Part shown: positions 1 to 64,000 of the stretch, in pieces | Position numbering within the stretch: the first letter of the stretch is position 1 | Layout: every line of letters starts with the position of its first letter | The notes under the pieces: generated by a model | Seen by the model: the letters and a program-made list of their open reading frames with translations, nothing else | Databases searched by the model: none | What the model was told of the DNA's origin: nothing | Program-made: the position numbers and the translations under genes | NCBI RefSeq assembly: GCF_004123675.1 | Contig: NZ_CP035417.1 | Location: 3,153,501 to 3,217,500 of the forward strand | From: Leisingera sp. NJS204 | GTDB taxonomy: Bacteria; Pseudomonadota; Alphaproteobacteria; Rhodobacterales; Rhodobacteraceae | Length of the DNA stretch: 64,000 bases | Direction of reading: 5' to 3'

Positions 1-658
1 CGCCCGGTACGTGGGCATGGATGTCCGCGTTAGTGTTGAGTTCTGATTTCTGCTCGGCGCCGTTTCTGGCGTTATACGTCCGGCTGGCCGCTCTTTGCGG
101 CGGCCTGCGCCCGGATACCAGGCTGGCGGCGTGTTGCTTACTCTCAAGCTTACACCAAATACGTACTTCTTACTATCTGAAAGTGGTGTACTTTTAATTA
201 ATTGCCAGAAACTTTTGCGGGAAATTTTCATCACATCGCGGCGATCACTGTTGTTGCGGCCGCCTTACGCGCCACGGCAAATCAAGTGCCTCCAGCCGCG
301 CGTCCACTGTTGATGAGAGGGATGCAAGGGGCTTTCCCCTTCTGCTTCTGAAGTCCAGACAACAGGGTTAGCAGTGCATACGGCAAGGCAAGACGGCCAA
401 TTCTCCGGCGCCGGCCATCCGCCCGCCCCGTATCACGGCTGCGTGAAAAACCTTAGAAATTCTGCGGCACTCAGGACACGGTTGCCGCCCAAACTGCATA
501 AATCCCGTCCATGACGCACTGGACAGGACAATAAAAATCATCACAGTATGGCCTCAAAATGGCCGCAAAAGACGGTCGATGGGCAAACGTACAGGCAACG
601 GAACGACGCAGCACCCGCCAGATTGCGGCGGCGCAGCGCACAGATGAGTGGTATTACA
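1..658. other. Upstream region without a supported gene
   Basis: I see no convincing coding region here. A short reading frame on the + strand near 95-313 has no recognisable domain and no ribosome binding site. The AT-rich stretch around 150-235 is the likeliest place for the promoter of the downstream Ig-repeat gene, but I cannot point to a clear -35/-10 pair. The frame of the downstream gene stays open back to an ATG at 548; that extension is arginine-rich and does not look like part of the protein. Confidence 0.4.
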
Positions 659-3181
659 ATGAGCACGGTCGCATTTATTACCCGCGATATGGCGGGCACT
701 ACACAGCATGGGAACTTTTCCGAAGGCACCCCGGCACGTATTGACGCCTCCCATGCCAAGGATATCTCGCTGAACCTCAGCCCTGCAGATGTCGAAAGCT
801 ATTCCCGCCAGGGCGGCAACCTGCACATCACCCTGGCCGATGGCCAGGAACTGGTGATTGAGAACTACTATTCCTACGGCTCATCCGGCGGGAAAAACCT
901 GTTCCTAAGCCAGGACGGCGAATTCACCGAAGTTGTCCTGGAAGACAAATCCAGCGGCATGCTCTTTGCCACATACGAGCCGCTGGATCTGACCGGAAAA
1001 TGGAGCGCCTACGATGAGATGGTGTTCCTGGACGTTGACCGCATCGAACCGGTGGTTGCACCGCTGGCCGCGCCGCTGTTCGGCGGGCTGGGTGCGGCCG
1101 GGGCCGCAGCCGGTGTCGTCGGCGCGGCTGTAATTGCCGGCGGCGGCGGCGGTGACGGCGGCGGCGGAACGGATGGCATTATTCCAGCGGTCGATGACCC
1201 CGATGCCACCTACCCGGTTTCTGACTCCACCACCGAACCGGTGGTTATCACCGGCACCGGCGCACCGGGTTCCGAAGTGATTGTCAATGTCGGCACCTCT
1301 ACAGCCACCACAACCGTCGATGACGACGGCAATTGGAGCGTCAGCTTCCCGGTCAATGATCTGCCAGAGGACGGCAATTATGACACAACTGTGCATGTCG
1401 TTGACCCCAACGGGACCGAGTTCGACCTGGATGGCCCCGCTGTCGTAATCGACACGGTTGCCACTGTCGGCCTCGACGAGGGCCAGGCAGGCGGCGACGA
1501 CATGATCAATGCCGCCGAGGCAGCTGACGGGGTGACCCTGACCGGAACCGCCGAAGCGGGCGCCACAGTGGAAGTCACTTTCCAGGGTGTGACCCGGACG
1601 ATTACCGCGACCGAAAGCGGGACTTGGAGCGCTGACTTCGCTGCTTCGGAAATCGCCTCCGGTGAATACGACTCAGAAGTCAGCGTCACCGCGACCGACG
1701 CTTTCGGCAATACTGACAGCGTCACCGGTACAATCCGCGTAGACACGACCACGGCCGTGGAAATCGACAATGGCCAAGCGGGCGGCGATGACATTGTCAA
1801 CAACGCCGAAGCTACCGCTGGTCTGACATTGACCGGAACCGGCGAGGCCGGCGCAAGTGTCAGCGTCACGGTTGAGGGCGTGACCCGCACCGCGACCGTG
1901 GATGCAGACGGCAACTGGGCCGCAGAATTCGAAGCCGGCTCGCTGCCTGCCGGTGAATACGACACCACTGTCAGCGTGACCTCCACTGACGAAGCCGGCA
2001 ACACGGCAACCGCCACGGCGGATCTGCATGTGGACACTGTGGTCGATCCCCTCACCCTGAATTCCGGCAGCATCGAAGGCGACAATATCGTCAACGAGAC
2101 CGAACGCAGCGACGGGGTAACCCTGACCGGCACGGTTGAGCCAGGCTCGACGGTTGTTGTGCAACTGGGTGATGCAACCAAAACTGCCACAGTTGATGCC
2201 GATGGCAACTGGAGCGCATCCTTTGCTGCCGCTGACATTGCCGAGGGCAGCTACAATGCGGCCGTGGTTGTGTCCGCCACGGACGCCGTGGGCAACACGT
2301 CGGAAATCACTGACACCCTGGCCATAGACACCGAGGTGGTGCCTTTCACTTCGGACAGCGTGACCGATGATGATGTGGTGAGCCTCGCGGAAAGTGCCGC
2401 GGGCCTCTCGATGTCCGGCACCGTCGAACCCGGATCGGCAGTACAAGTCACCATTCAAGGTGTAACCCGGAACGCGCTGGTGGATGCGGACGGCAATTGG
2501 ACAGCCGAGTTTGAACCCGGCGACCTGCGCGAGGGCACCTATGAGGCCACAGCCGAAATCACGGCCACGGACCCGGCGGGCAACACACAGACCCTGACCG
2601 AAGGCTTCAGCGTCGACACTGAATACGACGCCCCCAACATTGGCGACGTGATCAGCACCGGCACCAGTGTCAGCGGTGTTTTCAGCGACGATTTCGAGGC
2701 CGGTGACACAATCCATGAGCTGACCAGCACTGGCAGTGTCTCAGATGTCAGCGGCACCGAAACCGATCTTGGCAACGGCCAGACCCTGTACGACTTCGAT
2801 GCAGACGTGCCGGACGGCTCGCATCTTGTTGTGAACCGGGTGGATGACGCCGGCAACAGCTCTGGTACAATGGTGGTGCTTGAAGACGGCGCCGGCGCAT
2901 CTGTGCTGGATCATGCGGGCCTCTCGCAGTTCAACATCGACGAGCTGAACCTGGTTCATGCCGACGCTGTCGACCTGACCCTGACCGAGGCCGATATCAA
3001 TGCGCTGTCGGGCAATTCCGACAAGCTCACTGTGCATGGGGAAGCTGACGACACGCTCACCATTACCGGGGCCACCGCCGCGGGAACCGAGACTGTCGAT
3101 GGCGAGACGTACAATGTCTACACAATCGGCGATGACGGCACCACGCTGTCCGTGGATGAAGACGTCAACGTTGTGATCTGA
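659..3181 (+). CDS. Ig-like repeat adhesin, probable type I secretion substrate
   Basis: About 840 residues. The N-terminal ~130 residues resemble the prefix domain of BapA/LapF-type biofilm adhesins. A glycine/alanine-rich hinge follows (about 1075-1175). Then come five tandem bacterial Ig-like modules, each with a core of the type TGTxEpGxxVxV, then DADGNWxAxF, then DxaGNT. The conserved Thr-Gly cores sit near 1250, 1541, 1832, 2126 and 2414, a period of 96-98 residues. A non-repeat C-terminal region rich in Asp, Thr and Gly follows, ending in VNVVI, as in type I secreted proteins. There is no classical signal peptide, which fits export by the TolC/ABC/HlyD genes directly downstream. ATGs at 644 and 548 are alternative starts; 659 was chosen because GAGTGG lies just upstream and the earlier residues are low-quality. 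Role in surface attachment is inferred from the family. Confidence 0.8.
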   Translation: MSTVAFITRDMAGTTQHGNFSEGTPARIDASHAKDISLNLSPADVESYSRQGGNLHITLADGQELVIENYYSYGSSGGKNLFLSQDGEFTEVVLEDKSSGMLFATYEPLDLTGKWSAYDEMVFLDVDRIEPVVAPLAAPLFGGLGAAGAAAGVVGAAVIAGGGGGDGGGGTDGIIPAVDDPDATYPVSDSTTEPVVITGTGAPGSEVIVNVGTSTATTTVDDDGNWSVSFPVNDLPEDGNYDTTVHVVDPNGTEFDLDGPAVVIDTVATVGLDEGQAGGDDMINAAEAADGVTLTGTAEAGATVEVTFQGVTRTITATESGTWSADFAASEIASGEYDSEVSVTATDAFGNTDSVTGTIRVDTTTAVEIDNGQAGGDDIVNNAEATAGLTLTGTGEAGASVSVTVEGVTRTATVDADGNWAAEFEAGSLPAGEYDTTVSVTSTDEAGNTATATADLHVDTVVDPLTLNSGSIEGDNIVNETERSDGVTLTGTVEPGSTVVVQLGDATKTATVDADGNWSASFAAADIAEGSYNAAVVVSATDAVGNTSEITDTLAIDTEVVPFTSDSVTDDDVVSLAESAAGLSMSGTVEPGSAVQVTIQGVTRNALVDADGNWTAEFEPGDLREGTYEATAEITATDPAGNTQTLTEGFSVDTEYDAPNIGDVISTGTSVSGVFSDDFEAGDTIHELTSTGSVSDVSGTETDLGNGQTLYDFDADVPDGSHLVVNRVDDAGNSSGTMVVLEDGAGASVLDHAGLSQFNIDELNLVHADAVDLTLTEADINALSGNSDKLTVHGEADDTLTITGATAAGTETVDGETYNVYTIGDDGTTLSVDEDVNVVI

Positions 3182-3187
3182 TCTATC

Positions 3188-3213
3188 GGCCCGGCGGTCA
3201 TTGCCGCCGGGCC
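3188..3213 (+). terminator. GC-rich hairpin after adhesin gene
   Basis: A perfect 10-bp stem, GGCCCGGCGG with CCGCCGGGCC, and a 6-nt loop lie seven bases after the stop codon. There is no U-run, so it may act as an attenuator or mRNA-stabilising hairpin rather than a full intrinsic terminator. It would let the substrate be made in excess over its exporter. Confidence 0.6.
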
Positions 3214-3253
3214 CAATACATCAAAAGCCTAAAACAAAAGGGCATATGGCAGG

Positions 3254-4543
3254 ATGCAACCGGGACGCTTTTTTTGCGCCATCGCAGTGATGTGCAGCCT
3301 GTCGGCCTGCGCCCGGACGCTGCCGTTCGGCGGCGGAGAAAGCGCGGAAACCGCGCCGCGCAGCAATTTCGCACAATCCGGCGAGACTTCCTCCGAGGTG
3401 ATCCACGATCTGATGGGGCGCCGCTCCCTGCTGGCGCAGGACAGCGCCTATGGGCAAGTGGCCGAGGCCGCAATTGCCGCCTCTTCCCGCGCTGCCGAAG
3501 CAGAGCTGATCGGCGCCAAGCTGCGCGCCGAGGCTGCCTCAAAGAACTGGCTGCCAACCCTTGGCCCATCCGTCAGCCTGACCGATCTGGGGGATTTGGT
3601 GGCCGGCCTGCTGATTGAGCAGGTTCTGTTTGACAATGGCCGCCGCAAGGCCGAACGCGCCTTTGCCGCCGCCGATGTCGAAGTGGCCGCCGTCAGCCTG
3701 TCCCAGGACATGAACAGCCGCGTCGAAACCGCTGTCGGGCTGTATGCGGCTGCATTGCGCGGCGATGAAAAGGCCGCCTATGGCAACCGTGCTCTGCGCC
3801 GGATGCAGGAATTCCGCCGCATCGTTCAGGGACGCGTCGACGGCGGCGTGTCGGACCGCGCCGACCTCAATGTGGTAGACAGCAAGATCAGCGGCATCCG
3901 CACGGCCACGGCCACCGCCCATGACGCAGCTGCAACCGCACGCGCCGAGCTGCAGGCGATGACCGGCCAGTCCTTTGCGCGGAAACCCTCGCATCTGGGC
4001 ATAGCCACGCCGCCGGAACAGGTACAGTTCCTGGCCGTGCTGAAGGCCAGCGCCGAAGCGGACCGTACCATCGCCCAGGCCAAGTCCGGCCGCGCCGGGC
4101 TGCTGCCCCAGATTGCCGCCTCGGGCAATGTGACCTCCGACGGGTCCGGTGCCGGGCTGACGCTGGGCGTTGGCCAGCCGCTGGGATTGGGCACGCCTGC
4201 CGCCATTCAAGCGCTGGAAGCCACCAAGGAGGCCGCCACCCGCCAGATTGGCGAAACCGAAGAGATTGCCCGCCGCACTTACAGCCGCCAGGTCCAGCAA
4301 ATTGCGTCCTACCGGCGTCAAGAGGGCGAGACCGCCGCGCTGGTGCGCCGCAGCCGCGAGACTTACGGCCTGTTCCAGAAGCAATTCGAAGCGGGCCAGC
4401 GCCCGGTGATGGAGGTGATCCAGGTCTATGAGGAGCTGGTGCGCCGTGAACAGGCCTATATCGAGGCGAAATATGAGGTTGTGCTGATCCAGCTGCAGCT
4501 GGCACGCGACCTGGGGCTGCTGGCCGATGGGGACAAGATTTGA
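3254..4543 (+). CDS. TolC-family outer membrane efflux lipoprotein
   Basis: A 429-residue outer membrane factor that would form the exit channel of the type I secretion system encoded here. The N-terminus (MQPGRFFCAIAVMCSLSAC) is a lipoprotein signal with a LSAC lipobox, so Cys19 is probably acylated. The rest is the usual pair of OEP repeats, with long helical stretches such as the one around QEFRRIVQGRVDGGVSDRAD and the matching ETYGLFQKQFEAGQRPVMEV near the C-terminus. The stop overlaps the ABC exporter start (TTGA), so translation is probably coupled. Length is normal for the family. Confidence 0.88.
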   Translation: MQPGRFFCAIAVMCSLSACARTLPFGGGESAETAPRSNFAQSGETSSEVIHDLMGRRSLLAQDSAYGQVAEAAIAASSRAAEAELIGAKLRAEAASKNWLPTLGPSVSLTDLGDLVAGLLIEQVLFDNGRRKAERAFAAADVEVAAVSLSQDMNSRVETAVGLYAAALRGDEKAAYGNRALRRMQEFRRIVQGRVDGGVSDRADLNVVDSKISGIRTATATAHDAAATARAELQAMTGQSFARKPSHLGIATPPEQVQFLAVLKASAEADRTIAQAKSGRAGLLPQIAASGNVTSDGSGAGLTLGVGQPLGLGTPAAIQALEATKEAATRQIGETEEIARRTYSRQVQQIASYRRQEGETAALVRRSRETYGLFQKQFEAGQRPVMEVIQVYEELVRREQAYIEAKYEVVLIQLQLARDLGLLADGDKI

Positions 4544-6858
4544 CCGACATGACCCAAAAGCCGCCCCGTCCCCTGCCCGCCTCCGGCAAAAAGCCGGTGC
4601 TGCGGGCGGTGCCTGTATCCGGAACCGGAGCACCGGAAGCGATGCAGCCGGCCAACACACCCGCCCCTGCACCGGTCCCCGCTCCGGACGCCAATCCGCT
4701 GCCAAAAGCCCCGCCGCAGGACGTCCAGCCCGAAGTCGGCTCGCTGCTGGAGGGCGCAGCAACGCGTATTCAGCACCGCGCCAGCCTGATTGCCACCCTG
4801 GCCGCTCTGAAGGGCAGCGAAGTGCCAGTCAGCGACGTCGCCGCCTTCCTGTGGAGTGAAACACCGGGCGACCTGTCGCTGCATTCCCTGGCCAAGGCGT
4901 TGCACACGACCGGGCTGCAGCCGAAGATCCTGGAAAAACAAACCTTGAACCCGGCCCTCTGGCCCGCGCTTGCGGTCATGTCCGGCGGCCAATGCGTGCT
5001 GGTGCTGAGCCAAACCGAAGAAACACTGACCATCTACGACACCGCCTGCGCGGACAACCGCACCGAAGTGCCGCTGGGTGAATTCAGCCCCTATTTCACC
5101 GGCACCGTGCTGTCGGCCCGCCCCTCGCTCAAGCAGATGGCAGCGAAACACACACCGCAGATCGACCCCGGCCATTGGTTCTGGAGCGAATTCCCGAAAT
5201 ACCGCCGCCAGGTGGGCGAGATCATGCTGGGATCGCTGGTCGCCAATATCCTGGCGGTTTCGGTCGCGCTGTTCTCGCTTCAGGTCTACGACCGCGTGGT
5301 GCCGCATCAGTCGCAAGCCACGCTGTGGGTGCTTGCAGTTGGTGCCTTTTTGGCAATTGCGCTGGAGGCGATGCTGAAGCTGGCCCGCGCCCGGCTGACC
5401 GATGCCGCCGGCCGCCAGATCGAGCTGTCGGTGCAGCACAATCTGATGCGCCGCCTGATCGGCATGCGTTCCGACAAAAAGCCGCTGCCGCCGTCCGGCC
5501 TGTTTGCTGCAATGCGCGATTTCGGTTCGGTTCGGGAATTCTTTACTTCCTCCACCATCTCGACCCTGGCCGATATCCCGTTCATCGCCGTCTTCCTGCT
5601 GCTGGTCGCTTCGATTGCCGGGCCGGTGGTCTGGGTGATTGTTGCCGGCGGCATCCTGATGCTGCTGCCTGCCTATTTCATGCAGAAGAAGATGATCGCC
5701 CTGACCCGCCAGACCCAGGGCGCCAATGCCAAGGCCGGGCGCCTGCTGCATGAGGTGGTCACCGAACTCGACACCGTAAAAACCCAGCGCGGCGAGGAAC
5801 GGGTGCTGCGGTTGTGGGATGAGCTGAACACGCTGTCCTCGCATTCCGCGACCGAGCAGCGCAAGCTGTCCAGCGCCCTCACCTATTGGTCGCAAGGGGT
5901 ACAGCAGGCCACCTATATCACCGCCGTGGTGCTGGGCACCCTGCTGGTTTTCGCTGGTGAATTCACCGTCGGCACCATTATCGCCACCGGCATCCTGACC
6001 AGCCGCACCTTGGCGCCGCTGACGCAATTTGCCGGCACTTTGGCCCGCTGGAGCAACGTCAAGGCCGCACTCGAAGGGCTGGATGCGATTGCCCAGGCTC
6101 CGCAGGAAAAAGAAAAAGAACGCACCTACCTGCGCCGTCAGAAAATCGAGGGCCGGTTCGAACTCCGCGACATCCTGTTCCGCTATGAAGACGACGCCGC
6201 ACCGACGCTGGATGTGCAAGCCGTGGCGGTCACCCCCGGCCAGCGGGTCGCTGTTCTGGGTGTCAATGGCTCAGGTAAGTCCACCCTGCTCAAGCTGCTG
6301 TCGGGGCTTTATGCGCCCGATCATGGCCGGATCCTGCTGGATGGCACAGACATGGCGCAGATCGACCCGCGCGACCTGCGTGCAAACATTGGATATCTCA
6401 GCCAGGACGTGCGCCTGTTTGCCGGCACCCTGCGCGACAACCTGAACCTTAACCAGCTGGAACGCGATGATGACCGGCTGATGGAAGCGCTGGAGTTTGC
6501 CGGCCTCGGCGCCCATGTGCGCAACCACCACAAGGGTCTGGATCTGGAAATCAGCGATGGCGGCCATGGTCTGTCGATCGGCCAGCGCCAGTCCATCGGC
6601 TGGGCACAGCTGTGGCTGCAGGATCCGTCCGTGGTACTGCTGGACGAGCCCACCGCTGCGTTGGACCAAACACTGGAGCGCACCCTTGTCAGCCGCCTGG
6701 AAACCTGGCTGGAAGGCCGCACCGCAGTGGTCGCCACCCACCGGATGCCGATCCTGTCGCTGACCAACCGCACCCTGATCCTGCAGTCAGGCCGGATGGT
6801 TGTGGACGGGCCGCGGGACCAGGTCCTGGCCCATCTGGCCGCCGGGGAAGGCAAATGA
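4540..6858 (+). CDS. Type I secretion ABC transporter (permease/ATPase)
   Basis: A 772-residue half-transporter of the LssB/LapB/HlyB type that would power export of the upstream Ig-repeat protein. In order: a proline-rich cytoplasmic leader of about 65 residues; a C39-peptidase-like domain (about 70-200); six membrane helices (about 225-500); and an ATPase domain with Walker A GVNGSGKST (near residue 575), signature LSIGQRQ and Walker B VVLLDEP. The peptidase-like domain lacks the catalytic Cys (VPVSDVAAFL occupies the usual Cys segment), so it is the non-cleaving, substrate-docking version. The start is TTG at 4540, overlapping the tolC stop; ATG at 4549 is the alternative. GGGGAC at 4529-4534 suits the TTG start. 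Confidence 0.9.
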   Translation: MTDMTQKPPRPLPASGKKPVLRAVPVSGTGAPEAMQPANTPAPAPVPAPDANPLPKAPPQDVQPEVGSLLEGAATRIQHRASLIATLAALKGSEVPVSDVAAFLWSETPGDLSLHSLAKALHTTGLQPKILEKQTLNPALWPALAVMSGGQCVLVLSQTEETLTIYDTACADNRTEVPLGEFSPYFTGTVLSARPSLKQMAAKHTPQIDPGHWFWSEFPKYRRQVGEIMLGSLVANILAVSVALFSLQVYDRVVPHQSQATLWVLAVGAFLAIALEAMLKLARARLTDAAGRQIELSVQHNLMRRLIGMRSDKKPLPPSGLFAAMRDFGSVREFFTSSTISTLADIPFIAVFLLLVASIAGPVVWVIVAGGILMLLPAYFMQKKMIALTRQTQGANAKAGRLLHEVVTELDTVKTQRGEERVLRLWDELNTLSSHSATEQRKLSSALTYWSQGVQQATYITAVVLGTLLVFAGEFTVGTIIATGILTSRTLAPLTQFAGTLARWSNVKAALEGLDAIAQAPQEKEKERTYLRRQKIEGRFELRDILFRYEDDAAPTLDVQAVAVTPGQRVAVLGVNGSGKSTLLKLLSGLYAPDHGRILLDGTDMAQIDPRDLRANIGYLSQDVRLFAGTLRDNLNLNQLERDDDRLMEALEFAGLGAHVRNHHKGLDLEISDGGHGLSIGQRQSIGWAQLWLQDPSVVLLDEPTAALDQTLERTLVSRLETWLEGRTAVVATHRMPILSLTNRTLILQSGRMVVDGPRDQVLAHLAAGEGK

Positions 6859-8033
6859 CCATGTCTCTGCATGACCCCTACGGCAACGCCGAGACGCCGC
6901 GCAGCGCCAGCCGCATCATCTACCTGGTGCTTGCCGCCCTGCTCACGTTTCTGATCTGGGCGGCTTTTGCCTCGATTGACGAAATTGTACGCGGCGAGGG
7001 CCAAGTGGTTTCTTCGTCCCGCGCCCAGATCGTTCAGAACCTCGAAGGCGGCATCCTGGCTGAACTCCAGGTACGCCAGGGCGACATCGTCACCGCAGGC
7101 CAGGTGCTGGCCAAGTTGCAGGACACCAAATTCCGCGCCGCAGCTGATGAGCTGCAAAACCAGATCGATGCGCTGGAGATCAAACGCTTCCGGCTGGAGG
7201 CGCAAATGAAAGGCGCCTTTGAATTTGCCGTGCCGGAGATGCTGGCGCAGCGCTCCCCCGGCATCCTGTCCTCTGAACGCGGGCTGCTGACGGCCCGCCA
7301 GACCGATTTCACCAGCCGCCGCGACAGCGCCAAACAGATCCTCGACCAGCAGAATGCCGAGCTTGCCAATATGGAGCGGCTCTACAAGCAGAAGATCGTG
7401 GCCTTGATCGAAGTGAACAAGGCCCGCAAACTGTCCACCGACGCTCGCGCCAAATACAACGAGATCGGCACCCAGGCAGAGCTGGAACAGGCCGAGGAAT
7501 ACTCCCGGACCTTGCGCGAACTGACCACGCTGCGCCAGGAGCAGCGTTTGGCGGTGGATCAGCTGAACCGCACTATCATCACCTCGCCGATGGCCGGCAT
7601 TGTCAACAGCCTGTCGGTCACAACCATCGGCGGTGTGATCCGTCCCGGCGAAGAGATCCTGGAAATCATCCCGCTGGGCGAAGAGCTGTTTGTCGAGGCC
7701 CGCATCAAGCCTGAGAATATCGCCAGTGTGCAGCCCGGCCAGGACGCCACAATCAAGCTTTCAGCCTATGATTACACCATCTACGGCTCCCTGCGCGGCA
7801 AGGTGGATTTCGTTTCCGCCGACACTTTTGAGGACGAGCGCAATCCGCGCGCCGAACCTTATTACCGGGTAACTGTCCGGGTCGACAAATCCGGCTTTAC
7901 CGAACGCCAGCAAACCATCGAAATCCGCCCGGGAATGCGGGCAACCGCAGAACTGCAGACCGGCGCCAAGACCGTGCTGCAATACCTGCTGAAGCCGCTC
8001 TACAAGTCCCGCGAGGCCCTGCGCGAGCCTTGA
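6855..8033 (+). CDS. HlyD-family type I secretion periplasmic adaptor
   Basis: A 392-residue membrane fusion protein linking the ABC exporter to the TolC-like channel. It has a short cytoplasmic N-terminus, one membrane helix (about 18-38, IIYLVLAALLTFLIWAAFA) and the typical sequence after it, VRGEGQVVSSSRAQIVQNLEGG. A lipoyl/biotinyl half-motif, a coiled-coil hairpin (about 100-235) and a beta-barrel region with ITSPMAGIVNSLSVTTIGG follow, as in HlyD and LapC. Its ATG overlaps the exporter stop codon (ATGA), so the three secretion genes form a tightly coupled operon. Confidence 0.9.
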   Translation: MTMSLHDPYGNAETPRSASRIIYLVLAALLTFLIWAAFASIDEIVRGEGQVVSSSRAQIVQNLEGGILAELQVRQGDIVTAGQVLAKLQDTKFRAAADELQNQIDALEIKRFRLEAQMKGAFEFAVPEMLAQRSPGILSSERGLLTARQTDFTSRRDSAKQILDQQNAELANMERLYKQKIVALIEVNKARKLSTDARAKYNEIGTQAELEQAEEYSRTLRELTTLRQEQRLAVDQLNRTIITSPMAGIVNSLSVTTIGGVIRPGEEILEIIPLGEELFVEARIKPENIASVQPGQDATIKLSAYDYTIYGSLRGKVDFVSADTFEDERNPRAEPYYRVTVRVDKSGFTERQQTIEIRPGMRATAELQTGAKTVLQYLLKPLYKSREALREP

Positions 8034-8045
8034 TGCAATGGAAAA

Positions 8046-8072
8046 CGCCTGCCCCCAGTACGGCGGCAGGCG
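8046..8072. terminator. Hairpin between convergent genes
   Basis: CGCCTGCC (8046-8053) pairs with GGCAGGCG (8065-8072) across an 11-nt loop, 13 bases after the HlyD stop. No U-run follows. It lies between convergent genes and could end transcription from either side. Confidence 0.5.
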
Positions 8073-8102
8073 GAAAAGCGGTCCTGTCTCTGAATGGGGT
8101 CC

Positions 8103-8816
8103 TTAGCCCGCCCGCCGCATCAGATCCCGCAGCGTCGAATCCAGCGCCGTTCCAATCGACACCCGGCGGTTGCCCATCGCAGCCTTGGCCGAGATGACCG
8201 AAACCAGCCGCGGCGGCAATCCCGGGCGCATTTCCAGCACCGGCGAGCCTGAAGCACCGAAATCCACCAGGCAGGACATCACCAAGGTCCGGCTCTGCCG
8301 CGCCAGGACGCTGCAGGAGCGCTCCAGATTGGGCCGGGTTGCGTGCCTGCGGGTATAGGACAGAACCCCCAGTATATCCCCCCGCGCGGCACCGCTGGAC
8401 ATAGTCAGAGGCTGAACCTGGCTGCGGCTGATCGGCCGGTCAAGTTTCAGCACCGCCAGATCGCTGCCGATCTGATGGGTGCCTCCAGGCCGGTAGCGGT
8501 ACTGCGGGTGCATCACCGCTTTCACCACTTGCCGCAGGGCCACGGCCTGCCGCCCGGACAGGCCCGCTTCGAACCGGATCGTGGACGGGTCAACCCGCGC
8601 CCCCGTCCTGGGATCGAATAGGCAATGCGCCGCTGTCAGCACCAAGTCCGGCGCAACCAGCGCCCCGGTGCACATGTTCTTGTTGGAGATGTTCAGCCGT
8701 CCCACGGCCTCCCACCCTTCCATTGATCTGACGTTGGACCGCGAATCATCCGCAGCCACGCCATCGGGCATGCCCAATGACAGGCACGCCGCAATCGCAG
8801 CAATTAGAAGTCTCAT
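8103..8816 (-). CDS. Secreted trypsin-like serine protease
   Basis: A 237-residue S1-family protease with an N-terminal Sec signal peptide (MRLLIAAIAACLSLGMPDGVAA, cleavage probably near residue 22). The catalytic triad is visible: His64 in LTAAHC, Asp119 in IGSDLAVLKL and Ser189 in GASGSP. The residue before the catalytic Ser is Ala rather than the usual Asp (GDSGGP in trypsin), so specificity or activation may differ. Cysteines at 49 and 65 flank the His and probably form the conserved disulfide. It is transcribed toward the secretion operon and not obviously linked to it. The natural substrate is unknown. Confidence 0.85.
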   Translation of the reverse strand: MRLLIAAIAACLSLGMPDGVAADDSRSNVRSMEGWEAVGRLNISNKNMCTGALVAPDLVLTAAHCLFDPRTGARVDPSTIRFEAGLSGRQAVALRQVVKAVMHPQYRYRPGGTHQIGSDLAVLKLDRPISRSQVQPLTMSSGAARGDILGVLSYTRRHATRPNLERSCSVLARQSRTLVMSCLVDFGASGSPVLEMRPGLPPRLVSVISAKAAMGNRRVSIGTALDSTLRDLMRRAG

Positions 8817-8921
8817 TATCCACTCCAGCTTCCCACAGACGCATCGTTATTCAGGCGTGCGGCTGGAATGAGGCCCAATGTTGCCAGGCTGAGACGGATT
8901 CATGGACAGAATGTGGCAGCG

Positions 8922-8936
8922 TTAACAATTCCCTAA
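8922..8936 (+). promoter_or_regulatory. Candidate CtrA-like site 1
   Basis: TTAACAATTCCCTAA fits the alphaproteobacterial CtrA consensus TTAA-N7-TTAA with one mismatch in the right half. CtrA is known to control motility and chemotaxis genes in Rhodobacterales. This is a pattern match only. Confidence 0.35.
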
Positions 8937-8994
8937 CCCCCCGGTTATTGATGCTTAACCATGGCAAAAAAGCCCCCCGAAGCGCCAGAGAAAG

Positions 8995-9009
8995 TAAACA
9001 ATTCGTTAA
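8995..9009 (+). promoter_or_regulatory. Candidate CtrA-like site 2
   Basis: TAAACAATTCGTTAA fits TTAA-N7-TTAA with one mismatch in the left half and shares the core AACAATTC with the site at 8922-8936. Two similar sites 73 bp apart ahead of a chemoreceptor make a chance match less likely. Confidence 0.35.
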
Positions 9010-9360
9010 TATTTTTTCCAAACCATGAACAAACAAGGAGAATTCCGCAGCCGTTCACCGGCCTGAGATCCCTGGTTCCGGACTGCACCCCCCCGAATCG
9101 AGGCTCCAAATTCTCTGATACGTTAGCGTTTTCCGCGCTTTCGAAGCAGAACGGTGCACTGGGCACATCAGCCCGCTGGCTGCGATGCCGCCCAAATGGT
9201 TAATGCGCATCGTCCGGGACCGATGCTGCATGCCCAACTCACCCCTGGAAACTGCAGGTGTCTTAACAGATCGAAAATCTATCTGGCGTTGTATAGGGAA
9301 CAATATCAATGCCTGCATCCACTGCCCGGCGGATGCGTTCCGGAGGTCGCAAACTTAGAA

Positions 9361-11694
9361 ATGTTCCGTTCCTTGAAACTGGCTCACAAGCTGCCAATGC
9401 TTGTCATCGGCTCTGCACTTACCCTGACAATTGTCCTGATTGCTTTCAGCAGCAGCTACTTCCGGCGCAGTGTTGTTCACGATGCCGAAATTTTCATGCA
9501 ATCGATGATTCAGGACCGCGAGGCGGCGCTCCAATCCTATCTCGCCTCTATCGAGGCCGCGATCCTGACAATTTCTTCAGTCCCATCGACCGCCAAGGCA
9601 ATGAAAGACCTAGGCGTGACCTGGACCACCCGTGAAGGATCCGGTCAAAAAGAGGTTCAGAACCTTTCGATGTTTGCCTCCGCCGCGTCGCCTTATGACA
9701 TTCACTTCGAACGCAGCCACCCAGCCTTCAAAAAGATGATGGAGCGGCTTGGATTTTACGACATATTCCTGATCAGCCCGTCGGGCGACGTTATCTTTTC
9801 TGTCGCCAAGGAGGCCGATTACACGACGAACTTGTCTGCCGGCCCCTTCAAGGATTCTGGTCTTGCCCAGGCTTTCCAGCTGGCTGCCGCTGGGGAGAAG
9901 GACACGGTCTATTTTTCCGACATCGCATCTTATGAGCCCAGTGCTGGTGCTCCTGCGGCATTTGCTGCCACCCGTATCTTGGACAGCGGCGGGCGCTACA
10001 TCGGCGTCTTTGCGCTGCAGGCCGCAATTGACGGCATCGCTGGAATCACCTCCAGCTATACCGGGGAGCTGAACACGCTGGACGTCTACCTTGCCGGGCA
10101 AGACCTCAAGGCCCGGACTCCTTCCCGGCTTGAAGACGGGCATGCTCTGCTGGAGAAATTGCCGCCTCTGCCCCATATACAAGGTGCCTTTGCCGCAGCG
10201 TCCCTGCCGGCCGGAGACGAAGAACCCACAGCTGCCGGAACATTTTACCCTTCAATTGCCCGGGCCGATGGCCGGGAAATTGCCGCAGTTTCAATGCCGG
10301 TGGCCTTTCGCAACCTCCAGTGGGCGCTGGTCGCGGAGCTTGACCGGGCCGAAATTCTGACCCCGGCAGTAACGCAACGGCGGTTGATGATCCTGATATC
10401 CCTCAGCTGTGCAGCCTTGGTTTCATTGGCGGGCTGGCTGTTGGCGCGTTCAGTCACCAAGCCGATCGACCGTATTTGCGCCGATATGGAAGCGGTTTCG
10501 TCAGGAAACCTGGACACCGATGTCGAAGCGGCCCACCGGTCCGATGAAATCGGCAAAATCGGCAAGACGCTTGTTTCGATGCAATCAGACCTTAGACAGG
10601 CCCGCAGCGCCGAGGAGCATCGCAACAAGCTGCAGCTGGATCAGCAAATGGTGGTCGAAAGCCTCAGCGCCGGACTGGTCAGACTATCGGCCGGGGATTT
10701 TTCCCACCCGATAACTGAAACGTTTCCCAAAGATCACGAGCAACTGCGCCATGACTATAATCTGACGCTCGAAACCCTGAACGAGACTGTGCAGAGGGTT
10801 GTCGAAGCTGCCGCCAGTATCCGCAGCGGCGCTGCCGAGATCAGTCAAGCGTCTGACGACCTGTCGCACCGTACCGAAAGCCAGGCCGCAACGCTGGAAC
10901 AGACAGCCGCGGCGCTGGATGAGCTGACTGCGTCGGTAAAATCCGCCGCCGACGGCGCCCGCAGCGTCGAGTCCACCATGGACGAAGCGCGTTCGGAAGC
11001 TGAGACCAGCGACTCCGTTGTTCAGAACGCCGTTTCCGCCATGACCGAGATCGAGCAGAGTTCGAACCACATTTCCCAGATCATTTCCGTCATCGACGAC
11101 ATCGCCTTCCAGACCAACTTGCTGGCCTTGAATGCAGGCGTCGAGGCCGCGCGGGCAGGCGAAGCCGGCAAGGGGTTTGCCGTGGTCGCCTCTGAAGTGC
11201 GCGCGCTGGCGCAGCGGTCTTCGGACGCGGCAATGGAGATCAAAACGCTGATCGGCGACAGTTCCCAACAGGTGAAGCGCGGGGTCGATCTGGTCGGCAA
11301 GGCCGGCGAGGCGCTGCAGAGCATTGTCACGCGGGTTGCTCATATCACAGAGCTTGTATCCGGCATTGCCGAAGGGGCTGCGGAGCAGTCGACAGGACTG
11401 CATGAGATCAACACTGGTGTTACTCAGCTGGATCAGGTGACCCAGCAAAACGCGGCAATGGTGGAACAGGCAACCGCCGCAGGTCACATGCTGAACAGCG
11501 ATGCGGGCAAACTGGCAGAACTTGTGGCGCATTTCACGATCAATAGCCAATCCCGGGCTGCACAGGGCATTCAGCTGCCTGTCCGGAACAGCATCTCCGC
11601 TGACAACTCTGCGGCGGATATGGCTGCCACAGACCCGCCAGCCCCGTCTGCAGCAACAGGAACAGACGGTCTAGCCAAGTGGGAGAATTTCTAA
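9361..11694 (+). CDS. Methyl-accepting chemotaxis protein
   Basis: A 777-residue transmembrane chemoreceptor. TM1 is at about 13-32, followed by a large periplasmic sensor region (about 35-338, probably Cache-like) and TM2 at about 340-365 (RLMILISLSCAALVSLAGWL). A HAMP domain begins at VTKPIDRI and a second HAMP-like segment follows. The signalling domain has the conserved hairpin tip DIAFQTNLLALNAGVEAARA (from about residue 580). The last five residues are KWENF, matching the xWxxF pentapeptide that tethers CheR/CheB. The start at 9361 was chosen for GGAGGT at 9342-9347, because the protein then begins directly with TM1; an upstream ATG at 9154 would add residues with no domain features. 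The ligand cannot be told from sequence. Confidence 0.9.
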   Translation: MFRSLKLAHKLPMLVIGSALTLTIVLIAFSSSYFRRSVVHDAEIFMQSMIQDREAALQSYLASIEAAILTISSVPSTAKAMKDLGVTWTTREGSGQKEVQNLSMFASAASPYDIHFERSHPAFKKMMERLGFYDIFLISPSGDVIFSVAKEADYTTNLSAGPFKDSGLAQAFQLAAAGEKDTVYFSDIASYEPSAGAPAAFAATRILDSGGRYIGVFALQAAIDGIAGITSSYTGELNTLDVYLAGQDLKARTPSRLEDGHALLEKLPPLPHIQGAFAAASLPAGDEEPTAAGTFYPSIARADGREIAAVSMPVAFRNLQWALVAELDRAEILTPAVTQRRLMILISLSCAALVSLAGWLLARSVTKPIDRICADMEAVSSGNLDTDVEAAHRSDEIGKIGKTLVSMQSDLRQARSAEEHRNKLQLDQQMVVESLSAGLVRLSAGDFSHPITETFPKDHEQLRHDYNLTLETLNETVQRVVEAAASIRSGAAEISQASDDLSHRTESQAATLEQTAAALDELTASVKSAADGARSVESTMDEARSEAETSDSVVQNAVSAMTEIEQSSNHISQIISVIDDIAFQTNLLALNAGVEAARAGEAGKGFAVVASEVRALAQRSSDAAMEIKTLIGDSSQQVKRGVDLVGKAGEALQSIVTRVAHITELVSGIAEGAAEQSTGLHEINTGVTQLDQVTQQNAAMVEQATAAGHMLNSDAGKLAELVAHFTINSQSRAAQGIQLPVRNSISADNSAADMAATDPPAPSAATGTDGLAKWENF

Positions 11695-12169
11695 CCCCAG
11701 CCGAAAGAACAGAGCATCATGAAGGCCAGCAAAGGCCAGACTTCATGTGTTCCCGCCTTTCAAATGCGGTGTGTCCGGACTTCGGACATGCCGCTTTCTG
11801 CCAAAAAAACTGTAACCCGCGGACTGGCATACCGACTGCACAATTCTGAACAGTGCTCAATCAAACGGGCGAGGCCGTCCTTGCAGAGGCAATTCTGCCC
11901 AAATTGCAGAAAATTCTCCTCATTCCCGCTCGGCAGCGGAGCTGTTTCCAATCCGCTCACATTCCGAAACGCAAAGATTTCACAAAATGGGCTGTCACAA
12001 CGCAATTTGGCGCAAAAAACCCAAACTCTATCCACAGCTTCGGATTTCTTAAGTCAAATTCGTCAGGGTAATTAACCTATGCGACAGTCAATATGTGGTA
12101 AGTTACCCTTATACGAGTGGACCCGGATACTCACTCCCCGGGCAAAATGTGTTTCACAAGGGGAAGATA
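11695..12169. other. Intergenic region after chemoreceptor
   Basis: 475 bp without a supported gene. Two short inverted repeats are visible: CATGAAG/CTTCATG (11718-11724 and 11741-11747), possibly a weak terminator for the chemoreceptor, and TGTCCG/CGGACA (11772-11777 and 11783-11788). An open frame on the + strand (about 11719-12075) has no recognisable features and no good ribosome binding site. The AT-rich 11980-12100 stretch probably holds the promoter of the response regulator. Confidence 0.4.
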
Positions 12170-12901
12170 ATGAGAAATGCTAGCTATTCGGACATGACTG
12201 CCCCGCCGGCGCTGCAGCCGGTCATACTCAACATCCTGTCTGTGGATGATGATGAAATCGACAGGCTACGCTTGAGCAAACTATGCCGCAAAGCCGGGAT
12301 GAAAGCTGAATTCTTTGAGGCTGCCAATCTGGAAGAAATGCGCCAGCAGCTGGAGATAGAGCAATTTGACCTGGTGTTTCTGGATCATAACCTTGGCATG
12401 GACACCGGGCTTGACGCACTCAAAATTCTGCTGACACATGAAGAGCAAGTCCAGGCTGTGCCGATCATGCTGACGAGCATGACCAACTATCAAATTGCCG
12501 TTGAAGCCATGCGGCGCGGCTGCGCCGACTACATAGTCAAGGAAGAGCTGTCCGCCGACACGCTGATCAAATCCATCGCCTCCGCGATTGAACGGCGGGC
12601 GCTCTATGGCCAGCTCAGCAGCGCGCGCGCATCTGAAAAAGAGCTCCGGCGGATATTCAAGCGCTTCATTGTCGGCTGCGGCCCAGACCTTCGGCTGCTG
12701 CTGAGCCGCACGCTTGCCGGTGTCCGAATGATCAAGACACAAGCCCGGCAGGATGACACCGTGCCTTCCGCCATTTTATCCGACGTCTCACTTCTTGAGC
12801 GAAGCTGCAAGGATCTGGTTGTGTTCATGGATGACCTGGACAGCGTCATTTCAGACACCCGGGAAATCACTGCGAAGGCGAATCCCAGCCTGCTCCAATA
12901 G
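12170..12901 (+). CDS. Response regulator with His-less DHp-like C-terminus
   Basis: 243 residues. The N-terminal receiver domain (about 20-140) has the acidic pair VDDDE, the phospho-acceptor Asp72 (LVFLDHNLG) and Lys in DYIVKEE. The C-terminal ~80 residues (from about 160) resemble the two-helix dimerisation domain of a histidine kinase. FIVGCGPDLRLLLSRT lines up with LVHDMRAPIRAI of the kinase at 13622, but the phospho-accepting His is replaced by Pro172 and no ATPase domain follows. Function as a decoy or dimerisation partner is inference. The start ATG at 12170 is preceded by AGGGGAAG; a longer frame from 12095 is less likely. No DNA-binding domain is present. Confidence 0.75.
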   Translation: MRNASYSDMTAPPALQPVILNILSVDDDEIDRLRLSKLCRKAGMKAEFFEAANLEEMRQQLEIEQFDLVFLDHNLGMDTGLDALKILLTHEEQVQAVPIMLTSMTNYQIAVEAMRRGCADYIVKEELSADTLIKSIASAIERRALYGQLSSARASEKELRRIFKRFIVGCGPDLRLLLSRTLAGVRMIKTQARQDDTVPSAILSDVSLLERSCKDLVVFMDDLDSVISDTREITAKANPSLLQ

Positions 12902-13155
12902 CATTCCGCTTCACGGGTCTGCGCAAATGAATCTTAGGCATGTCCAGGGCGTTCATGAAACTGAAGGTCAAAATTGTGTTCATTTTCTTTTGTGCCATCC
13001 GGGGCAGTCGCCCACGGCATTCCCTTGCCGGCCGCCCCGTTCCAAGCCGGGTTCAGAGTCAGGCTGCTATGATGCCGGGCCCCAACCAGGACTGCCCAGA
13101 AGGACCTTCTGCAGGGTGAAGTGGTCGAAGGAAGCGCCAAAAAGGACATGACGAT

Positions 13156-13650
13156 ATGATTTCCAGTTCTCAAACCGCTAGCCGCCCGGCCCTGAATATT
13201 ATCCTTGTCGAAGATGACGACGGTGATGCAAAAGCCCTGAACCGCGCATTCGACCGGGCCCGGATTGCCAACCCGATCAAACGGTTCGTGGACGGAGTTG
13301 AGGCTCTGGCGTTCCTGCGCGGTGAAATGCACCAAGTGCCGCCGCCCAACTTTGTTGTGTTGAGCGATATCAACATGCCCCGCAAGAACGGGATTGAGCT
13401 TCTGAAGGAAATCCGCGCTGATCCGGTGCTGCACAAGGTCCTTTTTATCGTGCTGACAACCTCTGCCGACGAACGGGATATTTCCGCCGCCTACGCCAAC
13501 AATGTCGCTGGATACATTCTCAAATCCAATGCCGGCGGCATGTTTGTCGACTTGATGGCAACCCTCGACAACTACTGGCGCATAGTAGAACTGCCCGATA
13601 TCCACGTCAGAAAGGTGTCCGATGACGGTCCTCAACATTCTGGTCATTGA
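13156..13650 (+). CDS. Rcp1-like single-domain response regulator
   Basis: A 164-residue stand-alone receiver protein of the Rcp1/phytochrome-partner type. Acidic pocket VEDDDGD, phospho-acceptor Asp71 in LSDINMPRKNG, Thr in LTTSAD and Lys in ILKSN are all present. It has no output domain, so it probably works through protein-protein contact or as a phosphate shuttle. Its 3' end overlaps the next gene by 29 nt, implying coupled translation with the REC-kinase. It follows the other response regulator by about 250 bp on the same strand. Confidence 0.82.
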   Translation: MISSSQTASRPALNIILVEDDDGDAKALNRAFDRARIANPIKRFVDGVEALAFLRGEMHQVPPPNFVVLSDINMPRKNGIELLKEIRADPVLHKVLFIVLTTSADERDISAAYANNVAGYILKSNAGGMFVDLMATLDNYWRIVELPDIHVRKVSDDGPQHSGH

Positions 13651-14713
13651 TGATGACGCCGGTGATCGGAAACTAGCGCGCAGACTGCTGCAGCATCTGT
13701 ATCCGGATGCCAATGTCATTGAGGCCGACTGTGGAGAGGCCGCCTTGTCTCACTCCGGCCTTCCTGTAGAAGTGATCCTGCTGGACTATCTCCTGCCTGA
13801 TGGCACCGGACTCGACCTGATTGCGCGGCTGACCGAAACCTGGCCGCGGGCGGTTTTGTTCATGACGACCGGTCAGGGGGATGAGGAAATCGCCAAAAGC
13901 GTCATTTTGGCCGGCGCAAGTGACTACATCCCAAAATCTGCGATCACTTCTGAAGCCTTGATGCGGATGATCAAGAACGGGCAGAAGGTTGCAGACATGC
14001 GCTGGCGGATCCAGGAACAGCAGAACGAGCTGCGCCTTTTCTCCGATGTGCTGGTACATGACATGCGGGCGCCAATCCGGGCCATAAAATTTCTTAGCGA
14101 TCAGATACACGAGGATTACCAGAACGGCGATCTTGAGGAGGTGGCCCGGCAATTCGAGCTGATGAAAAAATCGGTGCGCAAAACGTCTGAACTGATCGAA
14201 GGGCTGGCATCCCATATCAACCCGCACAGCAATGGCAAGCCTGCCCATGTGACCGTCGAAAGCCTCTTTGACAGTCTGCGGGCAGTCATGGCGCAGGATC
14301 TTGTGCAATCCGGCGTCCGGATAGGATGGCATTCCGGCGGGCTGGCCGGCTTGTGCTTCCCGCCGGACATCGTGCAATTGCTGCAAAACCTGATCGGCAA
14401 TGCGATCAAATACAGCGGTGGCAAAACCGCTGAGATTTCCGTGACTGCGGAACGTGCCGGGTCCGGATTGATGATATCCGTTGCCGACAACGGTATCGGC
14501 GTTCCAGCGCAATACCGGGAAAAGATTTTTGAGCCGTTCAAGCGGCTGCAGCGTGGCAGTGATCAACCAGGCAGCGGTCTGGGCCTGGCGACCTGCGCCA
14601 AGATCGCCAAGCGTCACAACGGAACGATCTGGTGCGATCCGGAGGCGGACGCAGGCACCACAATCCGCTTCACAATCGACCTTGAGGCCGGACTGGCACG
14701 GGAAACGGCCTGA
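13622..14713 (+). CDS. REC-histidine kinase (receiver domain first)
   Basis: 363 residues. A receiver domain at the N-terminus (about 4-120; IDDDAGD, Asp55 in LLDYLLPDGTG) is followed by a DHp helix pair with phospho-accepting His146 (VLVHDMRAPI). The HATPase domain has N-box NLIGNAIKYS, G1 box VADNGIGVP and G2 box GSGLGLA. There is no membrane segment, so it is a cytoplasmic kinase whose activity may be gated by its own receiver. Together with the two preceding genes it forms a small phosphorelay-like module. The paired phytochrome or sensor input is not in the window. Confidence 0.85.
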   Translation: MTVLNILVIDDDAGDRKLARRLLQHLYPDANVIEADCGEAALSHSGLPVEVILLDYLLPDGTGLDLIARLTETWPRAVLFMTTGQGDEEIAKSVILAGASDYIPKSAITSEALMRMIKNGQKVADMRWRIQEQQNELRLFSDVLVHDMRAPIRAIKFLSDQIHEDYQNGDLEEVARQFELMKKSVRKTSELIEGLASHINPHSNGKPAHVTVESLFDSLRAVMAQDLVQSGVRIGWHSGGLAGLCFPPDIVQLLQNLIGNAIKYSGGKTAEISVTAERAGSGLMISVADNGIGVPAQYREKIFEPFKRLQRGSDQPGSGLGLATCAKIAKRHNGTIWCDPEADAGTTIRFTIDLEAGLARETA

Positions 14714-15610
14714 TTGCTATAGTGCTCCCTCCCGCGGCAGGCAGCACTATACAGGGGAAGGCAGATCACGGTTGCCCCCCGCCCGGTGCCTGCAGAACCA
14801 AAGAGCATTCAGATGTCCGTCGCCCAGCCCCTTCAGCGCGGATAGCAAATACGCGGCTTCCTGCTCTGGGATACAGTAAAAAACTCTGATGTAATCCGGC
14901 CGCCCCAAGGGGCCCGGCACATTACCACAATAGTGATCGGCCGTGCAGGGATCCCGCTTGCGCATCCGCTGTTTCGGCAACAGTCATCCCGGCGGGGACG
15001 GTCGCCAGCGGATGCGCAAAGAAGGCCGCTCAGGAAGCCGCATTTCCATGGCGGCATTGTTGTAATAGCGATCCGCTCATCTTCCCTGTTCTGCGCATGA
15101 TTTCCTCCACAGTCATCAGCTAAGAGCAAACTATGATTATTGAACTCATTGAGGTCAGGCTTCTTCAGCAACCTCTTAATGGATGTTGCCGCAGGTCCGG
15201 CAATGCGCGTAAGGCCAAAATGATCCCGCAGATGGGACTATGGAAAGACAGGCCATGCGCCCCCTGCTCCTCCGCCCCAGCACCTGGATGCACCCTGGCG
15301 CGGCCTGCCTTGATACCGCGTTCGCATTTTACGTCCGGCAGTTCGAGCTGCTTGCAGACCTTTGCAGAAGTTCATTCTACCTGCCTGCAAGAAAAGGCAA
15401 CTCGCCCGCCGGCGCACCGGAGACATTGACCGTCGCGATGATCACAGAGGCCGGTCCGGTGATACGAGCGGCCTTTGAGGTGAAAATTGTTCTTTAATGC
15501 CCTTTTTGGCGAACCTGCTTCCGGCACGCATTCTTAAGCCTGCTCGGCGTTCAAATGAAACGGGCCCGAATTTCGTCCAGCGCGTTGCGATTACACGGTC
15601 TATCAGACTT
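14714..15610. other. Long region without a recognised gene
   Basis: About 900 bp in which I see no recognisable gene. Short open frames exist, for example one on the - strand at 14747-14980 with a segment RVFYCIPEQEAAYLLSALKG and one on the + strand at 15240-15497, but neither shows a known domain. Two perfect inverted repeats are present: TATAGTGCT/AGCACTATA (14718-14726, 14743-14751), just after the kinase stop, and a 14-bp pair (14958-14971, 15006-15019). The region may hold a decayed gene. Confidence 0.35.
14718..14751 (+). terminator. Inverted repeat after REC-kinase gene
   Basis: Perfect 9-bp arms, TATAGTGCT and AGCACTATA, with a 16-nt loop begin 5 bases after the stop codon. There is no U-run. 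Terminator or operator are both possible. Confidence 0.4.
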
Positions 15611-16657
15611 CTAATTACCTGCCGCGTCCTTGATCAGTGCCGCAAGACGAAAGAACCCATGCGCCATCTTGGTGTAGGGTATCAGCAGAAAAAAGGTCAG
15701 CACCGCGCCAAGATGCAACGGCAGCAAACCCGCAACCGCCGCAGTGCCCGGAGCAGCATAAAGCAACAAGCCGCTGAGCGATACAAACCCCAGCAGCAAC
15801 ACAAACCCCATTTCTCCGGCCCATGCCCGTCTGGCTCCCAAGGCCGGATCAGCCTTAAGCTTCAGCCGGGCCCGTTCCAGGCAGCCTGCTGTCAGCAGCA
15901 GCCCGTAGGGTGCAGGCCAATCGAAAATGTAATGCATAACGGTGCCCGATGCGGTTGACCCGAAGCACATGAAGAACCCCCACACTACCGCCTGATGTGC
16001 GTATCTGCGTGAGTTGGAAAAGCGGTCTTCGTCTTCGAAATTGCACCCCTGCCCTTGACCGCCTGACAGGTCCTTCATGTGTGCGGCGCGGCGCAATGCC
16101 TGTCGGATTTGGGACATTCCTATCCCCTGCCCGCCCACATGGCGCCAATATCGCCGTAAGGACACAAACAGCGCCAGAAGCGGCAGCAGGAAGGCGGGCA
16201 TGAAGATCGCGGCCATCAACCCGTGACTCATCACTGCATAATGGCCTTTGCCGCTTTCGGGGCGCATCGCCTGGGCCGCCCAGAACAGCTCTGCAAACCT
16301 TAGCATCAGGGCCACGGCCAGCGCCGTGCCGCTACGCTGGAACAGCCGGGCCAGGACGCCGGGCCAGACGAAGCGCTCCCAGCTTTCGGTGCGCAACTCG
16401 GCCAGAATACCGGGCAAGTTCAGGTCGAACTCATGCGGTTCGGTGTATTGGCAGGCGTAATAGCAACCGCGGCAGTTGTGGCAGAGGTTGGCAAACAGGG
16501 TGATATCGGCTTCGGAAAAACTGCGCTGGCGCATGATCGCTAGAAAGACTGAACAATAGCCCTCGCAGTAACGGCAGGCATTGCAGATCTCGATCTGGCG
16601 GCGGGCTTCGTCGATCCGGGTCGCCGCCTTGCGCTCCATTTGGCTCTGTTCAAACAT
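15611..16657 (-). CDS. tcuB: TcuB-like tricarballylate utilisation iron-sulfur protein
   Basis: A 348-residue membrane electron-transfer protein of the TcuB/CitB family, which re-oxidises the reduced flavin of TcuA and passes electrons to the membrane. Two cysteine clusters near the N-terminus, CNACRYCEGYC and CHNCRGCYYAC, are the [4Fe-4S] ligands. Several hydrophobic helices follow, with histidines that could bind heme. The start ATG at 16657 overlaps the tcuA stop by 8 nt; a longer open frame further upstream runs inside tcuA and is not coding. tcuA and tcuB form an operon. Confidence 0.88.
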   Translation of the reverse strand: MFEQSQMERKAATRIDEARRQIEICNACRYCEGYCSVFLAIMRQRSFSEADITLFANLCHNCRGCYYACQYTEPHEFDLNLPGILAELRTESWERFVWPGVLARLFQRSGTALAVALMLRFAELFWAAQAMRPESGKGHYAVMSHGLMAAIFMPAFLLPLLALFVSLRRYWRHVGGQGIGMSQIRQALRRAAHMKDLSGGQGQGCNFEDEDRFSNSRRYAHQAVVWGFFMCFGSTASGTVMHYIFDWPAPYGLLLTAGCLERARLKLKADPALGARRAWAGEMGFVLLLGFVSLSGLLLYAAPGTAAVAGLLPLHLGAVLTFFLLIPYTKMAHGFFRLAALIKDAAGN

Positions 16658-18029
16658 ATCGGGCGGCCTCCCGGCCTGCGATGCGGCCGAATACCGTGCC
16701 GATGGTAATGCCGAAGCCGGCCAGATAGCCCTGGCCCAGGATCGAGCCGGCCAGGGTCTCGCCTGCGGCCCAAAGGTTTTCAACCGGGCCGCAGGCGCCT
16801 TGCACCTGGGCGGTCTCGTCCACCTTGAAACCCAGATAGGTAAAGGTCGCGCCGGGGCGCAGCGAGTAGCCGTGGAACGGCGGTTCCGCAATCGGACGGG
16901 CCCAGTTGGTTTTCGGCGGGGCCAGGCCTTCGGTCGCCAGACTGTCCAGCTCAGCCGGGTGAAAATTGCCGGGGCGGCAGGCGGCGTTAAAGGCTTCGAT
17001 AGTCTCCGAAAGTTTCTGCGGCTCCAGTCCCAGCTTGCCCGCCAGTTCCGGGATCGTGTCCGCGGTTACCGGCGGAAAGACGGAGGGCATGAACAGGTCC
17101 TTGAACTTCGAGTCGATGATCGAATAGGCCACCTGCTCCGGTTCGGCAGCCACCAGCCGTCCCCAGATTGCATAGCGCTTGGGCCAAACGTCCTCGCCCT
17201 CGTGATAGAAGCGGTCGCCATGTTTGTTCACCACCACTGAGAACGGCACGCAGTCGAGCCGGGTGACAATGCCGCCGTCGAACTTGGGCGCGCGGCCGTC
17301 GATCGCCACCGCGTGGCATTGGGTCGGGTCGCCGATGGGCTGCCCCCCCTGCCCCAGCAGGTCGAACAGCACATCGCCGTGGTTGTAAGGCCTGCCGCGG
17401 ATCAGGAAGTTCTCCGCCTCCGGCCCCCAGGCCTCCACCAGCCGTTCGATATTGCCCTGGAAGCCACCAGAGGCCGCCGCCACCGCCGGCGGGCTGAGAC
17501 TGTGGCGCGCGCCGCCATGGGTGAAATCAACCCTTGTGATCCGATCGCCGTTCAGCTCGATATGGGTGACCGGCGCCTCATAAAGCACCTCAACCCCCAG
17601 CGCCTCTGCAGTGCGGTAGTACGCATTCACCAGCGCCTTGCCGCCGCCAAGGGAAAAGGCGTTGGTGCGGCTCAGCGACAAGGCGCCTGACAGTGAAGGC
17701 TGGAAACGAACCCCGCGCGCTTCCATCCAGGGCTGGCTTTCCTGACTGCCGCGGATGGCAAGGCGGGCCAAATTTTCATCCGTGTTGCCCTTGGTCACCA
17801 AAAGAAGGTCCTTGTAGTACTCTTCCTCGCCATAGGTGCCGGTCAGCACCGACAGAGGCCCGTCATGCATGCAGCGGAAGTTGCGGGTGTGGCGCGAGTT
17901 GCCGCCGCGGCAGGGTTTGGGTGCGGCCTCCAGCATCAGCACGCGCTTGCCCGCCTCCGCCGCGGTGATCGCAGCGCAAAGGGCGGCATTGCCGCCGCCC
18001 GCCACAACGATATCGGGATTGCTCATCAT
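16650..18029 (-). CDS. tcuA: FAD-dependent tricarballylate dehydrogenase
   Basis: A 459-residue flavoprotein of the fumarate-reductase/succinate-dehydrogenase fold. In the characterised family, TcuA oxidises tricarballylate to cis-aconitate. The N-terminal dinucleotide-binding motif is VVAGGGNAALCAAITAAEAG. The family-typical CRGGNSRHTRNFRCMHDGP follows, and the C-terminal GETLAGSILGQGYLAGFGIT contacts FAD. Its start overlaps the stop of the broken TPP-enzyme gene upstream (ATGA), so both were probably once cotranscribed. No tcuC transporter or tcuR regulator is next to it here. The substrate could be a related tricarboxylate. Confidence 0.88.
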   Translation of the reverse strand: MMSNPDIVVAGGGNAALCAAITAAEAGKRVLMLEAAPKPCRGGNSRHTRNFRCMHDGPLSVLTGTYGEEEYYKDLLLVTKGNTDENLARLAIRGSQESQPWMEARGVRFQPSLSGALSLSRTNAFSLGGGKALVNAYYRTAEALGVEVLYEAPVTHIELNGDRITRVDFTHGGARHSLSPPAVAAASGGFQGNIERLVEAWGPEAENFLIRGRPYNHGDVLFDLLGQGGQPIGDPTQCHAVAIDGRAPKFDGGIVTRLDCVPFSVVVNKHGDRFYHEGEDVWPKRYAIWGRLVAAEPEQVAYSIIDSKFKDLFMPSVFPPVTADTIPELAGKLGLEPQKLSETIEAFNAACRPGNFHPAELDSLATEGLAPPKTNWARPIAEPPFHGYSLRPGATFTYLGFKVDETAQVQGACGPVENLWAAGETLAGSILGQGYLAGFGITIGTVFGRIAGREAARYV

Positions 18030-19443
18030 CGGGGCAGCTTTGGCGCCTTGAACAGATCCTTGCGCAGGGTCATCAGCGCGCCGGGGTCGATTTTGCCCTG
18101 GATGATGGTGGTCTCATTGCTGGCAAGGGCTGCCTCCAGCGCCGGGTCCATTCCGCCAGGTCCATCAACCCAGATACCCTTGCCGCCGCAGAGTTCCGCA
18201 AATCTGTCATAGCGGGGCGAGGTGATCTCAGCCCCCAAGAAACGCCCGCCATAAAAATCCTGCTGATAGGCTTTCTCGGCGCCCCAGGCCTCGTTGTCCA
18301 AGACCACCACCACAATCGGCAGCTTTTATTGAATGGCGGTCTGGATTTCGATCATCGTGTAACCGGCAGCGCCATCGCCCATTACTGCGACCACCGGACG
18401 CTCCGGGCTGGCAGCCTTGGCGCCGATCGCAGCAGCCAGGCCAAAACCCACCAGGCCAAAGTCCAACGGGGTGATCAGGCTCATCGGCTGATAATGCGCC
18501 AGCCGGTCGGCCGCCTGCAGGCAGGATTTGCCGGTGTCCAGGGTGACGATTGCGTTTTCGGGCAGTGCGGCGCGGATTTCAGCCAGCGCCCAACGGCAGA
18601 TCCGTCGATGTCCACATGCGCGATACGGGTGTCCGCGCCGACATAGTCATTGCTGTGAAAGGTGGAGTTGAAGCCCAGCCGCGCGCCCAGCACCACCATC
18701 ACGTCGGCATGACCGGTCGAGGCCACCACCGGCACCTCAAGCGTTTCCGCCAGAGCGGTCAGCGCCCCGCGCCCCTTGCCCCATTTAAGGCCGCCGCCCG
18801 CAAAGATCACCGGGCGCTGCGCGGTTGCGAGCAGGGTTGCGATGGCGCTGATGTCATCCGGCGCCACAGGCCCCGGGCGGGCGATGTTCACTGGCTTGGG
18901 GTCGATGGCGGGAACGCCGGCGGCAAACAGATCGCGCGGCACATGCAGCACCACCGGCCCGCGGCGGCCCGAGTTAGCCAGCCGGATCGCGTCCTCCAGC
19001 ATCGGCGCCAGGCGTGCCGGATCCGTGACCATGACCATGACCGAACGTTTCGAGATCGGCGCGAACAAGGCAACCTGATCAACTTCCTGAAAGGTATCCT
19101 TGGCCTGATCGCAGCGGCTGATGGCCCCGGCGATTACCACCAGCGGTGAATAGGCCAGCTGCGCCTCGGCTACCGCAGTCACGATGTTGACCACGCCGGG
19201 GCCCGCCTGCGCCCCCAGCACCACACCGGGTTTGCCGGTCATCCGCGCCCAGGCATCGGCCATATGGCCCGCCGCGCGCTCATCCCGCGCGCCGACATAC
19301 CCGATGCCGCCGCCCTGATAAACCGCGTCGGAAAGTTCCAGCATCGAGCCGCCCAACAGGCCGAACACAGAGCCGATGCCATTTGCCTGCAGCACGCGGT
19401 AGACAGCCTCGCCTCCGGTGATCTTGGTGTTGGTCTTGGTCAT
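18026..19443 (-). pseudogene. Broken TPP-dependent enzyme (acetolactate synthase-like)
   Basis: A thiamine-diphosphate enzyme of the acetolactate synthase/benzoylformate decarboxylase superfamily, now disrupted. The first ~280 codons read cleanly (GGEAVYRVLQANGIG, then GLLGGSMLELSDAV, then ERAAGHMADAWARMTGKPGVVLG). After HVDIDGSAVGR, near 18590, the frame shifts and the linker to the C-terminal domain appears shortened. The TPP-binding part continues in another frame (VTLDTGKSCLQAAD, then VAVMGDGAAGYTMIEIQTAIQ). A TAA follows where a Tyr is expected, just before KLPIVVVVLDNEAWG. Two independent lesions make a sequencing artefact unlikely. Original substrate unknown. Confidence 0.85.
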
Positions 19444-19447
19444 GGTG

Positions 19448-21581
19448 TCAATCCTCAGATCGCGGCCGCAGGTTCTGCGGATCAAAAATTGCGTTCTGGT
19501 GGACGGTCACGGGAAATTCGCGGTTCAGGATCTGCACACATAGGCCCTCACGCGGGGTGCCCTTGCGGACAAACAGCCAGCCCAGCGATTTGCCAACAGT
19601 ATAGCCATAGCCGCCCGAAGTGGTCAGGCCGACGGGTTTGCCATCCAGCAGCACCGGTTCGCCGCCGTGGATATCGATATCCTCCGCGTGCAGCTCGGCA
19701 TAGAACAGCTCCCACTCCGGATCGTGGGCCAGCAGGGCGTCCTTGCCCAGGAAATCGCGCCCCTCCGCCACGACGAAACGGTCCAGCCCCGCGTCCAGCG
19801 GCCCCACATCGGTGGTCAGTTCGCCAGATGCACGATAAGCCTTTTCCATCCGCATCCCGTTGAAGGCATAGGAGCCCAAATCGGTCAGCCCGTGTTTTTC
19901 ACCAGCACCAAAGAGCGCGTCATAGAGTTCACCGATCTGCTCCAGCGGCGCGTGCAGCTCCCAGCCAAGTTCACCGGCGAAGGAAACGCGCAAGGCATAG
20001 CAGGGTATTCCCGTCACGGTGGTCTCCCGCCCGGACAGCCAGGGGAACGCCTGGTTCGAGAGGTCCGCACCCGTCAGCTCCGTCATAATCCGCCGCGAGG
20101 CCGGGCCGGAGAGCGCCAGCATGCCTCAATCGTGGGAGCGGTTGACCATCTGCACGTCTTCGCCCTCGCGGATGTGCGATTTGATCCAGTCGAAATCCGA
20201 ATTGGCGCGGGCAATGGGCGAACCGGTGAAATAGCGGTCCTCAGCCATGCGCCAGATGGTGATCTCAGTCTCGAACCGGCCCTTTTCGGTCAGCCGGTCA
20301 TAAAGCACATGGCGGTTCAGCGGGCGCAAGCTGTTGAACTGCTTGCCAGGGCACGGGGTATCATGGCGGCGCATGAACTCATCCTTGATGCGCACGACGA
20401 TGAAATGCCCGGTCGAGAAACTGCCATAGCGGCGCGGATCCATGCCGCGGGTGTTGATCGGTGTTTCGCCATGCACCATCCAGTCGGCCAGTACCTTGCC
20501 CGCGCCGCCACCCCATGCGAGGCCAATGGAAGACCCGCAGGACAGCCAGACATTCGGCGCACCGGACGGCCCCACCAGCATGCCGCCATCCGGCGTATGG
20601 GTGATCGCGCCGCGCACCACGCGCTTGATACCCAGATCCGCCAGCACCGGCATCTTGCCGAACGCCACCATCAGAAAATCACCGATGGAGTCGTAATCCG
20701 CCTCAAACAAATCATTTTCTGCGGCCCAAGGCGCGCCGCCCGGCATCTCCCAGACCGTAGGGCAGACGTGGCCCTCATAGATGCCGATCAGGCCGGATTT
20801 CTGCTCCTGCCGGATATAGCCGCCATAGGCGTTGTCGCGCATCACCGGCAGTTCCGGGCGGCCGAAAAATTCAGGCACCGTATCCGTGACCAGATAGTGG
20901 TGCAGGCAGCTGACCGAGGGGATCTTCAGCCCGAACCACTCGCCCACCTGATTGGCATAGGAACCTGCAGCAATCACCACATGTTCGGCCAGCACATCGC
21001 CCTTTTCCGTGCGCAACAGCCACATGTCTCCCTTCCGGGAGGCGCCCAGAACCTGATTGCGGCGTTCAATCCTGGCGCGCGCGGGTGGCTGCGGCCAGCG
21101 CCATGGTGACGGATGAGGGGTCGATATGGCCGTCCTCATAGGTGCGCACAGCCGCTTTGACATCATCCGTCTTGTAGAAAGGGTTCACGCGGGCGACCTC
21201 CTCCGGGCCGACCAGTTCCATCGGCAGGTCCAGCAGCTTGCCGGCGCCCATAATGGACTTCATCCAATCCACCTCGTCATCACTGGCGGCAATGCGGAAG
21301 CCGCCGACCTCATGCCAGCCGATGGATTGGCCGGTTTCCTTTTCAACCCGTTTGTAGGTCTCGATCGAGGTTTTGTTGATCCAGCCCGCCAGACGGCTGC
21401 CCACCGCATGGGCGATCTGCCCCGCCGCGTGCCAGGTGGAGCCGGAGGTGAGTTCCGCCTTCTCAAACAGAATGGTATCAGTCCAGCCGTTCTCGGCCAG
21501 CTGGAAATGGGCGGCCACGCCCATGATGCCGCCGCCGATGATGGCGGCCTGCGTGGTGCGAGGGATGTCAGTCAAGCGCAA
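19448..21581 (-). pseudogene. Broken FAD/aminomethyltransferase oxidoreductase (DMGDH-like), copy A
   Basis: A dimethylglycine/sarcosine-dehydrogenase-like protein: N-terminal FAD oxidase domain (AAIIGGGIMGVAAHFQLAENG, ELTSGSTWHAAGQ) and C-terminal GcvT-like folate domain (LALSGPASRR, then SFAGELGWELH). Three lesions are visible: a frameshift near 21070 (ALAAATRAR continues as RIERRNQVL in another frame); loss of about 100 residues between the two domains (after YDRLTEKG); and an in-frame TGA at about 20123-20125, just before GMLALSGP. A working homologue at 46812 is about 100 residues longer. It would have demethylated an N-methylated amino acid, passing the methyl to tetrahydrofolate. Confidence 0.85.
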
Positions 21582-23972
21582 ACACCTCTTTGGCAGGTTT
21601 CAGCGGCGCCCTGGCGGAATAGCGGGTGCAGGCGATTTCAACCTCAAATCCCGGGACAACGGTGTTTTTGGAAAGCAGGCCCAGAGGCGCATCAATCATC
21701 GCCAATGCCAACGAACGCCCGTAGCGATAGCTCCACGCGGCCGAGGTGATCTGCCCCACCACATCGCCGCCGAAATAGACCGGCTCGTCGTGGATCGGTA
21801 TGGCCTGCGGATCATCAAACAGGATTGAGACAATCCGGCGTTTCGGAGTGTGCGACTTCAATGCCTCTTCGCCTACAAACCCGGTGCCAAAGGCGCAGAA
21901 AGCGCCCAGGCCCGCCTCCTGCGGCGGGAGGCCGGGGCTGAGCTCATGGCCAAAGGCGCAAAAGCCGCTTTTGATCCTGAGCGAGCCGCTGGCGTACAGA
22001 CCTGCATGGCTTGCACCTGCTGCCAACAGTGCCTCATCGGCGGCCATGGCCATGTCGGCGGGGATGTACAGCTCATACCCCTCCTCGCCGGTGACACTCA
22101 GCCGCCCGGCCCAGCCGCGGGCCAGGCCGATCTCAACGGGCGTGAACTGGAAGCGTTTCAAATCCGGCGCCAGGCTGTTCGATGTGTCCTGCAACACGTC
22201 ACCGGCCTTGGCACCGGCGAGGCCAAAAATTGCATACCCGCTGGTGACATCGGTGAATTCCACGTGAAACGAACCTTTGGCCTCGCGCATCCGCTTCAGG
22301 TAGTGCACCACCTCACCGGCGCCGATGACCATGAAGTAAGTGTTTGCCCCGTGCCGTTGCACGGTGATGTCGCTTTCCACTCCGCCTTTGCGGTTCAGGA
22401 CTTGGGTATAAACGATGCGGCCCTCGGCGATATCCATCTGCGCCGCGCACAGGCGGTTGAGGAAAGCGCAGGCATCCGGCTCCTGCACCATGATCTTGCC
22501 AAAAGCGCTCTGGTCCAGGATGGCGGCACCGTTGCGGCAGGCCTCTACCTCGCGGCCCACTTGGTCGCGCCAGGCAGGCGCGCCAAAGGTCAGCGGCAGA
22601 TGCGCAGCCTCCCCGCCGAAATGCACCGCACTCTCCCAGCCGCTGCGGGGCTCAAAACGGGCGCCTGCCGCGACAAGGCCTGCATGAATGGGTGAGCGAC
22701 GCTGGCCGCGGGCGGTCTCCATCGAGCGGCCCGGATAGGGGTTGTCATAGTGACGGCCCGGTACCTCGGGGATCCGTGCCTCCAGCGCGCCCAGCACGTT
22801 CATCTCAGGGCTGAAGCGGCGGATGTCGGCCTCGTTCAGCTCCATCGCCGGCTCACCCGCAATGATCCACTCCGCCATCGCGCGCCCTGCTCCGCCGGCC
22901 AGTGCGATGCCGGTGGAGTTCATGCCGCCCAACAGGAACAGGCCCGGCACCTCGGGGCTTTCGCCCAGCATGAACTGGCTGTCGAGGGTGAAGCTCTCGG
23001 AACCGTTCAGCAGCATCCGAACCTCGGCCTTCTCCATGGCCGGGATGCGCCGCAGGGCGTTCTTCATCATCGGCATGAAATAGTCCCAGTCCTCGTCCAG
23101 CAGGTCGAACGAGAAGTCCTTGGGCAGACGGTCCAGGGACAGCCCTTTGGCGTGGGGTTCGAAACAGCCAACCATCAGCCCCTCTACATCATCGCGGGCA
23201 TAGAGGAAGGCGTCCTGGTCATTCAGCGTCGGCAGATGCGCACCCTTGCCCAGCGCCTGCACCTCCTGCAACGGCTTGGTCAGGATGTAGAAATGCTCGC
23301 AAGCATAGAGCGGCATATGGGCGCCTGCCATGGCTGCAACCTCGCGGGACCAAAGACCATAGGCGATGACCACCTCGTCCGCCTTGATCAGATGGCCGTC
23401 CACTTCAACGCCGGAAATCCGCCCGCCCTGCTTTTGCAGACCCGTTACGGCGGTATCTTCAAAGATCTGCACCCCCGCGCCCGCGCGCCCTTGGACAGCG
23501 CCAAAACCACGTCTGATGGGTTCACCCGGCCATCGGCAGGCGACCAGACCGCACCGATCACATCATCGGCTTCAATCAACGGCCACAGCTCTTTGGCGCG
23601 GGCGCCATCCACCACTTTCGCCTCCAGACCAAAGGCGCGGCCCAGCGAGATCTGGCGTTTGATGTTGGTCAGCCGGTCGGGGTCGGTGGCCAGAGTCAGC
23701 GAACCCGTCTGGGTCCAGCCGGTGGCCTGGCCGGTCTCCACCTCCAGCTCTCCGTACAGATCAATGGAATAGTTGATTAGCTTGGTCAGCGTTCCCGAAG
23801 GCCGCAGGCGGCGTACCAGCCCGGCGGCGTGCCAAGTGGTGCCGGAGGTGAGTTTCGAGCGTTCCAGTACCACGATTTCCTTCCGCCCTTCGCGGGCCAA
23901 GTGATAGGCGATGGAACAGCCGATGATACCGCCGCCGATAATGACGGTGCAGGCGTGGGAGGGGAGGCTCAT
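21568..23972 (-). pseudogene. FAD/aminomethyltransferase oxidoreductase (DMGDH-like), copy B, single frameshift
   Basis: Otherwise full-length (about 800 residues) and of the same family as copy A. The N-terminal FAD domain (TVIIGGGIIGCSIAYHLAREG, KLTSGTTWHAAGL) reads to KGARARG. The rest continues one base out of frame as VQIFEDTAVTGLQ and includes the GcvT-like half (FGLAGAKAGDVLQ, then GEEGYELYIPADMA). The break is one missing base in a run of C on the + strand at 23472-23476; six instead of five would restore the whole frame. A homopolymer slip can be a real mutation or a read error, so this copy might be functional. It overlaps copy A by 14 nt and the aminotransferase remnant by ATGA. 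Confidence 0.75.
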
Positions 23973-24909
23973 TGCAATACTCCATCACGGATGAGCGCAG
24001 AAATGGCGCCGCGGAAATGCTCCACAGCCTCGTCGATCAATTCCGGGGTAGCGGCAGGCCGGTCACGCAAGAGGTGGAAGACATGAAATCCACTCCCCGC
24101 TCCAGCAGCCCGTCGCGCAGGTCTTTGACGATGGCGGGCGGGGTTTTTCGGATAGCCGCTGTGTCCAGCCCGTCGCGCGCCTGGTGTCCGCCGGGCGACC
24201 AGCGGAGCCCGGTGATCACCTCGTCAAAGATCAGCACATGGCCGCTTTGATCTGCCAGCGCGCGGATGTCTTGCAGGAACCCCTCAGGCAACGGCACCGA
24301 GCCGTAGTTGGCGCCCGAAGCCTCGACAAACACCGTTCCGATCTGCGTGTCGCTATCCAACAGCGCGGCAATGGCGTCCAGATCCGGCGGGGCCACCACG
24401 GTCAGGTCGCAGACCGCCTGCGGCACCCCCAGCGAGGGCGCGGTATTGGTGCCGGGTTTGGCGCCCTTGAGCAGCATGTCGTGCCAGCCATGGAAATGGC
24501 CGTCGATGCGCAGCACCTTGTCGCGGCGCGAGTGCGCCCGGCCCAGCCGCAGCGCCAGCATAGTGGACTCGGTGCCGGACCCGGTGAAGCGCACCCGCTC
24601 TGCCGAGGGGAACAGACGGTTCAGCCACTCGGCCCATTCCACCTCCAGCGGGTGGCAATCGCCGGTATAGGGCATACGCCCCATCTGGGCTGCCACCGCG
24701 GCGGCGATCTCAGGGTGGGCATGGCCCAGGATCTGGCTGGCCGCGCCCAGCTTAAAACCGATTTAGCGCTTGCCGTCCGCGTCCCATTTTCCAGCCCCCT
24801 TGGCGCGGATGAAATAGACCGGATGCGGGGACTTGTAGCGCAGCTCATGGCTGACGCCGCCCGGCATGACGAGGCGGGCGCGCTCAGCAAGGGATTGGCT
24901 GGTGTTCAT
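23969..24909 (-). pseudogene. Broken class III aminotransferase (GSA-aminomutase-like)
   Basis: Remnant of a PLP-dependent class III aminotransferase. The N-terminus (LVMPGGVSHELRYKSPHPVYF) reads to DGKR, then a TAG, then LGAASQILGHAHPEI. Family motifs follow (FTGSGTESTMLALRLGRAH, GHFHGWHD, LIFDEVITGLR). After SPGGHQARDG about 150 residues, including the PLP-binding Lys region, are missing. The sequence resumes at AIVKDLRDGLLERGVDFMSSTS, then shifts frame once more and ends PELIDEAVEHFRGAI. With no PLP lysine it cannot be active. The final TGA overlaps the start of the FAD protein. Confidence 0.85.
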
Positions 24910-24917
24910 GCCGGCTC

Positions 24918-25121
24918 CTAAGGTTTCAAAACGGTGGATTTCACCGCGCAATAGGCACTGACGCCCAGAAACCCCTTTTCACGCCCGAAGCCGCTGTCCT
25001 TGACATTGCCGAAGGGGATCGTGCCGCCGCCTATTAGGAAGCCATTGACGAACACCTGCCCGGCCTTCGCCTTGCGAGCAATGCGCATGGCCAGGGTGGT
25101 ATCCGCGTCCCGGCATTCTGT
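24918..25121 (-). pseudogene. C-terminal fragment of an aldehyde dehydrogenase
   Basis: Only about 67 residues of an NAD(P)-dependent aldehyde dehydrogenase remain: LAMRIARKAKAGQVFVN, a glycine-rich loop, then IPFGNVKDSGFGREKGF, the standard ALDH C-terminus. The catalytic Cys and Glu domains are absent. An open frame runs on upstream into the out-of-frame end of the MttB remnant and is not a real fusion protein. Confidence 0.75.
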
Positions 25122-25204
25122 AATGCACCGCCTGGCGGCCGCACCGTCTGTCCAGCAATCCTGTATGAGGTCCAGCTGCCGGGGAAAAAGCGCGTGGTCC
25201 TGCA

Positions 25205-26749
25205 TCATGCCCGCCCGATTTGCGCCCGGCTCAGGCAAACATTGAACCGCGCGCGCAGTTCCTGGTCCTTGCCGTCCGGAATATGGGCGGGGAAGTGGCC
25301 GGCCAGCAGTTCCCGCGCCTTGTCCCTGGCCACCTCGCCAATCGCGCGCGCCCTGCTCTGCCCACTCCCGCGGGGTCTGGCGGTCACCCAGATGCGGATA
25401 GAAGTAATCGGATTTCATCCGGCTGAAGGTGTGGCGGTGGCCCAGGTAATGGCCTTAGCCGCGGCCGACCTCAGCGATCACCTCAGCGCCGGTATTTTCC
25501 GCATTCACCTCCACCCCGCGCAGGGTCCGCAGAATGTTGCCGATCATGTCGTTGTCGACCACATAAGCCTCCAGCGACACGCCCAGAAGGCTTGCCTGCA
25601 TGCCGCAGGCCTGGGTGATCAGGTTGGAACCGGCATGGGCGGCGGAAGACACGGCCAGGTTCTTCTCGCTGCCATACTGGGCATCCAGCGTCTTGGAGCC
25701 GGTGATGCCGGCAATCTAGGTCACGGGCAGGTTATAGAACCGCCCCATCTGCGCGGCGGCTGCCATCAGGATCGCCTGTTCGCCGCCGCCTGCGCACATT
25801 GACCCGGTGCGCAGGTCGGAAATCAGCGGCTTTGCACCATAGTCGCGGCGGCATTCGGGTCGACGAGCCGGGCAAACACCAGCCCGGCCAGGGTTTCCGC
25901 CACAGCCTACCCTGCACCAGCGAGCCCGCAATGGTTGCCGGGCTGGTGGCGCCTGCTTGGCCTGCCGAGATCAGCTGCACCGGGAAGCCTGCCAGAACCG
26001 CGGCCTCCAACGTGTCCAGCGCCCCCTCGGCAAAGCGCATCGGCGGCACCGTCTGGCGACCGCACCGTCAGGAAGGGACGCGCGCGAAAGGCCTCTTCGG
26101 ATCCGGCCAGCGCATAGCACAGCTCCGCCAGCTGCTGCACATTTCCAGGTTCGGAAACCGACACCGATACATGCTTGGAGGTGCCCATCAGGCCGGCATA
26201 AGCGGTGTTCAGGTCCATATCCGCCACGTTCCCAACATCGCAGGCCACCACCGAGCGGCTGAAATGGTGAATGCTCTCCATCGCATCGCAAATGCGCGCC
26301 GCGTCATAGAGGTCTTTCAGCGTGCAATCCCGGTAGCGCCCGTCCTCAAGGTCAAAGACCCCGGGCGCGCCGCCGCCCGAGCTCATGTGGACGCGATGGC
26401 CGGACAGGTTCAGGTCATTGCGCGGATCCTGGCCAAATAGCACCACATCGCGGCGGGCTTCCTTGATGGTTTTCAGAACCAGCGCCCGTGGGAACAGCAG
26501 CCGCTTGTCTTGCGTGCAGCTGCCACCCGCAGCGCAGATTTTCGCGATCATCGAAGGTGTTGCCTGGCTCAGTCCCAGTGTCTCCAGCAGCAACAGTTCC
26601 GCCTCGTTGATCTAAGCCTCATCCGCATCGCTCAGGGGCCGGAACCGGCCGCCCTCAATACCGCCCCAGACCGGCGGGTTGTCTTCTGCCGGTGCGCTTT
26701 CGGCTTCGATCCGGGCTTCTCTGCCGCGGCGGCGCGCTCTTGCAGCCAT
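25205..26749 (-). pseudogene. Broken MttB-family methyltransferase
   Basis: A trimethylamine/glycine-betaine methyltransferase-like gene with many lesions. The Arg-rich N-terminus starting at the ATG at 26747-26749 is typical of the family. A TAG at 26612-26614 interrupts it. The barrel reads on as ETLGLSQATPSMI, then HVSVSVSEPGNVQQLAEL; frameshifts follow near 26050 and 25930, then a TAG after YNLPVT, then a TAA in VGRGxGHYLG. It ends RARFNVCLSRAQIGRA. The intact homologue at 45107 aligns throughout. The TAG codons are not at the pyrrolysine position (see rejected items). Confidence 0.85.
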
Positions 26750-26770
26750 TTTCTGCCCCGGGCGGAATTC

Positions 26771-27588
26771 CTTTGCAAATAGGCGTCTCACCCACCGCCG
26801 TCAGCCATCACATTCGCGGGCTGGAGGCCTATTTGAACACCCGGCTTTTCACCCGTGATGGCCGCCAGGTGCAGCTGACGGACGACGGCACGCGGCTGGC
26901 GGACGGCGCCTCGCAGGCATTCAGGATCCTGGAGGCCAAAGTGAACTCAGTGGCCCGCTGGCCCGAGAAAACCACGATCCGCATTGCCTTGGGCCCCAGC
27001 TTTGCCACCCGCTGGCTGCTGCCCCGCTTTGCCGGTTTCTGTGCGGAATTCCCGGATGTAGAACTGAAGCTGGTGCGGACCCCGCTGCAAGTCGCGCCGC
27101 AGAATGTGGACGCCGACATCTTTATCACCTGGGGCGACGGGCGCTTTCCCGGCATGATTTCCGAACCATTGGTCAGCATGCTGTCGGCCCCTGTGGCCAG
27201 CCCGGCGCTGCTGGAGCGGCTGGGGCATCCGCAGTCACCTGCCGACCTGATGCGCTTTCCGCTGATCCACCAGCGCGACACACTGGGCTGGAACGCCTGG
27301 TTCATGCAGGCCGGGGTCCGGCTGGACGGCACGCTGCCCGGTCCGGTCATTGAGGACACAAATGTGGTGCTGCAGGCCGCTGCGTCCGGGCAGGGTATCG
27401 TAATGGGGTGGATTCCGCTGATCAACATCGATCTGCAAAGCGGAGTGCTGGTGCAGCTGTTCGATACAACCGTCAGCGAGAACCGCGCCTATTACCTGGT
27501 CCGGCTGGAAGCAGGCCTGAATGAAGGTGTCACCAGCGCTATCAGCGGCTGGCTGCTTGCCCAGACACTCCCAGCACCGGCAGCCTGA
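26771..27588 (+). pseudogene. LysR-family regulator (GcvA-like), N-terminus lost or scrambled
   Basis: The body is a good GcvA-type LysR protein: recognition helix GVSPTAVSHHIRGLEAYLNT, RDGRQVQLTDDG, and the effector domain WLLPRFAGFCAEFPDVELKL to SGWLLAQ. The ~30 residues that should precede GVSPTAV, including the first two helices of the winged HTH, are not recognisable. The open frame instead begins at 26692 inside the divergent MttB remnant and reads as unrelated residues. A deletion, or an insertion with frameshift, probably removed the start and the promoter region. It may once have regulated the divergent methyltransferase operon. It is read as non-functional unless a shorter start makes a truncated protein. 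Confidence 0.6.
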
Positions 27589-27597
27589 GAACAGGTA

Positions 27598-28266
27598 TCA
27601 GGACCGGGTCAGAACGGGAAAATGCGCCAGCAACGAGGTTTTGGCCGCTTGAACATGCGCTTTGGTCAGTTCTGCAGCACGAGTGGCATCGCCCTCTTCG
27701 CAGGCCGCCAGGATCGCGATATGCTCCCGCTCGGCACGCTCCATACCGTCGCTCATGACCAGCTGCGCACGGATGTAGCGGTCGATCCGGTCCATCGCGC
27801 TGCGGGCTGCTTCGCGAAAATAGGTCAGCGCACTGGCACTGTAGAGCGCGTCGTGGAACTCCCGGTTCAGAACACCCCACTCCATCGGGTTCTTGCAGCC
27901 GGCAAAGGCCTCGCAATGCAACCGCGCGCTGGCCAGAAGCTCCTGTGACATCCGCGGGACCGCATCACGGATGATCTCCGGCTCCAGCAGCGCGCGGAAA
28001 TCAAAGATCTCCGCCGCTTCATCCGCCGACAGCCCGGCGACAACCGCGCCCTTGAAGCGCTGTGTCTTGACCAGCCCGTATTCCTCCAGCCGCGAAATTG
28101 CCTCCCGCACCGGGATCCGGCTGGTATTGAAGCGGCGTGCAATTTCTTCTTGGCGGAGCGGTTCGCCCTCCTCCAGCCGGCCATCGATGATCGCACTGCG
28201 CAACGCCTCAAACACTGCAGCGGAAGCCGAAGCAGCTGTTGAGATATCAATCGGGTCCAGTTTCAT
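27598..28266 (-). CDS. GntR-family regulator (FCD domain)
   Basis: A 222-residue transcription factor of the FadR subfamily. The winged HTH (about 18-80) contains VFEALRSAIIDGRLEEGEPL, then FNTSRIPVREAISRLEEYGLV. The C-terminal FCD effector domain (about 90-215) has the usual metal-binding features: FRALLEPEI, NREFHDALYSAS, and EHIAILAACEEGDA near the end. It lies between the damaged LysR gene, from which it is convergently separated by 9 nt, and the XRE regulator, and looks intact. Members of this family often control amino-acid or organic-acid catabolism; its target may be the decayed block next to it or the lpdA operon. Confidence 0.85.
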   Translation of the reverse strand: MKLDPIDISTAASASAAVFEALRSAIIDGRLEEGEPLRQEEIARRFNTSRIPVREAISRLEEYGLVKTQRFKGAVVAGLSADEAAEIFDFRALLEPEIIRDAVPRMSQELLASARLHCEAFAGCKNPMEWGVLNREFHDALYSASALTYFREAARSAMDRIDRYIRAQLVMSDGMERAEREHIAILAACEEGDATRAAELTKAHVQAAKTSLLAHFPVLTRS

Positions 28267-28368
28267 CGCAATGCCTCTCCTTTCAGACAGATGTACGTGA
28301 ACCTGCCCGTCCGGAAAAGCGGCATAACCGTCAGCCCGGGCTTACGGACCTGCGGGCGGTTTTCCCCG

Positions 28369-28983
28369 TCACACTTCCAGCGACACCCACAGCACCCTGG
28401 CGTCTTCCTTGCTGACCGACACACAGCCGTGGCCCATACCGCTGTCATAATAGACTGAGTCCCCCGCCCCCATGCGAAGCGGCCGGTAGTGTTCCGTGTA
28501 AAGGATCAGTTCGCCGCTCAGCACAAACATGAATTCTTCGCCCTGGTGGCGGACCCAATTGTCGAACTCCGTCACGTCGCGTGCCTTGATGGTGCTGATA
28601 TAGGGCACCATGCGCTTGCTGGTCAGCTCGCTGCACAGCAGTTCATGATCATAGGTCGAAGTTTCCTTGTGCTCACCCAACCCGGTGCGGGTGAAATCCC
28701 GGCGCCCGGTGACGCCGCTTTGCCCGGACTGCACAAACAACTGCGGCGTTTCCAGTTCCAGCGTCTGCATCAGGCGGCGGATGATCTCGAAACTGGGCCG
28801 GGTCTGGTTGTTCTCGATCTTCGACAAGGTCGAGCGCCCGATGGCGGCGGCACGCGCTGCTTCCTCCAGCGTCAGCCCCTTTTCCTTGCGGGCGTCGCGA
28901 ATCATTTTCCCCAGCACTTCGCCGTCCGGAGCCTCCATCGCCTCCGGGCCCAGCCCTGTTTCTTCTGAGGGAATTGGTTCCAT
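28369..28983 (-). CDS. XRE-family regulator with C-terminal cupin domain
   Basis: 204 residues: an N-terminal HTH_3 domain (about 25-80; IRDARKEKGLTLEEAARAA, then IGRSTLSKIENNQTRPSFE) and a C-terminal cupin_2 domain (about 130-200; GEEFMFVLSGELILY, AGDSVYYDSGMGHG). Proteins of this architecture (PuuR/SutR-like) sense small metabolites and repress nearby genes. It is transcribed divergently from lpdA. Palindromic sequences in the 173-bp gap make it a candidate regulator of the lpdA-lipA-gcv genes; that is inference. Confidence 0.87.
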   Translation of the reverse strand: MEPIPSEETGLGPEAMEAPDGEVLGKMIRDARKEKGLTLEEAARAAAIGRSTLSKIENNQTRPSFEIIRRLMQTLELETPQLFVQSGQSGVTGRRDFTRTGLGEHKETSTYDHELLCSELTSKRMVPYISTIKARDVTEFDNWVRHQGEEFMFVLSGELILYTEHYRPLRMGAGDSVYYDSGMGHGCVSVSKEDARVLWVSLEV

Positions 28984-29042
28984 TCGTGCAAATTCTCCTG
29001 TTCCGCAAACAGCTTAGCTTTGATGTATTCACGGGTCAAAAT

Positions 29043-29055
29043 TTCCGTGACGGAA
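29043..29055. promoter_or_regulatory. Palindrome in XRE/lpdA divergent promoter
   Basis: TTCCGTGACGGAA is a perfect 6+1+6 palindrome. Its core CGTGACGG recurs at about 29118-29125, next to the imperfect repeat CGTAT/ATACG (29103-29107, 29116-29120). Candidate operator for the XRE-cupin protein; no footprint data are implied. Confidence 0.4.
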
Positions 29056-29156
29056 CTTTTTGTTTGCAAGGGGGGAAAAGTTTCCTATAGGAGACGAAAC
29101 GTCGTATACGGAAGCATACGTGACGGTCCTGAACCGCATTTCGGAGGAGAATCCAC

Positions 29157-30539
29157 ATGAGCGCATATGATCTGATTGTGATCGGGGCCGGTCCGGGCGG
29201 TTATGTCGCAGCAATCCGAGCCGCACAACTGGGCCTTAAGGTCGCCTGCGTCGAAGGCCGCGGATCGCTGGGCGGCACCTGCCTCAATGTTGGCTGCATC
29301 CCCTCCAAAGCGCTGCTGACCTCCTCCGGTAAGTATGCCGAACTGTCCCATCTGGCCGCGCATGGCATTGCCGTTGAGGGCGCCAGCCTGGATCTGGGCG
29401 CGCTGATGGCGCGCAAGGACAAGATTGTCGGCGACCTGACCAAGGGCATCGCCTTTCTGTTCAAGAAGAACGGTGTCGACCATATCGAAGGCTGGGCCAG
29501 CATTCCGGCCCCAGGCCAGGTGCAGGTCGGCGAAGCGACTTACGCCGCAAAGAACATCCTGATTGCCACTGGTTCGGAACCCAGCCCCCTCCCCGGCGTG
29601 GATATCGACGAGGTGGACGTGCTGAGCAGCACCGGTGCGCTGGCGCTTGAAGCCGCGCCAGAGCACCTGGTGGTGATTGGCGCCGGCGTGATCGGGCTTG
29701 AACTCGGTCAGGTCTGGTCACGTCTCGGATCCAAGGTGACGGTTGTGGAATACCTTGACCGAATCCTGCCCGGCATCGACGGCGAGATCGCCAAGCTGTC
29801 CCAGCGGGCGCTGTCCAAGCGCGGGCTGAAGTTCCAGCTGGGCCGCGCGCTGAAATCCATTGCGAAGGGTGAGACCGGCCTGACGCTGACCCTGGACCGT
29901 GTCGGCAAGGACAAGGAAGAGCAGATCGAGGCCGACAAGGTGCTGATCGCCATCGGCCGCCGCCCGGTGACCCGCGGTCTGGGTCTTGAAAACCTCGGTG
30001 TCTCGATCAACGCCCGCGGCTTTATCGAGGTGGATGAAACGTTCCAGACCTCAGTGCCCGGCATCTTTGCCATCGGCGACTGCGTGCCCGGCCCGATGCT
30101 GGCCCACAAGGCTGAGGAAGACGGTGTTGCCTGTGTCGAACTATTGGCCGGCGAGCACGGCCATGTGGATTACAACACCGTCCCCGGCGTTGTGTACACC
30201 GACCCCGAAGTTGCCTCGGTCGGTCTGACCGAAGAAGCGCTGAAAGAGGCCGGTGTCGAATACATCACTGGCAAGTTTGCCTTTATGGCCAACTCCCGCG
30301 CGCGTTCCACCGGCGATACCGACGGCGCCGTCAAAGTTCTGGCAACGCCCGGGGGCAAGATCCTTGGCGCCCATATCTGCGGCGCGCATGGCGGTGATTT
30401 AATTGCCGAATTGGTGCTTGCGATGACAAAAGATGCTACTATCGAGGAGGTTGCACGGACTTGCCATGCGCATCCTGCGATGGGTGAGGCGGTGAAAGAA
30501 GCCTGCCTTGACGCACTTGGCCGTGCCATCCACGCCTGA
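29157..30539 (+). CDS. lpdA: Dihydrolipoyl dehydrogenase (L-protein)
   Basis: A 460-residue FAD/NAD enzyme that re-oxidises dihydrolipoyl groups, here most likely on GcvH. FAD motif VIGAGPGGYVAAIRAAQLG is at the N-terminus, the redox disulfide is in GGTCLNVGCIPSKALL, the NAD motif is VIGAGVIGLELG and the C-terminal catalytic His-Glu is in HAHPAMGEAV. The length is normal. GGAGGAG lies 8 bases before the ATG. The downstream lipA and gcv genes suggest this copy serves the glycine cleavage system rather than the 2-oxoacid dehydrogenases. Confidence 0.95.
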   Translation: MSAYDLIVIGAGPGGYVAAIRAAQLGLKVACVEGRGSLGGTCLNVGCIPSKALLTSSGKYAELSHLAAHGIAVEGASLDLGALMARKDKIVGDLTKGIAFLFKKNGVDHIEGWASIPAPGQVQVGEATYAAKNILIATGSEPSPLPGVDIDEVDVLSSTGALALEAAPEHLVVIGAGVIGLELGQVWSRLGSKVTVVEYLDRILPGIDGEIAKLSQRALSKRGLKFQLGRALKSIAKGETGLTLTLDRVGKDKEEQIEADKVLIAIGRRPVTRGLGLENLGVSINARGFIEVDETFQTSVPGIFAIGDCVPGPMLAHKAEEDGVACVELLAGEHGHVDYNTVPGVVYTDPEVASVGLTEEALKEAGVEYITGKFAFMANSRARSTGDTDGAVKVLATPGGKILGAHICGAHGGDLIAELVLAMTKDATIEEVARTCHAHPAMGEAVKEACLDALGRAIHA

Positions 30540-30557
30540 CCTGGAGGGATATGCGAG

Positions 30558-31502
30558 ATGACGATCCAGCTAAGACCCCGCCACCCGGAAAAGGCCCATA
30601 AGACCGACAGCGCTATCCCGCGAAAGCCCCAGTGGATCCGCAAGAAAAAGATCGAAAGCGCCGAGTATTACGAGACCCGCAAACTGATGCGGGAGCATGA
30701 GCTGGCCACTGTCTGCGAAGAGGCCGCCTGCCCCAATATCGGCGAGTGCTGGTCCAAGCGTCACGCCACCATGATGATCATGGGCGAGGTCTGCACCCGC
30801 GGCTGTTCCTTTTGCAATGTGACCACCGGCAGGCCGGACACACTGGACGCGTTTGAGCCGGGCCGGGTGGCGACTGCGGTCAAAAAGCTGGGCCTGCGCC
30901 ATGTGGTGATCACCTCCGTTGACCGGGATGATCTGGAGGACGGCGGTGCCGGGCACATCGCCCAGACCATCCGTGCCACCCGCCATCAGAACCCCGGCAC
31001 TACAATCGAGGTGCTGACCCCGGATTTCCTGGGCAAGGGCGACGCAGCGGAGGCCGTGTTCGAAGCCGCCCCGGATGTATTCAATCACAACCTGGAAACC
31101 GTGCCACGGCTGTACCCGCGTGTGCGTCCCGGTGCGCGCTATTACACCTCGCTGCGGCTGCTGGACGACGCCAAACGCGCCAACCCGCAGCTGTTCACCA
31201 AGTCGGGCATCATGGTCGGCCTTGGCGAGACCCTGGAGGATGTGCGCCAGGTGATGGACGACCTGCGCGCGGCACAGGTCGATTTCCTGACCGTGGGCCA
31301 GTACCTGCAGCCCACCGCCAAACACCACCCGATCGACCGGTTCTGGTCGCCGGAAGAATTCGCGCAGCTGGAACAGATTGCCCGGTCCAAGGGCTTTCTT
31401 CACGTGTCGGCCACGCCGCTGACCCGTTCATCGTTCCACGCGGATGAAGATTTTGCCGCCCTGAAAGAGGCCCGTCAGATGGCCTTGGCAAAGGGTATTT
31501 AA
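30558..31502 (+). CDS. lipA: Lipoyl synthase
   Basis: A 314-residue radical-SAM enzyme that inserts two sulfurs into octanoyl groups on carrier proteins such as GcvH. The auxiliary cluster motif [12 protein letters not shown] and the radical-SAM motif CTRGCSFC are both present, as is the C-terminal RSSFHADE. It starts 18 nt after lpdA with GGAGGG as ribosome binding site, so the two are one operon. Placing lipA next to the gcv genes gives local supply of the cofactor for GcvH. Confidence 0.95.
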
Positions 31503-31527
31503 CTAAAACGCAATCGGGAGGAGACCC

Positions 31528-32943
31528 ATGGAAGCGTTAAACTCAGTAGTCGGCTGGCTAAATGGTGTTGTGTGGGGCGTACCCATGCTCGTCATGATAC
31601 TCGGCGTCGGCTTTTTCCTGCAGGTAGGCCTGAAGTTCATGCCAATCCTGAAAATCGGCACCGGCTTCAGCCTGCTGTTCAAAGGCCGTGAAGGCCAAGG
31701 CGAAGGCCAGATCAGCCCGTTCAACGCGCTGATGACCTCACTGTCGGCCACCATCGGTACCGGCAACATCGCCGGTGTTGCCACCGCGGTGTTCCTGGGC
31801 GGCCCCGGCGCGCTTTTCTGGATGTGGATGACCGCTCTGGTCGGCATGGCCACCAAATACGCCGAAGCTGTCTGCGCGGTGAAATACCGTGAAAAAGACG
31901 AGCTGGGCAATTTCGTCGGCGGCCCGATGTACTACATCAAAAACGGCCTCGGCGCGAAATGGGCCTGGCTGGGCGTTGCGTTCGCATTGTTCGGCGGTGT
32001 GGCTGCTTTCGGCATCGGCAACGGTGTGCAGGCCAATGGTGTGGCCCAGGTTCTGGAAACGAACTTTGGTGTGAACACCTCGGTCACCGGCGTGATCCTG
32101 ATGGTTCTGACCGCAGCCGTTATCCTGGGCGGCATCACCCGCATCGGTGCGGTTGCCGGCAAACTGGTTCCGTTCATGGCGATTGCATACATCATTGCAG
32201 GCCTGTTGGTTCTGCTGCTGAATGCTGGTGCAATCGGCAATGCGATCAGCCAAGTCTTTACCTATGCCTTTACACCCTGGGCCGCAAAAGGTGGCGCAGC
32301 AGGTGCGGCTGTCTGGCTGGCGATCCGCTTTGGCGTGGCTCGCGGCGTTTTCTCGAACGAAGCGGGCCTCGGCTCGGCTCCGATCGCCCACGCGGCGGCT
32401 GAGACCAAAGGTCCAGTTAACCAGGGCCTGATCGCGATGCTGGGAACCTTCATCGACACCATCATCGTGTGCTCGATCACCGGTTTGGCGATTATCGCTT
32501 CTGGCGCTCTCGACGCATCTGTGGCTGATTTCCTGGCCAACGGTGAAACTGAAGGGTTCAAGGCCATTTCCGGTGCGGCACTGACCTCGCTGGCATTCGA
32601 AACCACCTTGCCCGGCATCGGCGGCTCACTGATTGCAGTCGCCCTGTCGATTTTTGCCTTCACCACCATTCTGGGCTGGTCCTTCTACGGCGAGAAATGC
32701 ATCGAATTCCTGCTGGGTGTGAAGTCGCTGATCCCCTACCGTGTCCTGTGGATCGTCATGATCTACTTCGGCGCAACTGCTGATCTAGGCTTCATCTGGC
32801 TGCTGGCGGATACGCTGAACGCCATGATGGCCATTCCTAACCTGATCGCCCTGGCCCTGCTGAGCCCGATCGTCTTCAAACTGACGAAAGAGTTCTTTGC
32901 CACCGGCGGCAAGTCGGAAGAAGCCGGCACAGCCGCCAAGTAA
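31528..32943 (+). CDS. Alanine/glycine:cation symporter (AGCS family)
   Basis: A 471-residue inner-membrane transporter with about 11 hydrophobic helices. Family signatures seen: SATIGTGNIAGVATAVFLGG and FLGGPGALFWMWMTALVGMA near the N-terminus, and RGVFSNEAGLGSAPIAHAAA in the middle. AGCS proteins import alanine or glycine with Na+ or H+. Its place between lipA and gcvT suggests glycine as the relevant substrate. It is 25 nt from lipA and has GGGAGGAG before the ATG. Confidence 0.92.
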   Translation: MEALNSVVGWLNGVVWGVPMLVMILGVGFFLQVGLKFMPILKIGTGFSLLFKGREGQGEGQISPFNALMTSLSATIGTGNIAGVATAVFLGGPGALFWMWMTALVGMATKYAEAVCAVKYREKDELGNFVGGPMYYIKNGLGAKWAWLGVAFALFGGVAAFGIGNGVQANGVAQVLETNFGVNTSVTGVILMVLTAAVILGGITRIGAVAGKLVPFMAIAYIIAGLLVLLLNAGAIGNAISQVFTYAFTPWAAKGGAAGAAVWLAIRFGVARGVFSNEAGLGSAPIAHAAAETKGPVNQGLIAMLGTFIDTIIVCSITGLAIIASGALDASVADFLANGETEGFKAISGAALTSLAFETTLPGIGGSLIAVALSIFAFTTILGWSFYGEKCIEFLLGVKSLIPYRVLWIVMIYFGATADLGFIWLLADTLNAMMAIPNLIALALLSPIVFKLTKEFFATGGKSEEAGTAAK

Positions 32944-32954
32944 CCGACCTCTTT

Positions 32955-32975
32955 GGGGGGCTGTAACGGCCCCCC
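32955..32975 (+). terminator. Hairpin after AGCS symporter
   Basis: GGGGGGC (32955-32961) pairs with GCCCCCC (32969-32975) around a 7-nt loop, 12 bases after the stop. There is no U-run, so partial attenuation between the symporter and the downstream genes is more likely than complete termination. Confidence 0.5.
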
Positions 32976-33014
32976 AGCCCCTTGCACTCATTTTACCACC
33001 TGAGGTGATGACAG

Positions 33015-33428
33015 ATGGCCACGAAAATCCTGCTGACACTTGATCACAACGATGACCGGTCCTGGAAAAAGGCGCTTCCGCTTGCTTTGGAGCAGGCCAA
33101 GTTCTACGGCGCGGAGCTGCACGCTGTTTCGGTCATCCCCGAGATCATTCAACTGCCCAACCTGCCCGCCAACTATGGCGCCGGCGCCAAGGACCATGTG
33201 CGCAAGGCCGTGCAGGCGATCCTGGACAACGACAGCGCTTCCGATGTGCCGGTGCATATCGAAGAAGGCAGCGTTTACCGCGAAATTCTCAAGCTTGCCC
33301 ACAAAGAAGGCTTTGACATGATTGTCATGGCATCGGCCAAGGGCGACTTCCCGAACTATGAAATCGGCCCGAACCTGGCACGTGTCGTGCGCAACGCGCA
33401 TTGCACCGTTCTGGTTGTCCGTGACTGA
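33015..33428 (+). CDS. Universal stress protein (UspA family)
   Basis: A 137-residue single Usp domain. It begins ATKILLTLDHNDD. The C-terminal half has FDMIVMASAKGDFPNYEIGPNLARVVRNAHCTVLVVRD, where the usual nucleotide loop G-x2-G-x9-G(S/T) is not cleanly kept, so ATP binding is uncertain. It sits between the symporter and gcvT on the same strand, so it is probably cotranscribed. Usp genes next to transporters are common, but the function here is unknown. Confidence 0.85.
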   Translation: MATKILLTLDHNDDRSWKKALPLALEQAKFYGAELHAVSVIPEIIQLPNLPANYGAGAKDHVRKAVQAILDNDSASDVPVHIEEGSVYREILKLAHKEGFDMIVMASAKGDFPNYEIGPNLARVVRNAHCTVLVVRD

Positions 33429-33451
33429 TCCCGTTTGAAAGGCTCAAAACT

Positions 33452-34549
33452 ATGACCGACGCACCCAAACGCACCCCGCTGTATGACCTGCACGTCGAGC
33501 TTGGCGGCAAGATCGTCGATTTCGCCGGCTGGGAAATGCCGGTGCAGTATCCCATGGGCATCATGGGCGAGCACAAGCAGTGCCGCGAGAAAGCCGCGCT
33601 GTTTGACGTCTCCCACATGGGCCAGGTGATCCTGCGCGGCGACAATGTGGGCGAGAAGCTGGAAACGCTCTGCCCGCAGGCCTTTGCCACCCTGAAAGAA
33701 GGCAAGGCCCGCTACGGCTTTTTCACCAACGAGGACGGCGGCATCATGGACGATCTGATCGTCTCCAACGCCGGTGACCACTACTTTGTTGTGGTGAACG
33801 CGGCGCTGCGCCACCAGGACATCCCGCATATGCAGGCAAACCTGGACGGCGTCGAAGTCACCGAGATCTTCGACCGCGCGCTGGTTGCCGTCCAAGGCCC
33901 CAAGGCCGAGGACGTTGTGGGCGAATTGTGCCCTGCCGCCCGTGAGCTGAAATTCATGGAAACCGTCCTGGCCGATATCGGCGGTGTAGAATGCCGCATC
34001 TCGCGCCTCGGCTACACCGGCGAGGACGGCTACGAGATTTCGATCCCGGACGCGGACGCCATCCGCGTCTCCAAACTGTTCCTGGCCCATGACGACTGCG
34101 AACCCGCAGGCCTTGGCGCCCGCGACAGCCTGCGCCTTGAGGCCGGTCTGTGCCTCTATGGCAACGACATCGACCAGTCGACCTCCCCGATCGAGGCCTC
34201 GCTGAACTGGGCCATCCAAAAGCGCCGCCGCGAAGAAGGCGGCTTCCCCGGTGCCGCCCGCATCCAGAAAGAACTGGCCGAAGGCACGGCCAAAAAGCTG
34301 GTCGGCATCAAGCCCGAAGGCCGGGCACCGGCCCGCCAAGGCGTGGAAGTCCAGAGCGAAGGCGGCGATACTCTTGGTGCCATCACCTCGGGCAGCTTCG
34401 GCCCCACAGTCGGCGGCCCGGTTGCCATGGGCTATGTTGCGGCAGATCATAGCGCAGCAGGCACCAAGGTGAACCTCATCATCCGCGGCAAGGCACAGCC
34501 GGCTGAAATCACCGCCCTGCCCTTCGTCACACAGAACTACAAACGCTAA
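33452..34549 (+). CDS. gcvT: Glycine cleavage system T-protein (aminomethyltransferase)
   Basis: 365 residues. Transfers the methylene group from aminomethyl-lipoyl GcvH to tetrahydrofolate, releasing ammonia. Start RTPLYDLHVELGGKIVDFAGWEMP is characteristic. The folate site contains VQGPKA and FDVSHMGQV, and Asp of YTGEDGYEIS matches the catalytic position. The C-terminal domain (about 280-365) has GRAPARQG and SGSFGPTVGGPVAMGYV. It is the stand-alone enzyme, in contrast to the GcvT-like halves of the FAD oxidoreductases elsewhere in this window. Confidence 0.95.
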   Translation: MTDAPKRTPLYDLHVELGGKIVDFAGWEMPVQYPMGIMGEHKQCREKAALFDVSHMGQVILRGDNVGEKLETLCPQAFATLKEGKARYGFFTNEDGGIMDDLIVSNAGDHYFVVVNAALRHQDIPHMQANLDGVEVTEIFDRALVAVQGPKAEDVVGELCPAARELKFMETVLADIGGVECRISRLGYTGEDGYEISIPDADAIRVSKLFLAHDDCEPAGLGARDSLRLEAGLCLYGNDIDQSTSPIEASLNWAIQKRRREEGGFPGAARIQKELAEGTAKKLVGIKPEGRAPARQGVEVQSEGGDTLGAITSGSFGPTVGGPVAMGYVAADHSAAGTKVNLIIRGKAQPAEITALPFVTQNYKR

Positions 34550-34570
34550 GACATCATCAGGAGAGTCAAA

Positions 34571-34936
34571 ATGGCCACCTATTATTCCGAAGACCATGAA
34601 TGGATCACCGTTGAAGGCGATGTGGCAACCCTGGGCATCACCCAGCACGCCGCCGATCAGCTGGGCGAAGTTGTCTTTGTCGAGCAGCGCGAAACCGGCG
34701 ACGAGTTCGAAAAAGGCGGCGAAATCGGCGTGATCGAGTCGGTGAAAGCAGCCTCCGAAATCTACGCACCGCTGGACGGTGAAGTGGTCGAGGTGAACGA
34801 AACCCTGGCCGACAACCCCGGCGCCCTGAACGAAAGCCCGGAAGGCGACGCCTGGATTTACAAGATCAAGCTGTCGGACGCGTCCCAGCTGGATGATCTG
34901 ATGGATCTGGACGGCTACAAGGCCCTGATTGGCTGA
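34571..34936 (+). CDS. gcvH: Glycine cleavage system H-protein
   Basis: The 121-residue lipoyl carrier that shuttles the aminomethyl group between GcvP, GcvT and LpdA. The lipoylation Lys is in GVIESVKAASEIYAPLDG. Length and sequence are standard. It starts 21 nt after gcvT with CAGGAGAG as ribosome binding site. Confidence 0.95.
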   Translation: MATYYSEDHEWITVEGDVATLGITQHAADQLGEVVFVEQRETGDEFEKGGEIGVIESVKAASEIYAPLDGEVVEVNETLADNPGALNESPEGDAWIYKIKLSDASQLDDLMDLDGYKALIG

Positions 34937-34944
34937 ACCTGTCT

Positions 34945-35009
34945 GCGGATCCGCTGCCGTTTGCGCGGATCCGCCCCTTCTTCTGGCTGAAAATATCCCC
35001 GCCGGAGGC
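34945..35009. repeat. Twin palindromes and a repeat-like block between gcvH and gcvP
   Basis: GCGGATCCGC occurs twice (34945-34954 and 34965-34974), exactly 20 bp apart centre to centre. GAAAATATCCCCGCCGG follows from 34989, leading into an imperfect hairpin (CCGGAG with CTTCCGG). This could be a dispersed intergenic repeat or a regulatory site in the gcv operon. Confidence 0.4.
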
Positions 35010-35054
35010 TCCCGTGCTTCCGGCCGGACGTGACCCTTTCAAAGGAACGCTGCA

Positions 35055-37913
35055 ATGGCCTTCAAACTTACCGATTACGAAGCCTATGACTTTGCCAACC
35101 GGCGCCACATCGGCCCGTCTCCGCAAGAGATGGCCGACATGCTGCAGGTGATCGGCTTTAAAACCCTGGACGAGCTGATCGACGCCACCGTGCCGCCCGC
35201 CATCCGCCAGAAAGAGGCGCTGGACTGGGGCCCGGCAATGACCGAGCGCGACGCCCTCTTCCACATGAAAGAAGTGGCCTCCAAGAACAAGGTTCTGACC
35301 ACGCTGATCGGTCAGGGCTATTACGGCACCACCACTCCGGCGCCGATCTTGCGCAACATCCTGGAAAACCCGGCCTGGTACACCGCCTATACGCCCTATC
35401 AGCCGGAAATTTCCCAGGGCCGGCTCGAGGCGCTCTTGAACTTCCAGACCATGGTCAGCGACCTGACCGGCCTGGACATCGCCAACGCCTCGCTGCTGGA
35501 CGAAGCAACCGCCGCGGCTGAGGCCATGTCGATGGCGCACCGCGGTTCGCGCTCCAAGGCAAACAACGCCGCCTTCTTCGTCGACAAGAACTGCCACCCG
35601 CAGACCGTCGCCGTGATCCAGACCCGCGCCGAGCCTCTGGGCATCGACGTGGTGGTAGCCGATCCCGACGATCTGGATCCGGGCGCGGTCTTCGGCGCCA
35701 TCTTCCAGTACCCCGGCACCTACGGCCATGTGCGCGACTTCACATCGGAAATCGAAGCCATCCACGCGCACAAGGGCATCGCCGTTGTCGCCGCCGACAT
35801 CCTGTCGCTGGCCCTGCTGAAATCGCCGGGTGAAATGGGTGCTGATATTGCCATCGGCTCGACCCAGCGTTTTGGCGTTCCGATGGGTTATGGCGGCCCT
35901 CACGCAGCCTATATGGCGACCACCGACAAGCTGAAGCGCGCCATGCCCGGCCGCATCATCGGTGTGTCCGTCGATGCGCGCGGCAACAAGGCCTACCGCC
36001 TGGCGCTGCAAACCCGCGAACAGCACATCCGCCGCGAAAAGGCCAACTCGAACGTCTGTACCGCACAGGCGCTGCTGGCTGTTATCGCGTCGATGTATGC
36101 TGTCTACCACGGCCCCGACGGCATCAAGGCGATTGCTCAGTCGGTGCACCGCAAGACCTCGCGCCTGGCCGCCGGTCTGGAGGAGAACGGTTTCAAGGTG
36201 GAACCGGAAGTCTTCTTCGACACCATCACTGTCGACGTTGGCCCGCTGCAGAAAACCGTCATGGAAGCAGCCGTTGCCCGCGGCGTCAACCTGCGCAAAG
36301 TGGGTGAAGACCGCATCGGCATCTCGCTGGACGAACAGACCCGCGCCGGGACCATCGAAGCCGTCTGGGCAGCCTTTGGCATCGACAAGAAAGACGATAG
36401 CGTCGCAAACCGCGCCTACCGTCTGCCCGACTATGCGCTGCGCGAAAGCGAGTATCTGACCCACCCGATCTTCCACAAAAACCGGGCCGAAGCAGAAATC
36501 ACCCGCTACATGCGCCGTCTGGCCGACCGCGACCTGGCGCTGGACCGTGCGATGATCCCGCTCGGCTCCTGCACCATGAAGCTCAATGCGACCATCGAAA
36601 TGATCCCGGTCACCTGGCCGGAATTCGGCAACCTACACCCCTTCTGCCCCGAAGATCAGGCGCAGGGCTACCACCAGATGATCGACGATCTGAACGACAA
36701 ACTGTGCCAGATCACCGGCTATGATGCGATCTCCCAGCAGCCGAACTCCGGTGCGCAGGGCGAATACGCGGGCCTTTTGACCATCCGCAACTACCATGCG
36801 TCGCGCGGCGAAGCGCACCGCAACATCTGCCTGATCCCAACCTCCGCACATGGCACCAACCCGGCGTCGGCGCAGATGGTCGGCTACAAGGTGATCCCTG
36901 TGAAAGCGGACGACAGCGGCAACATCGACGTCGCCGACTTCCGTGCCAAGGCAGAGCAGCACAGTGACAACCTTGCGGCTTGCATGATCACCTACCCGTC
37001 GACCCACGGCGTGTTTGAAGAAACCGTTCAGGACGTCTGCCAGATCACCCATGATCACGGCGGCCAGGTCTATATCGACGGCGCCAACATGAATGCCATG
37101 GTGGGCCTTGCCCAGCCGGGCAAGATCGGCGGCGACGTTTCGCACCTGAACCTGCACAAGACCTTCTGCATTCCGCACGGCGGCGGCGGCCCCGGCATGG
37201 GTCCGATCGGCGTCAAGGCGCATTTGACCGAGCACCTGCCGGGCCACCCGGAATACGGCACCGCAGTTGGTCCGGTTTCGGCGGCTCCGTTCGGCTCGCC
37301 TTCGATCCTGCCGGTCAGCTGGGCCTACTGCCTGCTGATGGGCGGTTCGGGCCTGACCCAGGCGACCAAGGTTGCGATCCTGAACGCCAACTACATCGCA
37401 GCGCGCCTCAAGGATGCCTACAAGATCCTCTACACCTCGGAAACGGGCCGTGTGGCGCATGAATGTATCCTGGACACCCGCCCATTGGCTGATGACGGCA
37501 ATGTCACCGTCGACGACGTTGCCAAACGTCTGGTCGATTCGGGCTTCCACGCCCCGACCATGTCCTGGCCGGTGGCTGGCACGCTGATGGTGGAGCCGAC
37601 CGAATCCGAGCCCAAGGACGAGCTGGACCGCTTCTGCGACGCCATGCTGTCGATCCGCTCGGAGGCGCAGGACATCATCGACGGCAAGATCGATCCTGAA
37701 AACAACCCGCTGAAGCACGCGCCGCACACGGTGCGCGACCTGGTGGGTGAATGGGACCGTCCCTACAGCCGCGAACAGGCCTGCTTCCCTCCGGGCAACC
37801 TTGGCGTCGACAAATACTGGCCGGCTGTGAACCGGGTGGACAACGCCTATGGCGACCGCCACCTGATCTGCACCTGCCCGCCGATGTCGGACTACGAAGA
37901 AAACGAAGCCTGA
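35055..37913 (+). CDS. gcvP: Glycine dehydrogenase (decarboxylating), P-protein
   Basis: 952 residues, the full-length single-chain form. Decarboxylates glycine with PLP and loads the aminomethyl group onto GcvH. The PLP-binding Lys702 is in [17 protein letters not shown], and the glycine-rich loop follows directly. Other signatures: FIGSGYYG-like [43 protein letters not shown], and [10 protein letters not shown]. It is the last gcv gene and is followed by a strong hairpin. Confidence 0.96.
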
Positions 37914-37929
37914 TCCTTTCAGGCTCCGC

Positions 37930-37955
37930 GCCCTGCCGGCCCCGCCCGGCAGGGC
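37930..37955 (+). terminator. Hairpin after gcvP
   Basis: GCCCTGCCGG pairs perfectly with CCGGCAGGGC around a 6-nt loop, beginning 16 bases after the gcvP stop. There is no U-run. The AraC-family gene begins about 30 bases later, so some read-through is plausible. Confidence 0.6.
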
Positions 37956-37984
37956 ACCCCCGCATGACCCGCTCAGAGGAGAGA

Positions 37985-38992
37985 ATGATGTCCCGTCTCG
38001 AACCGCTGACCGTGCCAGCTTCCCAGCACTCCGCTGACAGCGCGGCACTCGCCCGCTTCCACGACGTCGAAATCATCCTGCCGCAGGCCGAACCCCCTGC
38101 CGCGGCGCAGATGATTTGCGAAGTTTTCCGCGCCGCCAATGATCTTTTTCCGGACAGCGGCTACCGAACAGCCGTGCGCAACCTCAGCTCGCAAATGCGC
38201 GCCGTGCCCGCGGGTTGGAAACCGCAGACGGTCATTTTCCTGGGTGGTATCTCCAGCCGCTGGCCGCTCAACTCAGGTGAAAAGGCCAGCCTGCAGCGGA
38301 TCTGCCGCCAGGCACAACGCTGCCTGTTTGCCGGCAGCGCCATCTTCCTGCTGGCCGAGTCCGGTCTGCAGGCGGCATTCGAGACTGCGGTGCATTCGAA
38401 TTTCGCCGCCGCCGCAGAGGAAGAGCAGCTGACCTGCGCCCCGGCCGGCACGCTGACCACCGCTGCTGGCCGCATCAACACTGCCGTCAGCAGCTTTGCC
38501 GCCCTGCGCCTGCTGGCCGGTTTCCTGCGCGCCGACCGCGGGCCGTTCATCGCCGATGCGGTCTGCGACTATCTCGGCCTGGCTTTTGGCCCGGCATCGG
38601 AACAATCCAGAATATCGCTGCAACTGCGCCAGACCGCCGGCGGCGACGCGCTGATCGTCAAGATCCTCGACCTGATGCAGCAGAACCTCGAAGAACCGCT
38701 GCTGATCCGCGACATTGCCCAGCAGGCCGGGGTCTCTCCGCGCAAGCTGGAGCGCCGCTTTCAGCAAAAAACCCGCACCAGCCCGCTGGCTGCCTATCGC
38801 AGGCTGCGGATAGAGAAGGCCCGTCAGCTGTTGCTGCACACCACCCTGCCGCTGGCCGAGATCGTCGCCGCCACCGGCTTTGGCTCGCGCAGCAACCTCA
38901 CCGAATGGTTCAAGCGGGAATACAAAACCAGCCCGCTGGCTTTCCGCAAACAATACTACGCAGACAGCCACCCGGCAGGATCCGCCGCCTGA
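37985..38992 (+). CDS. GATase1-like AraC-family regulator (GbdR-like)
   Basis: About 335 residues. The N-terminal ~190 residues are a DJ-1/PfpI-like glutamine-amidotransferase fold (EIILPQAEPPAAAQMICEVFRAAND, then CLFAGSAIFLLAESGL). The C-terminal AraC HTH pair (about 225-320) contains IRDIAQQAGVSPRKLERRFQ and LAEIVAATGFGSRSNLTEWFKREY. GbdR, ArgR and CdhR of Pseudomonas share this architecture and respond to betaine-type compounds or amino acids. The place right after the gcv genes and facing the ABC transporter supports a GbdR-like role, which is inference. Two ATGs (37985, 37988) follow AGAGGAGAG; the second has the better spacing. Confidence 0.82.
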   Translation: MMSRLEPLTVPASQHSADSAALARFHDVEIILPQAEPPAAAQMICEVFRAANDLFPDSGYRTAVRNLSSQMRAVPAGWKPQTVIFLGGISSRWPLNSGEKASLQRICRQAQRCLFAGSAIFLLAESGLQAAFETAVHSNFAAAAEEEQLTCAPAGTLTTAAGRINTAVSSFAALRLLAGFLRADRGPFIADAVCDYLGLAFGPASEQSRISLQLRQTAGGDALIVKILDLMQQNLEEPLLIRDIAQQAGVSPRKLERRFQQKTRTSPLAAYRRLRIEKARQLLLHTTLPLAEIVAATGFGSRSNLTEWFKREYKTSPLAFRKQYYADSHPAGSAA

Positions 38993-39015
38993 GAACAAGC
39001 TGGATCATGCATGTA

Positions 39016-39041
39016 AAAAGGCGGCCCTAAAGCCGCCTTTT
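39016..39041. terminator. Bidirectional intrinsic terminator
   Basis: AAAAGGCGGC (39016-39025) and GCCGCCTTTT (39032-39041) form a perfect stem with A-tract and T-tract ends. It sits between the convergent AraC-family gene and the ABC permease and would stop both. Confidence 0.88.
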
Positions 39042-39058
39042 GTCTGTTTGGGCCAGGT

Positions 39059-40351
39059 TCAATTGCCTGATCCGCTGTCCTCGCCGTCATTTGAGAGGGC
39101 GCCGGGGTCAAAGACATTGCCGAAACCGGAGCTGTTGCCCTGCGGCTCCTGCTCGGCCTCCGCGCCGTCCTCTTCATCCCCCGACAGGCTGCCGGGCGCA
39201 AAGACGCCGCCAAAACCCGAGTTATTGCCGGTGCCGGTGGCGGGCGCCGATTGGGCCGGGGCGCCGCCCTGCTCTTCCTGCTGCTGCTGGCGGCGCAGTT
39301 CACGCTGTCGGCGCAGCTCCTGGATGCGCTCTTCAGTCTCCAGGCGCTTTTGCTCCTGAATGTCGGCAATGCACTGCTGCGGGCTGTAGACCGTGGCGGT
39401 CCCCACCACTGCTACCGTTGCACAGGCCACAACAACCAGCGCCACCGCCGCAACATTGGAACTAAGGAACCCGGGCAGCCGCAGCTTGCCGTTTTCCAGT
39501 TCCTCCACCGTCGCCTTCTTACGGGCAGCCGCGACCAGTTCCTTGCGGCGGATGCCGGCCTCGTTCGCCAGCGCTGCAAACACCGTCAGCACCACGATGA
39601 TAAAGGCCAGCGCCGAGATCGCCGGGGTGATGCCATAACGCACCTTCTGCGCCAGTTCGATGGTCAGCGTCGGGTATTCGCCGAAGGTGAAGGTGGTGGT
39701 GTTGTAGTTCTCGAAACTGGCCAGGAACGCCAGCACCGCCGCGGAGGCAATCGCAGGCCGCATGAACGGCAACAGCACTTTGCGGAAGGCCTGGGCATGG
39801 GTGGCGCCCAGATCCAGTGCCGCCTCGGTCAGCGCAATGTCGTAGCGCTGCAGGCGCGCCACCAAGACCAGCATGCAGTAGCTGGCTATGAAGGTCGACT
39901 GGCCGATGATGGTCAGGAACAGGCCGTTCGACAGCCAGCTGTCCGCGCCCAGCCCCAGCATCCGGTTGATCCGGTCCCAGAACACCAGGGTCGAGATACC
40001 AATGACCACGCCGGGGATCAGGATCGGCGCGATGATGATGGTGTAATAGGTCGCGCGCAGCTTAGGCCAGATCTGGGTCAGCATCAGCGCCCCTGCCAGC
40101 CCCATCGACACCGACAGCACAATCGTGCCCGCCCCCACCAGGACAGAGTTCCAGATCCCGTTCAAAATCCGTTCGTCCTGGAACAGGGCCGAGAACCATT
40201 CAAAAGTCAGGCACTCCCAGGGAGTCATCCGCGGAAACGAAGGCGAGTTGAAGGCAGTCGCCGACATGATCACCAGCGGCCCCAGCAGGTAGGCAAAGAA
40301 GATCGCCAGATAGACCCAGAGGCTTATGCGCATAAAGGAGAAGTTCTTCAT
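39059..40351 (-). CDS. PotC-like ABC transporter permease with a C-terminal extension
   Basis: 430 residues. The first ~270 are a normal PotC-type permease with six helices and the EAA loop EAALDLGATHAQAFRKVLLP. The extra ~160 residues are unusual: an additional membrane helix (about 298-321), a charged Gln/Arg/Glu coiled coil (about 328-360) and two copies of a motif NxSGFGxVFxPGxLSxD, at about 377 and 407, each ending in an acidic run. I know no characterised PotC with this tail. The start overlaps the upstream permease stop (ATGA). Transport partner of the next three genes; substrate uncertain (polyamine family, possibly a methylated amine here). Confidence 0.87.
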   Translation of the reverse strand: MKNFSFMRISLWVYLAIFFAYLLGPLVIMSATAFNSPSFPRMTPWECLTFEWFSALFQDERILNGIWNSVLVGAGTIVLSVSMGLAGALMLTQIWPKLRATYYTIIIAPILIPGVVIGISTLVFWDRINRMLGLGADSWLSNGLFLTIIGQSTFIASYCMLVLVARLQRYDIALTEAALDLGATHAQAFRKVLLPFMRPAIASAAVLAFLASFENYNTTTFTFGEYPTLTIELAQKVRYGITPAISALAFIIVVLTVFAALANEAGIRRKELVAAARKKATVEELENGKLRLPGFLSSNVAAVALVVVACATVAVVGTATVYSPQQCIADIQEQKRLETEERIQELRRQRELRRQQQQEEQGGAPAQSAPATGTGNNSGFGGVFAPGSLSGDEEDGAEAEQEPQGNSSGFGNVFDPGALSNDGEDSGSGN

Positions 40352-41268
40352 TTGCCGATATCCCCCATGTTGACCTTGAACAGCCGCATGATGGCCAGCA
40401 CCAGCAGGATACAGGTGACCAGCAGCACCACCGCGTAAGCCGCGCCCTGCGGCCAGTCGGAGTTGTCATTGAACTGCTGATAGATCAGCTGGGTGAACCA
40501 CAAGGAAGACGGTCCGCCAAGGATCTGCGGTGCCGCCAGCGCGCCTGCCGACAGCATGAACACCATGGTGCAGCCCGAGGAAATACCCGGTTTAGCGTAG
40601 GGAATGACCACCCGCTGGTGGATCTTGGTCCAACTGGCGCCCATATCCCGCGCCGCCTCGATCTGATTGCGGTCCAGGCTTTCGATCACGTTGTAGATCG
40701 GGAAGATCATCAAGAGGATGTAGGCATAGCCCAAACCGGCATAGAGCGCGATATCATTGCGGATAAAGTCAAACGGGGTGTCGAATACCCCCAGCCCCAC
40801 CAGCATGTTATTAAGCACGCCGGTCTCGCCGAAGATGATGCGCAGCGCAAAGGCGCGCAGGATCTCGTTGATCCAGTAAGGGATGATCAGCATCAGTGCG
40901 AAGATGCGGATGTGATTGCCCTTGGTCTGGGCCAGATAATAGGCGATCGGGTAGCACAGGATCAGGTTGAAGATGGTGACGCAGACCGCTGCCACCAGGG
41001 TGCGGAAGAAGACATTGAGGTCGACAGCGTTGTAGCTCTGGCTGCCGCCTTCCGGTCCGAACACCAGATATTTGTAGTTTTCGACCGTATAGACGTCTTT
41101 GGGGCCGCCGATCTCTGGCGGCGGCAGGTTGGGACGGAATGAGAAGTCGAGCATCGATAGCTGCGGCAGAATAATCAGGCCGATGGTCCAGAACAGGACC
41201 AGGCCCAGCATCAGACTGCCCATGCCGAAACCGTTGCGTTTGAAGAACTCCCTCAGGAAGCTTGGCAT
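40348..41268 (-). CDS. PotB-like ABC transporter permease
   Basis: 306 residues with six predicted helices and the permease EAA loop EAARDMGASWTKIHQRVVIP. The long periplasmic segment after TM1 (DFSFRPNLPPPEIGGPKDVYTVENYKYL) is typical of the PotB family. The ATG at 41268 was chosen over earlier in-frame starts because it gives the expected MPSFLREFF...GSLMLGLVLFW beginning and lies 13 nt after the ATPase stop. Confidence 0.9.
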   Translation of the reverse strand: MPSFLREFFKRNGFGMGSLMLGLVLFWTIGLIILPQLSMLDFSFRPNLPPPEIGGPKDVYTVENYKYLVFGPEGGSQSYNAVDLNVFFRTLVAAVCVTIFNLILCYPIAYYLAQTKGNHIRIFALMLIIPYWINEILRAFALRIIFGETGVLNNMLVGLGVFDTPFDFIRNDIALYAGLGYAYILLMIFPIYNVIESLDRNQIEAARDMGASWTKIHQRVVIPYAKPGISSGCTMVFMLSAGALAAPQILGGPSSLWFTQLIYQQFNDNSDWPQGAAYAVVLLVTCILLVLAIMRLFKVNMGDIGK

Positions 41269-41281
41269 GACATGGGCCTCC

Positions 41282-42394
41282 TCATTCCGCGGCCAGCTCA
41301 CCGGCGGGAACACAGACGGCGTTTTTCGTCTCGTATTCCAGGGTGATGTTTTGGCCGGTGTGGTCATCAAAGGACTGACCCAGGTTGGGGATTGAGACCT
41401 TCAGCTCCTTGCCGCCGTCGCCTTCCATGAAGATGTTGAAGCTATTGCCCTCGAACTCCTCGTGGTTGACACGTGCGGTCACGAAATGGTCGCCCGCCGC
41501 GCCCTGGGATGCCAGCGCAAAGGCCTCGGGACGGATGAACATCATCGCCTCGTCGCCTTCTTTCATGCGGCCCTGGTTGGCGGTGGAAACCCGCGCCACC
41601 AGATCGCCTGACCGGTTGGTGGCGATCAAGGCCTCGTCGCCCATCACCCGCTTCACCTTGCCGCGGAAGACGTTGTTTTCGCCCACGAAAGACGCCGCAA
41701 AGGCGGTGGCCGGATCGTTGTAGATGGTTTTGCCATCACCGATCTGGTCAATCACCCCCGCCTTCATCACCGCGATATTGTCGGACATGGTCAGCGCCTC
41801 GCCCTGATCGTGGGTGATGTAGATAAAGGTGATGCCGACCCGCTGCTGAATCTCGCGCAGCTCGGTGCGCATATGCTGGCGTAGCTTCAGGTCCAGCGCC
41901 GACAGCGGTTCATCAAGCAGCAGCACATCGGGTTCGGCGCACAAGGCGCGCGCAATGGCCACCCGCTGCCGCTGGCCGCCAGACAGTTCGGAGGGCAGTT
42001 TGTCGCCCTGTCCCGGCAGCGCGATCATGTCCAAAAGCTCATCCGCGCGCTTGCGCCGCTCCCTGGCCGAGGCGCCCTTGATCTCCATGGAAAACGTGAT
42101 GTTCTCCCAGACCTTCATCAGCGGGAACAGCGCCAGATTCTGAAAGATCAGCGCGGTCGGGCGCTTGTTCGGCCCGATCCCCTTCATGTTATTGCCGCCA
42201 ATCAGCACCCGGCCCTCGCTTGGCTCAAGAAAGCCTGAGACCGCCCGCAGGATGGTGGTTTTGCCGCAGCCCGAGGGCCCCAGAAAGGAGAAAAAATCCC
42301 CTCCATTGATGTTCACATTGGCATCGCGCACGGCGACAAAGTCACCGAACCGGATCCAAAGATTCTCGAGATCAACGCCGACCCCAGCACTCAT
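41282..42394 (-). CDS. PotA-like ABC transporter ATPase
   Basis: 370 residues. Walker A GPSGCGKTT, Q-loop FQNLALFP, signature LSGGQRQRVAIARAL, Walker B VLLLDEPLSALD and switch His in THDQGEA are all present. A C-terminal TOBE domain (about 290-365) follows, as in PotA/FbpC-type importers. The ATG at 42394 gives the normal N-terminus; the upstream in-frame residues are not family-like. It energises the two permeases downstream. Confidence 0.92.
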   Translation of the reverse strand: MSAGVGVDLENLWIRFGDFVAVRDANVNINGGDFFSFLGPSGCGKTTILRAVSGFLEPSEGRVLIGGNNMKGIGPNKRPTALIFQNLALFPLMKVWENITFSMEIKGASARERRKRADELLDMIALPGQGDKLPSELSGGQRQRVAIARALCAEPDVLLLDEPLSALDLKLRQHMRTELREIQQRVGITFIYITHDQGEALTMSDNIAVMKAGVIDQIGDGKTIYNDPATAFAASFVGENNVFRGKVKRVMGDEALIATNRSGDLVARVSTANQGRMKEGDEAMMFIRPEAFALASQGAAGDHFVTARVNHEEFEGNSFNIFMEGDGGKELKVSIPNLGQSFDDHTGQNITLEYETKNAVCVPAGELAAE

Positions 42395-42515
42395 TTGGCT
42401 TCTCCCCAGGGTGCAGATCCCCATTCCGGTGGCGCTCCACCGGCCCCGCAAGACCTGCTTCCCTTGTATTGTTGTTGATTGCGCCGTCCCGGCTGGCTGC
42501 CAGCGGCACGAAACC

Positions 42516-42543
42516 GGCCCCCGGGATAGATCTCCCGGGGGCC
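42516..42543 (-). terminator. Intra-operon hairpin between binding protein and ATPase
   Basis: GGCCCCCGGGA and TCCCGGGGGCC form a perfect 11-bp stem with a 6-nt loop, 20 bases after the binding-protein stop. There is no U-run. Such hairpins commonly stabilise the upstream message so that the binding protein is made in excess of the membrane parts. Confidence 0.6.
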
Positions 42544-42563
42544 CGCATGATCAGGCGCTTCGC

Positions 42564-43688
42564 TTAGGCGCTTTTGAACTTGTTGACAAACTCGGTCCGC
42601 ACGTCCGCATACCACGGCGCCTCGGCCGGCCATGGGTTCAGATTGGCCAGCGAGTTGCCCGGATAGGCTTCGGCAAAGTTCTTTTTGTAGACATCGCCCG
42701 AGTGGCTGTCGGCGCCCAGAACCGGCGAGTTGTAGCCATGGCTGTCGATTGCTTTGCCTGCCGGCTCCTGCTCGTAAGCGTAAGAGACAAAGGCATAAAC
42801 CTGCTCTTCGTTCTTGGCGCCAACCGGCATCGAGATGCCGTCGACCCAAGCCATCGAGCCTTCGACCGGTGCCTGATAGTGCACAGGTTCGCCAGCAGAC
42901 TTAAGCGCCAGCGGCGGGCCGTCCCAGGTCTGGCCGACCACCACGCCCTCGTTCAGCAGGCCGTTCTTTTGGGTGTCCGCATCGTTCCAGATCAGTTTGA
43001 TCCGGTTCTTGCGCGCCACGCACCAATCGGTGACCTGGCCCCAGACCTTACGCATGGTTTCCTCGTCGTCGTAAGCCGCCCAGATTGAGCCTGGCTCCAT
43101 CTCGCCCGAGGCTTCCATGTAAAGACCCGCGCCCAGCATCATCGAATGCGCCCGGCCCATGGTCTTGCCGGCATTTTCTTCCGACCAGACATCGCCATAA
43201 GACGGCGCGTCACCGGCCGGCAGCCATTTGTCGGTACGGTAGGCAATGCCTTCGGTGCCCCAGATATGCGGCAGCCAATGCACGCCCGAACCGCCAAAGT
43301 TCCAGGCGTCGGTGCCGATCTTGGCCATCGCAGGGTTCACCGCGTCAATGTTGACCTTGTTCATGTCGAACGGCTTTAGCAGTTCCAGCGGCCCCCACTG
43401 CAGCGAGCGGTTGTTGGTCGGCGAAACGATGTCGAAACCCTGGCCCTTGGTGGCCTTCATCTTGTTGATGATTTCTTCGTTGGAACCGATACCGGTGTAA
43501 TTCACCTTGATGCCGGTCTTGGCCTCGAAACCCGCGATGAATTCGGGCGGCAGATAGTCCGACCACATCAGAATGTTCACTTCGCCGGAAGACGCCAGCG
43601 CGCTTTTTGAGTAAAGCGGCGCCGCCAGTGCAGCAGCACCTGCGCTTTTCAGCACCGTGCGGCGGCTGATTGAAGTCTTTGCTGTCAT
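42564..43688 (-). CDS. PotD-like periplasmic substrate-binding protein
   Basis: 374 residues. The N-terminus SRRTVLKSAGAAALAAPLYSK is a Tat-type signal (twin Arg), and cleavage is likely after ALAS. The mature part is a polyamine-type binding protein (VNILMWSDYLPPEFIAGFEA, KTGIKVNYTGIGSNEEIINKMKA, IWGTEGIAYRTDKW). First gene of the four-gene transport operon. The nearby MttB/DMGDH-like enzymes and LysR suggest a quaternary or methylated amine, but polyamine cannot be excluded. Confidence 0.9.
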   Translation of the reverse strand: MTAKTSISRRTVLKSAGAAALAAPLYSKSALASSGEVNILMWSDYLPPEFIAGFEAKTGIKVNYTGIGSNEEIINKMKATKGQGFDIVSPTNNRSLQWGPLELLKPFDMNKVNIDAVNPAMAKIGTDAWNFGGSGVHWLPHIWGTEGIAYRTDKWLPAGDAPSYGDVWSEENAGKTMGRAHSMMLGAGLYMEASGEMEPGSIWAAYDDEETMRKVWGQVTDWCVARKNRIKLIWNDADTQKNGLLNEGVVVGQTWDGPPLALKSAGEPVHYQAPVEGSMAWVDGISMPVGAKNEEQVYAFVSYAYEQEPAGKAIDSHGYNSPVLGADSHSGDVYKKNFAEAYPGNSLANLNPWPAEAPWYADVRTEFVNKFKSA

Positions 43689-44119
43689 ATCCAGTTATCT
43701 CCCTTTGGACTGTTGTTTGTTGTTCTTATTGTTTCAACCGTGAAACCTTGCGGAGTCATACGCCCCGCCTACAGTGACAGTTTCCAAAACTGATAAGGCC
43801 AGAGTTTTCGCAATCCGGCTTTGCATAACGCCAGTTTCGGTGCAGTTAAATTTCCTCCACGACAATGCATCGGCTGAAAAACCATCGCTGTGGCTGCAGT
43901 GTGCGCCCGTCGGCGCGAGGCGTCAATGTTCATAAACCCTTTACAAGGCAGCGGCATTTTCCGCGCAGGCGCAGGAAGCAGCTGCGCAAGGAGCGGATTA
44001 CCTGCGTAACAGCCCAACCGCAGCCGGCCCGGCCATGGTGTCCAGCTTATTTGCAAGAATTGGCGGAATTCTAAAAAACCCCTCATGACGCAGCCGCGCA
44101 ATTGTGGGAGACATATCCG
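43689..44119. other. Divergent promoter region, transporter/LysR
   Basis: 431 bp between the binding-protein gene and the LysR gene, with no gene recognised. AAAACT (43786-43791) and AGTTTT (43803-43808) form an inverted repeat of the size expected for a LysR half-site pair. The 43720-43860 stretch is AT-rich and a likely promoter for the transporter. Confidence 0.45.
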
Positions 44120-45094
44120 ATGCCCAGCCACTCCGCCCGCAAAGATCTGAGCCTGAAAGGGCTGGAACTGTTTCAGATCACCGCCCGCAAAGGGTCTTTG
44201 CAGGACGTGTCCGACGAGACCGGCCTGTCAGTCAGCACCATTTCGCACCACCTGCGCAATCTTGAGGATCATCTGGGTGTGGAGCTGTTCAACCACAGCC
44301 GCCGCCCCATGGTCCTGACACCCAAAGGCCAGGTTTTCCTGCGCAGCATCGGCGATGCGCTGCACACGATCCGCAAGGCCAAGGCGGAGGCTTCGGCCGG
44401 GAACATTTCCGAGGCCAGCTATCTTAGGCTTGGCACGATCGAGGATTTTGACAGCGACATCATCCCTGAACTGGCCGTATTCCTGTCCACCAGCATGCCG
44501 CGCTGCGATTTCATGTATCAGACCGATTCAAGCCATGCGATCCTGGCCATGCTGCGTGACCGGCAGCTGGATCTGGGCATCACCACCACCCCGTCTGAGC
44601 GATTGCGCGATCTGCAGGACAGGCCGCTGCTGCGCGATCCCTTTGTTGCGGTGCTGCCCAAATCAGACGAACCCATGCTGCAGGAGGTTATCGAAGGCCG
44701 CAGCACGCTGCCCTTCCTGCGCTTTGCCAGCAACCAGATCATTTCCCGCCAGATCGAAACCCAGTTGCGGCGGATGGGCCTGTCGCTGCCGCACCGGTTC
44801 GAATGCGCCAGCAATCAGACACTGATGGCCATGGTCGCAGCGGGTGCCGGTTGGACGATCACCACGCCGCTGCTGTTTTCCCGCGCCAAACTGTTCCAGC
44901 CCAAACTGCAAATGGTCGCTTTTCCGGGCAAAAGCTTCTCGCGCACATTGGCCATCGTTTCGACGCCGGATTGCTCGCGCTCGATTCTTGATCTGGTCGA
45001 CAGCCGGATGCGCACACTGATTGCTGATCACGCGATAAAGCCGTTCCAGCAAAGCACGCCCTGGCTTGCGGACAGCTTCACCCTGATCTCTTGA
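44120..45094 (+). CDS. LysR-family transcriptional regulator A
   Basis: 324 residues. Winged HTH at about 8-70 (LELFQITARKGSLQDVSDETG, LSVSTISHHLRNLEDHLGV); effector domain from about 95 (LRLGTIEDFDSDIIPELAVF). It is clearly paralogous to the LysR at 52694 (shared features: FQ, GLS-STxSxHLRxLE, SRRPM/TRRPM, IETQL, VVxFPGKSFxRT). It is divergent from the PotABCD-type operon and so probably its regulator. ATG at 44120 with GGGAGA 8 bases upstream; a TTG at 44102 is an alternative. Confidence 0.87.
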   Translation: MPSHSARKDLSLKGLELFQITARKGSLQDVSDETGLSVSTISHHLRNLEDHLGVELFNHSRRPMVLTPKGQVFLRSIGDALHTIRKAKAEASAGNISEASYLRLGTIEDFDSDIIPELAVFLSTSMPRCDFMYQTDSSHAILAMLRDRQLDLGITTTPSERLRDLQDRPLLRDPFVAVLPKSDEPMLQEVIEGRSTLPFLRFASNQIISRQIETQLRRMGLSLPHRFECASNQTLMAMVAAGAGWTITTPLLFSRAKLFQPKLQMVAFPGKSFSRTLAIVSTPDCSRSILDLVDSRMRTLIADHAIKPFQQSTPWLADSFTLIS

Positions 45095-45106
45095 CTGCCC
45101 CGCACC

Positions 45107-46624
45107 TCAATAGATCTTGAACCGCGCCCGGATCTCCCGGTCCTGCTCTGCGGTCAGATACGCGGGCTGATGGGTCTGCAATATTTCCTGCGCCCGCACC
45201 CGCGCATGTGCCCAGGCATCCAATCCGCCCTTTTCCGCCCAGGTGCGCGGCTCGTCCCGGTCCGCAATCGCCGGATAGAAATAATCCCGCTCCATCGCCG
45301 CCAAAGTATGCTGGCCGCCCAGGAAGTGCCCCTCGCCCAGCACCGCTGCGCAGATCGCCTCGAACCCGAGGTTCTCCTCGCTCACCTCAATCCCGCGCAG
45401 GGCACGGTAGGTGTGGGAATGCATCTCGTCATCCAGCACGAAGCCTTCAAAACTTACCCCCAGAAGGGATGCCGTCATGCCCGAGCTTTCATAGATCAGA
45501 TTGCCCCCTGCCAGCGCTGCCGCCAGCGAAGTCAGCCCCTTCTCAGCCCCGTATTGCGCATCAATCGCCTTGGCGTCGGTCATAGAGCATGCCACGCCAG
45601 AGGGCAGCCCCAGCCAGTTCGACAGCTGCGCCGAGGCCGCATTCAGCACCGCCGTCTCGCCGCTGCCGCCAGAAAACGCGCCTGTACGCAGGTCAATCAC
45701 CAAAGGCCAGTTGGAGAACACCATCGGGAAACCCGGCTGGATCGCATGGAGCATCACCAGGCTGGCCAGGGTCTCGGCCAGTGATTGCGCCAGAAACCCC
45801 GCCAATGTGGCGGGCGCCGTTGCCCCGGCCTGGGCCGCAGTGATGCAGGACATTGGAATGTTGTGCCTAATGCATTCATAGACAACGTCCACCGCATCCT
45901 CGCCATACCGCATAGGAGAGATGACCGGGCTGATATGCGCCTTGAGGAAGGGGCGTTTGGAGAACTCCCCCGGACCGCCTGCTGCGATATCCAGCATCTC
46001 CACAATCGGTGCCACATTCTCAGCCAGTGTGAACGATGTCGCCACCGGTTTGGTGGTGTTCTTCAGCAGCGCATAGACTGTGTTCACGTCCAGGTCGTAA
46101 TTATCCGGCACATCTGTCGCCACGCAACAGCGGGTGAACCAGCTGACATTGGCCAGGGTATCCTGCAGCCTGGTAAAGTCATGCAGGTCGGTCAGCGTCG
46201 AAGGCCGGTACACCCCGCTTTCCAAATCCAGCGTCTGCACAGCCGCACCGCCGGTGCCGAAATGCACCGCATTGCCGCCCACCGTGATTGAGCGGATGTC
46301 ATCGCGCCCATGCAGGACAAAGGTTTTGGCCGCCTGATCAATCGCCTGCTCCACCAGTTGCGGCGGCAACAATACCCGCCCGGAACCGTTGTCCTGCGCC
46401 CCTGCCGCCAGCAGATCGGCGTGCAGCCGGGGCGGAACTTCCCCCATGCCAAGCTTGGCCAGCAATTCCAGTGAAGTGGAGTAAACCCGTTCCAGTTCCT
46501 CAGGGGTCAGCGGTTTATAGGCCCCGCCGATCTGGCCCGGCGGACAGGGATCCACGGCAGGCTTTGCCGCCCTCTGCGCCAAACGCTCCCGGCGCCCGCC
46601 CCGTTTGGCTCGCTGCTCTGCCAT
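45107..46624 (-). CDS. MttB-family methyltransferase, non-pyrrolysine type
   Basis: 505 residues of the trimethylamine methyltransferase superfamily, read through without any in-frame TAG. At the position where MttB carries pyrrolysine the sequence is GLPSGVACSMTDAKAID, so this is the non-Pyl branch, whose characterised members demethylate glycine betaine and similar quaternary amines to a corrinoid protein. The Arg-rich N-terminus and the C-terminal REIRARFKIY are typical. No corrinoid partner is encoded nearby. The ATG at 46624 has AGGAGGT upstream. It is divergent from the FAD oxidoreductase at 46812, and a decayed relative lies at 25205-26749. Confidence 0.88.
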   Translation of the reverse strand: MAEQRAKRGGRRERLAQRAAKPAVDPCPPGQIGGAYKPLTPEELERVYSTSLELLAKLGMGEVPPRLHADLLAAGAQDNGSGRVLLPPQLVEQAIDQAAKTFVLHGRDDIRSITVGGNAVHFGTGGAAVQTLDLESGVYRPSTLTDLHDFTRLQDTLANVSWFTRCCVATDVPDNYDLDVNTVYALLKNTTKPVATSFTLAENVAPIVEMLDIAAGGPGEFSKRPFLKAHISPVISPMRYGEDAVDVVYECIRHNIPMSCITAAQAGATAPATLAGFLAQSLAETLASLVMLHAIQPGFPMVFSNWPLVIDLRTGAFSGGSGETAVLNAASAQLSNWLGLPSGVACSMTDAKAIDAQYGAEKGLTSLAAALAGGNLIYESSGMTASLLGVSFEGFVLDDEMHSHTYRALRGIEVSEENLGFEAICAAVLGEGHFLGGQHTLAAMERDYFYPAIADRDEPRTWAEKGGLDAWAHARVRAQEILQTHQPAYLTAEQDREIRARFKIY

Positions 46625-46709
46625 TCTTGTGACCTCCTGAGGTAAATCTTGCCCCAATGTTCCCGCCACAGCCGCAGGCTGGCAATCACAGCAGTATAAA
46701 TGACAATTT

Positions 46710-46731
46710 ATTCAACCAAATTTTCGAATTT
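46710..46731. promoter_or_regulatory. Candidate operator in MttB/FAD-protein divergent promoter
   Basis: ATTC (46710-46713) and GAAT (46726-46729) face each other, and AAATT/AATTT (46718-46722, 46727-46731) overlap them. The size fits a LysR-type site. Pattern only. Confidence 0.3.
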
Positions 46732-46811
46732 ATGGGAATTACACTCCCGTGCATTGCAGCCTGCCCTGACTGGGCGCTTAGTCATGCAAAATCCATCGGG
46801 AGGCCTCTTTT

Positions 46812-49247
46812 ATGAAATCGCGCACCAAGGTTGTGGTGATCGGCGGCGGCATCGCTGGCTGCTCCACCCTCTACCACCTCACTCAGGAAGGCTGGAGCGA
46901 CGTCGTTCTTGTCGAACGCAACGAGCTGACCAGCGGCACCACCTGGCATTCAGCGGCCCAGGTAACGAATTTCGGCATGAACCAGACCATGATCGGCCTC
47001 AAGACCCACTCGATCAACCTGTACAAGGAACTGGCTGAGGACCCGGACTACCCGATCAACTACCACCACGGCGACGGCGGCATCCGGCTGGCCAATACCG
47101 AAGCACAGATGCAGGGCTACCGCCACTTTACCTCCATGGCGCGCGGTATGGATGTGGCGTTCGAGGTGATCGACGCCAAGGAATGCGCCCGCCGCCATCC
47201 GCTGATCTCCACCGACAATCTGATCGGCGGGTTGTGGGATCCGCTGGACGGCGACATCGACCCGGCCCAGCTGTGCCAGGCGCTGGCGCGGCGCGCCCGC
47301 AAGGCCGGCGCCGAGGTCTACCGCAATACGCCGGTGACCGCCCTTACCCAGCACCAGGACGACACCTGGACCGTGCATACAGAACACGGCGATATCGATT
47401 GCGGCATCCTGGTGAACGCCTGCGGCTACCGGGTGAACGAGGTCGGCGCCATGATGGGCGTGCACCACCCCGTCGCCTCGATGGAGCACCAATATTTTCT
47501 GACCGAAGAGATCCCGGCAATCAGGGACGCAGACCACCGGATGCCGCTGCTGCGCTGCCCGATCAGCGACTATTACTGCCGCCAGGAAAAGAACGGGCTG
47601 CTGGTAGGTTTCTACGAACAGAACTGCAAAACCTGGGGTATGGACGGGATCGATCCGAACTTTGTGAACGCGCTCTGCCCCGATGATCTGGATCGGGTCA
47701 CAGATGTTCTGGAAGGCGCCTTTGCCCGGATGCCCGCCTTGATGGACACCGGCATTCACACCGTGGTCAACGGCCCGATCACCTATACCATCGACGGCGC
47801 GCCGCTGGTCGGCCCGATCCCGGGCAAGCGCAACGCGTTCTGCATTATCGGCCTGCGGGCGGGCCTGGGCGAAGGCGGCGGCCACGGCTGGCTTTTGGCC
47901 CAGCAGATCGTGCATGGCGAGGCGCAGTACGACACCTGGTGCATTGATCCGCGCCGCTTTACGGGCCACACCAATGTCGAGCTGACCGCGCTGAAGGCGA
48001 TCGAAGACTACCAGAACGAGTTCCGCTTCCACTTTCCGCATGAGCACCGCCCGGCGGGCCGCCCGGCCAAAACCACCCCGCTGACCCCGGTGCTGGCAGC
48101 CGAAGGCGCCGAATTCACCGTGGTGAACGGTTGGGAACGGGTCGACTACATCAAGCCTGCGCCTGACTTCCATCCTTCGCTCAGCTTCAACTTCGACGAA
48201 GCCTTTGACGTTGTGGCTGCTGAAGTGAAGAACATCCAGGACAACGCCGGCTTGGCCGAGGTCAACGGCTTCAACCGGTTCGAGATCACCGGCGCCGACC
48301 GCCACAGCTACCTTGACCGGATGTTCTGCGGCGCGGTGACAAAACGCGCGGGCCGGGTCGGGCTTGGCTACCTGTTGAACCACCACGGCATGATCAAGGG
48401 CGAGGCTACAATCGCCAACCTCCCCGCGTCCGAGCGCGGTCTGGAGCGGGTCTGGTACGGCTCGGCGGCGGCCAGCGAATATCATGACATGGACTGGCTC
48501 TCCCAGCACATTCAAAAGGACGAGGACGTGCAGATCCGGTCGCTCACCAACGACCAGACCATCCTGGTCCTGGCCGGCCCCCGGGCAAGGGACGTGCTCT
48601 CAGCCTGCGCCCGGGGCGACTGGTCGCGTGAGGCCTTCCCCTGGCTGTCGGTGCGTGAATGCTTCATCGGCTTTGCGCCTGCCACGGTCATGGGCGTCAG
48701 CTTTTCGGGCGAGCTGGCCTATGAAGTCCACATCCCCAACGCCTCGCTCTATGCCGCCTATCTGGCGCTGCGGAAGGCGGGTGAGGCACACGGCCTGAAA
48801 CTGTTTGGTGCCCGCGCAGTTGAGTCGATGCGGATGGAAAAGGGGTTCCTGCACTGGAAAGCCGACCTGATTACCGAATTCGACCCGTTTGAAACCGGGT
48901 TGAGCCGTTTCGTGAAGATGGACAAAGGCGGTTTCATCGGCAAGGAGGCCTTGCTGAGGCGTCAAGCCGAAGGGCCGCGCAAGAAGCTGGTCACGCTGCA
49001 GATCGACGCCACCCACGCCCCGGCCCATGGCGGCGCCTCGCTGATGCAAGACGGCAAAGTCGTGGGCACCGTGACCTCCGGCGATTGGGGTCACCGGGTG
49101 GGCATGAACCTGGCCTATGCCTTTGTGGATCCCGCACTGGCAGCGGAAGACAGCGCGATGCAGATCGACATGTACGGCGATCTGGCGGGTGCAAGGGTCA
49201 TTCCCCCCTCCCCCTATGACCCGGACTTTGCGCGCATCCGCGGATAA
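46812..49247 (+). CDS. FAD-dependent oxidoreductase/aminomethyltransferase (DMGDH-like)
   Basis: 811 residues, intact. The N-terminal DAO-type FAD domain (VVVIGGGIAGCSTLYHLTQEG, ELTSGTTWHSAAQ) spans about 1-400. It is followed by the FAO_M linker (GWERVDYIKP) and a C-terminal GcvT-like folate domain (about 430-810; GADRHSYLDRMFCG, FSGELAYEVHIPN, ESMRMEKGFLHWKADL). The His of the TSGTTWHSA segment is the usual site for covalent FAD. Family members oxidise N-methyl groups of dimethylglycine or sarcosine and pass the C1 unit to tetrahydrofolate. Exact substrate unknown. GGGAGG lies before the ATG. Confidence 0.9.
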   Translation: MKSRTKVVVIGGGIAGCSTLYHLTQEGWSDVVLVERNELTSGTTWHSAAQVTNFGMNQTMIGLKTHSINLYKELAEDPDYPINYHHGDGGIRLANTEAQMQGYRHFTSMARGMDVAFEVIDAKECARRHPLISTDNLIGGLWDPLDGDIDPAQLCQALARRARKAGAEVYRNTPVTALTQHQDDTWTVHTEHGDIDCGILVNACGYRVNEVGAMMGVHHPVASMEHQYFLTEEIPAIRDADHRMPLLRCPISDYYCRQEKNGLLVGFYEQNCKTWGMDGIDPNFVNALCPDDLDRVTDVLEGAFARMPALMDTGIHTVVNGPITYTIDGAPLVGPIPGKRNAFCIIGLRAGLGEGGGHGWLLAQQIVHGEAQYDTWCIDPRRFTGHTNVELTALKAIEDYQNEFRFHFPHEHRPAGRPAKTTPLTPVLAAEGAEFTVVNGWERVDYIKPAPDFHPSLSFNFDEAFDVVAAEVKNIQDNAGLAEVNGFNRFEITGADRHSYLDRMFCGAVTKRAGRVGLGYLLNHHGMIKGEATIANLPASERGLERVWYGSAAASEYHDMDWLSQHIQKDEDVQIRSLTNDQTILVLAGPRARDVLSACARGDWSREAFPWLSVRECFIGFAPATVMGVSFSGELAYEVHIPNASLYAAYLALRKAGEAHGLKLFGARAVESMRMEKGFLHWKADLITEFDPFETGLSRFVKMDKGGFIGKEALLRRQAEGPRKKLVTLQIDATHAPAHGGASLMQDGKVVGTVTSGDWGHRVGMNLAYAFVDPALAAEDSAMQIDMYGDLAGARVIPPSPYDPDFARIRG

Positions 49248-49273
49248 CGCATCGCCCGCCGCCACACCTAAAC

Positions 49274-49310
49274 AAAGAAACGCCCGGGGATTTCCCCCGG
49301 GCGTTTCTTT
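49274..49310. terminator. Strong bidirectional intrinsic terminator
   Basis: AAAGAAACGCCCGGGG (49274-49289) pairs with CCCCGGGCGTTTCTTT (49295-49310), a 16-bp perfect stem with a 5-nt loop and A/T-tract ends. It separates the convergent FAD oxidoreductase and TauC-like permease genes. Confidence 0.9.
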
Positions 49311-49329
49311 TGCGCGGCACGGCACAGGT

Positions 49330-50595
49330 TCAGCTGCGGCCTTTCCACGGCACCAGCCAGTTCTCAGCCATACGCATCAGGATGTCGATGCCATAGCCGA
49401 TGATGCCAATCAGCACGATCCCCATGATCACAATATCCGTCAGCTGGAATTTTGAGGCGGCGATGATCATCATGCCTGCACCTTTTTGTGCCGCCACCAG
49501 TTCCGCGGCCACAACGGTGCCCCAGCAGACACCCATCGCAACCCGCGCACCGGTAAAGATCTCCGGCAGCGAGTTCGGCACGATCACATGGCGCATGATC
49601 TGCCACTTGGACGCGCCCAGCGAATAGGCCGCGTGGATTTTCGAGATATTCACCCCGGAAACCCCGGCCCGCGCCGCAATCGTCATGATCCAGAGCGCGG
49701 CCAAGAACAGCAGTACGATCTTGCCGGTTTCCCAGATGCCGAACCAAATGATCACCAGCGGGATCAGCGCCAACGGCGGCACCGGCCGCATGAACTCGAC
49801 AATCGGGTCGAACCAGCCGCGGAACCAGCCCGACAGCCCCATGGCATAACCCAGCGGAATGCCGACAATTGCCCCGGTCACAAAACCCACGATCACCCGT
49901 GTCAGCGACCAGCCCAAATGCTGCCACAACGAAAAGTTCTGATAGCCTTCCGAGGCAATCTCAAAGAACCGCGCCACCACCGTTTCCGGCGCCGGCAGCC
50001 AGATCGGGTTCATCTGCAACCCGCCGTGCGGCGCAAAACTGATTGCTCCTTTGCCGGTCAGCGTCACCGTCCCGTCGCCAGCGTCCACTTGTGTTCCGGG
50101 GCCGATGGGTTCGCCGTTGATAGCGACGATCTTTGCGCCTTCCTTGCGCTTGACCTCGTCATTACGGTCAAAGATCAGAGTGGTAGAGCGCCCGGCCTGT
50201 GCCGCCAGTCCATCGTTCTTGGCAAAACCATCGCCCGGCTCCACCTCAAACTTGGGGCTTTCTTCACCAAACCCGGCCACCCTGACCGTGATGTCTGCGT
50301 CATCGGTGGCCCCGTCAGCATTCTCCAATGTGTAGGTGAATGTGGTTTCGCCGGTAAAGGGCCCCGGCACGTGAATGGGAAGCAGCTTGGAGCCGGTAAA
50401 GGCCGCCCAGATCACAAAGATCACAAGGACCGAGATGATCGAGGCCGCCCGGTCCGGCGTCACGGCGCTTTCATCGCCGAACGTTACGGTTTTCAAGCTG
50501 GTGAAATCCTGCTGCGACCGCATCCCCTTGCGGATAAGCTGAACCAGAAAGAAAGCACCGGCAAACAGCGCGATATAGAACAGTAGTACCGTCAT
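49330..50595 (-). CDS. TauC/SsuC-like ABC permease with periplasmic insert
   Basis: 421 residues, about 150 more than a usual TauC. The C-terminal ~220 residues are a standard permease with EAA loop (AAYSLGASKWQIMRHVIVPN). In front are two extra membrane helices (about 4-22 and 51-70) enclosing a short loop, and then an exported segment of about 120 residues (about 74-196; FTYTLENADGATDDADITV, KIVAINGEPIGPG) of beta-rich, Asp/Gly-rich character. I do not recognise this insert. Its stop lies beside the 49274-49310 terminator, and the ATG overlaps the ATPase gene (ATGA). Confidence 0.87.
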   Translation of the reverse strand: MTVLLFYIALFAGAFFLVQLIRKGMRSQQDFTSLKTVTFGDESAVTPDRAASIISVLVIFVIWAAFTGSKLLPIHVPGPFTGETTFTYTLENADGATDDADITVRVAGFGEESPKFEVEPGDGFAKNDGLAAQAGRSTTLIFDRNDEVKRKEGAKIVAINGEPIGPGTQVDAGDGTVTLTGKGAISFAPHGGLQMNPIWLPAPETVVARFFEIASEGYQNFSLWQHLGWSLTRVIVGFVTGAIVGIPLGYAMGLSGWFRGWFDPIVEFMRPVPPLALIPLVIIWFGIWETGKIVLLFLAALWIMTIAARAGVSGVNISKIHAAYSLGASKWQIMRHVIVPNSLPEIFTGARVAMGVCWGTVVAAELVAAQKGAGMMIIAASKFQLTDIVIMGIVLIGIIGYGIDILMRMAENWLVPWKGRS

Positions 50596-51398
50596 GCAAC
50601 TTGCTCCGTCCGGCCCATGATCTCCTCTTCCATTTCCCAGATCATCGAGAGGATCTCATCGCGGGTCTCGGCAAAGCCTTCGGATTTCTTGACGTCGCGC
50701 AGATCGGCATTCACCCCGCGTTCCGCAAAGGGCAGCTGGTATTCGCGGTGAATGCGGCCGGGGCGCGGCGCCATCACGATCAGACGCTCGCCCAGCAGCA
50801 GCGCTTCCTCGACCGAGTGGGTGATCAGGATGATGGTCTTGCCAGTCTCTTTCCACAGCTTCAGCACCAGGCCTTGCATCTTCTCCCGCGTCAGCGCGTC
50901 CAGCGCGCCAAGCGGTTCGTCCATCAGGATCACGTCCGGCTCATTTGCCAGGCAGCGGGCCAAGGCAACACGCTGCTGCATGCCGCCCGACAACTCATAC
51001 ACCGCCTTTTCCTTGAAATCCTGAAGGCCGACGATATCCAGCAGCCGGTCAGAGATCTTTTCCCGTTCCGCCCGCGCCATGCCCTTCATGCGCGGCCCGA
51101 ATTCCACGTTGTCGCGCACGTTCATCCATTCAAACAGCGCGCCTTTCTGGAACACCATGCCGCGTTCGGCATCCGGCCCGGTGACGACATGGCCGTTCAG
51201 TTCAATCGCGCCTTCCGTCGGGGCCAGAAACCCGGCCAGAATGTTCAAGAGCGTGGTCTTGCCGCAGCCCGACGGCCCTAGCACCGACATCAGCTCACCC
51301 GCTTTTAAATTCAATGAGACGTCTTTCAGCGCCTGGACAGAACTGCCATTGGGCAGATCAAAACGCATGGAGACACCCTTGATGTCCAATCCTGACAT
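50592..51398 (-). CDS. TauB/SsuB-like ABC transporter ATPase
   Basis: 268 residues. Walker A GPSGCGKTT, Q-loop FQKGALFEWMNV, signature LSGGMQQRVALARCL, Walker B VILMDEPLGALDA and switch His in THSVEEA. The family is that of nitrate, taurine and sulfonate importers. The ATG at 51398 has GGGGGAGAG directly upstream. Confidence 0.92.
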   Translation of the reverse strand: MSGLDIKGVSMRFDLPNGSSVQALKDVSLNLKAGELMSVLGPSGCGKTTLLNILAGFLAPTEGAIELNGHVVTGPDAERGMVFQKGALFEWMNVRDNVEFGPRMKGMARAEREKISDRLLDIVGLQDFKEKAVYELSGGMQQRVALARCLANEPDVILMDEPLGALDALTREKMQGLVLKLWKETGKTIILITHSVEEALLLGERLIVMAPRPGRIHREYQLPFAERGVNADLRDVKKSEGFAETRDEILSMIWEMEEEIMGRTEQVA

Positions 51399-51491
51399 CT
51401 CTCCCCCTTCCTGCTTAAGCTGCGGATGCAAACGGCCCGGTAACCGGGCCGTTCACCTTCATCAGATTGTCGTGCACCAGATTGCCCTGGC

Positions 51492-52487
51492 TCAGTTCAG
51501 CGCAGCGTCCAGTGGTGCGCTGTCGACGGCGCCGTCATAGGACTCCAGCGCCGCTTCGATGCTGCCCGCATTCACAAACACATCCGCCACGCCCTTCATG
51601 AAGCTTTGAGCGCCGCCGCCCAGCCATTTTTCGGACAGCTGATCCTCGGCCGAGGGGAAGTTGAAGGTGGCAATTGTGGCCTCGGCATCGCCCAGGTCCA
51701 TACCGGCATCCTTGGCAATCACCGGCAGCATCTCGTCCTTGTGATCACCCGAGTTCCACATTGCGTTGGCATCTGCGGTCACTTTCAGGAATTTGCTCAG
51801 CAGTTCGCTATCCTCAGCGATGAACCCTGCCGGTGCGCTGGTTACATCAAACACCAGAATGCCCAGTTCTTCCTTCTCGGCGCCGGTCAGCAGCACATTG
51901 CCATGCTCCACCATCCGCCGCAACGCGCCGCCCCAGCCGCAGACCATGTCCAGATTGCCCTGGGCAAAGGCTGCCGCGCCGTCCGCGGGCGCCATGTCGA
52001 CGACTTCCATCGAGCCGATATCAACACCGAAATGCGACATCTGCGACAGGAAATTATAATGCGCAGCGGTGCCGATCGGCACACCCACTTTCTTGCCCGC
52101 CAGCTCGCCTGCGTTGGTCTTGTCGATCTCCAGCGCCTCGGCCACCACACAGTTGTCGTTGTCGGAATAGCTGACGGCGACATCCACAATCTGGATGTCC
52201 TGGCCGGCGGAGGTTGCCACCACAAACGGCGGCACGCCCTGGCTCACCGCGATCTGCACATCGCCCGACGCCATCGCCGCCGACATTGCGGTGCCGGTGT
52301 CGAACGACACCCAGTTGATCTTGACGCCCAGTTCCTCCTCATAGGTGCCATTGGCCTTGGCAAACTGGAACGGCATCGGCCATTCCAGGAAGTAGGCAAC
52401 GGTAATCTCATCCAAATGAGAGGCATTCACAGCAGAGATGGAGGCAGCGGCGGCGCAGATTGTTGAAAGCAGGTACTTTTTGATCAT
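51492..52487 (-). CDS. TauA-like periplasmic substrate-binding protein
   Basis: 331 residues with a Sec signal peptide (MIKKYLLSTICAAAASISAVNA). The mature part begins HLDEITVAYFLEWPMPFQFAKA and follows the NMT1/TauA fold (TAMSAAMASGDVQIAVSQG, GKKVGVPIGTAAHYNFLSQM, AFAQGNLDMVCGWGG). Substrate not determined by sequence; sulfonate or quaternary amine are the family options. First gene of the three-gene transport operon. Confidence 0.88.
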   Translation of the reverse strand: MIKKYLLSTICAAAASISAVNASHLDEITVAYFLEWPMPFQFAKANGTYEEELGVKINWVSFDTGTAMSAAMASGDVQIAVSQGVPPFVVATSAGQDIQIVDVAVSYSDNDNCVVAEALEIDKTNAGELAGKKVGVPIGTAAHYNFLSQMSHFGVDIGSMEVVDMAPADGAAAFAQGNLDMVCGWGGALRRMVEHGNVLLTGAEKEELGILVFDVTSAPAGFIAEDSELLSKFLKVTADANAMWNSGDHKDEMLPVIAKDAGMDLGDAEATIATFNFPSAEDQLSEKWLGGGAQSFMKGVADVFVNAGSIEAALESYDGAVDSAPLDAALN

Positions 52488-52600
52488 ATTGAAAGGTCTC
52501 CCAGTTAATTCGCCGGGCCCGTTCATTGCGAGCCTCATGGCTTTGATTTTTACACGGCAAACCATATCCGGGAAGCCGCTTCGCTATAGCAGAAAATCAC

Positions 52601-52615
52601 GCTTTCGATAAAAGC
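52601..52615. promoter_or_regulatory. Candidate LysR-type operator
   Basis: GCTTTCGATAAAAGC is an inverted repeat (GCTTT/AAAGC, 5-nt centre) in the 206-bp gap between the TauA-like gene and its divergent LysR gene. The position and T-N11-A spacing fit a LysR site. Confidence 0.4.
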
Positions 52616-52693
52616 AAAACTTAGATTTGATTTCTACGGATGCATTGGCGCAAACCTGTGGATAGCATATGCAAAGCGCAAGGGAGGACGCAT

Positions 52694-53665
52694 ATGCAAA
52701 AGACGCTGAGTCTACGCTGGCTGGAAGTGTTCCAGCTGATCTCCAAGTCGGGATCAATACAGAAGGCCGCCGCGGAAACCGGCCTGTCGATCAGCACCGT
52801 GTCCAATCACCTGCGCAGCCTGGAAAGCGCGCTTGGTGTTGATCTGGTGGACCACACCCGGCGCCCGATGGGGTTGACGCCTGCAGGCGTAGTTTATGCC
52901 CGCTATGTATTTGACGGGCTGATGACGCTTAAACGCGGCGAGGCCGAGATCCGCTCAGGCAGCTGGCAGCATGCCACCGATCTGCGGATGGCCTTGCTTG
53001 ACGATTTCGACAACGAGGTCGGCCCGGAACTGTTTCAGTTCCTGTCTACCGCGCTGCCCCGCTGCAGTTTCCGCCACTACACCCGGCCCAGCCACGAAAT
53101 CATTGAAAAGCTGCAGGAGCAGAAACTGGACGCCGGCGTCGCCACCCGTCCGGCCGGGCTGCTGCCGGATCTGATCGAATACCCGCTGATGCGCGATCCC
53201 TTCATTCTGGTGGTGCCCACCGGGTATTCCGGCAGCGTCGAGGATCTGACCAAAGCCGATGCATCTTTGCCCTTCCTGCGCTATTCCCGCGATCACACCA
53301 TCGGCAAACAGATCGAAACCCAGCTGACCCGGCTCAAGATCTCTCTTCCCAACCGGTTTGAGCTGGAGTGCAACCAGTCGATTGTCGGTCTGGTCTCCGA
53401 GGGCAGCGGCTGGACCGTCACCACCGCTGCCAGCTACCACCGTGCCCAGCGCTTTCACGACAAGGTCAAGGTTGTACGCTTCCCCGGTAAGAGCTTTGCC
53501 CGCACGGTGTCACTGTTCACCACCAGCGTCTATCCTGCGGCCACTTCGCAACTGATCCACCAGGCCTTGCAGAAATCCCTGCGCCACCATTTCACAGATC
53601 CTATCAGCGAACGCTTTCCCTGGCTGGCCGAGGAATTCCGCACTCTCCCAGCAAAAGGGAATTAG
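52694..53665 (+). CDS. LysR-family transcriptional regulator B
   Basis: 323 residues. HTH at about 5-65 (LRWLEVFQLISKSGSIQKAAA, ISTVSNHLRSLESALGVDL); effector domain after about 90 (LRMALLDDFDNEVGPELFQF). Paralogue of the regulator at 44120. Divergent from the TauABC-type operon and followed by the dehydrogenase at 53819, so it could control both. AGGGAGGA precedes the ATG. Confidence 0.87.
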   Translation: MQKTLSLRWLEVFQLISKSGSIQKAAAETGLSISTVSNHLRSLESALGVDLVDHTRRPMGLTPAGVVYARYVFDGLMTLKRGEAEIRSGSWQHATDLRMALLDDFDNEVGPELFQFLSTALPRCSFRHYTRPSHEIIEKLQEQKLDAGVATRPAGLLPDLIEYPLMRDPFILVVPTGYSGSVEDLTKADASLPFLRYSRDHTIGKQIETQLTRLKISLPNRFELECNQSIVGLVSEGSGWTVTTAASYHRAQRFHDKVKVVRFPGKSFARTVSLFTTSVYPAATSQLIHQALQKSLRHHFTDPISERFPWLAEEFRTLPAKGN

Positions 53666-53818
53666 GCTGTCCGGCAATTAGAAACAAACATTCGTGTTTT
53701 TCGAAACCTGCAAGCCCCAGCTTGACCGGGCGGCCTGCACGGCGCTGTTTTAGGCGCAACCCGCGCCGTGCTGCCCCGGCACATCCGGCGGCCCTCCAAT
53801 GGAAATGAGCTGACCCCA

Positions 53819-55096
53819 ATGGCAATCACCTACCTCAAACAGGCCCAGCCCCGCCCCGCTGCCGAAAACAGCGGTATCCGCGATACAGTCGCCGGGATGC
53901 TGGCCAATATCGAACGTGAAGGCGAAGACGCGGTGCGCCGCTACGCGGAAAAACTCGACGGCTGGACCGGCCCCATTGTGGTAACCGACGCCCAGCGCCG
54001 TGCCGCCTGCAACCGGGTTTCGCAGCAGATGAAGGAGGACATCCAGTTCGCCCATGCCAACGTCCGCCGCTTTGCCGAGGCGCAGAAGGCCACAATGGGC
54101 GACTGCGAGGTTGAGGTTATTCCAGGCCTGATCGCGGGCCAGAAGCAGATCCCGGTTTCCAGTGCCGGCTGTTATGTGCCAGGTGGCCGCTACAGCCATA
54201 TCGCCAGCGCGCTGATGACCATCACCACCGCCAAGGTGGCCGGCGTTCCCCACATCACCGCAGTCTCGCCAACCCGCCCCGGAACCGGCATTCCCGACGC
54301 CATCATTTACGCAATGGACCTCTGCGGAGCAGACATCATCCTGAACCTGGGCGGGGTTCAGGGGATCGCCGCCATGGCCCAGGGCCTGTTCGGCGCTCAG
54401 CCTGCCGATATTCTGGTTGGCCCCGGTAATTCTTATGTGGCCGAGGCCAAACGGATGCTGTTCGGCGAGGTCGGCATCGATATGTTTGCCGGCCCCACCG
54501 ACTCGCTTGTGATTGCCGATCACACTGCCGATGTTGAAACCGTTGCCTGGGATCTGGTCAGCCAGGCCGAACACGGCGCCGACAGCCCGGTCTGGCTGGT
54601 CAGCACCGAGGAGGCCCTGGCCGAGGGGGTCATCGCCCGGGTGCATGCGCTAATCGACCGCTTGCCTGAACCCAATCTCTCTGCCGCCCACCGCGCCTGG
54701 CACGAACGCGCCGAGGTGGTCCTCTGCGATAGCCGCGAAGAGGCCGCACAGATGGCCGACCGATACGCGCCCGAACATCTGCAAGTGCAGGCGGAAGATC
54801 TCGACTGGTGGCTGGACCGTTTGTCGGCCTATGGCTCTTTGTTTCTGGGCAAGGAGACCACGGTGTCCTTTGGCGACAAGACCTCAGGCCCCAATCACGT
54901 GCTGCCGACCAGCGGTGCTGCACGGTACACTGGCGGGCTGTCGGTGCACAAGTTCACCAAGACGGTGACCTGGCAGCGCTGCAACGCCGCTGCCTCGCAT
55001 GAGCTGGCCCAGCGCACCGCCCGCATCAGCCGGATGGAAGGCATGGAGGGCCATGCCATCGCCGCCGAACTGCGGCTGCTGCCGGAAACGGTCTGA
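53819..55096 (+). CDS. Histidinol-dehydrogenase-family enzyme, probably catabolic
   Basis: 425 residues with the complete HisD fold: NAD site and Zn ligands in LVSQAEHGADSP and KTSGPNHVLPTSGAARY, catalytic Glu-His in YAPEHLQV, and VGPGNSYVAEAKRMLFGEVGIDMFAGPTDS. No other his genes are nearby. Some HisD relatives (for example the sulfopropanediol dehydrogenase HpsN) are catabolic, and the neighbouring TauABC-type transporter and LysR suggest that kind of role. The family assignment is sure, the substrate is not. Start at 53819 gives normal length; ribosome binding site is weak. Confidence 0.82.
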   Translation: MAITYLKQAQPRPAAENSGIRDTVAGMLANIEREGEDAVRRYAEKLDGWTGPIVVTDAQRRAACNRVSQQMKEDIQFAHANVRRFAEAQKATMGDCEVEVIPGLIAGQKQIPVSSAGCYVPGGRYSHIASALMTITTAKVAGVPHITAVSPTRPGTGIPDAIIYAMDLCGADIILNLGGVQGIAAMAQGLFGAQPADILVGPGNSYVAEAKRMLFGEVGIDMFAGPTDSLVIADHTADVETVAWDLVSQAEHGADSPVWLVSTEEALAEGVIARVHALIDRLPEPNLSAAHRAWHERAEVVLCDSREEAAQMADRYAPEHLQVQAEDLDWWLDRLSAYGSLFLGKETTVSFGDKTSGPNHVLPTSGAARYTGGLSVHKFTKTVTWQRCNAAASHELAQRTARISRMEGMEGHAIAAELRLLPETV

Positions 55097-55117
55097 AACT
55101 GTCAGGAGACGCAGCCC

Positions 55118-55636
55118 TCAGGACGGCGTCTCCAGCTGCCGGTCCAGATCAACCGGCCCCAGCACTGCGTCATCGGGAATACTGTTGAACCCGGCAACAG
55201 AACCGCCATAGCGCTCCGTAAACTGGGCGGCGTCCTCAGGCGTGGCAAAAGGCACAACTTCCGGTGCCCCCATGCCGCCAGCCACATTCGACCCTACGAC
55301 GAAATGCGCGCTCTTGGCATCTATCCAGTTCATGGTGCCGGGATGCGCCCAGCTGGGCGCCGCGCCCATGTCGCTGACATAGATGGCAGTGATCTCCGCA
55401 TCCCGCTCCGGGCTTTTGACATAGGCCGCCAGATCGCGCACCTGGGCAAAAAACAGCGGCACAGGGAAGCCATCCAGGTGAATTTGCCCCTTCGGCCCGC
55501 CGTGTTCGGAGACATTCATCTGGCAAAAATAGCTCAGCGCCACCTCCGTCAGCTCCACCGGCGCTGGCGGCGCCTTGGCCTCCTCTTCCTGACAGGCAGA
55601 CAAGACCAGCGCGGCAGCCAGGATCAGGTGTCTCAT
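55118..55636 (-). CDS. nosL: NosL copper-chaperone lipoprotein
   Basis: 172 residues. The lipoprotein signal MRHLILAAALVLSAC places the acylated Cys at residue 15. The mature protein has the NosL core: CQMNVSEHGGPKGQIHLDG, with Cys and Met that bind Cu(I), and PEDAAQFTERYGG. NosL supplies copper for NosZ. The ATG at 55636 overlaps the nosY stop. Last gene of the nos operon. Confidence 0.93.
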   Translation of the reverse strand: MRHLILAAALVLSACQEEEAKAPPAPVELTEVALSYFCQMNVSEHGGPKGQIHLDGFPVPLFFAQVRDLAAYVKSPERDAEITAIYVSDMGAAPSWAHPGTMNWIDAKSAHFVVGSNVAGGMGAPEVVPFATPEDAAQFTERYGGSVAGFNSIPDDAVLGPVDLDRQLETPS

Positions 55637-56450
55637 GGCTCCACCCTCCGGAACGCGGCGCAGGCCAGACCGAAGCCCAGCGCCGGCCACAGCAGCAAGG
55701 ACAGCGGCGCGGCCCAGCCGGGCAAGGCACTGGCAGCGCCAGCCATGCCGCTGGACAGCGCCACGCTTTCCGAGGCGGCGACATTCCACAGCCGGAACGC
55801 ATCCGCCGGGTTGGCGACCATCACCCAAGGGAAGATTTTCTGGGTGAACACTCCGCCGCTGTCCATCACCACGGCGCCCAGAAGCCCGAGGTCATAAAGC
55901 ACCACAAACATCAGCCACACGCCCGCCGACAGGCCAGCCGCGGCAGTGGCGCCGCTGGAAAGCGCCGACAGCGCATAGCCCAGCACCAGGAACACGGCTC
56001 CCAGCAGGATCGAGGTCAGCACCAGCCGCCCCAGCGCCAGCAGGCTTTCAGGCCCCGCACCGCCGAACCAGGCGGCAACAGCCCCCGCCGCGCCAAAACC
56101 GATGATCATCGCAATCGCCAGTGCGGCCAGATGCGCCATCAGCTTGCCCAACAGGATCTCTGCCCGCCCCGCGGGATAGGCCAGGAGCAGTGCAAGGCTG
56201 CCCCTGTCGCGGTCCCCGGCCACCGCATCAAACCCCATCATCAGCGCCAGCAGCGGCGCCAGATAGACCGACAGCGTGGTCATCGAGGCGACGGACACTG
56301 TCAGCATATCCACCCCCAGCGTCCCCGTCGGGGCCGAGCCGGCAAAGGACAGCGCCAGCGCGAAGGCCAGCATGATCAGCGTGGCCATGAACAGCCAGCG
56401 GTTGCGGCGCAGGATCAGCATCTCGGCGCGGGCAATGGCAAAGGCGCGTC

Positions 56451-56454
<4 letters not shown>
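55633..56454 (-). CDS. nosY: NosY, nos ABC transporter permease
   Basis: 273 residues with six hydrophobic helices. The N-terminus MRRAFAIARAEMLILRRNRW and the segment GDRDRGSLALLLAYPAGRAEILLGK are characteristic. NosY with the ATPase NosF and periplasmic NosD forms the complex needed to mature the CuZ centre of NosZ. Overlaps nosF by 4 nt and nosL by 4 nt. Confidence 0.93.
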
Positions 56455-57345
<891 letters not shown>

Positions 57346-57353
<8 letters not shown>

Positions 57354-58614
57354 CCTGTTCAACCTTTCTGGCGGCCTCTGGCCGTTCCGGCCGCATCAGC
57401 GGGTGGCTGTCGATCACCCCGCCCGGCAGCAGCGCCGGGAAGGCCGATTGCGACCACTTCACCAGTTGCACCGCGGGTGAGCCCATCAGCAGCTTCGCCG
57501 CCGGCTGGGTCCACAGCACATGATCCATACTGTCATTCGGACGGTAGGGCGCATCGGCGATGCCATCCCCGTCCACATCAAAACCCGCGAAATCGGACCA
57601 ATAGTTACCCTGGCCCGCCTCAGACCATTCCACCCATTTGGTGGAGACGAATTTCACCTGATGCCGGTTGCCGACAAAGGCATTGCCCACCATCCGGTTG
57701 CCCGCGCTGCCCGCGGTGAAATGGATGCCAATGCCGCAACCCTCAAACCAATTGCCCGAGAAATCATTCTTGTGCGCATTGTAGAGGAAGGTGCATTTTC
57801 CCTTGGCGCCCTTTACATAGTTGCCCCGGAACTCGCCCTGATTGGCGTAGTTCAGCATCACTCCATGATCGCGGTCATTCAGCGAGACGTTTCCCGTCAC
57901 CTTGACGCGCGTGGAAAACATCACCGCATAGCCCAGGTGATTGCCTATCGAGACATTGCCGGAAACTTCGGAATTGTCCGCGTACATATAGTGCACCGCA
58001 AAGCGCAGATCGCGGAACACATTGTTGGTGAACGTGTTTTTCCTGGAACTGTTCACAAAGATCCCGTCGCGGCCAAAGCGGATGTCATTGCCGTCGACCA
58101 CCGCGCCCGGCGCATTCCACACGTAGACGCCATTGCCGCGGGCATTCATATGGCGGTCTAAGCGGCCTTCGATCCGGTTGCCCTGCACCAGGCTGTCCTT
58201 GGCGCCGTGAATATCCACGCCATACAGGTTTCCCAGCAGCACATTGTTCAGGATCTGCGGCGCCTTCGCCGTCTTGGTAAGTTTGATGCCGCTGTCGATC
58301 CCCTGATGCGAGGAGCCGGAGCCCACAACGGTCAGGTTCTGCACGGTCACGCTTGGCCCAGTCACGGTGATCACCGATCCCTGGCCCTGACCGTCCAAGG
58401 TGGCGTGACCCCGCCCGTCCAGAATGACCGGCCGGTCCAGCACCAGAGTTTCTGCATATTCGCCGGCGGCGAGGCGGAGGGTGTCGCCATCCGCCGCCTG
58501 CGCCAGTGTTTCAGCAATGGCCCCTGCCCGGTTGGGCACCTCCCAATCCGCCGCCCACGCGGGCGCCAGGCCGGTCAGGGCCGCAACCAGAGAAATGGGC
58601 AGGAGCCGTTTCAT
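57346..58614 (-). CDS. nosD: NosD, periplasmic copper-maturation protein
   Basis: 422 residues with a Sec signal peptide (MKRLLPISLVAALTGLAPAWA). A right-handed beta-helix of CASH-type repeats follows, rich in Asn-Gly-Val and hydrophobic turns, with NTFTNNVFRDLRFAVHYMYA in the middle and GQGNYWSDFAGFDVDGDGIA before the C-terminus. It delivers or scaffolds metal or sulfur for the CuZ site of NosZ. The gap to nosZ is only 3 nt. Confidence 0.93.
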
Positions 58615-58617
58615 CGG

Positions 58618-60528
58618 TTACGCGCTCCGCGGCTCAACCAGCATCCGGCCGCGCATTTCCATGTGCAGCGCGTGGCAGAACCACTGGCAGTAGTACCAGT
58701 GCACGCCCGGGCGTTCGGCCTTGAAGGTCACGGAAGCGGTTGCCTGCGGCCCGACCTCCATCGCAACGCCGAAGTTCGACAGGCAGAAACCGTGGGTCAG
58801 GTCATCGATGTCGTCCAGGTTGGTGACATAGACGGTGACCTCGTCGCCCTGCTTGACGGTGAACTTCTCCAGGCTGAAGTTCGGCGCCTGGCTGGACATG
58901 TAAACCCGCACCTTGTCGCCGTCGCGCACAATGGTGTCCTGCCAGTCGTCCAGATCCACCCCATCTGCCTCGGCCTGTGCACGCGCGTCCGACCACATCG
59001 GGTCGTTGCGGTCCCAAAGGTTGACCGGGTTCACCTTGGAACGGTGAACAATGATCGAGTCATGCGGCTCGGCAAAGGTCGGGCCGTCATGCACCACAGT
59101 CATCTTATCGCCGGAAATATCGATCAGCTGCTCGTTCTCGGGCTTCAGCGGGCCGACGTTCAGGAACCGGTCCTTGGAAAACTTGTTCATCGAGATCAGC
59201 CACTTGCCGTCCGCCTCGGCGGTCTCCCCCATCGAGGTGGAGTTGTGGCCCGGCTGATACTGCACGTCGACTTTGTCCAGGATCGGGTCCACATCAGCGC
59301 CGGCATAGGCTTCGATCGCCTTGGCAATGTCCCATTTCACCACCTGGCTGTCCAGGAACAGGGTGGTGTAGGCATAGCCGCGGTTATCGAAGGCGGTGTG
59401 AAGCGGGCCAAGGCCCAGCTGCGGTTCGGCAACCACTGCCGAGCGCGGATCGGCATCCGCATCAAACAGCGCGTCCAGCTTTTCGACATCAATCACCGAC
59501 ACGGTCGGGGACAGCTTGCCGTTGACGCAGACGTGTTTCTTGTCCGGCGCAGTGTTGATGCCATGCGGCGAGTTCGGGATCGGGATATACCGGGTCAGCT
59601 TGCCCGGCGCGTCCTTGCGCCCATCGACAACTTTGGCACCGTTCAGTTCTTCGTAGTTGCCGGCCTCAATCGCTGCCTCAATCGCCGCGATGTTGAAAAC
59701 AACAACGTGGTCCAGCTCATTCTCGGTCATCTCGGCCAGGGTCATGCCCATTTCCGAGTTGTAGGAGGTCGAATAGGCGTATTTGCCCTGATAGTCGCAG
59801 TCGGTGTTGTCCAGGTTGCCCGAGACGATCACCTGCCAGGCGACTTTCATGGTGTCGCCGTCGATGGCGGAGAAGATGTTCACATACTGCGAAGGATCAT
59901 CCAGGATCTGGCCGTCATTGATCAGCGGCGCCTCGTGCTCACCGTTGGCAAAGACATAGCCGGTGCGCGGGAATTTCTGCGGGCGCAGACCGTGGATGTC
60001 CTTGGCGTTGGGGATCTCGATGATCTTGTCGCATTTCATCACGTCGCAGCGCACCCGGGCGACACGGGTGTTGGCCTTGTCGTTCATAAAGATAAAGCGG
60101 CCGTCATAGGTGCCATCGGTGAACGACATATGCGGGTGGTGCAGGTCGCCGTTGTCATAGGTAACCTTGCCGTTGGCGGCCAGGAATTCCTTGGTTTCCG
60201 GCAGCAGGCCCTCGGTCAGGATCTTCAGCGACTCGTTGGTCTGGCCCCAGCCGGTGGCCGAGCAGCGGTTGAACACCGGGATCCGCATGAACTCCCGCAT
60301 TGACGGCACGCCCAGGATACGCAGCTCGCCGGTCTGGCCCGAGGACCAGAAGCCATAATATTCATCCAGTTCGCCCGGTGCCAGGTTCACACCGCTTGCC
60401 GCTTGCGCAGGTTTGGCCCCCAGCAGTGCGGAACCGGCGCCAGTGGCCGCCAGCACGGCACCAGAGGCAGTCGCCCCCAGAAGGCCGCGGCGGGTGACGG
60501 GCAGTTTATTTTTCAGATCTTCAGACAT
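58618..60528 (-). CDS. nosZ: Nitrous-oxide reductase (clade I)
   Basis: 636 residues. Reduces N2O to N2 in the periplasm using a CuZ (Cu4S) and a CuA centre. The N-terminus has a Tat signal ([19 protein letters not shown]), typical of clade I. CuZ-domain histidines include [16 protein letters not shown]. The C-terminal cupredoxin holds the CuA ligands C614, C618, H622 and M625 in [21 protein letters not shown] lies before the ATG at 60528. Confidence 0.97.
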
Positions 60529-60539
60529 GATGTCCTCCT

Positions 60540-62729
60540 TCAGGAAACTTTTGTCCTGTTCGCGTTGGGGTGATTGGCGGGCGGCCTGCCCAGAGTGACG
60601 TCTGGTGCCGGGCTGCCGGTCTTGGCCCGGCGTTTCAGCTGTTTGATCACAACCGGGCATTTGGATTCAGATTGATACAGAACCTGGCAATGCAGGCAGT
60701 CGACGCATTCGTTCGGATTGATCTCACCGGTGGGGTGAATGGCCTGAACGGGGCACTCATTGGCGCAGGTCTGGCAGGGGCTGCCGCATTCCTTGTAGCG
60801 CCGCAGCCAGTCGAACATCCGCACCCGCGCCGGGATCGCCAAAGCTGCCCCCAGCGGGCACAGGTAGCGGCAATAGAACCGCTCAACGAACAGACCGAGC
60901 CCCAGAAGCACCAGCGCAAAGACCACAAACGGCCAGTCACGCACGAACTTCAGGATGATCGCGGTCTTGAACGGCTCCACCTCGGCATAGGTTTCCGCCA
61001 GCGGGATCGACACCATGGAGATGCCGAACAGCCCGAGGAAGATCATGTATTTCGCAGGCCACAGGCGCTCGTGCAGGCCCCACGGCAGGGTGATCTGCGG
61101 CACGCGGCATGCACGGGCGATCTTGTTGGTCAGCTCCTGCAGCGCGCCGAACGGGCACAGCCAGCCGCAATAGGCGCCCCGCCCCCAGAACAGCAGTGCT
61201 GCGGCAACGGCAAACCACTGGATGAAGACCAGCGGATCCAGCAGGAAAGCATCCCAGGAAAACCCGCCCCGCAAGCTGCCTGCCAGCGCCATCAGGTTCA
61301 CCACGCTCAGCTGCGCATTGGCGTACCAGCCCAGAAACACCAGGGTGACGGTCAGGTATCCGATGCGGAACCAGTAAAAGACACGCGCATTCGCGGTGGC
61401 CTGGAACTGGAAGAAGAAAACCCCTGTCAGCACCAGCAGCATCACACCCAGAACCCCGATCTCCAGTGTGCGGTCCTTCCAGATCCGCTGCCACAGGGCT
61501 GCCTTTGCTGCAGCCTCGCCGGTGTCATCCGCCACCATCTTGGGTGCAGGTGCGGCAGGCAGCAGATATTGCTCCGGCAGTTTGTAGCCCAGATCAAAGG
61601 TCAGGAACGCCCGCTCCAGCGCCCCCACCGACCGCTGCACCAAAAGCTGCAGGCGGAACGGTTCGGCCGGATCAAATTCCGCATCCGCCGGGATTTTGAA
61701 CAGGTCCAGTTCACCAAAGCTGGGGCTGTCGCTCGTGGCCAATCCCCCCAGCCGCTTGTGCTGCTTGTCAAAGAACCGCACCGAAGAATCGCCCTGGATC
61801 AGCTGGATCCGGTCAAAGATACCCCCCCGCACATAGCCCGACCCTTTGAAGCTGTAGCTGCCCCGCCCCAGCACCAGAATGGCGTGCTCACCCTCCTTCA
61901 GCCAGGCCTTCAGGTTCTGGTATTCGGCCTCGCCCAGCAGCGACTTGCCGATCGACGGCACCGAAACCAGAGCCATTTGCATATCGATGAAAGTATCGTC
62001 CGGCGCTCCGGCCTCAGGCCGTTTGATCGCACGGCTGTCGCCCGTGGCCTCAAAGGCCGCGTTGATCTGGCCCACGTCCAGCGTCACCCGCCGGACCGAG
62101 CCGTCGCCTGCCAGCGCGGTCCAATCCGCGACTTCCTCGCGGGCCATATCGACCTCGCGCTTCGGCCCGTCCGCCTGCACCGGCGACAGCCCGCCCAGCC
62201 CCAGCGCCCGCGCCACCTTGATCCCGGCGCGCACCAGGCTGTCGTCGATCACCATAATGGTCACCGTCGCACCCGAGATGATGTCGAGATCATGGGCATC
62301 GCCGCCCGCCGCTGCCTCGGCCTTCAGGTCCAGCCCGGCGTAGCTTTCGGTCAGCTTGACCATCTTGGCGTTCGGGATGCCGATCAGCACGATCGGTTCC
62401 GAGTGTTTGACCAGCTTCACGCCGGTCAGCACCGCATCGGTGTCAATCGCGGCCACCACATGGATCGGCTTGCCGCTGTACCCGGTGGTTCCGACGAAAT
62501 CGGAGGTCAGAAAGGCATAGGCGATTGTTTCGCCCGCCTTCAGAACCGGCGCAACCGGCACATCGCTGCGCACCGGGCCAAACGCCTCAGCACCAGGCAC
62601 CAGGTCTGCAGGTGTCAATTCTGTCAGGAAAGAGTCGAGGCTGTCTGCCTCAGCCGCTGCAGCAAAAAGCGCGGCTATTGTCATCACAAGGGCTGTCATC
62701 CAGCCCCGGAAGGCGCGTGTCAGGACCAT
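60540..62729 (-). CDS. nosR: NosR, FMN/Fe-S electron donor and regulator
   Basis: 729 residues. Sec-type signal (about 1-28), then a periplasmic FMN-binding domain with the covalent-flavin motif [13 protein letters not shown], then membrane helices (from about 410), and a cytoplasmic C-terminus with two [4Fe-4S] motifs (CQTCANECP, then CVDCLHCQ). The polyferredoxin-like loop [12 protein letters not shown] and [11 protein letters not shown] are also present. It drives electrons to NosZ and is needed for nos expression in characterised denitrifiers. It ends 12 nt before nosZ. Confidence 0.95.
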
Positions 62730-63184
62730 GGCGCCTCTCCTTTCGTTAGAGTGGCTGCCACGGACGCGCGCAGGGCGCGTTCGGATTCTGTTTCTGCGAC
62801 CAACGGAGGCCCGCGGCCCTCATGCCAGTATTGCGCCGGGTTCGGCTGCACCGTGGTTTCCGCAGGCAGCAGCACGGCGCAGTCGGCAGCCCGGCTGATG
62901 CCAGAGCGCAGGACGCTTACAGGCCCGGCCCCGTTTTCAGCAGCGCACAGCGGACAGGTGCTGCATTTGGGACAATCCTGCGGTTCGCTGCTGTCCTCGG
63001 AACCGATCTGAATTTCCACCACGCCGAATTCGCCGCAGATCTCGATCCAATCACCGCCCGCCGCAACCTGTGCCGCACTGGGGAACGCTGTTTGCAGCAC
63101 CAGCATGAAAATGGCGCACAGCCCCGTCAGCCGCCGGAGAAACCCGGCGCGGCAAGCGGTAGATATGAAAGAGGTGCGCGGCAT
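62720..63184 (-). CDS. Small exported cysteine-rich protein (DUF2946-like) at the head of the nos operon
   Basis: 154 residues. The N-terminus is a long signal sequence (GLCAIFMLVLQTAFPSAAQ), so the mature protein is probably periplasmic. Cysteines 71, 74, 77 and 80 form CPKCSTCPLC, a CxxCxxCxxC cluster that could bind copper; Cys50 and Cys102 are further away. The C-terminal segment EGRGPPLV resembles DUF2946 proteins. It overlaps nosR by 10 nt and so belongs to the operon. A role in copper handling is inference. An internal Met at residue 27 is a possible alternative start. Confidence 0.7.
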   Translation of the reverse strand: MPRTSFISTACRAGFLRRLTGLCAIFMLVLQTAFPSAAQVAAGGDWIEICGEFGVVEIQIGSEDSSEPQDCPKCSTCPLCAAENGAGPVSVLRSGISRAADCAVLLPAETTVQPNPAQYWHEGRGPPLVAETESERALRASVAATLTKGEAPWS

Positions 63185-63246
63185 CTGTTACAAGATTCTC
63201 TTGCTGCATTCGCCGCTGACACTAGAGGGAACTGCAGTGCCGTTAT

Positions 63247-63260
63247 TTGATGTATGTCAG
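63247..63260 (-). promoter_or_regulatory. Degenerate FNR/NnrR-like box ahead of nos operon
   Basis: On the - strand the site reads CTGACATACATCAA. The right half (ATCAA) is a perfect FNR half-site and the left half (CTGAC) matches TTGAT at only three of five positions. It lies about 65 bp before the first gene of the nos cluster, where an oxygen/NO regulator is expected. Confidence 0.4.
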
Positions 63261-63322
63261 ATAAATCAGAGATTCCGGGCCGTTTGGCCACGGTCCGGAA
63301 GACAGGCTAACCACCCGGCAGA

Positions 63323-64000
63323 TCAGCCTTTCTCGAACCGCCGGAAGGCCAGGGTTATCACGCCCGCAATCGCCATATAGACCACGGCAAGAAGCAACAG
63401 CGGCTCATAGACAATGAATGTATCTGACCGCACGCGGGAGGATACCGAATAGATCTCTACCACCGTGATTGTCGCCACCAGCGGCGTCGCCTTCAGCTGC
63501 AGGATGGTTTCACCACCCAGGGTCGGCAGCACATTGCGGATTGCCTGCGGCAGCCAGATCCGGCGGAACATGGTGAAGCGCGGCATGCCAAAGGATTTTG
63601 CCGCCTCCAGCTGCCCCTTGGCAACACTGGAAAACGCCCCCCGCATGACCTCACCCTCATAGCCCGCATAAGACAGCGACAGTGCAAGCACCGCATAGGG
63701 CCAGGCCTGCCGCAGGTACGGCCACAGCTCGGATGAGCGGATCCAGGGAAACTGCGGAAACAGCGAGCCCAGCCCGTAATAAAGCAGCCAGATCTGCAGC
63801 AGCAAAGGCGTGCCGCGAATGATGGTGCAGAAGGTGCGCGCAGGAACGGACAGATACCAGGGGCCAACGGCCTGTGCCAGCCCCAGCGGCACCGCCAGCA
63901 GGAAACCTATGACTAGGGATGCCGCCAGGATCCAGATTGTGGTCCACAGCCCTTCCAGCGCCAGCGGCGCATATTTCGGCAGCCAATCCCAGCGCAGCGA
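63323..64000 (-). CDS. Polar amino-acid ABC transporter permease (HisM/GlnP type), 5' end outside window
   Basis: The reading frame is open to the window edge, so the N-terminus is missing; about 225 residues are visible. Membrane helices include TTIWILAASLVIGFLLAVP and the EAA-type loop LEAAKSFGMPRFTMFRRIWLP. FCTIIRGTPLLLQIWLLYYGL is the characteristic HisMQ/GlnP segment. The binding protein, partner permease and ATPase are not in the window. The gene reads away from the nos cluster promoter and is not linked to it. Confidence 0.85.
   Translation of the reverse strand, partial: SLRWDWLPKYAPLALEGLWTTIWILAASLVIGFLLAVPLGLAQAVGPWYLSVPARTFCTIIRGTPLLLQIWLLYYGLGSLFPQFPWIRSSELWPYLRQAWPYAVLALSLSYAGYEGEVMRGAFSSVAKGQLEAAKSFGMPRFTMFRRIWLPQAIRNVLPTLGGETILQLKATPLVATITVVEIYSVSSRVRSDTFIVYEPLLLLAVVYMAIAGVITLAFRRFEKG

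Follow-up and report, generated by a model that had tools for sequence, protein, structure and literature searches.

The binding protein of many ABC importers is a component of its own, soluble or lipid-anchored; that of OpuA is covalently attached (excerpts of PMC11065425). According to the same excerpts, an anchoring helix and a linker, the latter 11 residues long and unconserved, connect the OpuA binding domain to the permease. The Escherichia coli permease PotC is described in excerpts of PMC11414716 as having six helices and periplasmic loops P1 to P3, with P3 lying between TM5 and TM6; two acidic residues, D108 and D198, contact spermidine. In R. pomeroyi, a polyamine system (SPO3466-3469) was demonstrated by means of mutants (excerpts of PMC10130141).

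Here we describe a PotC-type permease of Leisingera sp. NJS204 that extends well beyond this six-helix core. The window, meaning the whole stretch of DNA that was analysed, comprises 64,000 nucleotides (NZ_CP035417.1, positions 3,153,501 to 3,217,500 of the forward strand). We propose, with a probability of roughly 0.4, that the extension forms an arm reaching into the periplasm from one of a type I ABC importer's permease subunits, and that it holds a partner.

A tailed permease at the end of a four-gene operon

The tailed permease gene is the last of four, preceded by genes for a binding protein, an ATPase and a PotB-type permease (Table 1), the last of which it overlaps by 4 bases. Pfam BPD_transp_1 (PF00528) covers residues 92-261 of the permease and passes its gathering score (44.8 versus 26.4 bits), and alignment to E. 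coli PotC (8y5f) is limited to residues 14-268. About 160 of the 430 residues thus lie past the normal permease end, as a sequence-only reading of the window had stated. Comparisons used two sets of relatives: 28 diverse tailed proteins (the window protein and 27 relatives) and 80 named loci, which are the best 80 of 525 candidates and therefore biased toward close relatives. All four operon genes reside in one locus in 28/28 tailed systems compared. Every one of the 80 named loci has PotA- and PotB-type genes, and 78 have the binding protein gene; the contigs of the two others (L168 and L169) begin just upstream. An arginine pair occurs in the binding-protein signal of all 28 tailed systems, and the Pfam TAT_signal match to the window's binding protein is below its cut-off. 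Converging on the operon are gcvT-gcvH-gcvP and an AraC-type regulator gene (33452-38992), the best NCBIfam matches of the latter being FtrA and GbdR, both under cut-off. gcvP and the AraC gene adjoin the operon in 11 of the 80 named loci.

Table 1. Features of the tailed permease gene and its operon (window coordinates)
Feature	Coordinates	Strand	Basis
PotC-type permease gene with C-terminal arm	39059..40351	(-)	ORF, 430 aa
Permease core, residues 1-268	39548..40351	(-)	six helices from E. coli PotC alignment
Cys47, periplasmic loop 1	40211..40213	(-)	28/28 tailed versus 0/16 tail-less proteins
Lys/Arg-rich linker, residues 269-299, predicted cytoplasmic	39455..39547	(-)	3-12 K+R in loop 6-7, n=28
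Added seventh transmembrane helix, residues 300-321 (predicted)	39389..39454	(-)	AF2 model and hydropathy
Cys327 in YSPxQC	39371..39373	(-)	Cys here in 28/28 diverse tails, 78/78 complete named loci
Charged Glu/Arg/Gln helix, residues 324-361, without heptad (predicted)	39269..39382	(-)	AF2 model and heptad test
Motif copy 1, FGGVFAPGSL, residues 380-389	39185..39214	(-)	pattern search
Motif copy 2, FGNVFDPGAL, residues 410-419	39095..39124	(-)	pattern search
Partner permease (PotB-type)	40348..41268	(-)	start set at MPSFL by comparison
ATPase (PotA-type)	41282..42394	(-)	start set at MSAGV by comparison
Periplasmic binding protein, twin-arginine-like signal, proposed arm partner	42564..43688	(-)	

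The tail is in frame, selected and present in eight families

The tail is a genuine, in-frame part of the permease and is under purifying selection. The sequence-only reading had named absence from close orthologues and artificial fusion by a frameshift as grounds for abandoning it, and neither was found. Twenty of 21 Leisingera genomes carry a tailed permease without an inner stop (the G303 copy ends at residue 392, at a contig end, and G304 gave no match), and the tail is present in 78/78 complete named loci. A frameshift fusion is therefore ruled out. Two named loci fell outside the complete set: L113 extends past the end of its contig, while for L115, left uncounted, the tail is visible in another frame. 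The named loci span Leisingera, Phaeobacter, Pseudophaeobacter, Ruegeria, Roseovarius, Aliiroseovarius, Defluviimonas and other genera. All 78 complete ones retain both cysteines discussed below together with at least one FxPxx[LI] motif, with one copy in 1 tail, two in 67 and three or more in 10. Comparison with 20 relatives gave pN/pS values of 0.10 for the core, 0.21 for the loop and TM7, 0.24 for the charged helix, 0.26 for the motifs and 0.38 for the linkers, and at the protein level every tail part changes faster than the core.

A family scan identified matches in 29 of 295 genomes at E <= 1e-60; among the 30 family matches listed, 11 are tailed and 19 tail-less. With a profile of the tail (A1), 41 of 390 genomes matched across the order; all belong to the window's own family, and the match in G485 is weak. 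Across the class 18 of 385 matched, 13 of these 18 being true permeases with both cysteines and the motif or a variant; L180 and L185 are other proteins, and L181, L182 and L184, which have short frames, stand outside the true-permease count. The phylum scan returned 5 of 398 genomes, all in Alphaproteobacteria. True tailed permeases thus occur in eight families of the class (labelled f1, f2, f40, f41, f42, f109, f135 and f156), and the motif, which the sequence-only reading had proposed to seek in other roseobacter proteins, is indeed found there but is not restricted to them. In a tree built from the cores of 52 permeases, 28 with the tail and 24 without it, the tail has a single origin and no loss among the rows, with a support of 94/85 that is just below the starred level. 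A search of the same genome revealed no credible further tail copies (three other matches at E values up to 10, the best at 0.064), and a search of viral contigs found no relative.

Several individual loci deserve mention. Contig JAHVJD010000004.1 (L108), titled Nocardioides marinus DP1N28-1, encodes an 88% identical tailed permease with adjoining gcv genes, and its title looks mislabelled. In Leisingera caerulea M561 (L219, NZ_CP081067.1) the operon resides on a 250 kb plasmid and is flanked over 4 kb on each side by genes other than gcvTHP. Two tailed copies are present in Roseobacter sp. SK209-2-6 (L114 and L115) and two also in genome G374, which may be the same organism.

Anatomy of the tail

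The anatomy of the arm is well supported. One extra hydrophobic helix, which the sequence-only reading had also recognized, is predicted by the AF2 model and by hydropathy (the best 19 residues average 2.57 on the Kyte-Doolittle scale). Overall confidence in this model is poor (mean pLDDT 54, pTM 0.25), and we drew on it for secondary structure alone. Its most confident part is residues 331-360, within the charged helix, while residues 362-430 have pLDDT < 50 and no folded domain is predicted there. The sequence-only reading had described the charged segment as a Gln-rich coiled coil. A charged helix rich in Gln, Arg and Glu is indeed predicted, but a classical coiled coil is rejected: by a home-made test, used instead of a coiled-coil program, the best register placed hydrophobic residues at a/d with a frequency of 0.25 in the 28 diverse proteins and 0.24 in 79 named ones, versus 0.18 overall. 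Hydrophobic positions of this helix fall at +1, +4, +10, +16 and +19 from the cysteine.

Beyond the helix are the two motif copies that the sequence-only reading had reported. The pattern FGx[VIA]FxPxxL occurs at these two sites only in all six frames of the window. Across the 28 tails the shorter FxPxxL was observed 53 times versus 0.42 expected from shuffling each tail. At least one copy occurs in 25/28 tails, mostly two or three, and the three tails without it hold the variants FGGAFGGDAL, FNNIFGDPNL and FGDIFGDPDL. Composition varies widely, from acidic (25% D+E) to Pro/Ala-rich (54% P+A), and the chain continues for 35-114 residues past the first 30 after the cysteine. An acidic tail acting as a polyamine-attracting brush is rejected, given that net charge runs from -15 to +1.

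The window tail alone had no match in Pfam or NCBIfam, and a scan of 13 tails gave isolated weak matches to one Pfam and three NCBIfam families, each seen in one or two of the tails. Comparison of the tail profile with PDB chains revealed no credible relative (best E 0.17), and among the literature matches listed no title or abstract describes such a permease tail. The accessory arm is undescribed in the family libraries searched. Collectively, the tail, helix and motifs of the sequence-only reading are upheld without the coiled coil, and its view that the tail lies outside known transport chemistry is supported.

Likely periplasmic location and a conserved cysteine pair

A six-helix core with a cytoplasmic C terminus, followed by one more helix, places the tail outside. 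Everything after residue ~322 is therefore likely to be periplasmic, a strong inference from sequence. Across the 28 proteins, loop 6-7 (22-42 residues) contains 3-12 Lys/Arg versus 0-3 in the 15 residues following TM7. The charged helix, with 8 Lys/Arg among 38 residues, is a poor fit to a simple positive-inside rule.

Cys47 and Cys327 are both present in 28/28 tailed proteins, and Cys47 in 0/16 tail-less proteins; in an overlapping set Cys47 occurs in 29/29 tailed versus 0/19 tail-less proteins. E. coli PotC has Gly at the Cys47 position. A Cys47-Cys327 disulfide is plausible, as a moderate inference from this pattern, and the poor AF2 model yields no distance between the two residues. Because the tail arose once, the link between cysteine and tail is a single event kept since then, without repeated co-gain, and ten further positions in the core and 40 further ones in the binding protein mark the same clade. 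The binding protein has a single cysteine, Cys223 (43020-43022), present in 27/28 tailed systems versus 0/16 tail-less ones. A disulfide between the permease and Cys223 is less likely, since one system (L192) has no cysteine in its binding protein and retains both permease cysteines, making a bond within the permease the simpler reading.

A distantly Pot-like operon

The label 'Pot' denotes homology only, and by sequence the operon is distantly Pot-like. The permease misses the NCBIfam cut-offs for PotC (114.3 of 326 bits) and PotI (99.4 of 476), and the ATPase is below that of TIGR01187 potA (307.7 of 355.6). A second system in the same genome (L222), nearer to PotFGHI, has an ATPase that passes this cut-off (402.1 versus 355.6) and is itself still under those for PotF (440.6 of 636) and PotI (330.8 of 476). 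PotC D108 aligns to G114 and D198 to E214, the latter still acidic, and both window residues are constant in 44/44 proteins. Binding-protein residues R179 and S182 are likewise constant in 44/44, tailed and tail-less alike; they align to PotD D168 and E171, which we take to have amine-binding roles. W42, W255, W281 and D283 of the binding protein, the last presumably equivalent to PotD D257, are kept in 28/28 tailed systems. A zwitterion and a polyamine are both possible substrate candidates. Operon neighbours vary by group, so no substrate is claimed, and a 'Pot' annotation of this operon alone does not mean polyamine uptake. As a possible substrate clue, similar enzyme-like genes (sulfatase-like by eye) lie on opposite sides of the operon in Aliiroseovarius/Roseovarius loci (L131:650-2203 and L150:7329-8858).

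Proposed function of the arm

In the arrangement we favour, the seventh helix would take the chain across to the periplasmic side, where a probable disulfide from Cys327 to Cys47 in loop 1 would anchor the base of the arm. The charged helix would hold the arm away from the membrane, and the disordered end would display mostly two or three FxPxxL-centred peptides at which a partner could be held. Short conserved peptides within freer linkers suggest binding, and we have moderate confidence that the tail motifs bind as peptides. The operon's own soluble binding protein is our best guess for the partner, a weak one made from its function and by analogy with OpuA; reversible peptide contact would then provide a tethered supply. 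More specifically, we offer as a tentative idea a device spread among Alphaproteobacteria that would convert an importer with a free binding protein into a tethered one: at the mouth of the permease, a disulfide-fixed periplasmic arm would use its repeated FxPxxL peptides to hold the cognate binding protein, or else an outer-membrane channel, in a reversible manner. Beyond what the core explains, tail distances correlated with binding-protein distances (partial r 0.64 on 28 rows), with corresponding values of 0.33 for PotB and 0.00 for PotA. The tail value dropped to 0.31 when L193 and L195 were left out and to 0.02 when four divergent rows were; PotB and the binding protein gave 0.52-0.64 in the same sets. 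Because the correlation is lost without those four rows, co-evolution names no partner.

A related explanation, which agrees with the failure of co-evolution to point to the binding protein, is that the arm is periplasmic and the motifs bind another target, such as a porin or lipoprotein of the outer membrane, peptidoglycan, or a protease or chaperone, thereby placing the importer in the envelope. Pro/Ala-rich tails, of which there are some, resemble periplasm-spanning linkers, and the arm is long (a 38-residue helix in the window protein and 35-114 residues further in the 28 proteins). No widely conserved gene stands beside the four-gene operon within 6 kb in the 80 named loci, however, where the commonest real cluster of neighbours reaches 27, gcvP 11 and LysR 1, though such a target might be encoded elsewhere. 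We regard this explanation as somewhat less likely than the arrangement we favour. The sequence-only reading had suggested that the tail binds a regulator or scaffold. Its look of a binding element agrees with the first half of that idea; a cytoplasmic tail that engages the ATPase or a DNA-binding regulator is very improbable, as helix number, the charge of loop 6-7 and the cysteine pair all indicate the outward side, even though the charged helix is Arg/Glu-rich and periplasmic topology is itself a prediction.

Two further explanations we hold to be improbable to the same degree. FG-containing motifs could self-associate and so gather several transporters into membrane clusters, which would suit aromatic-Gly motifs repeated, mostly in 2 or 3 copies, along a disordered chain; yet FxPxxL is the most widely kept part, resembles a specific ligand and persists without FG in L194 and L196. 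Alternatively, the tail might chiefly aid folding or stability, with helix 7 and the disulfide bracing the permease and the disordered end dispensable. TM7, the cysteine and the helix do vary less than the linkers, and L159 retains a single motif, but so do the motifs vary less than their linkers, and at least one is present in all 78/78 complete named tails. Holding of a partner by a periplasmic arm remains our preferred account. If true, a reversible peptide hold on a Gram-negative permease would be another way of keeping a binding protein, in bacteria of which many are marine, and the arm supplies a defined periplasmic peptide motif open to testing.

Comparison with known systems

E. coli PotC and PotI (8y5f and relatives) share the core (E 2.7e-23, residues 14-268) and the same kind of gene set with the window operon; unlike the window permease, PotC has no tail and has Gly at the Cys47 position. 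A mollicute fusion of permease and binding protein (NF043073, MMSYN1_0195) is represented by a 1021-position model, one part of which matches permease residues 13-265 and another a segment of the binding protein encoded in the window, each scoring far below cut-off. In contrast to that fusion, the window permease is unfused and its tail has no folded domain. By analogy, the closest known design is OpuA, at least as the excerpts of PMC11065425 portray it: in both, an extra helix, here the predicted TM7, brings the permease chain outside and a flexible segment follows. OpuA then carries its binding domain on that same chain, whereas the tailed permease would present a disordered peptide array, with the binding protein encoded by a separate gene.
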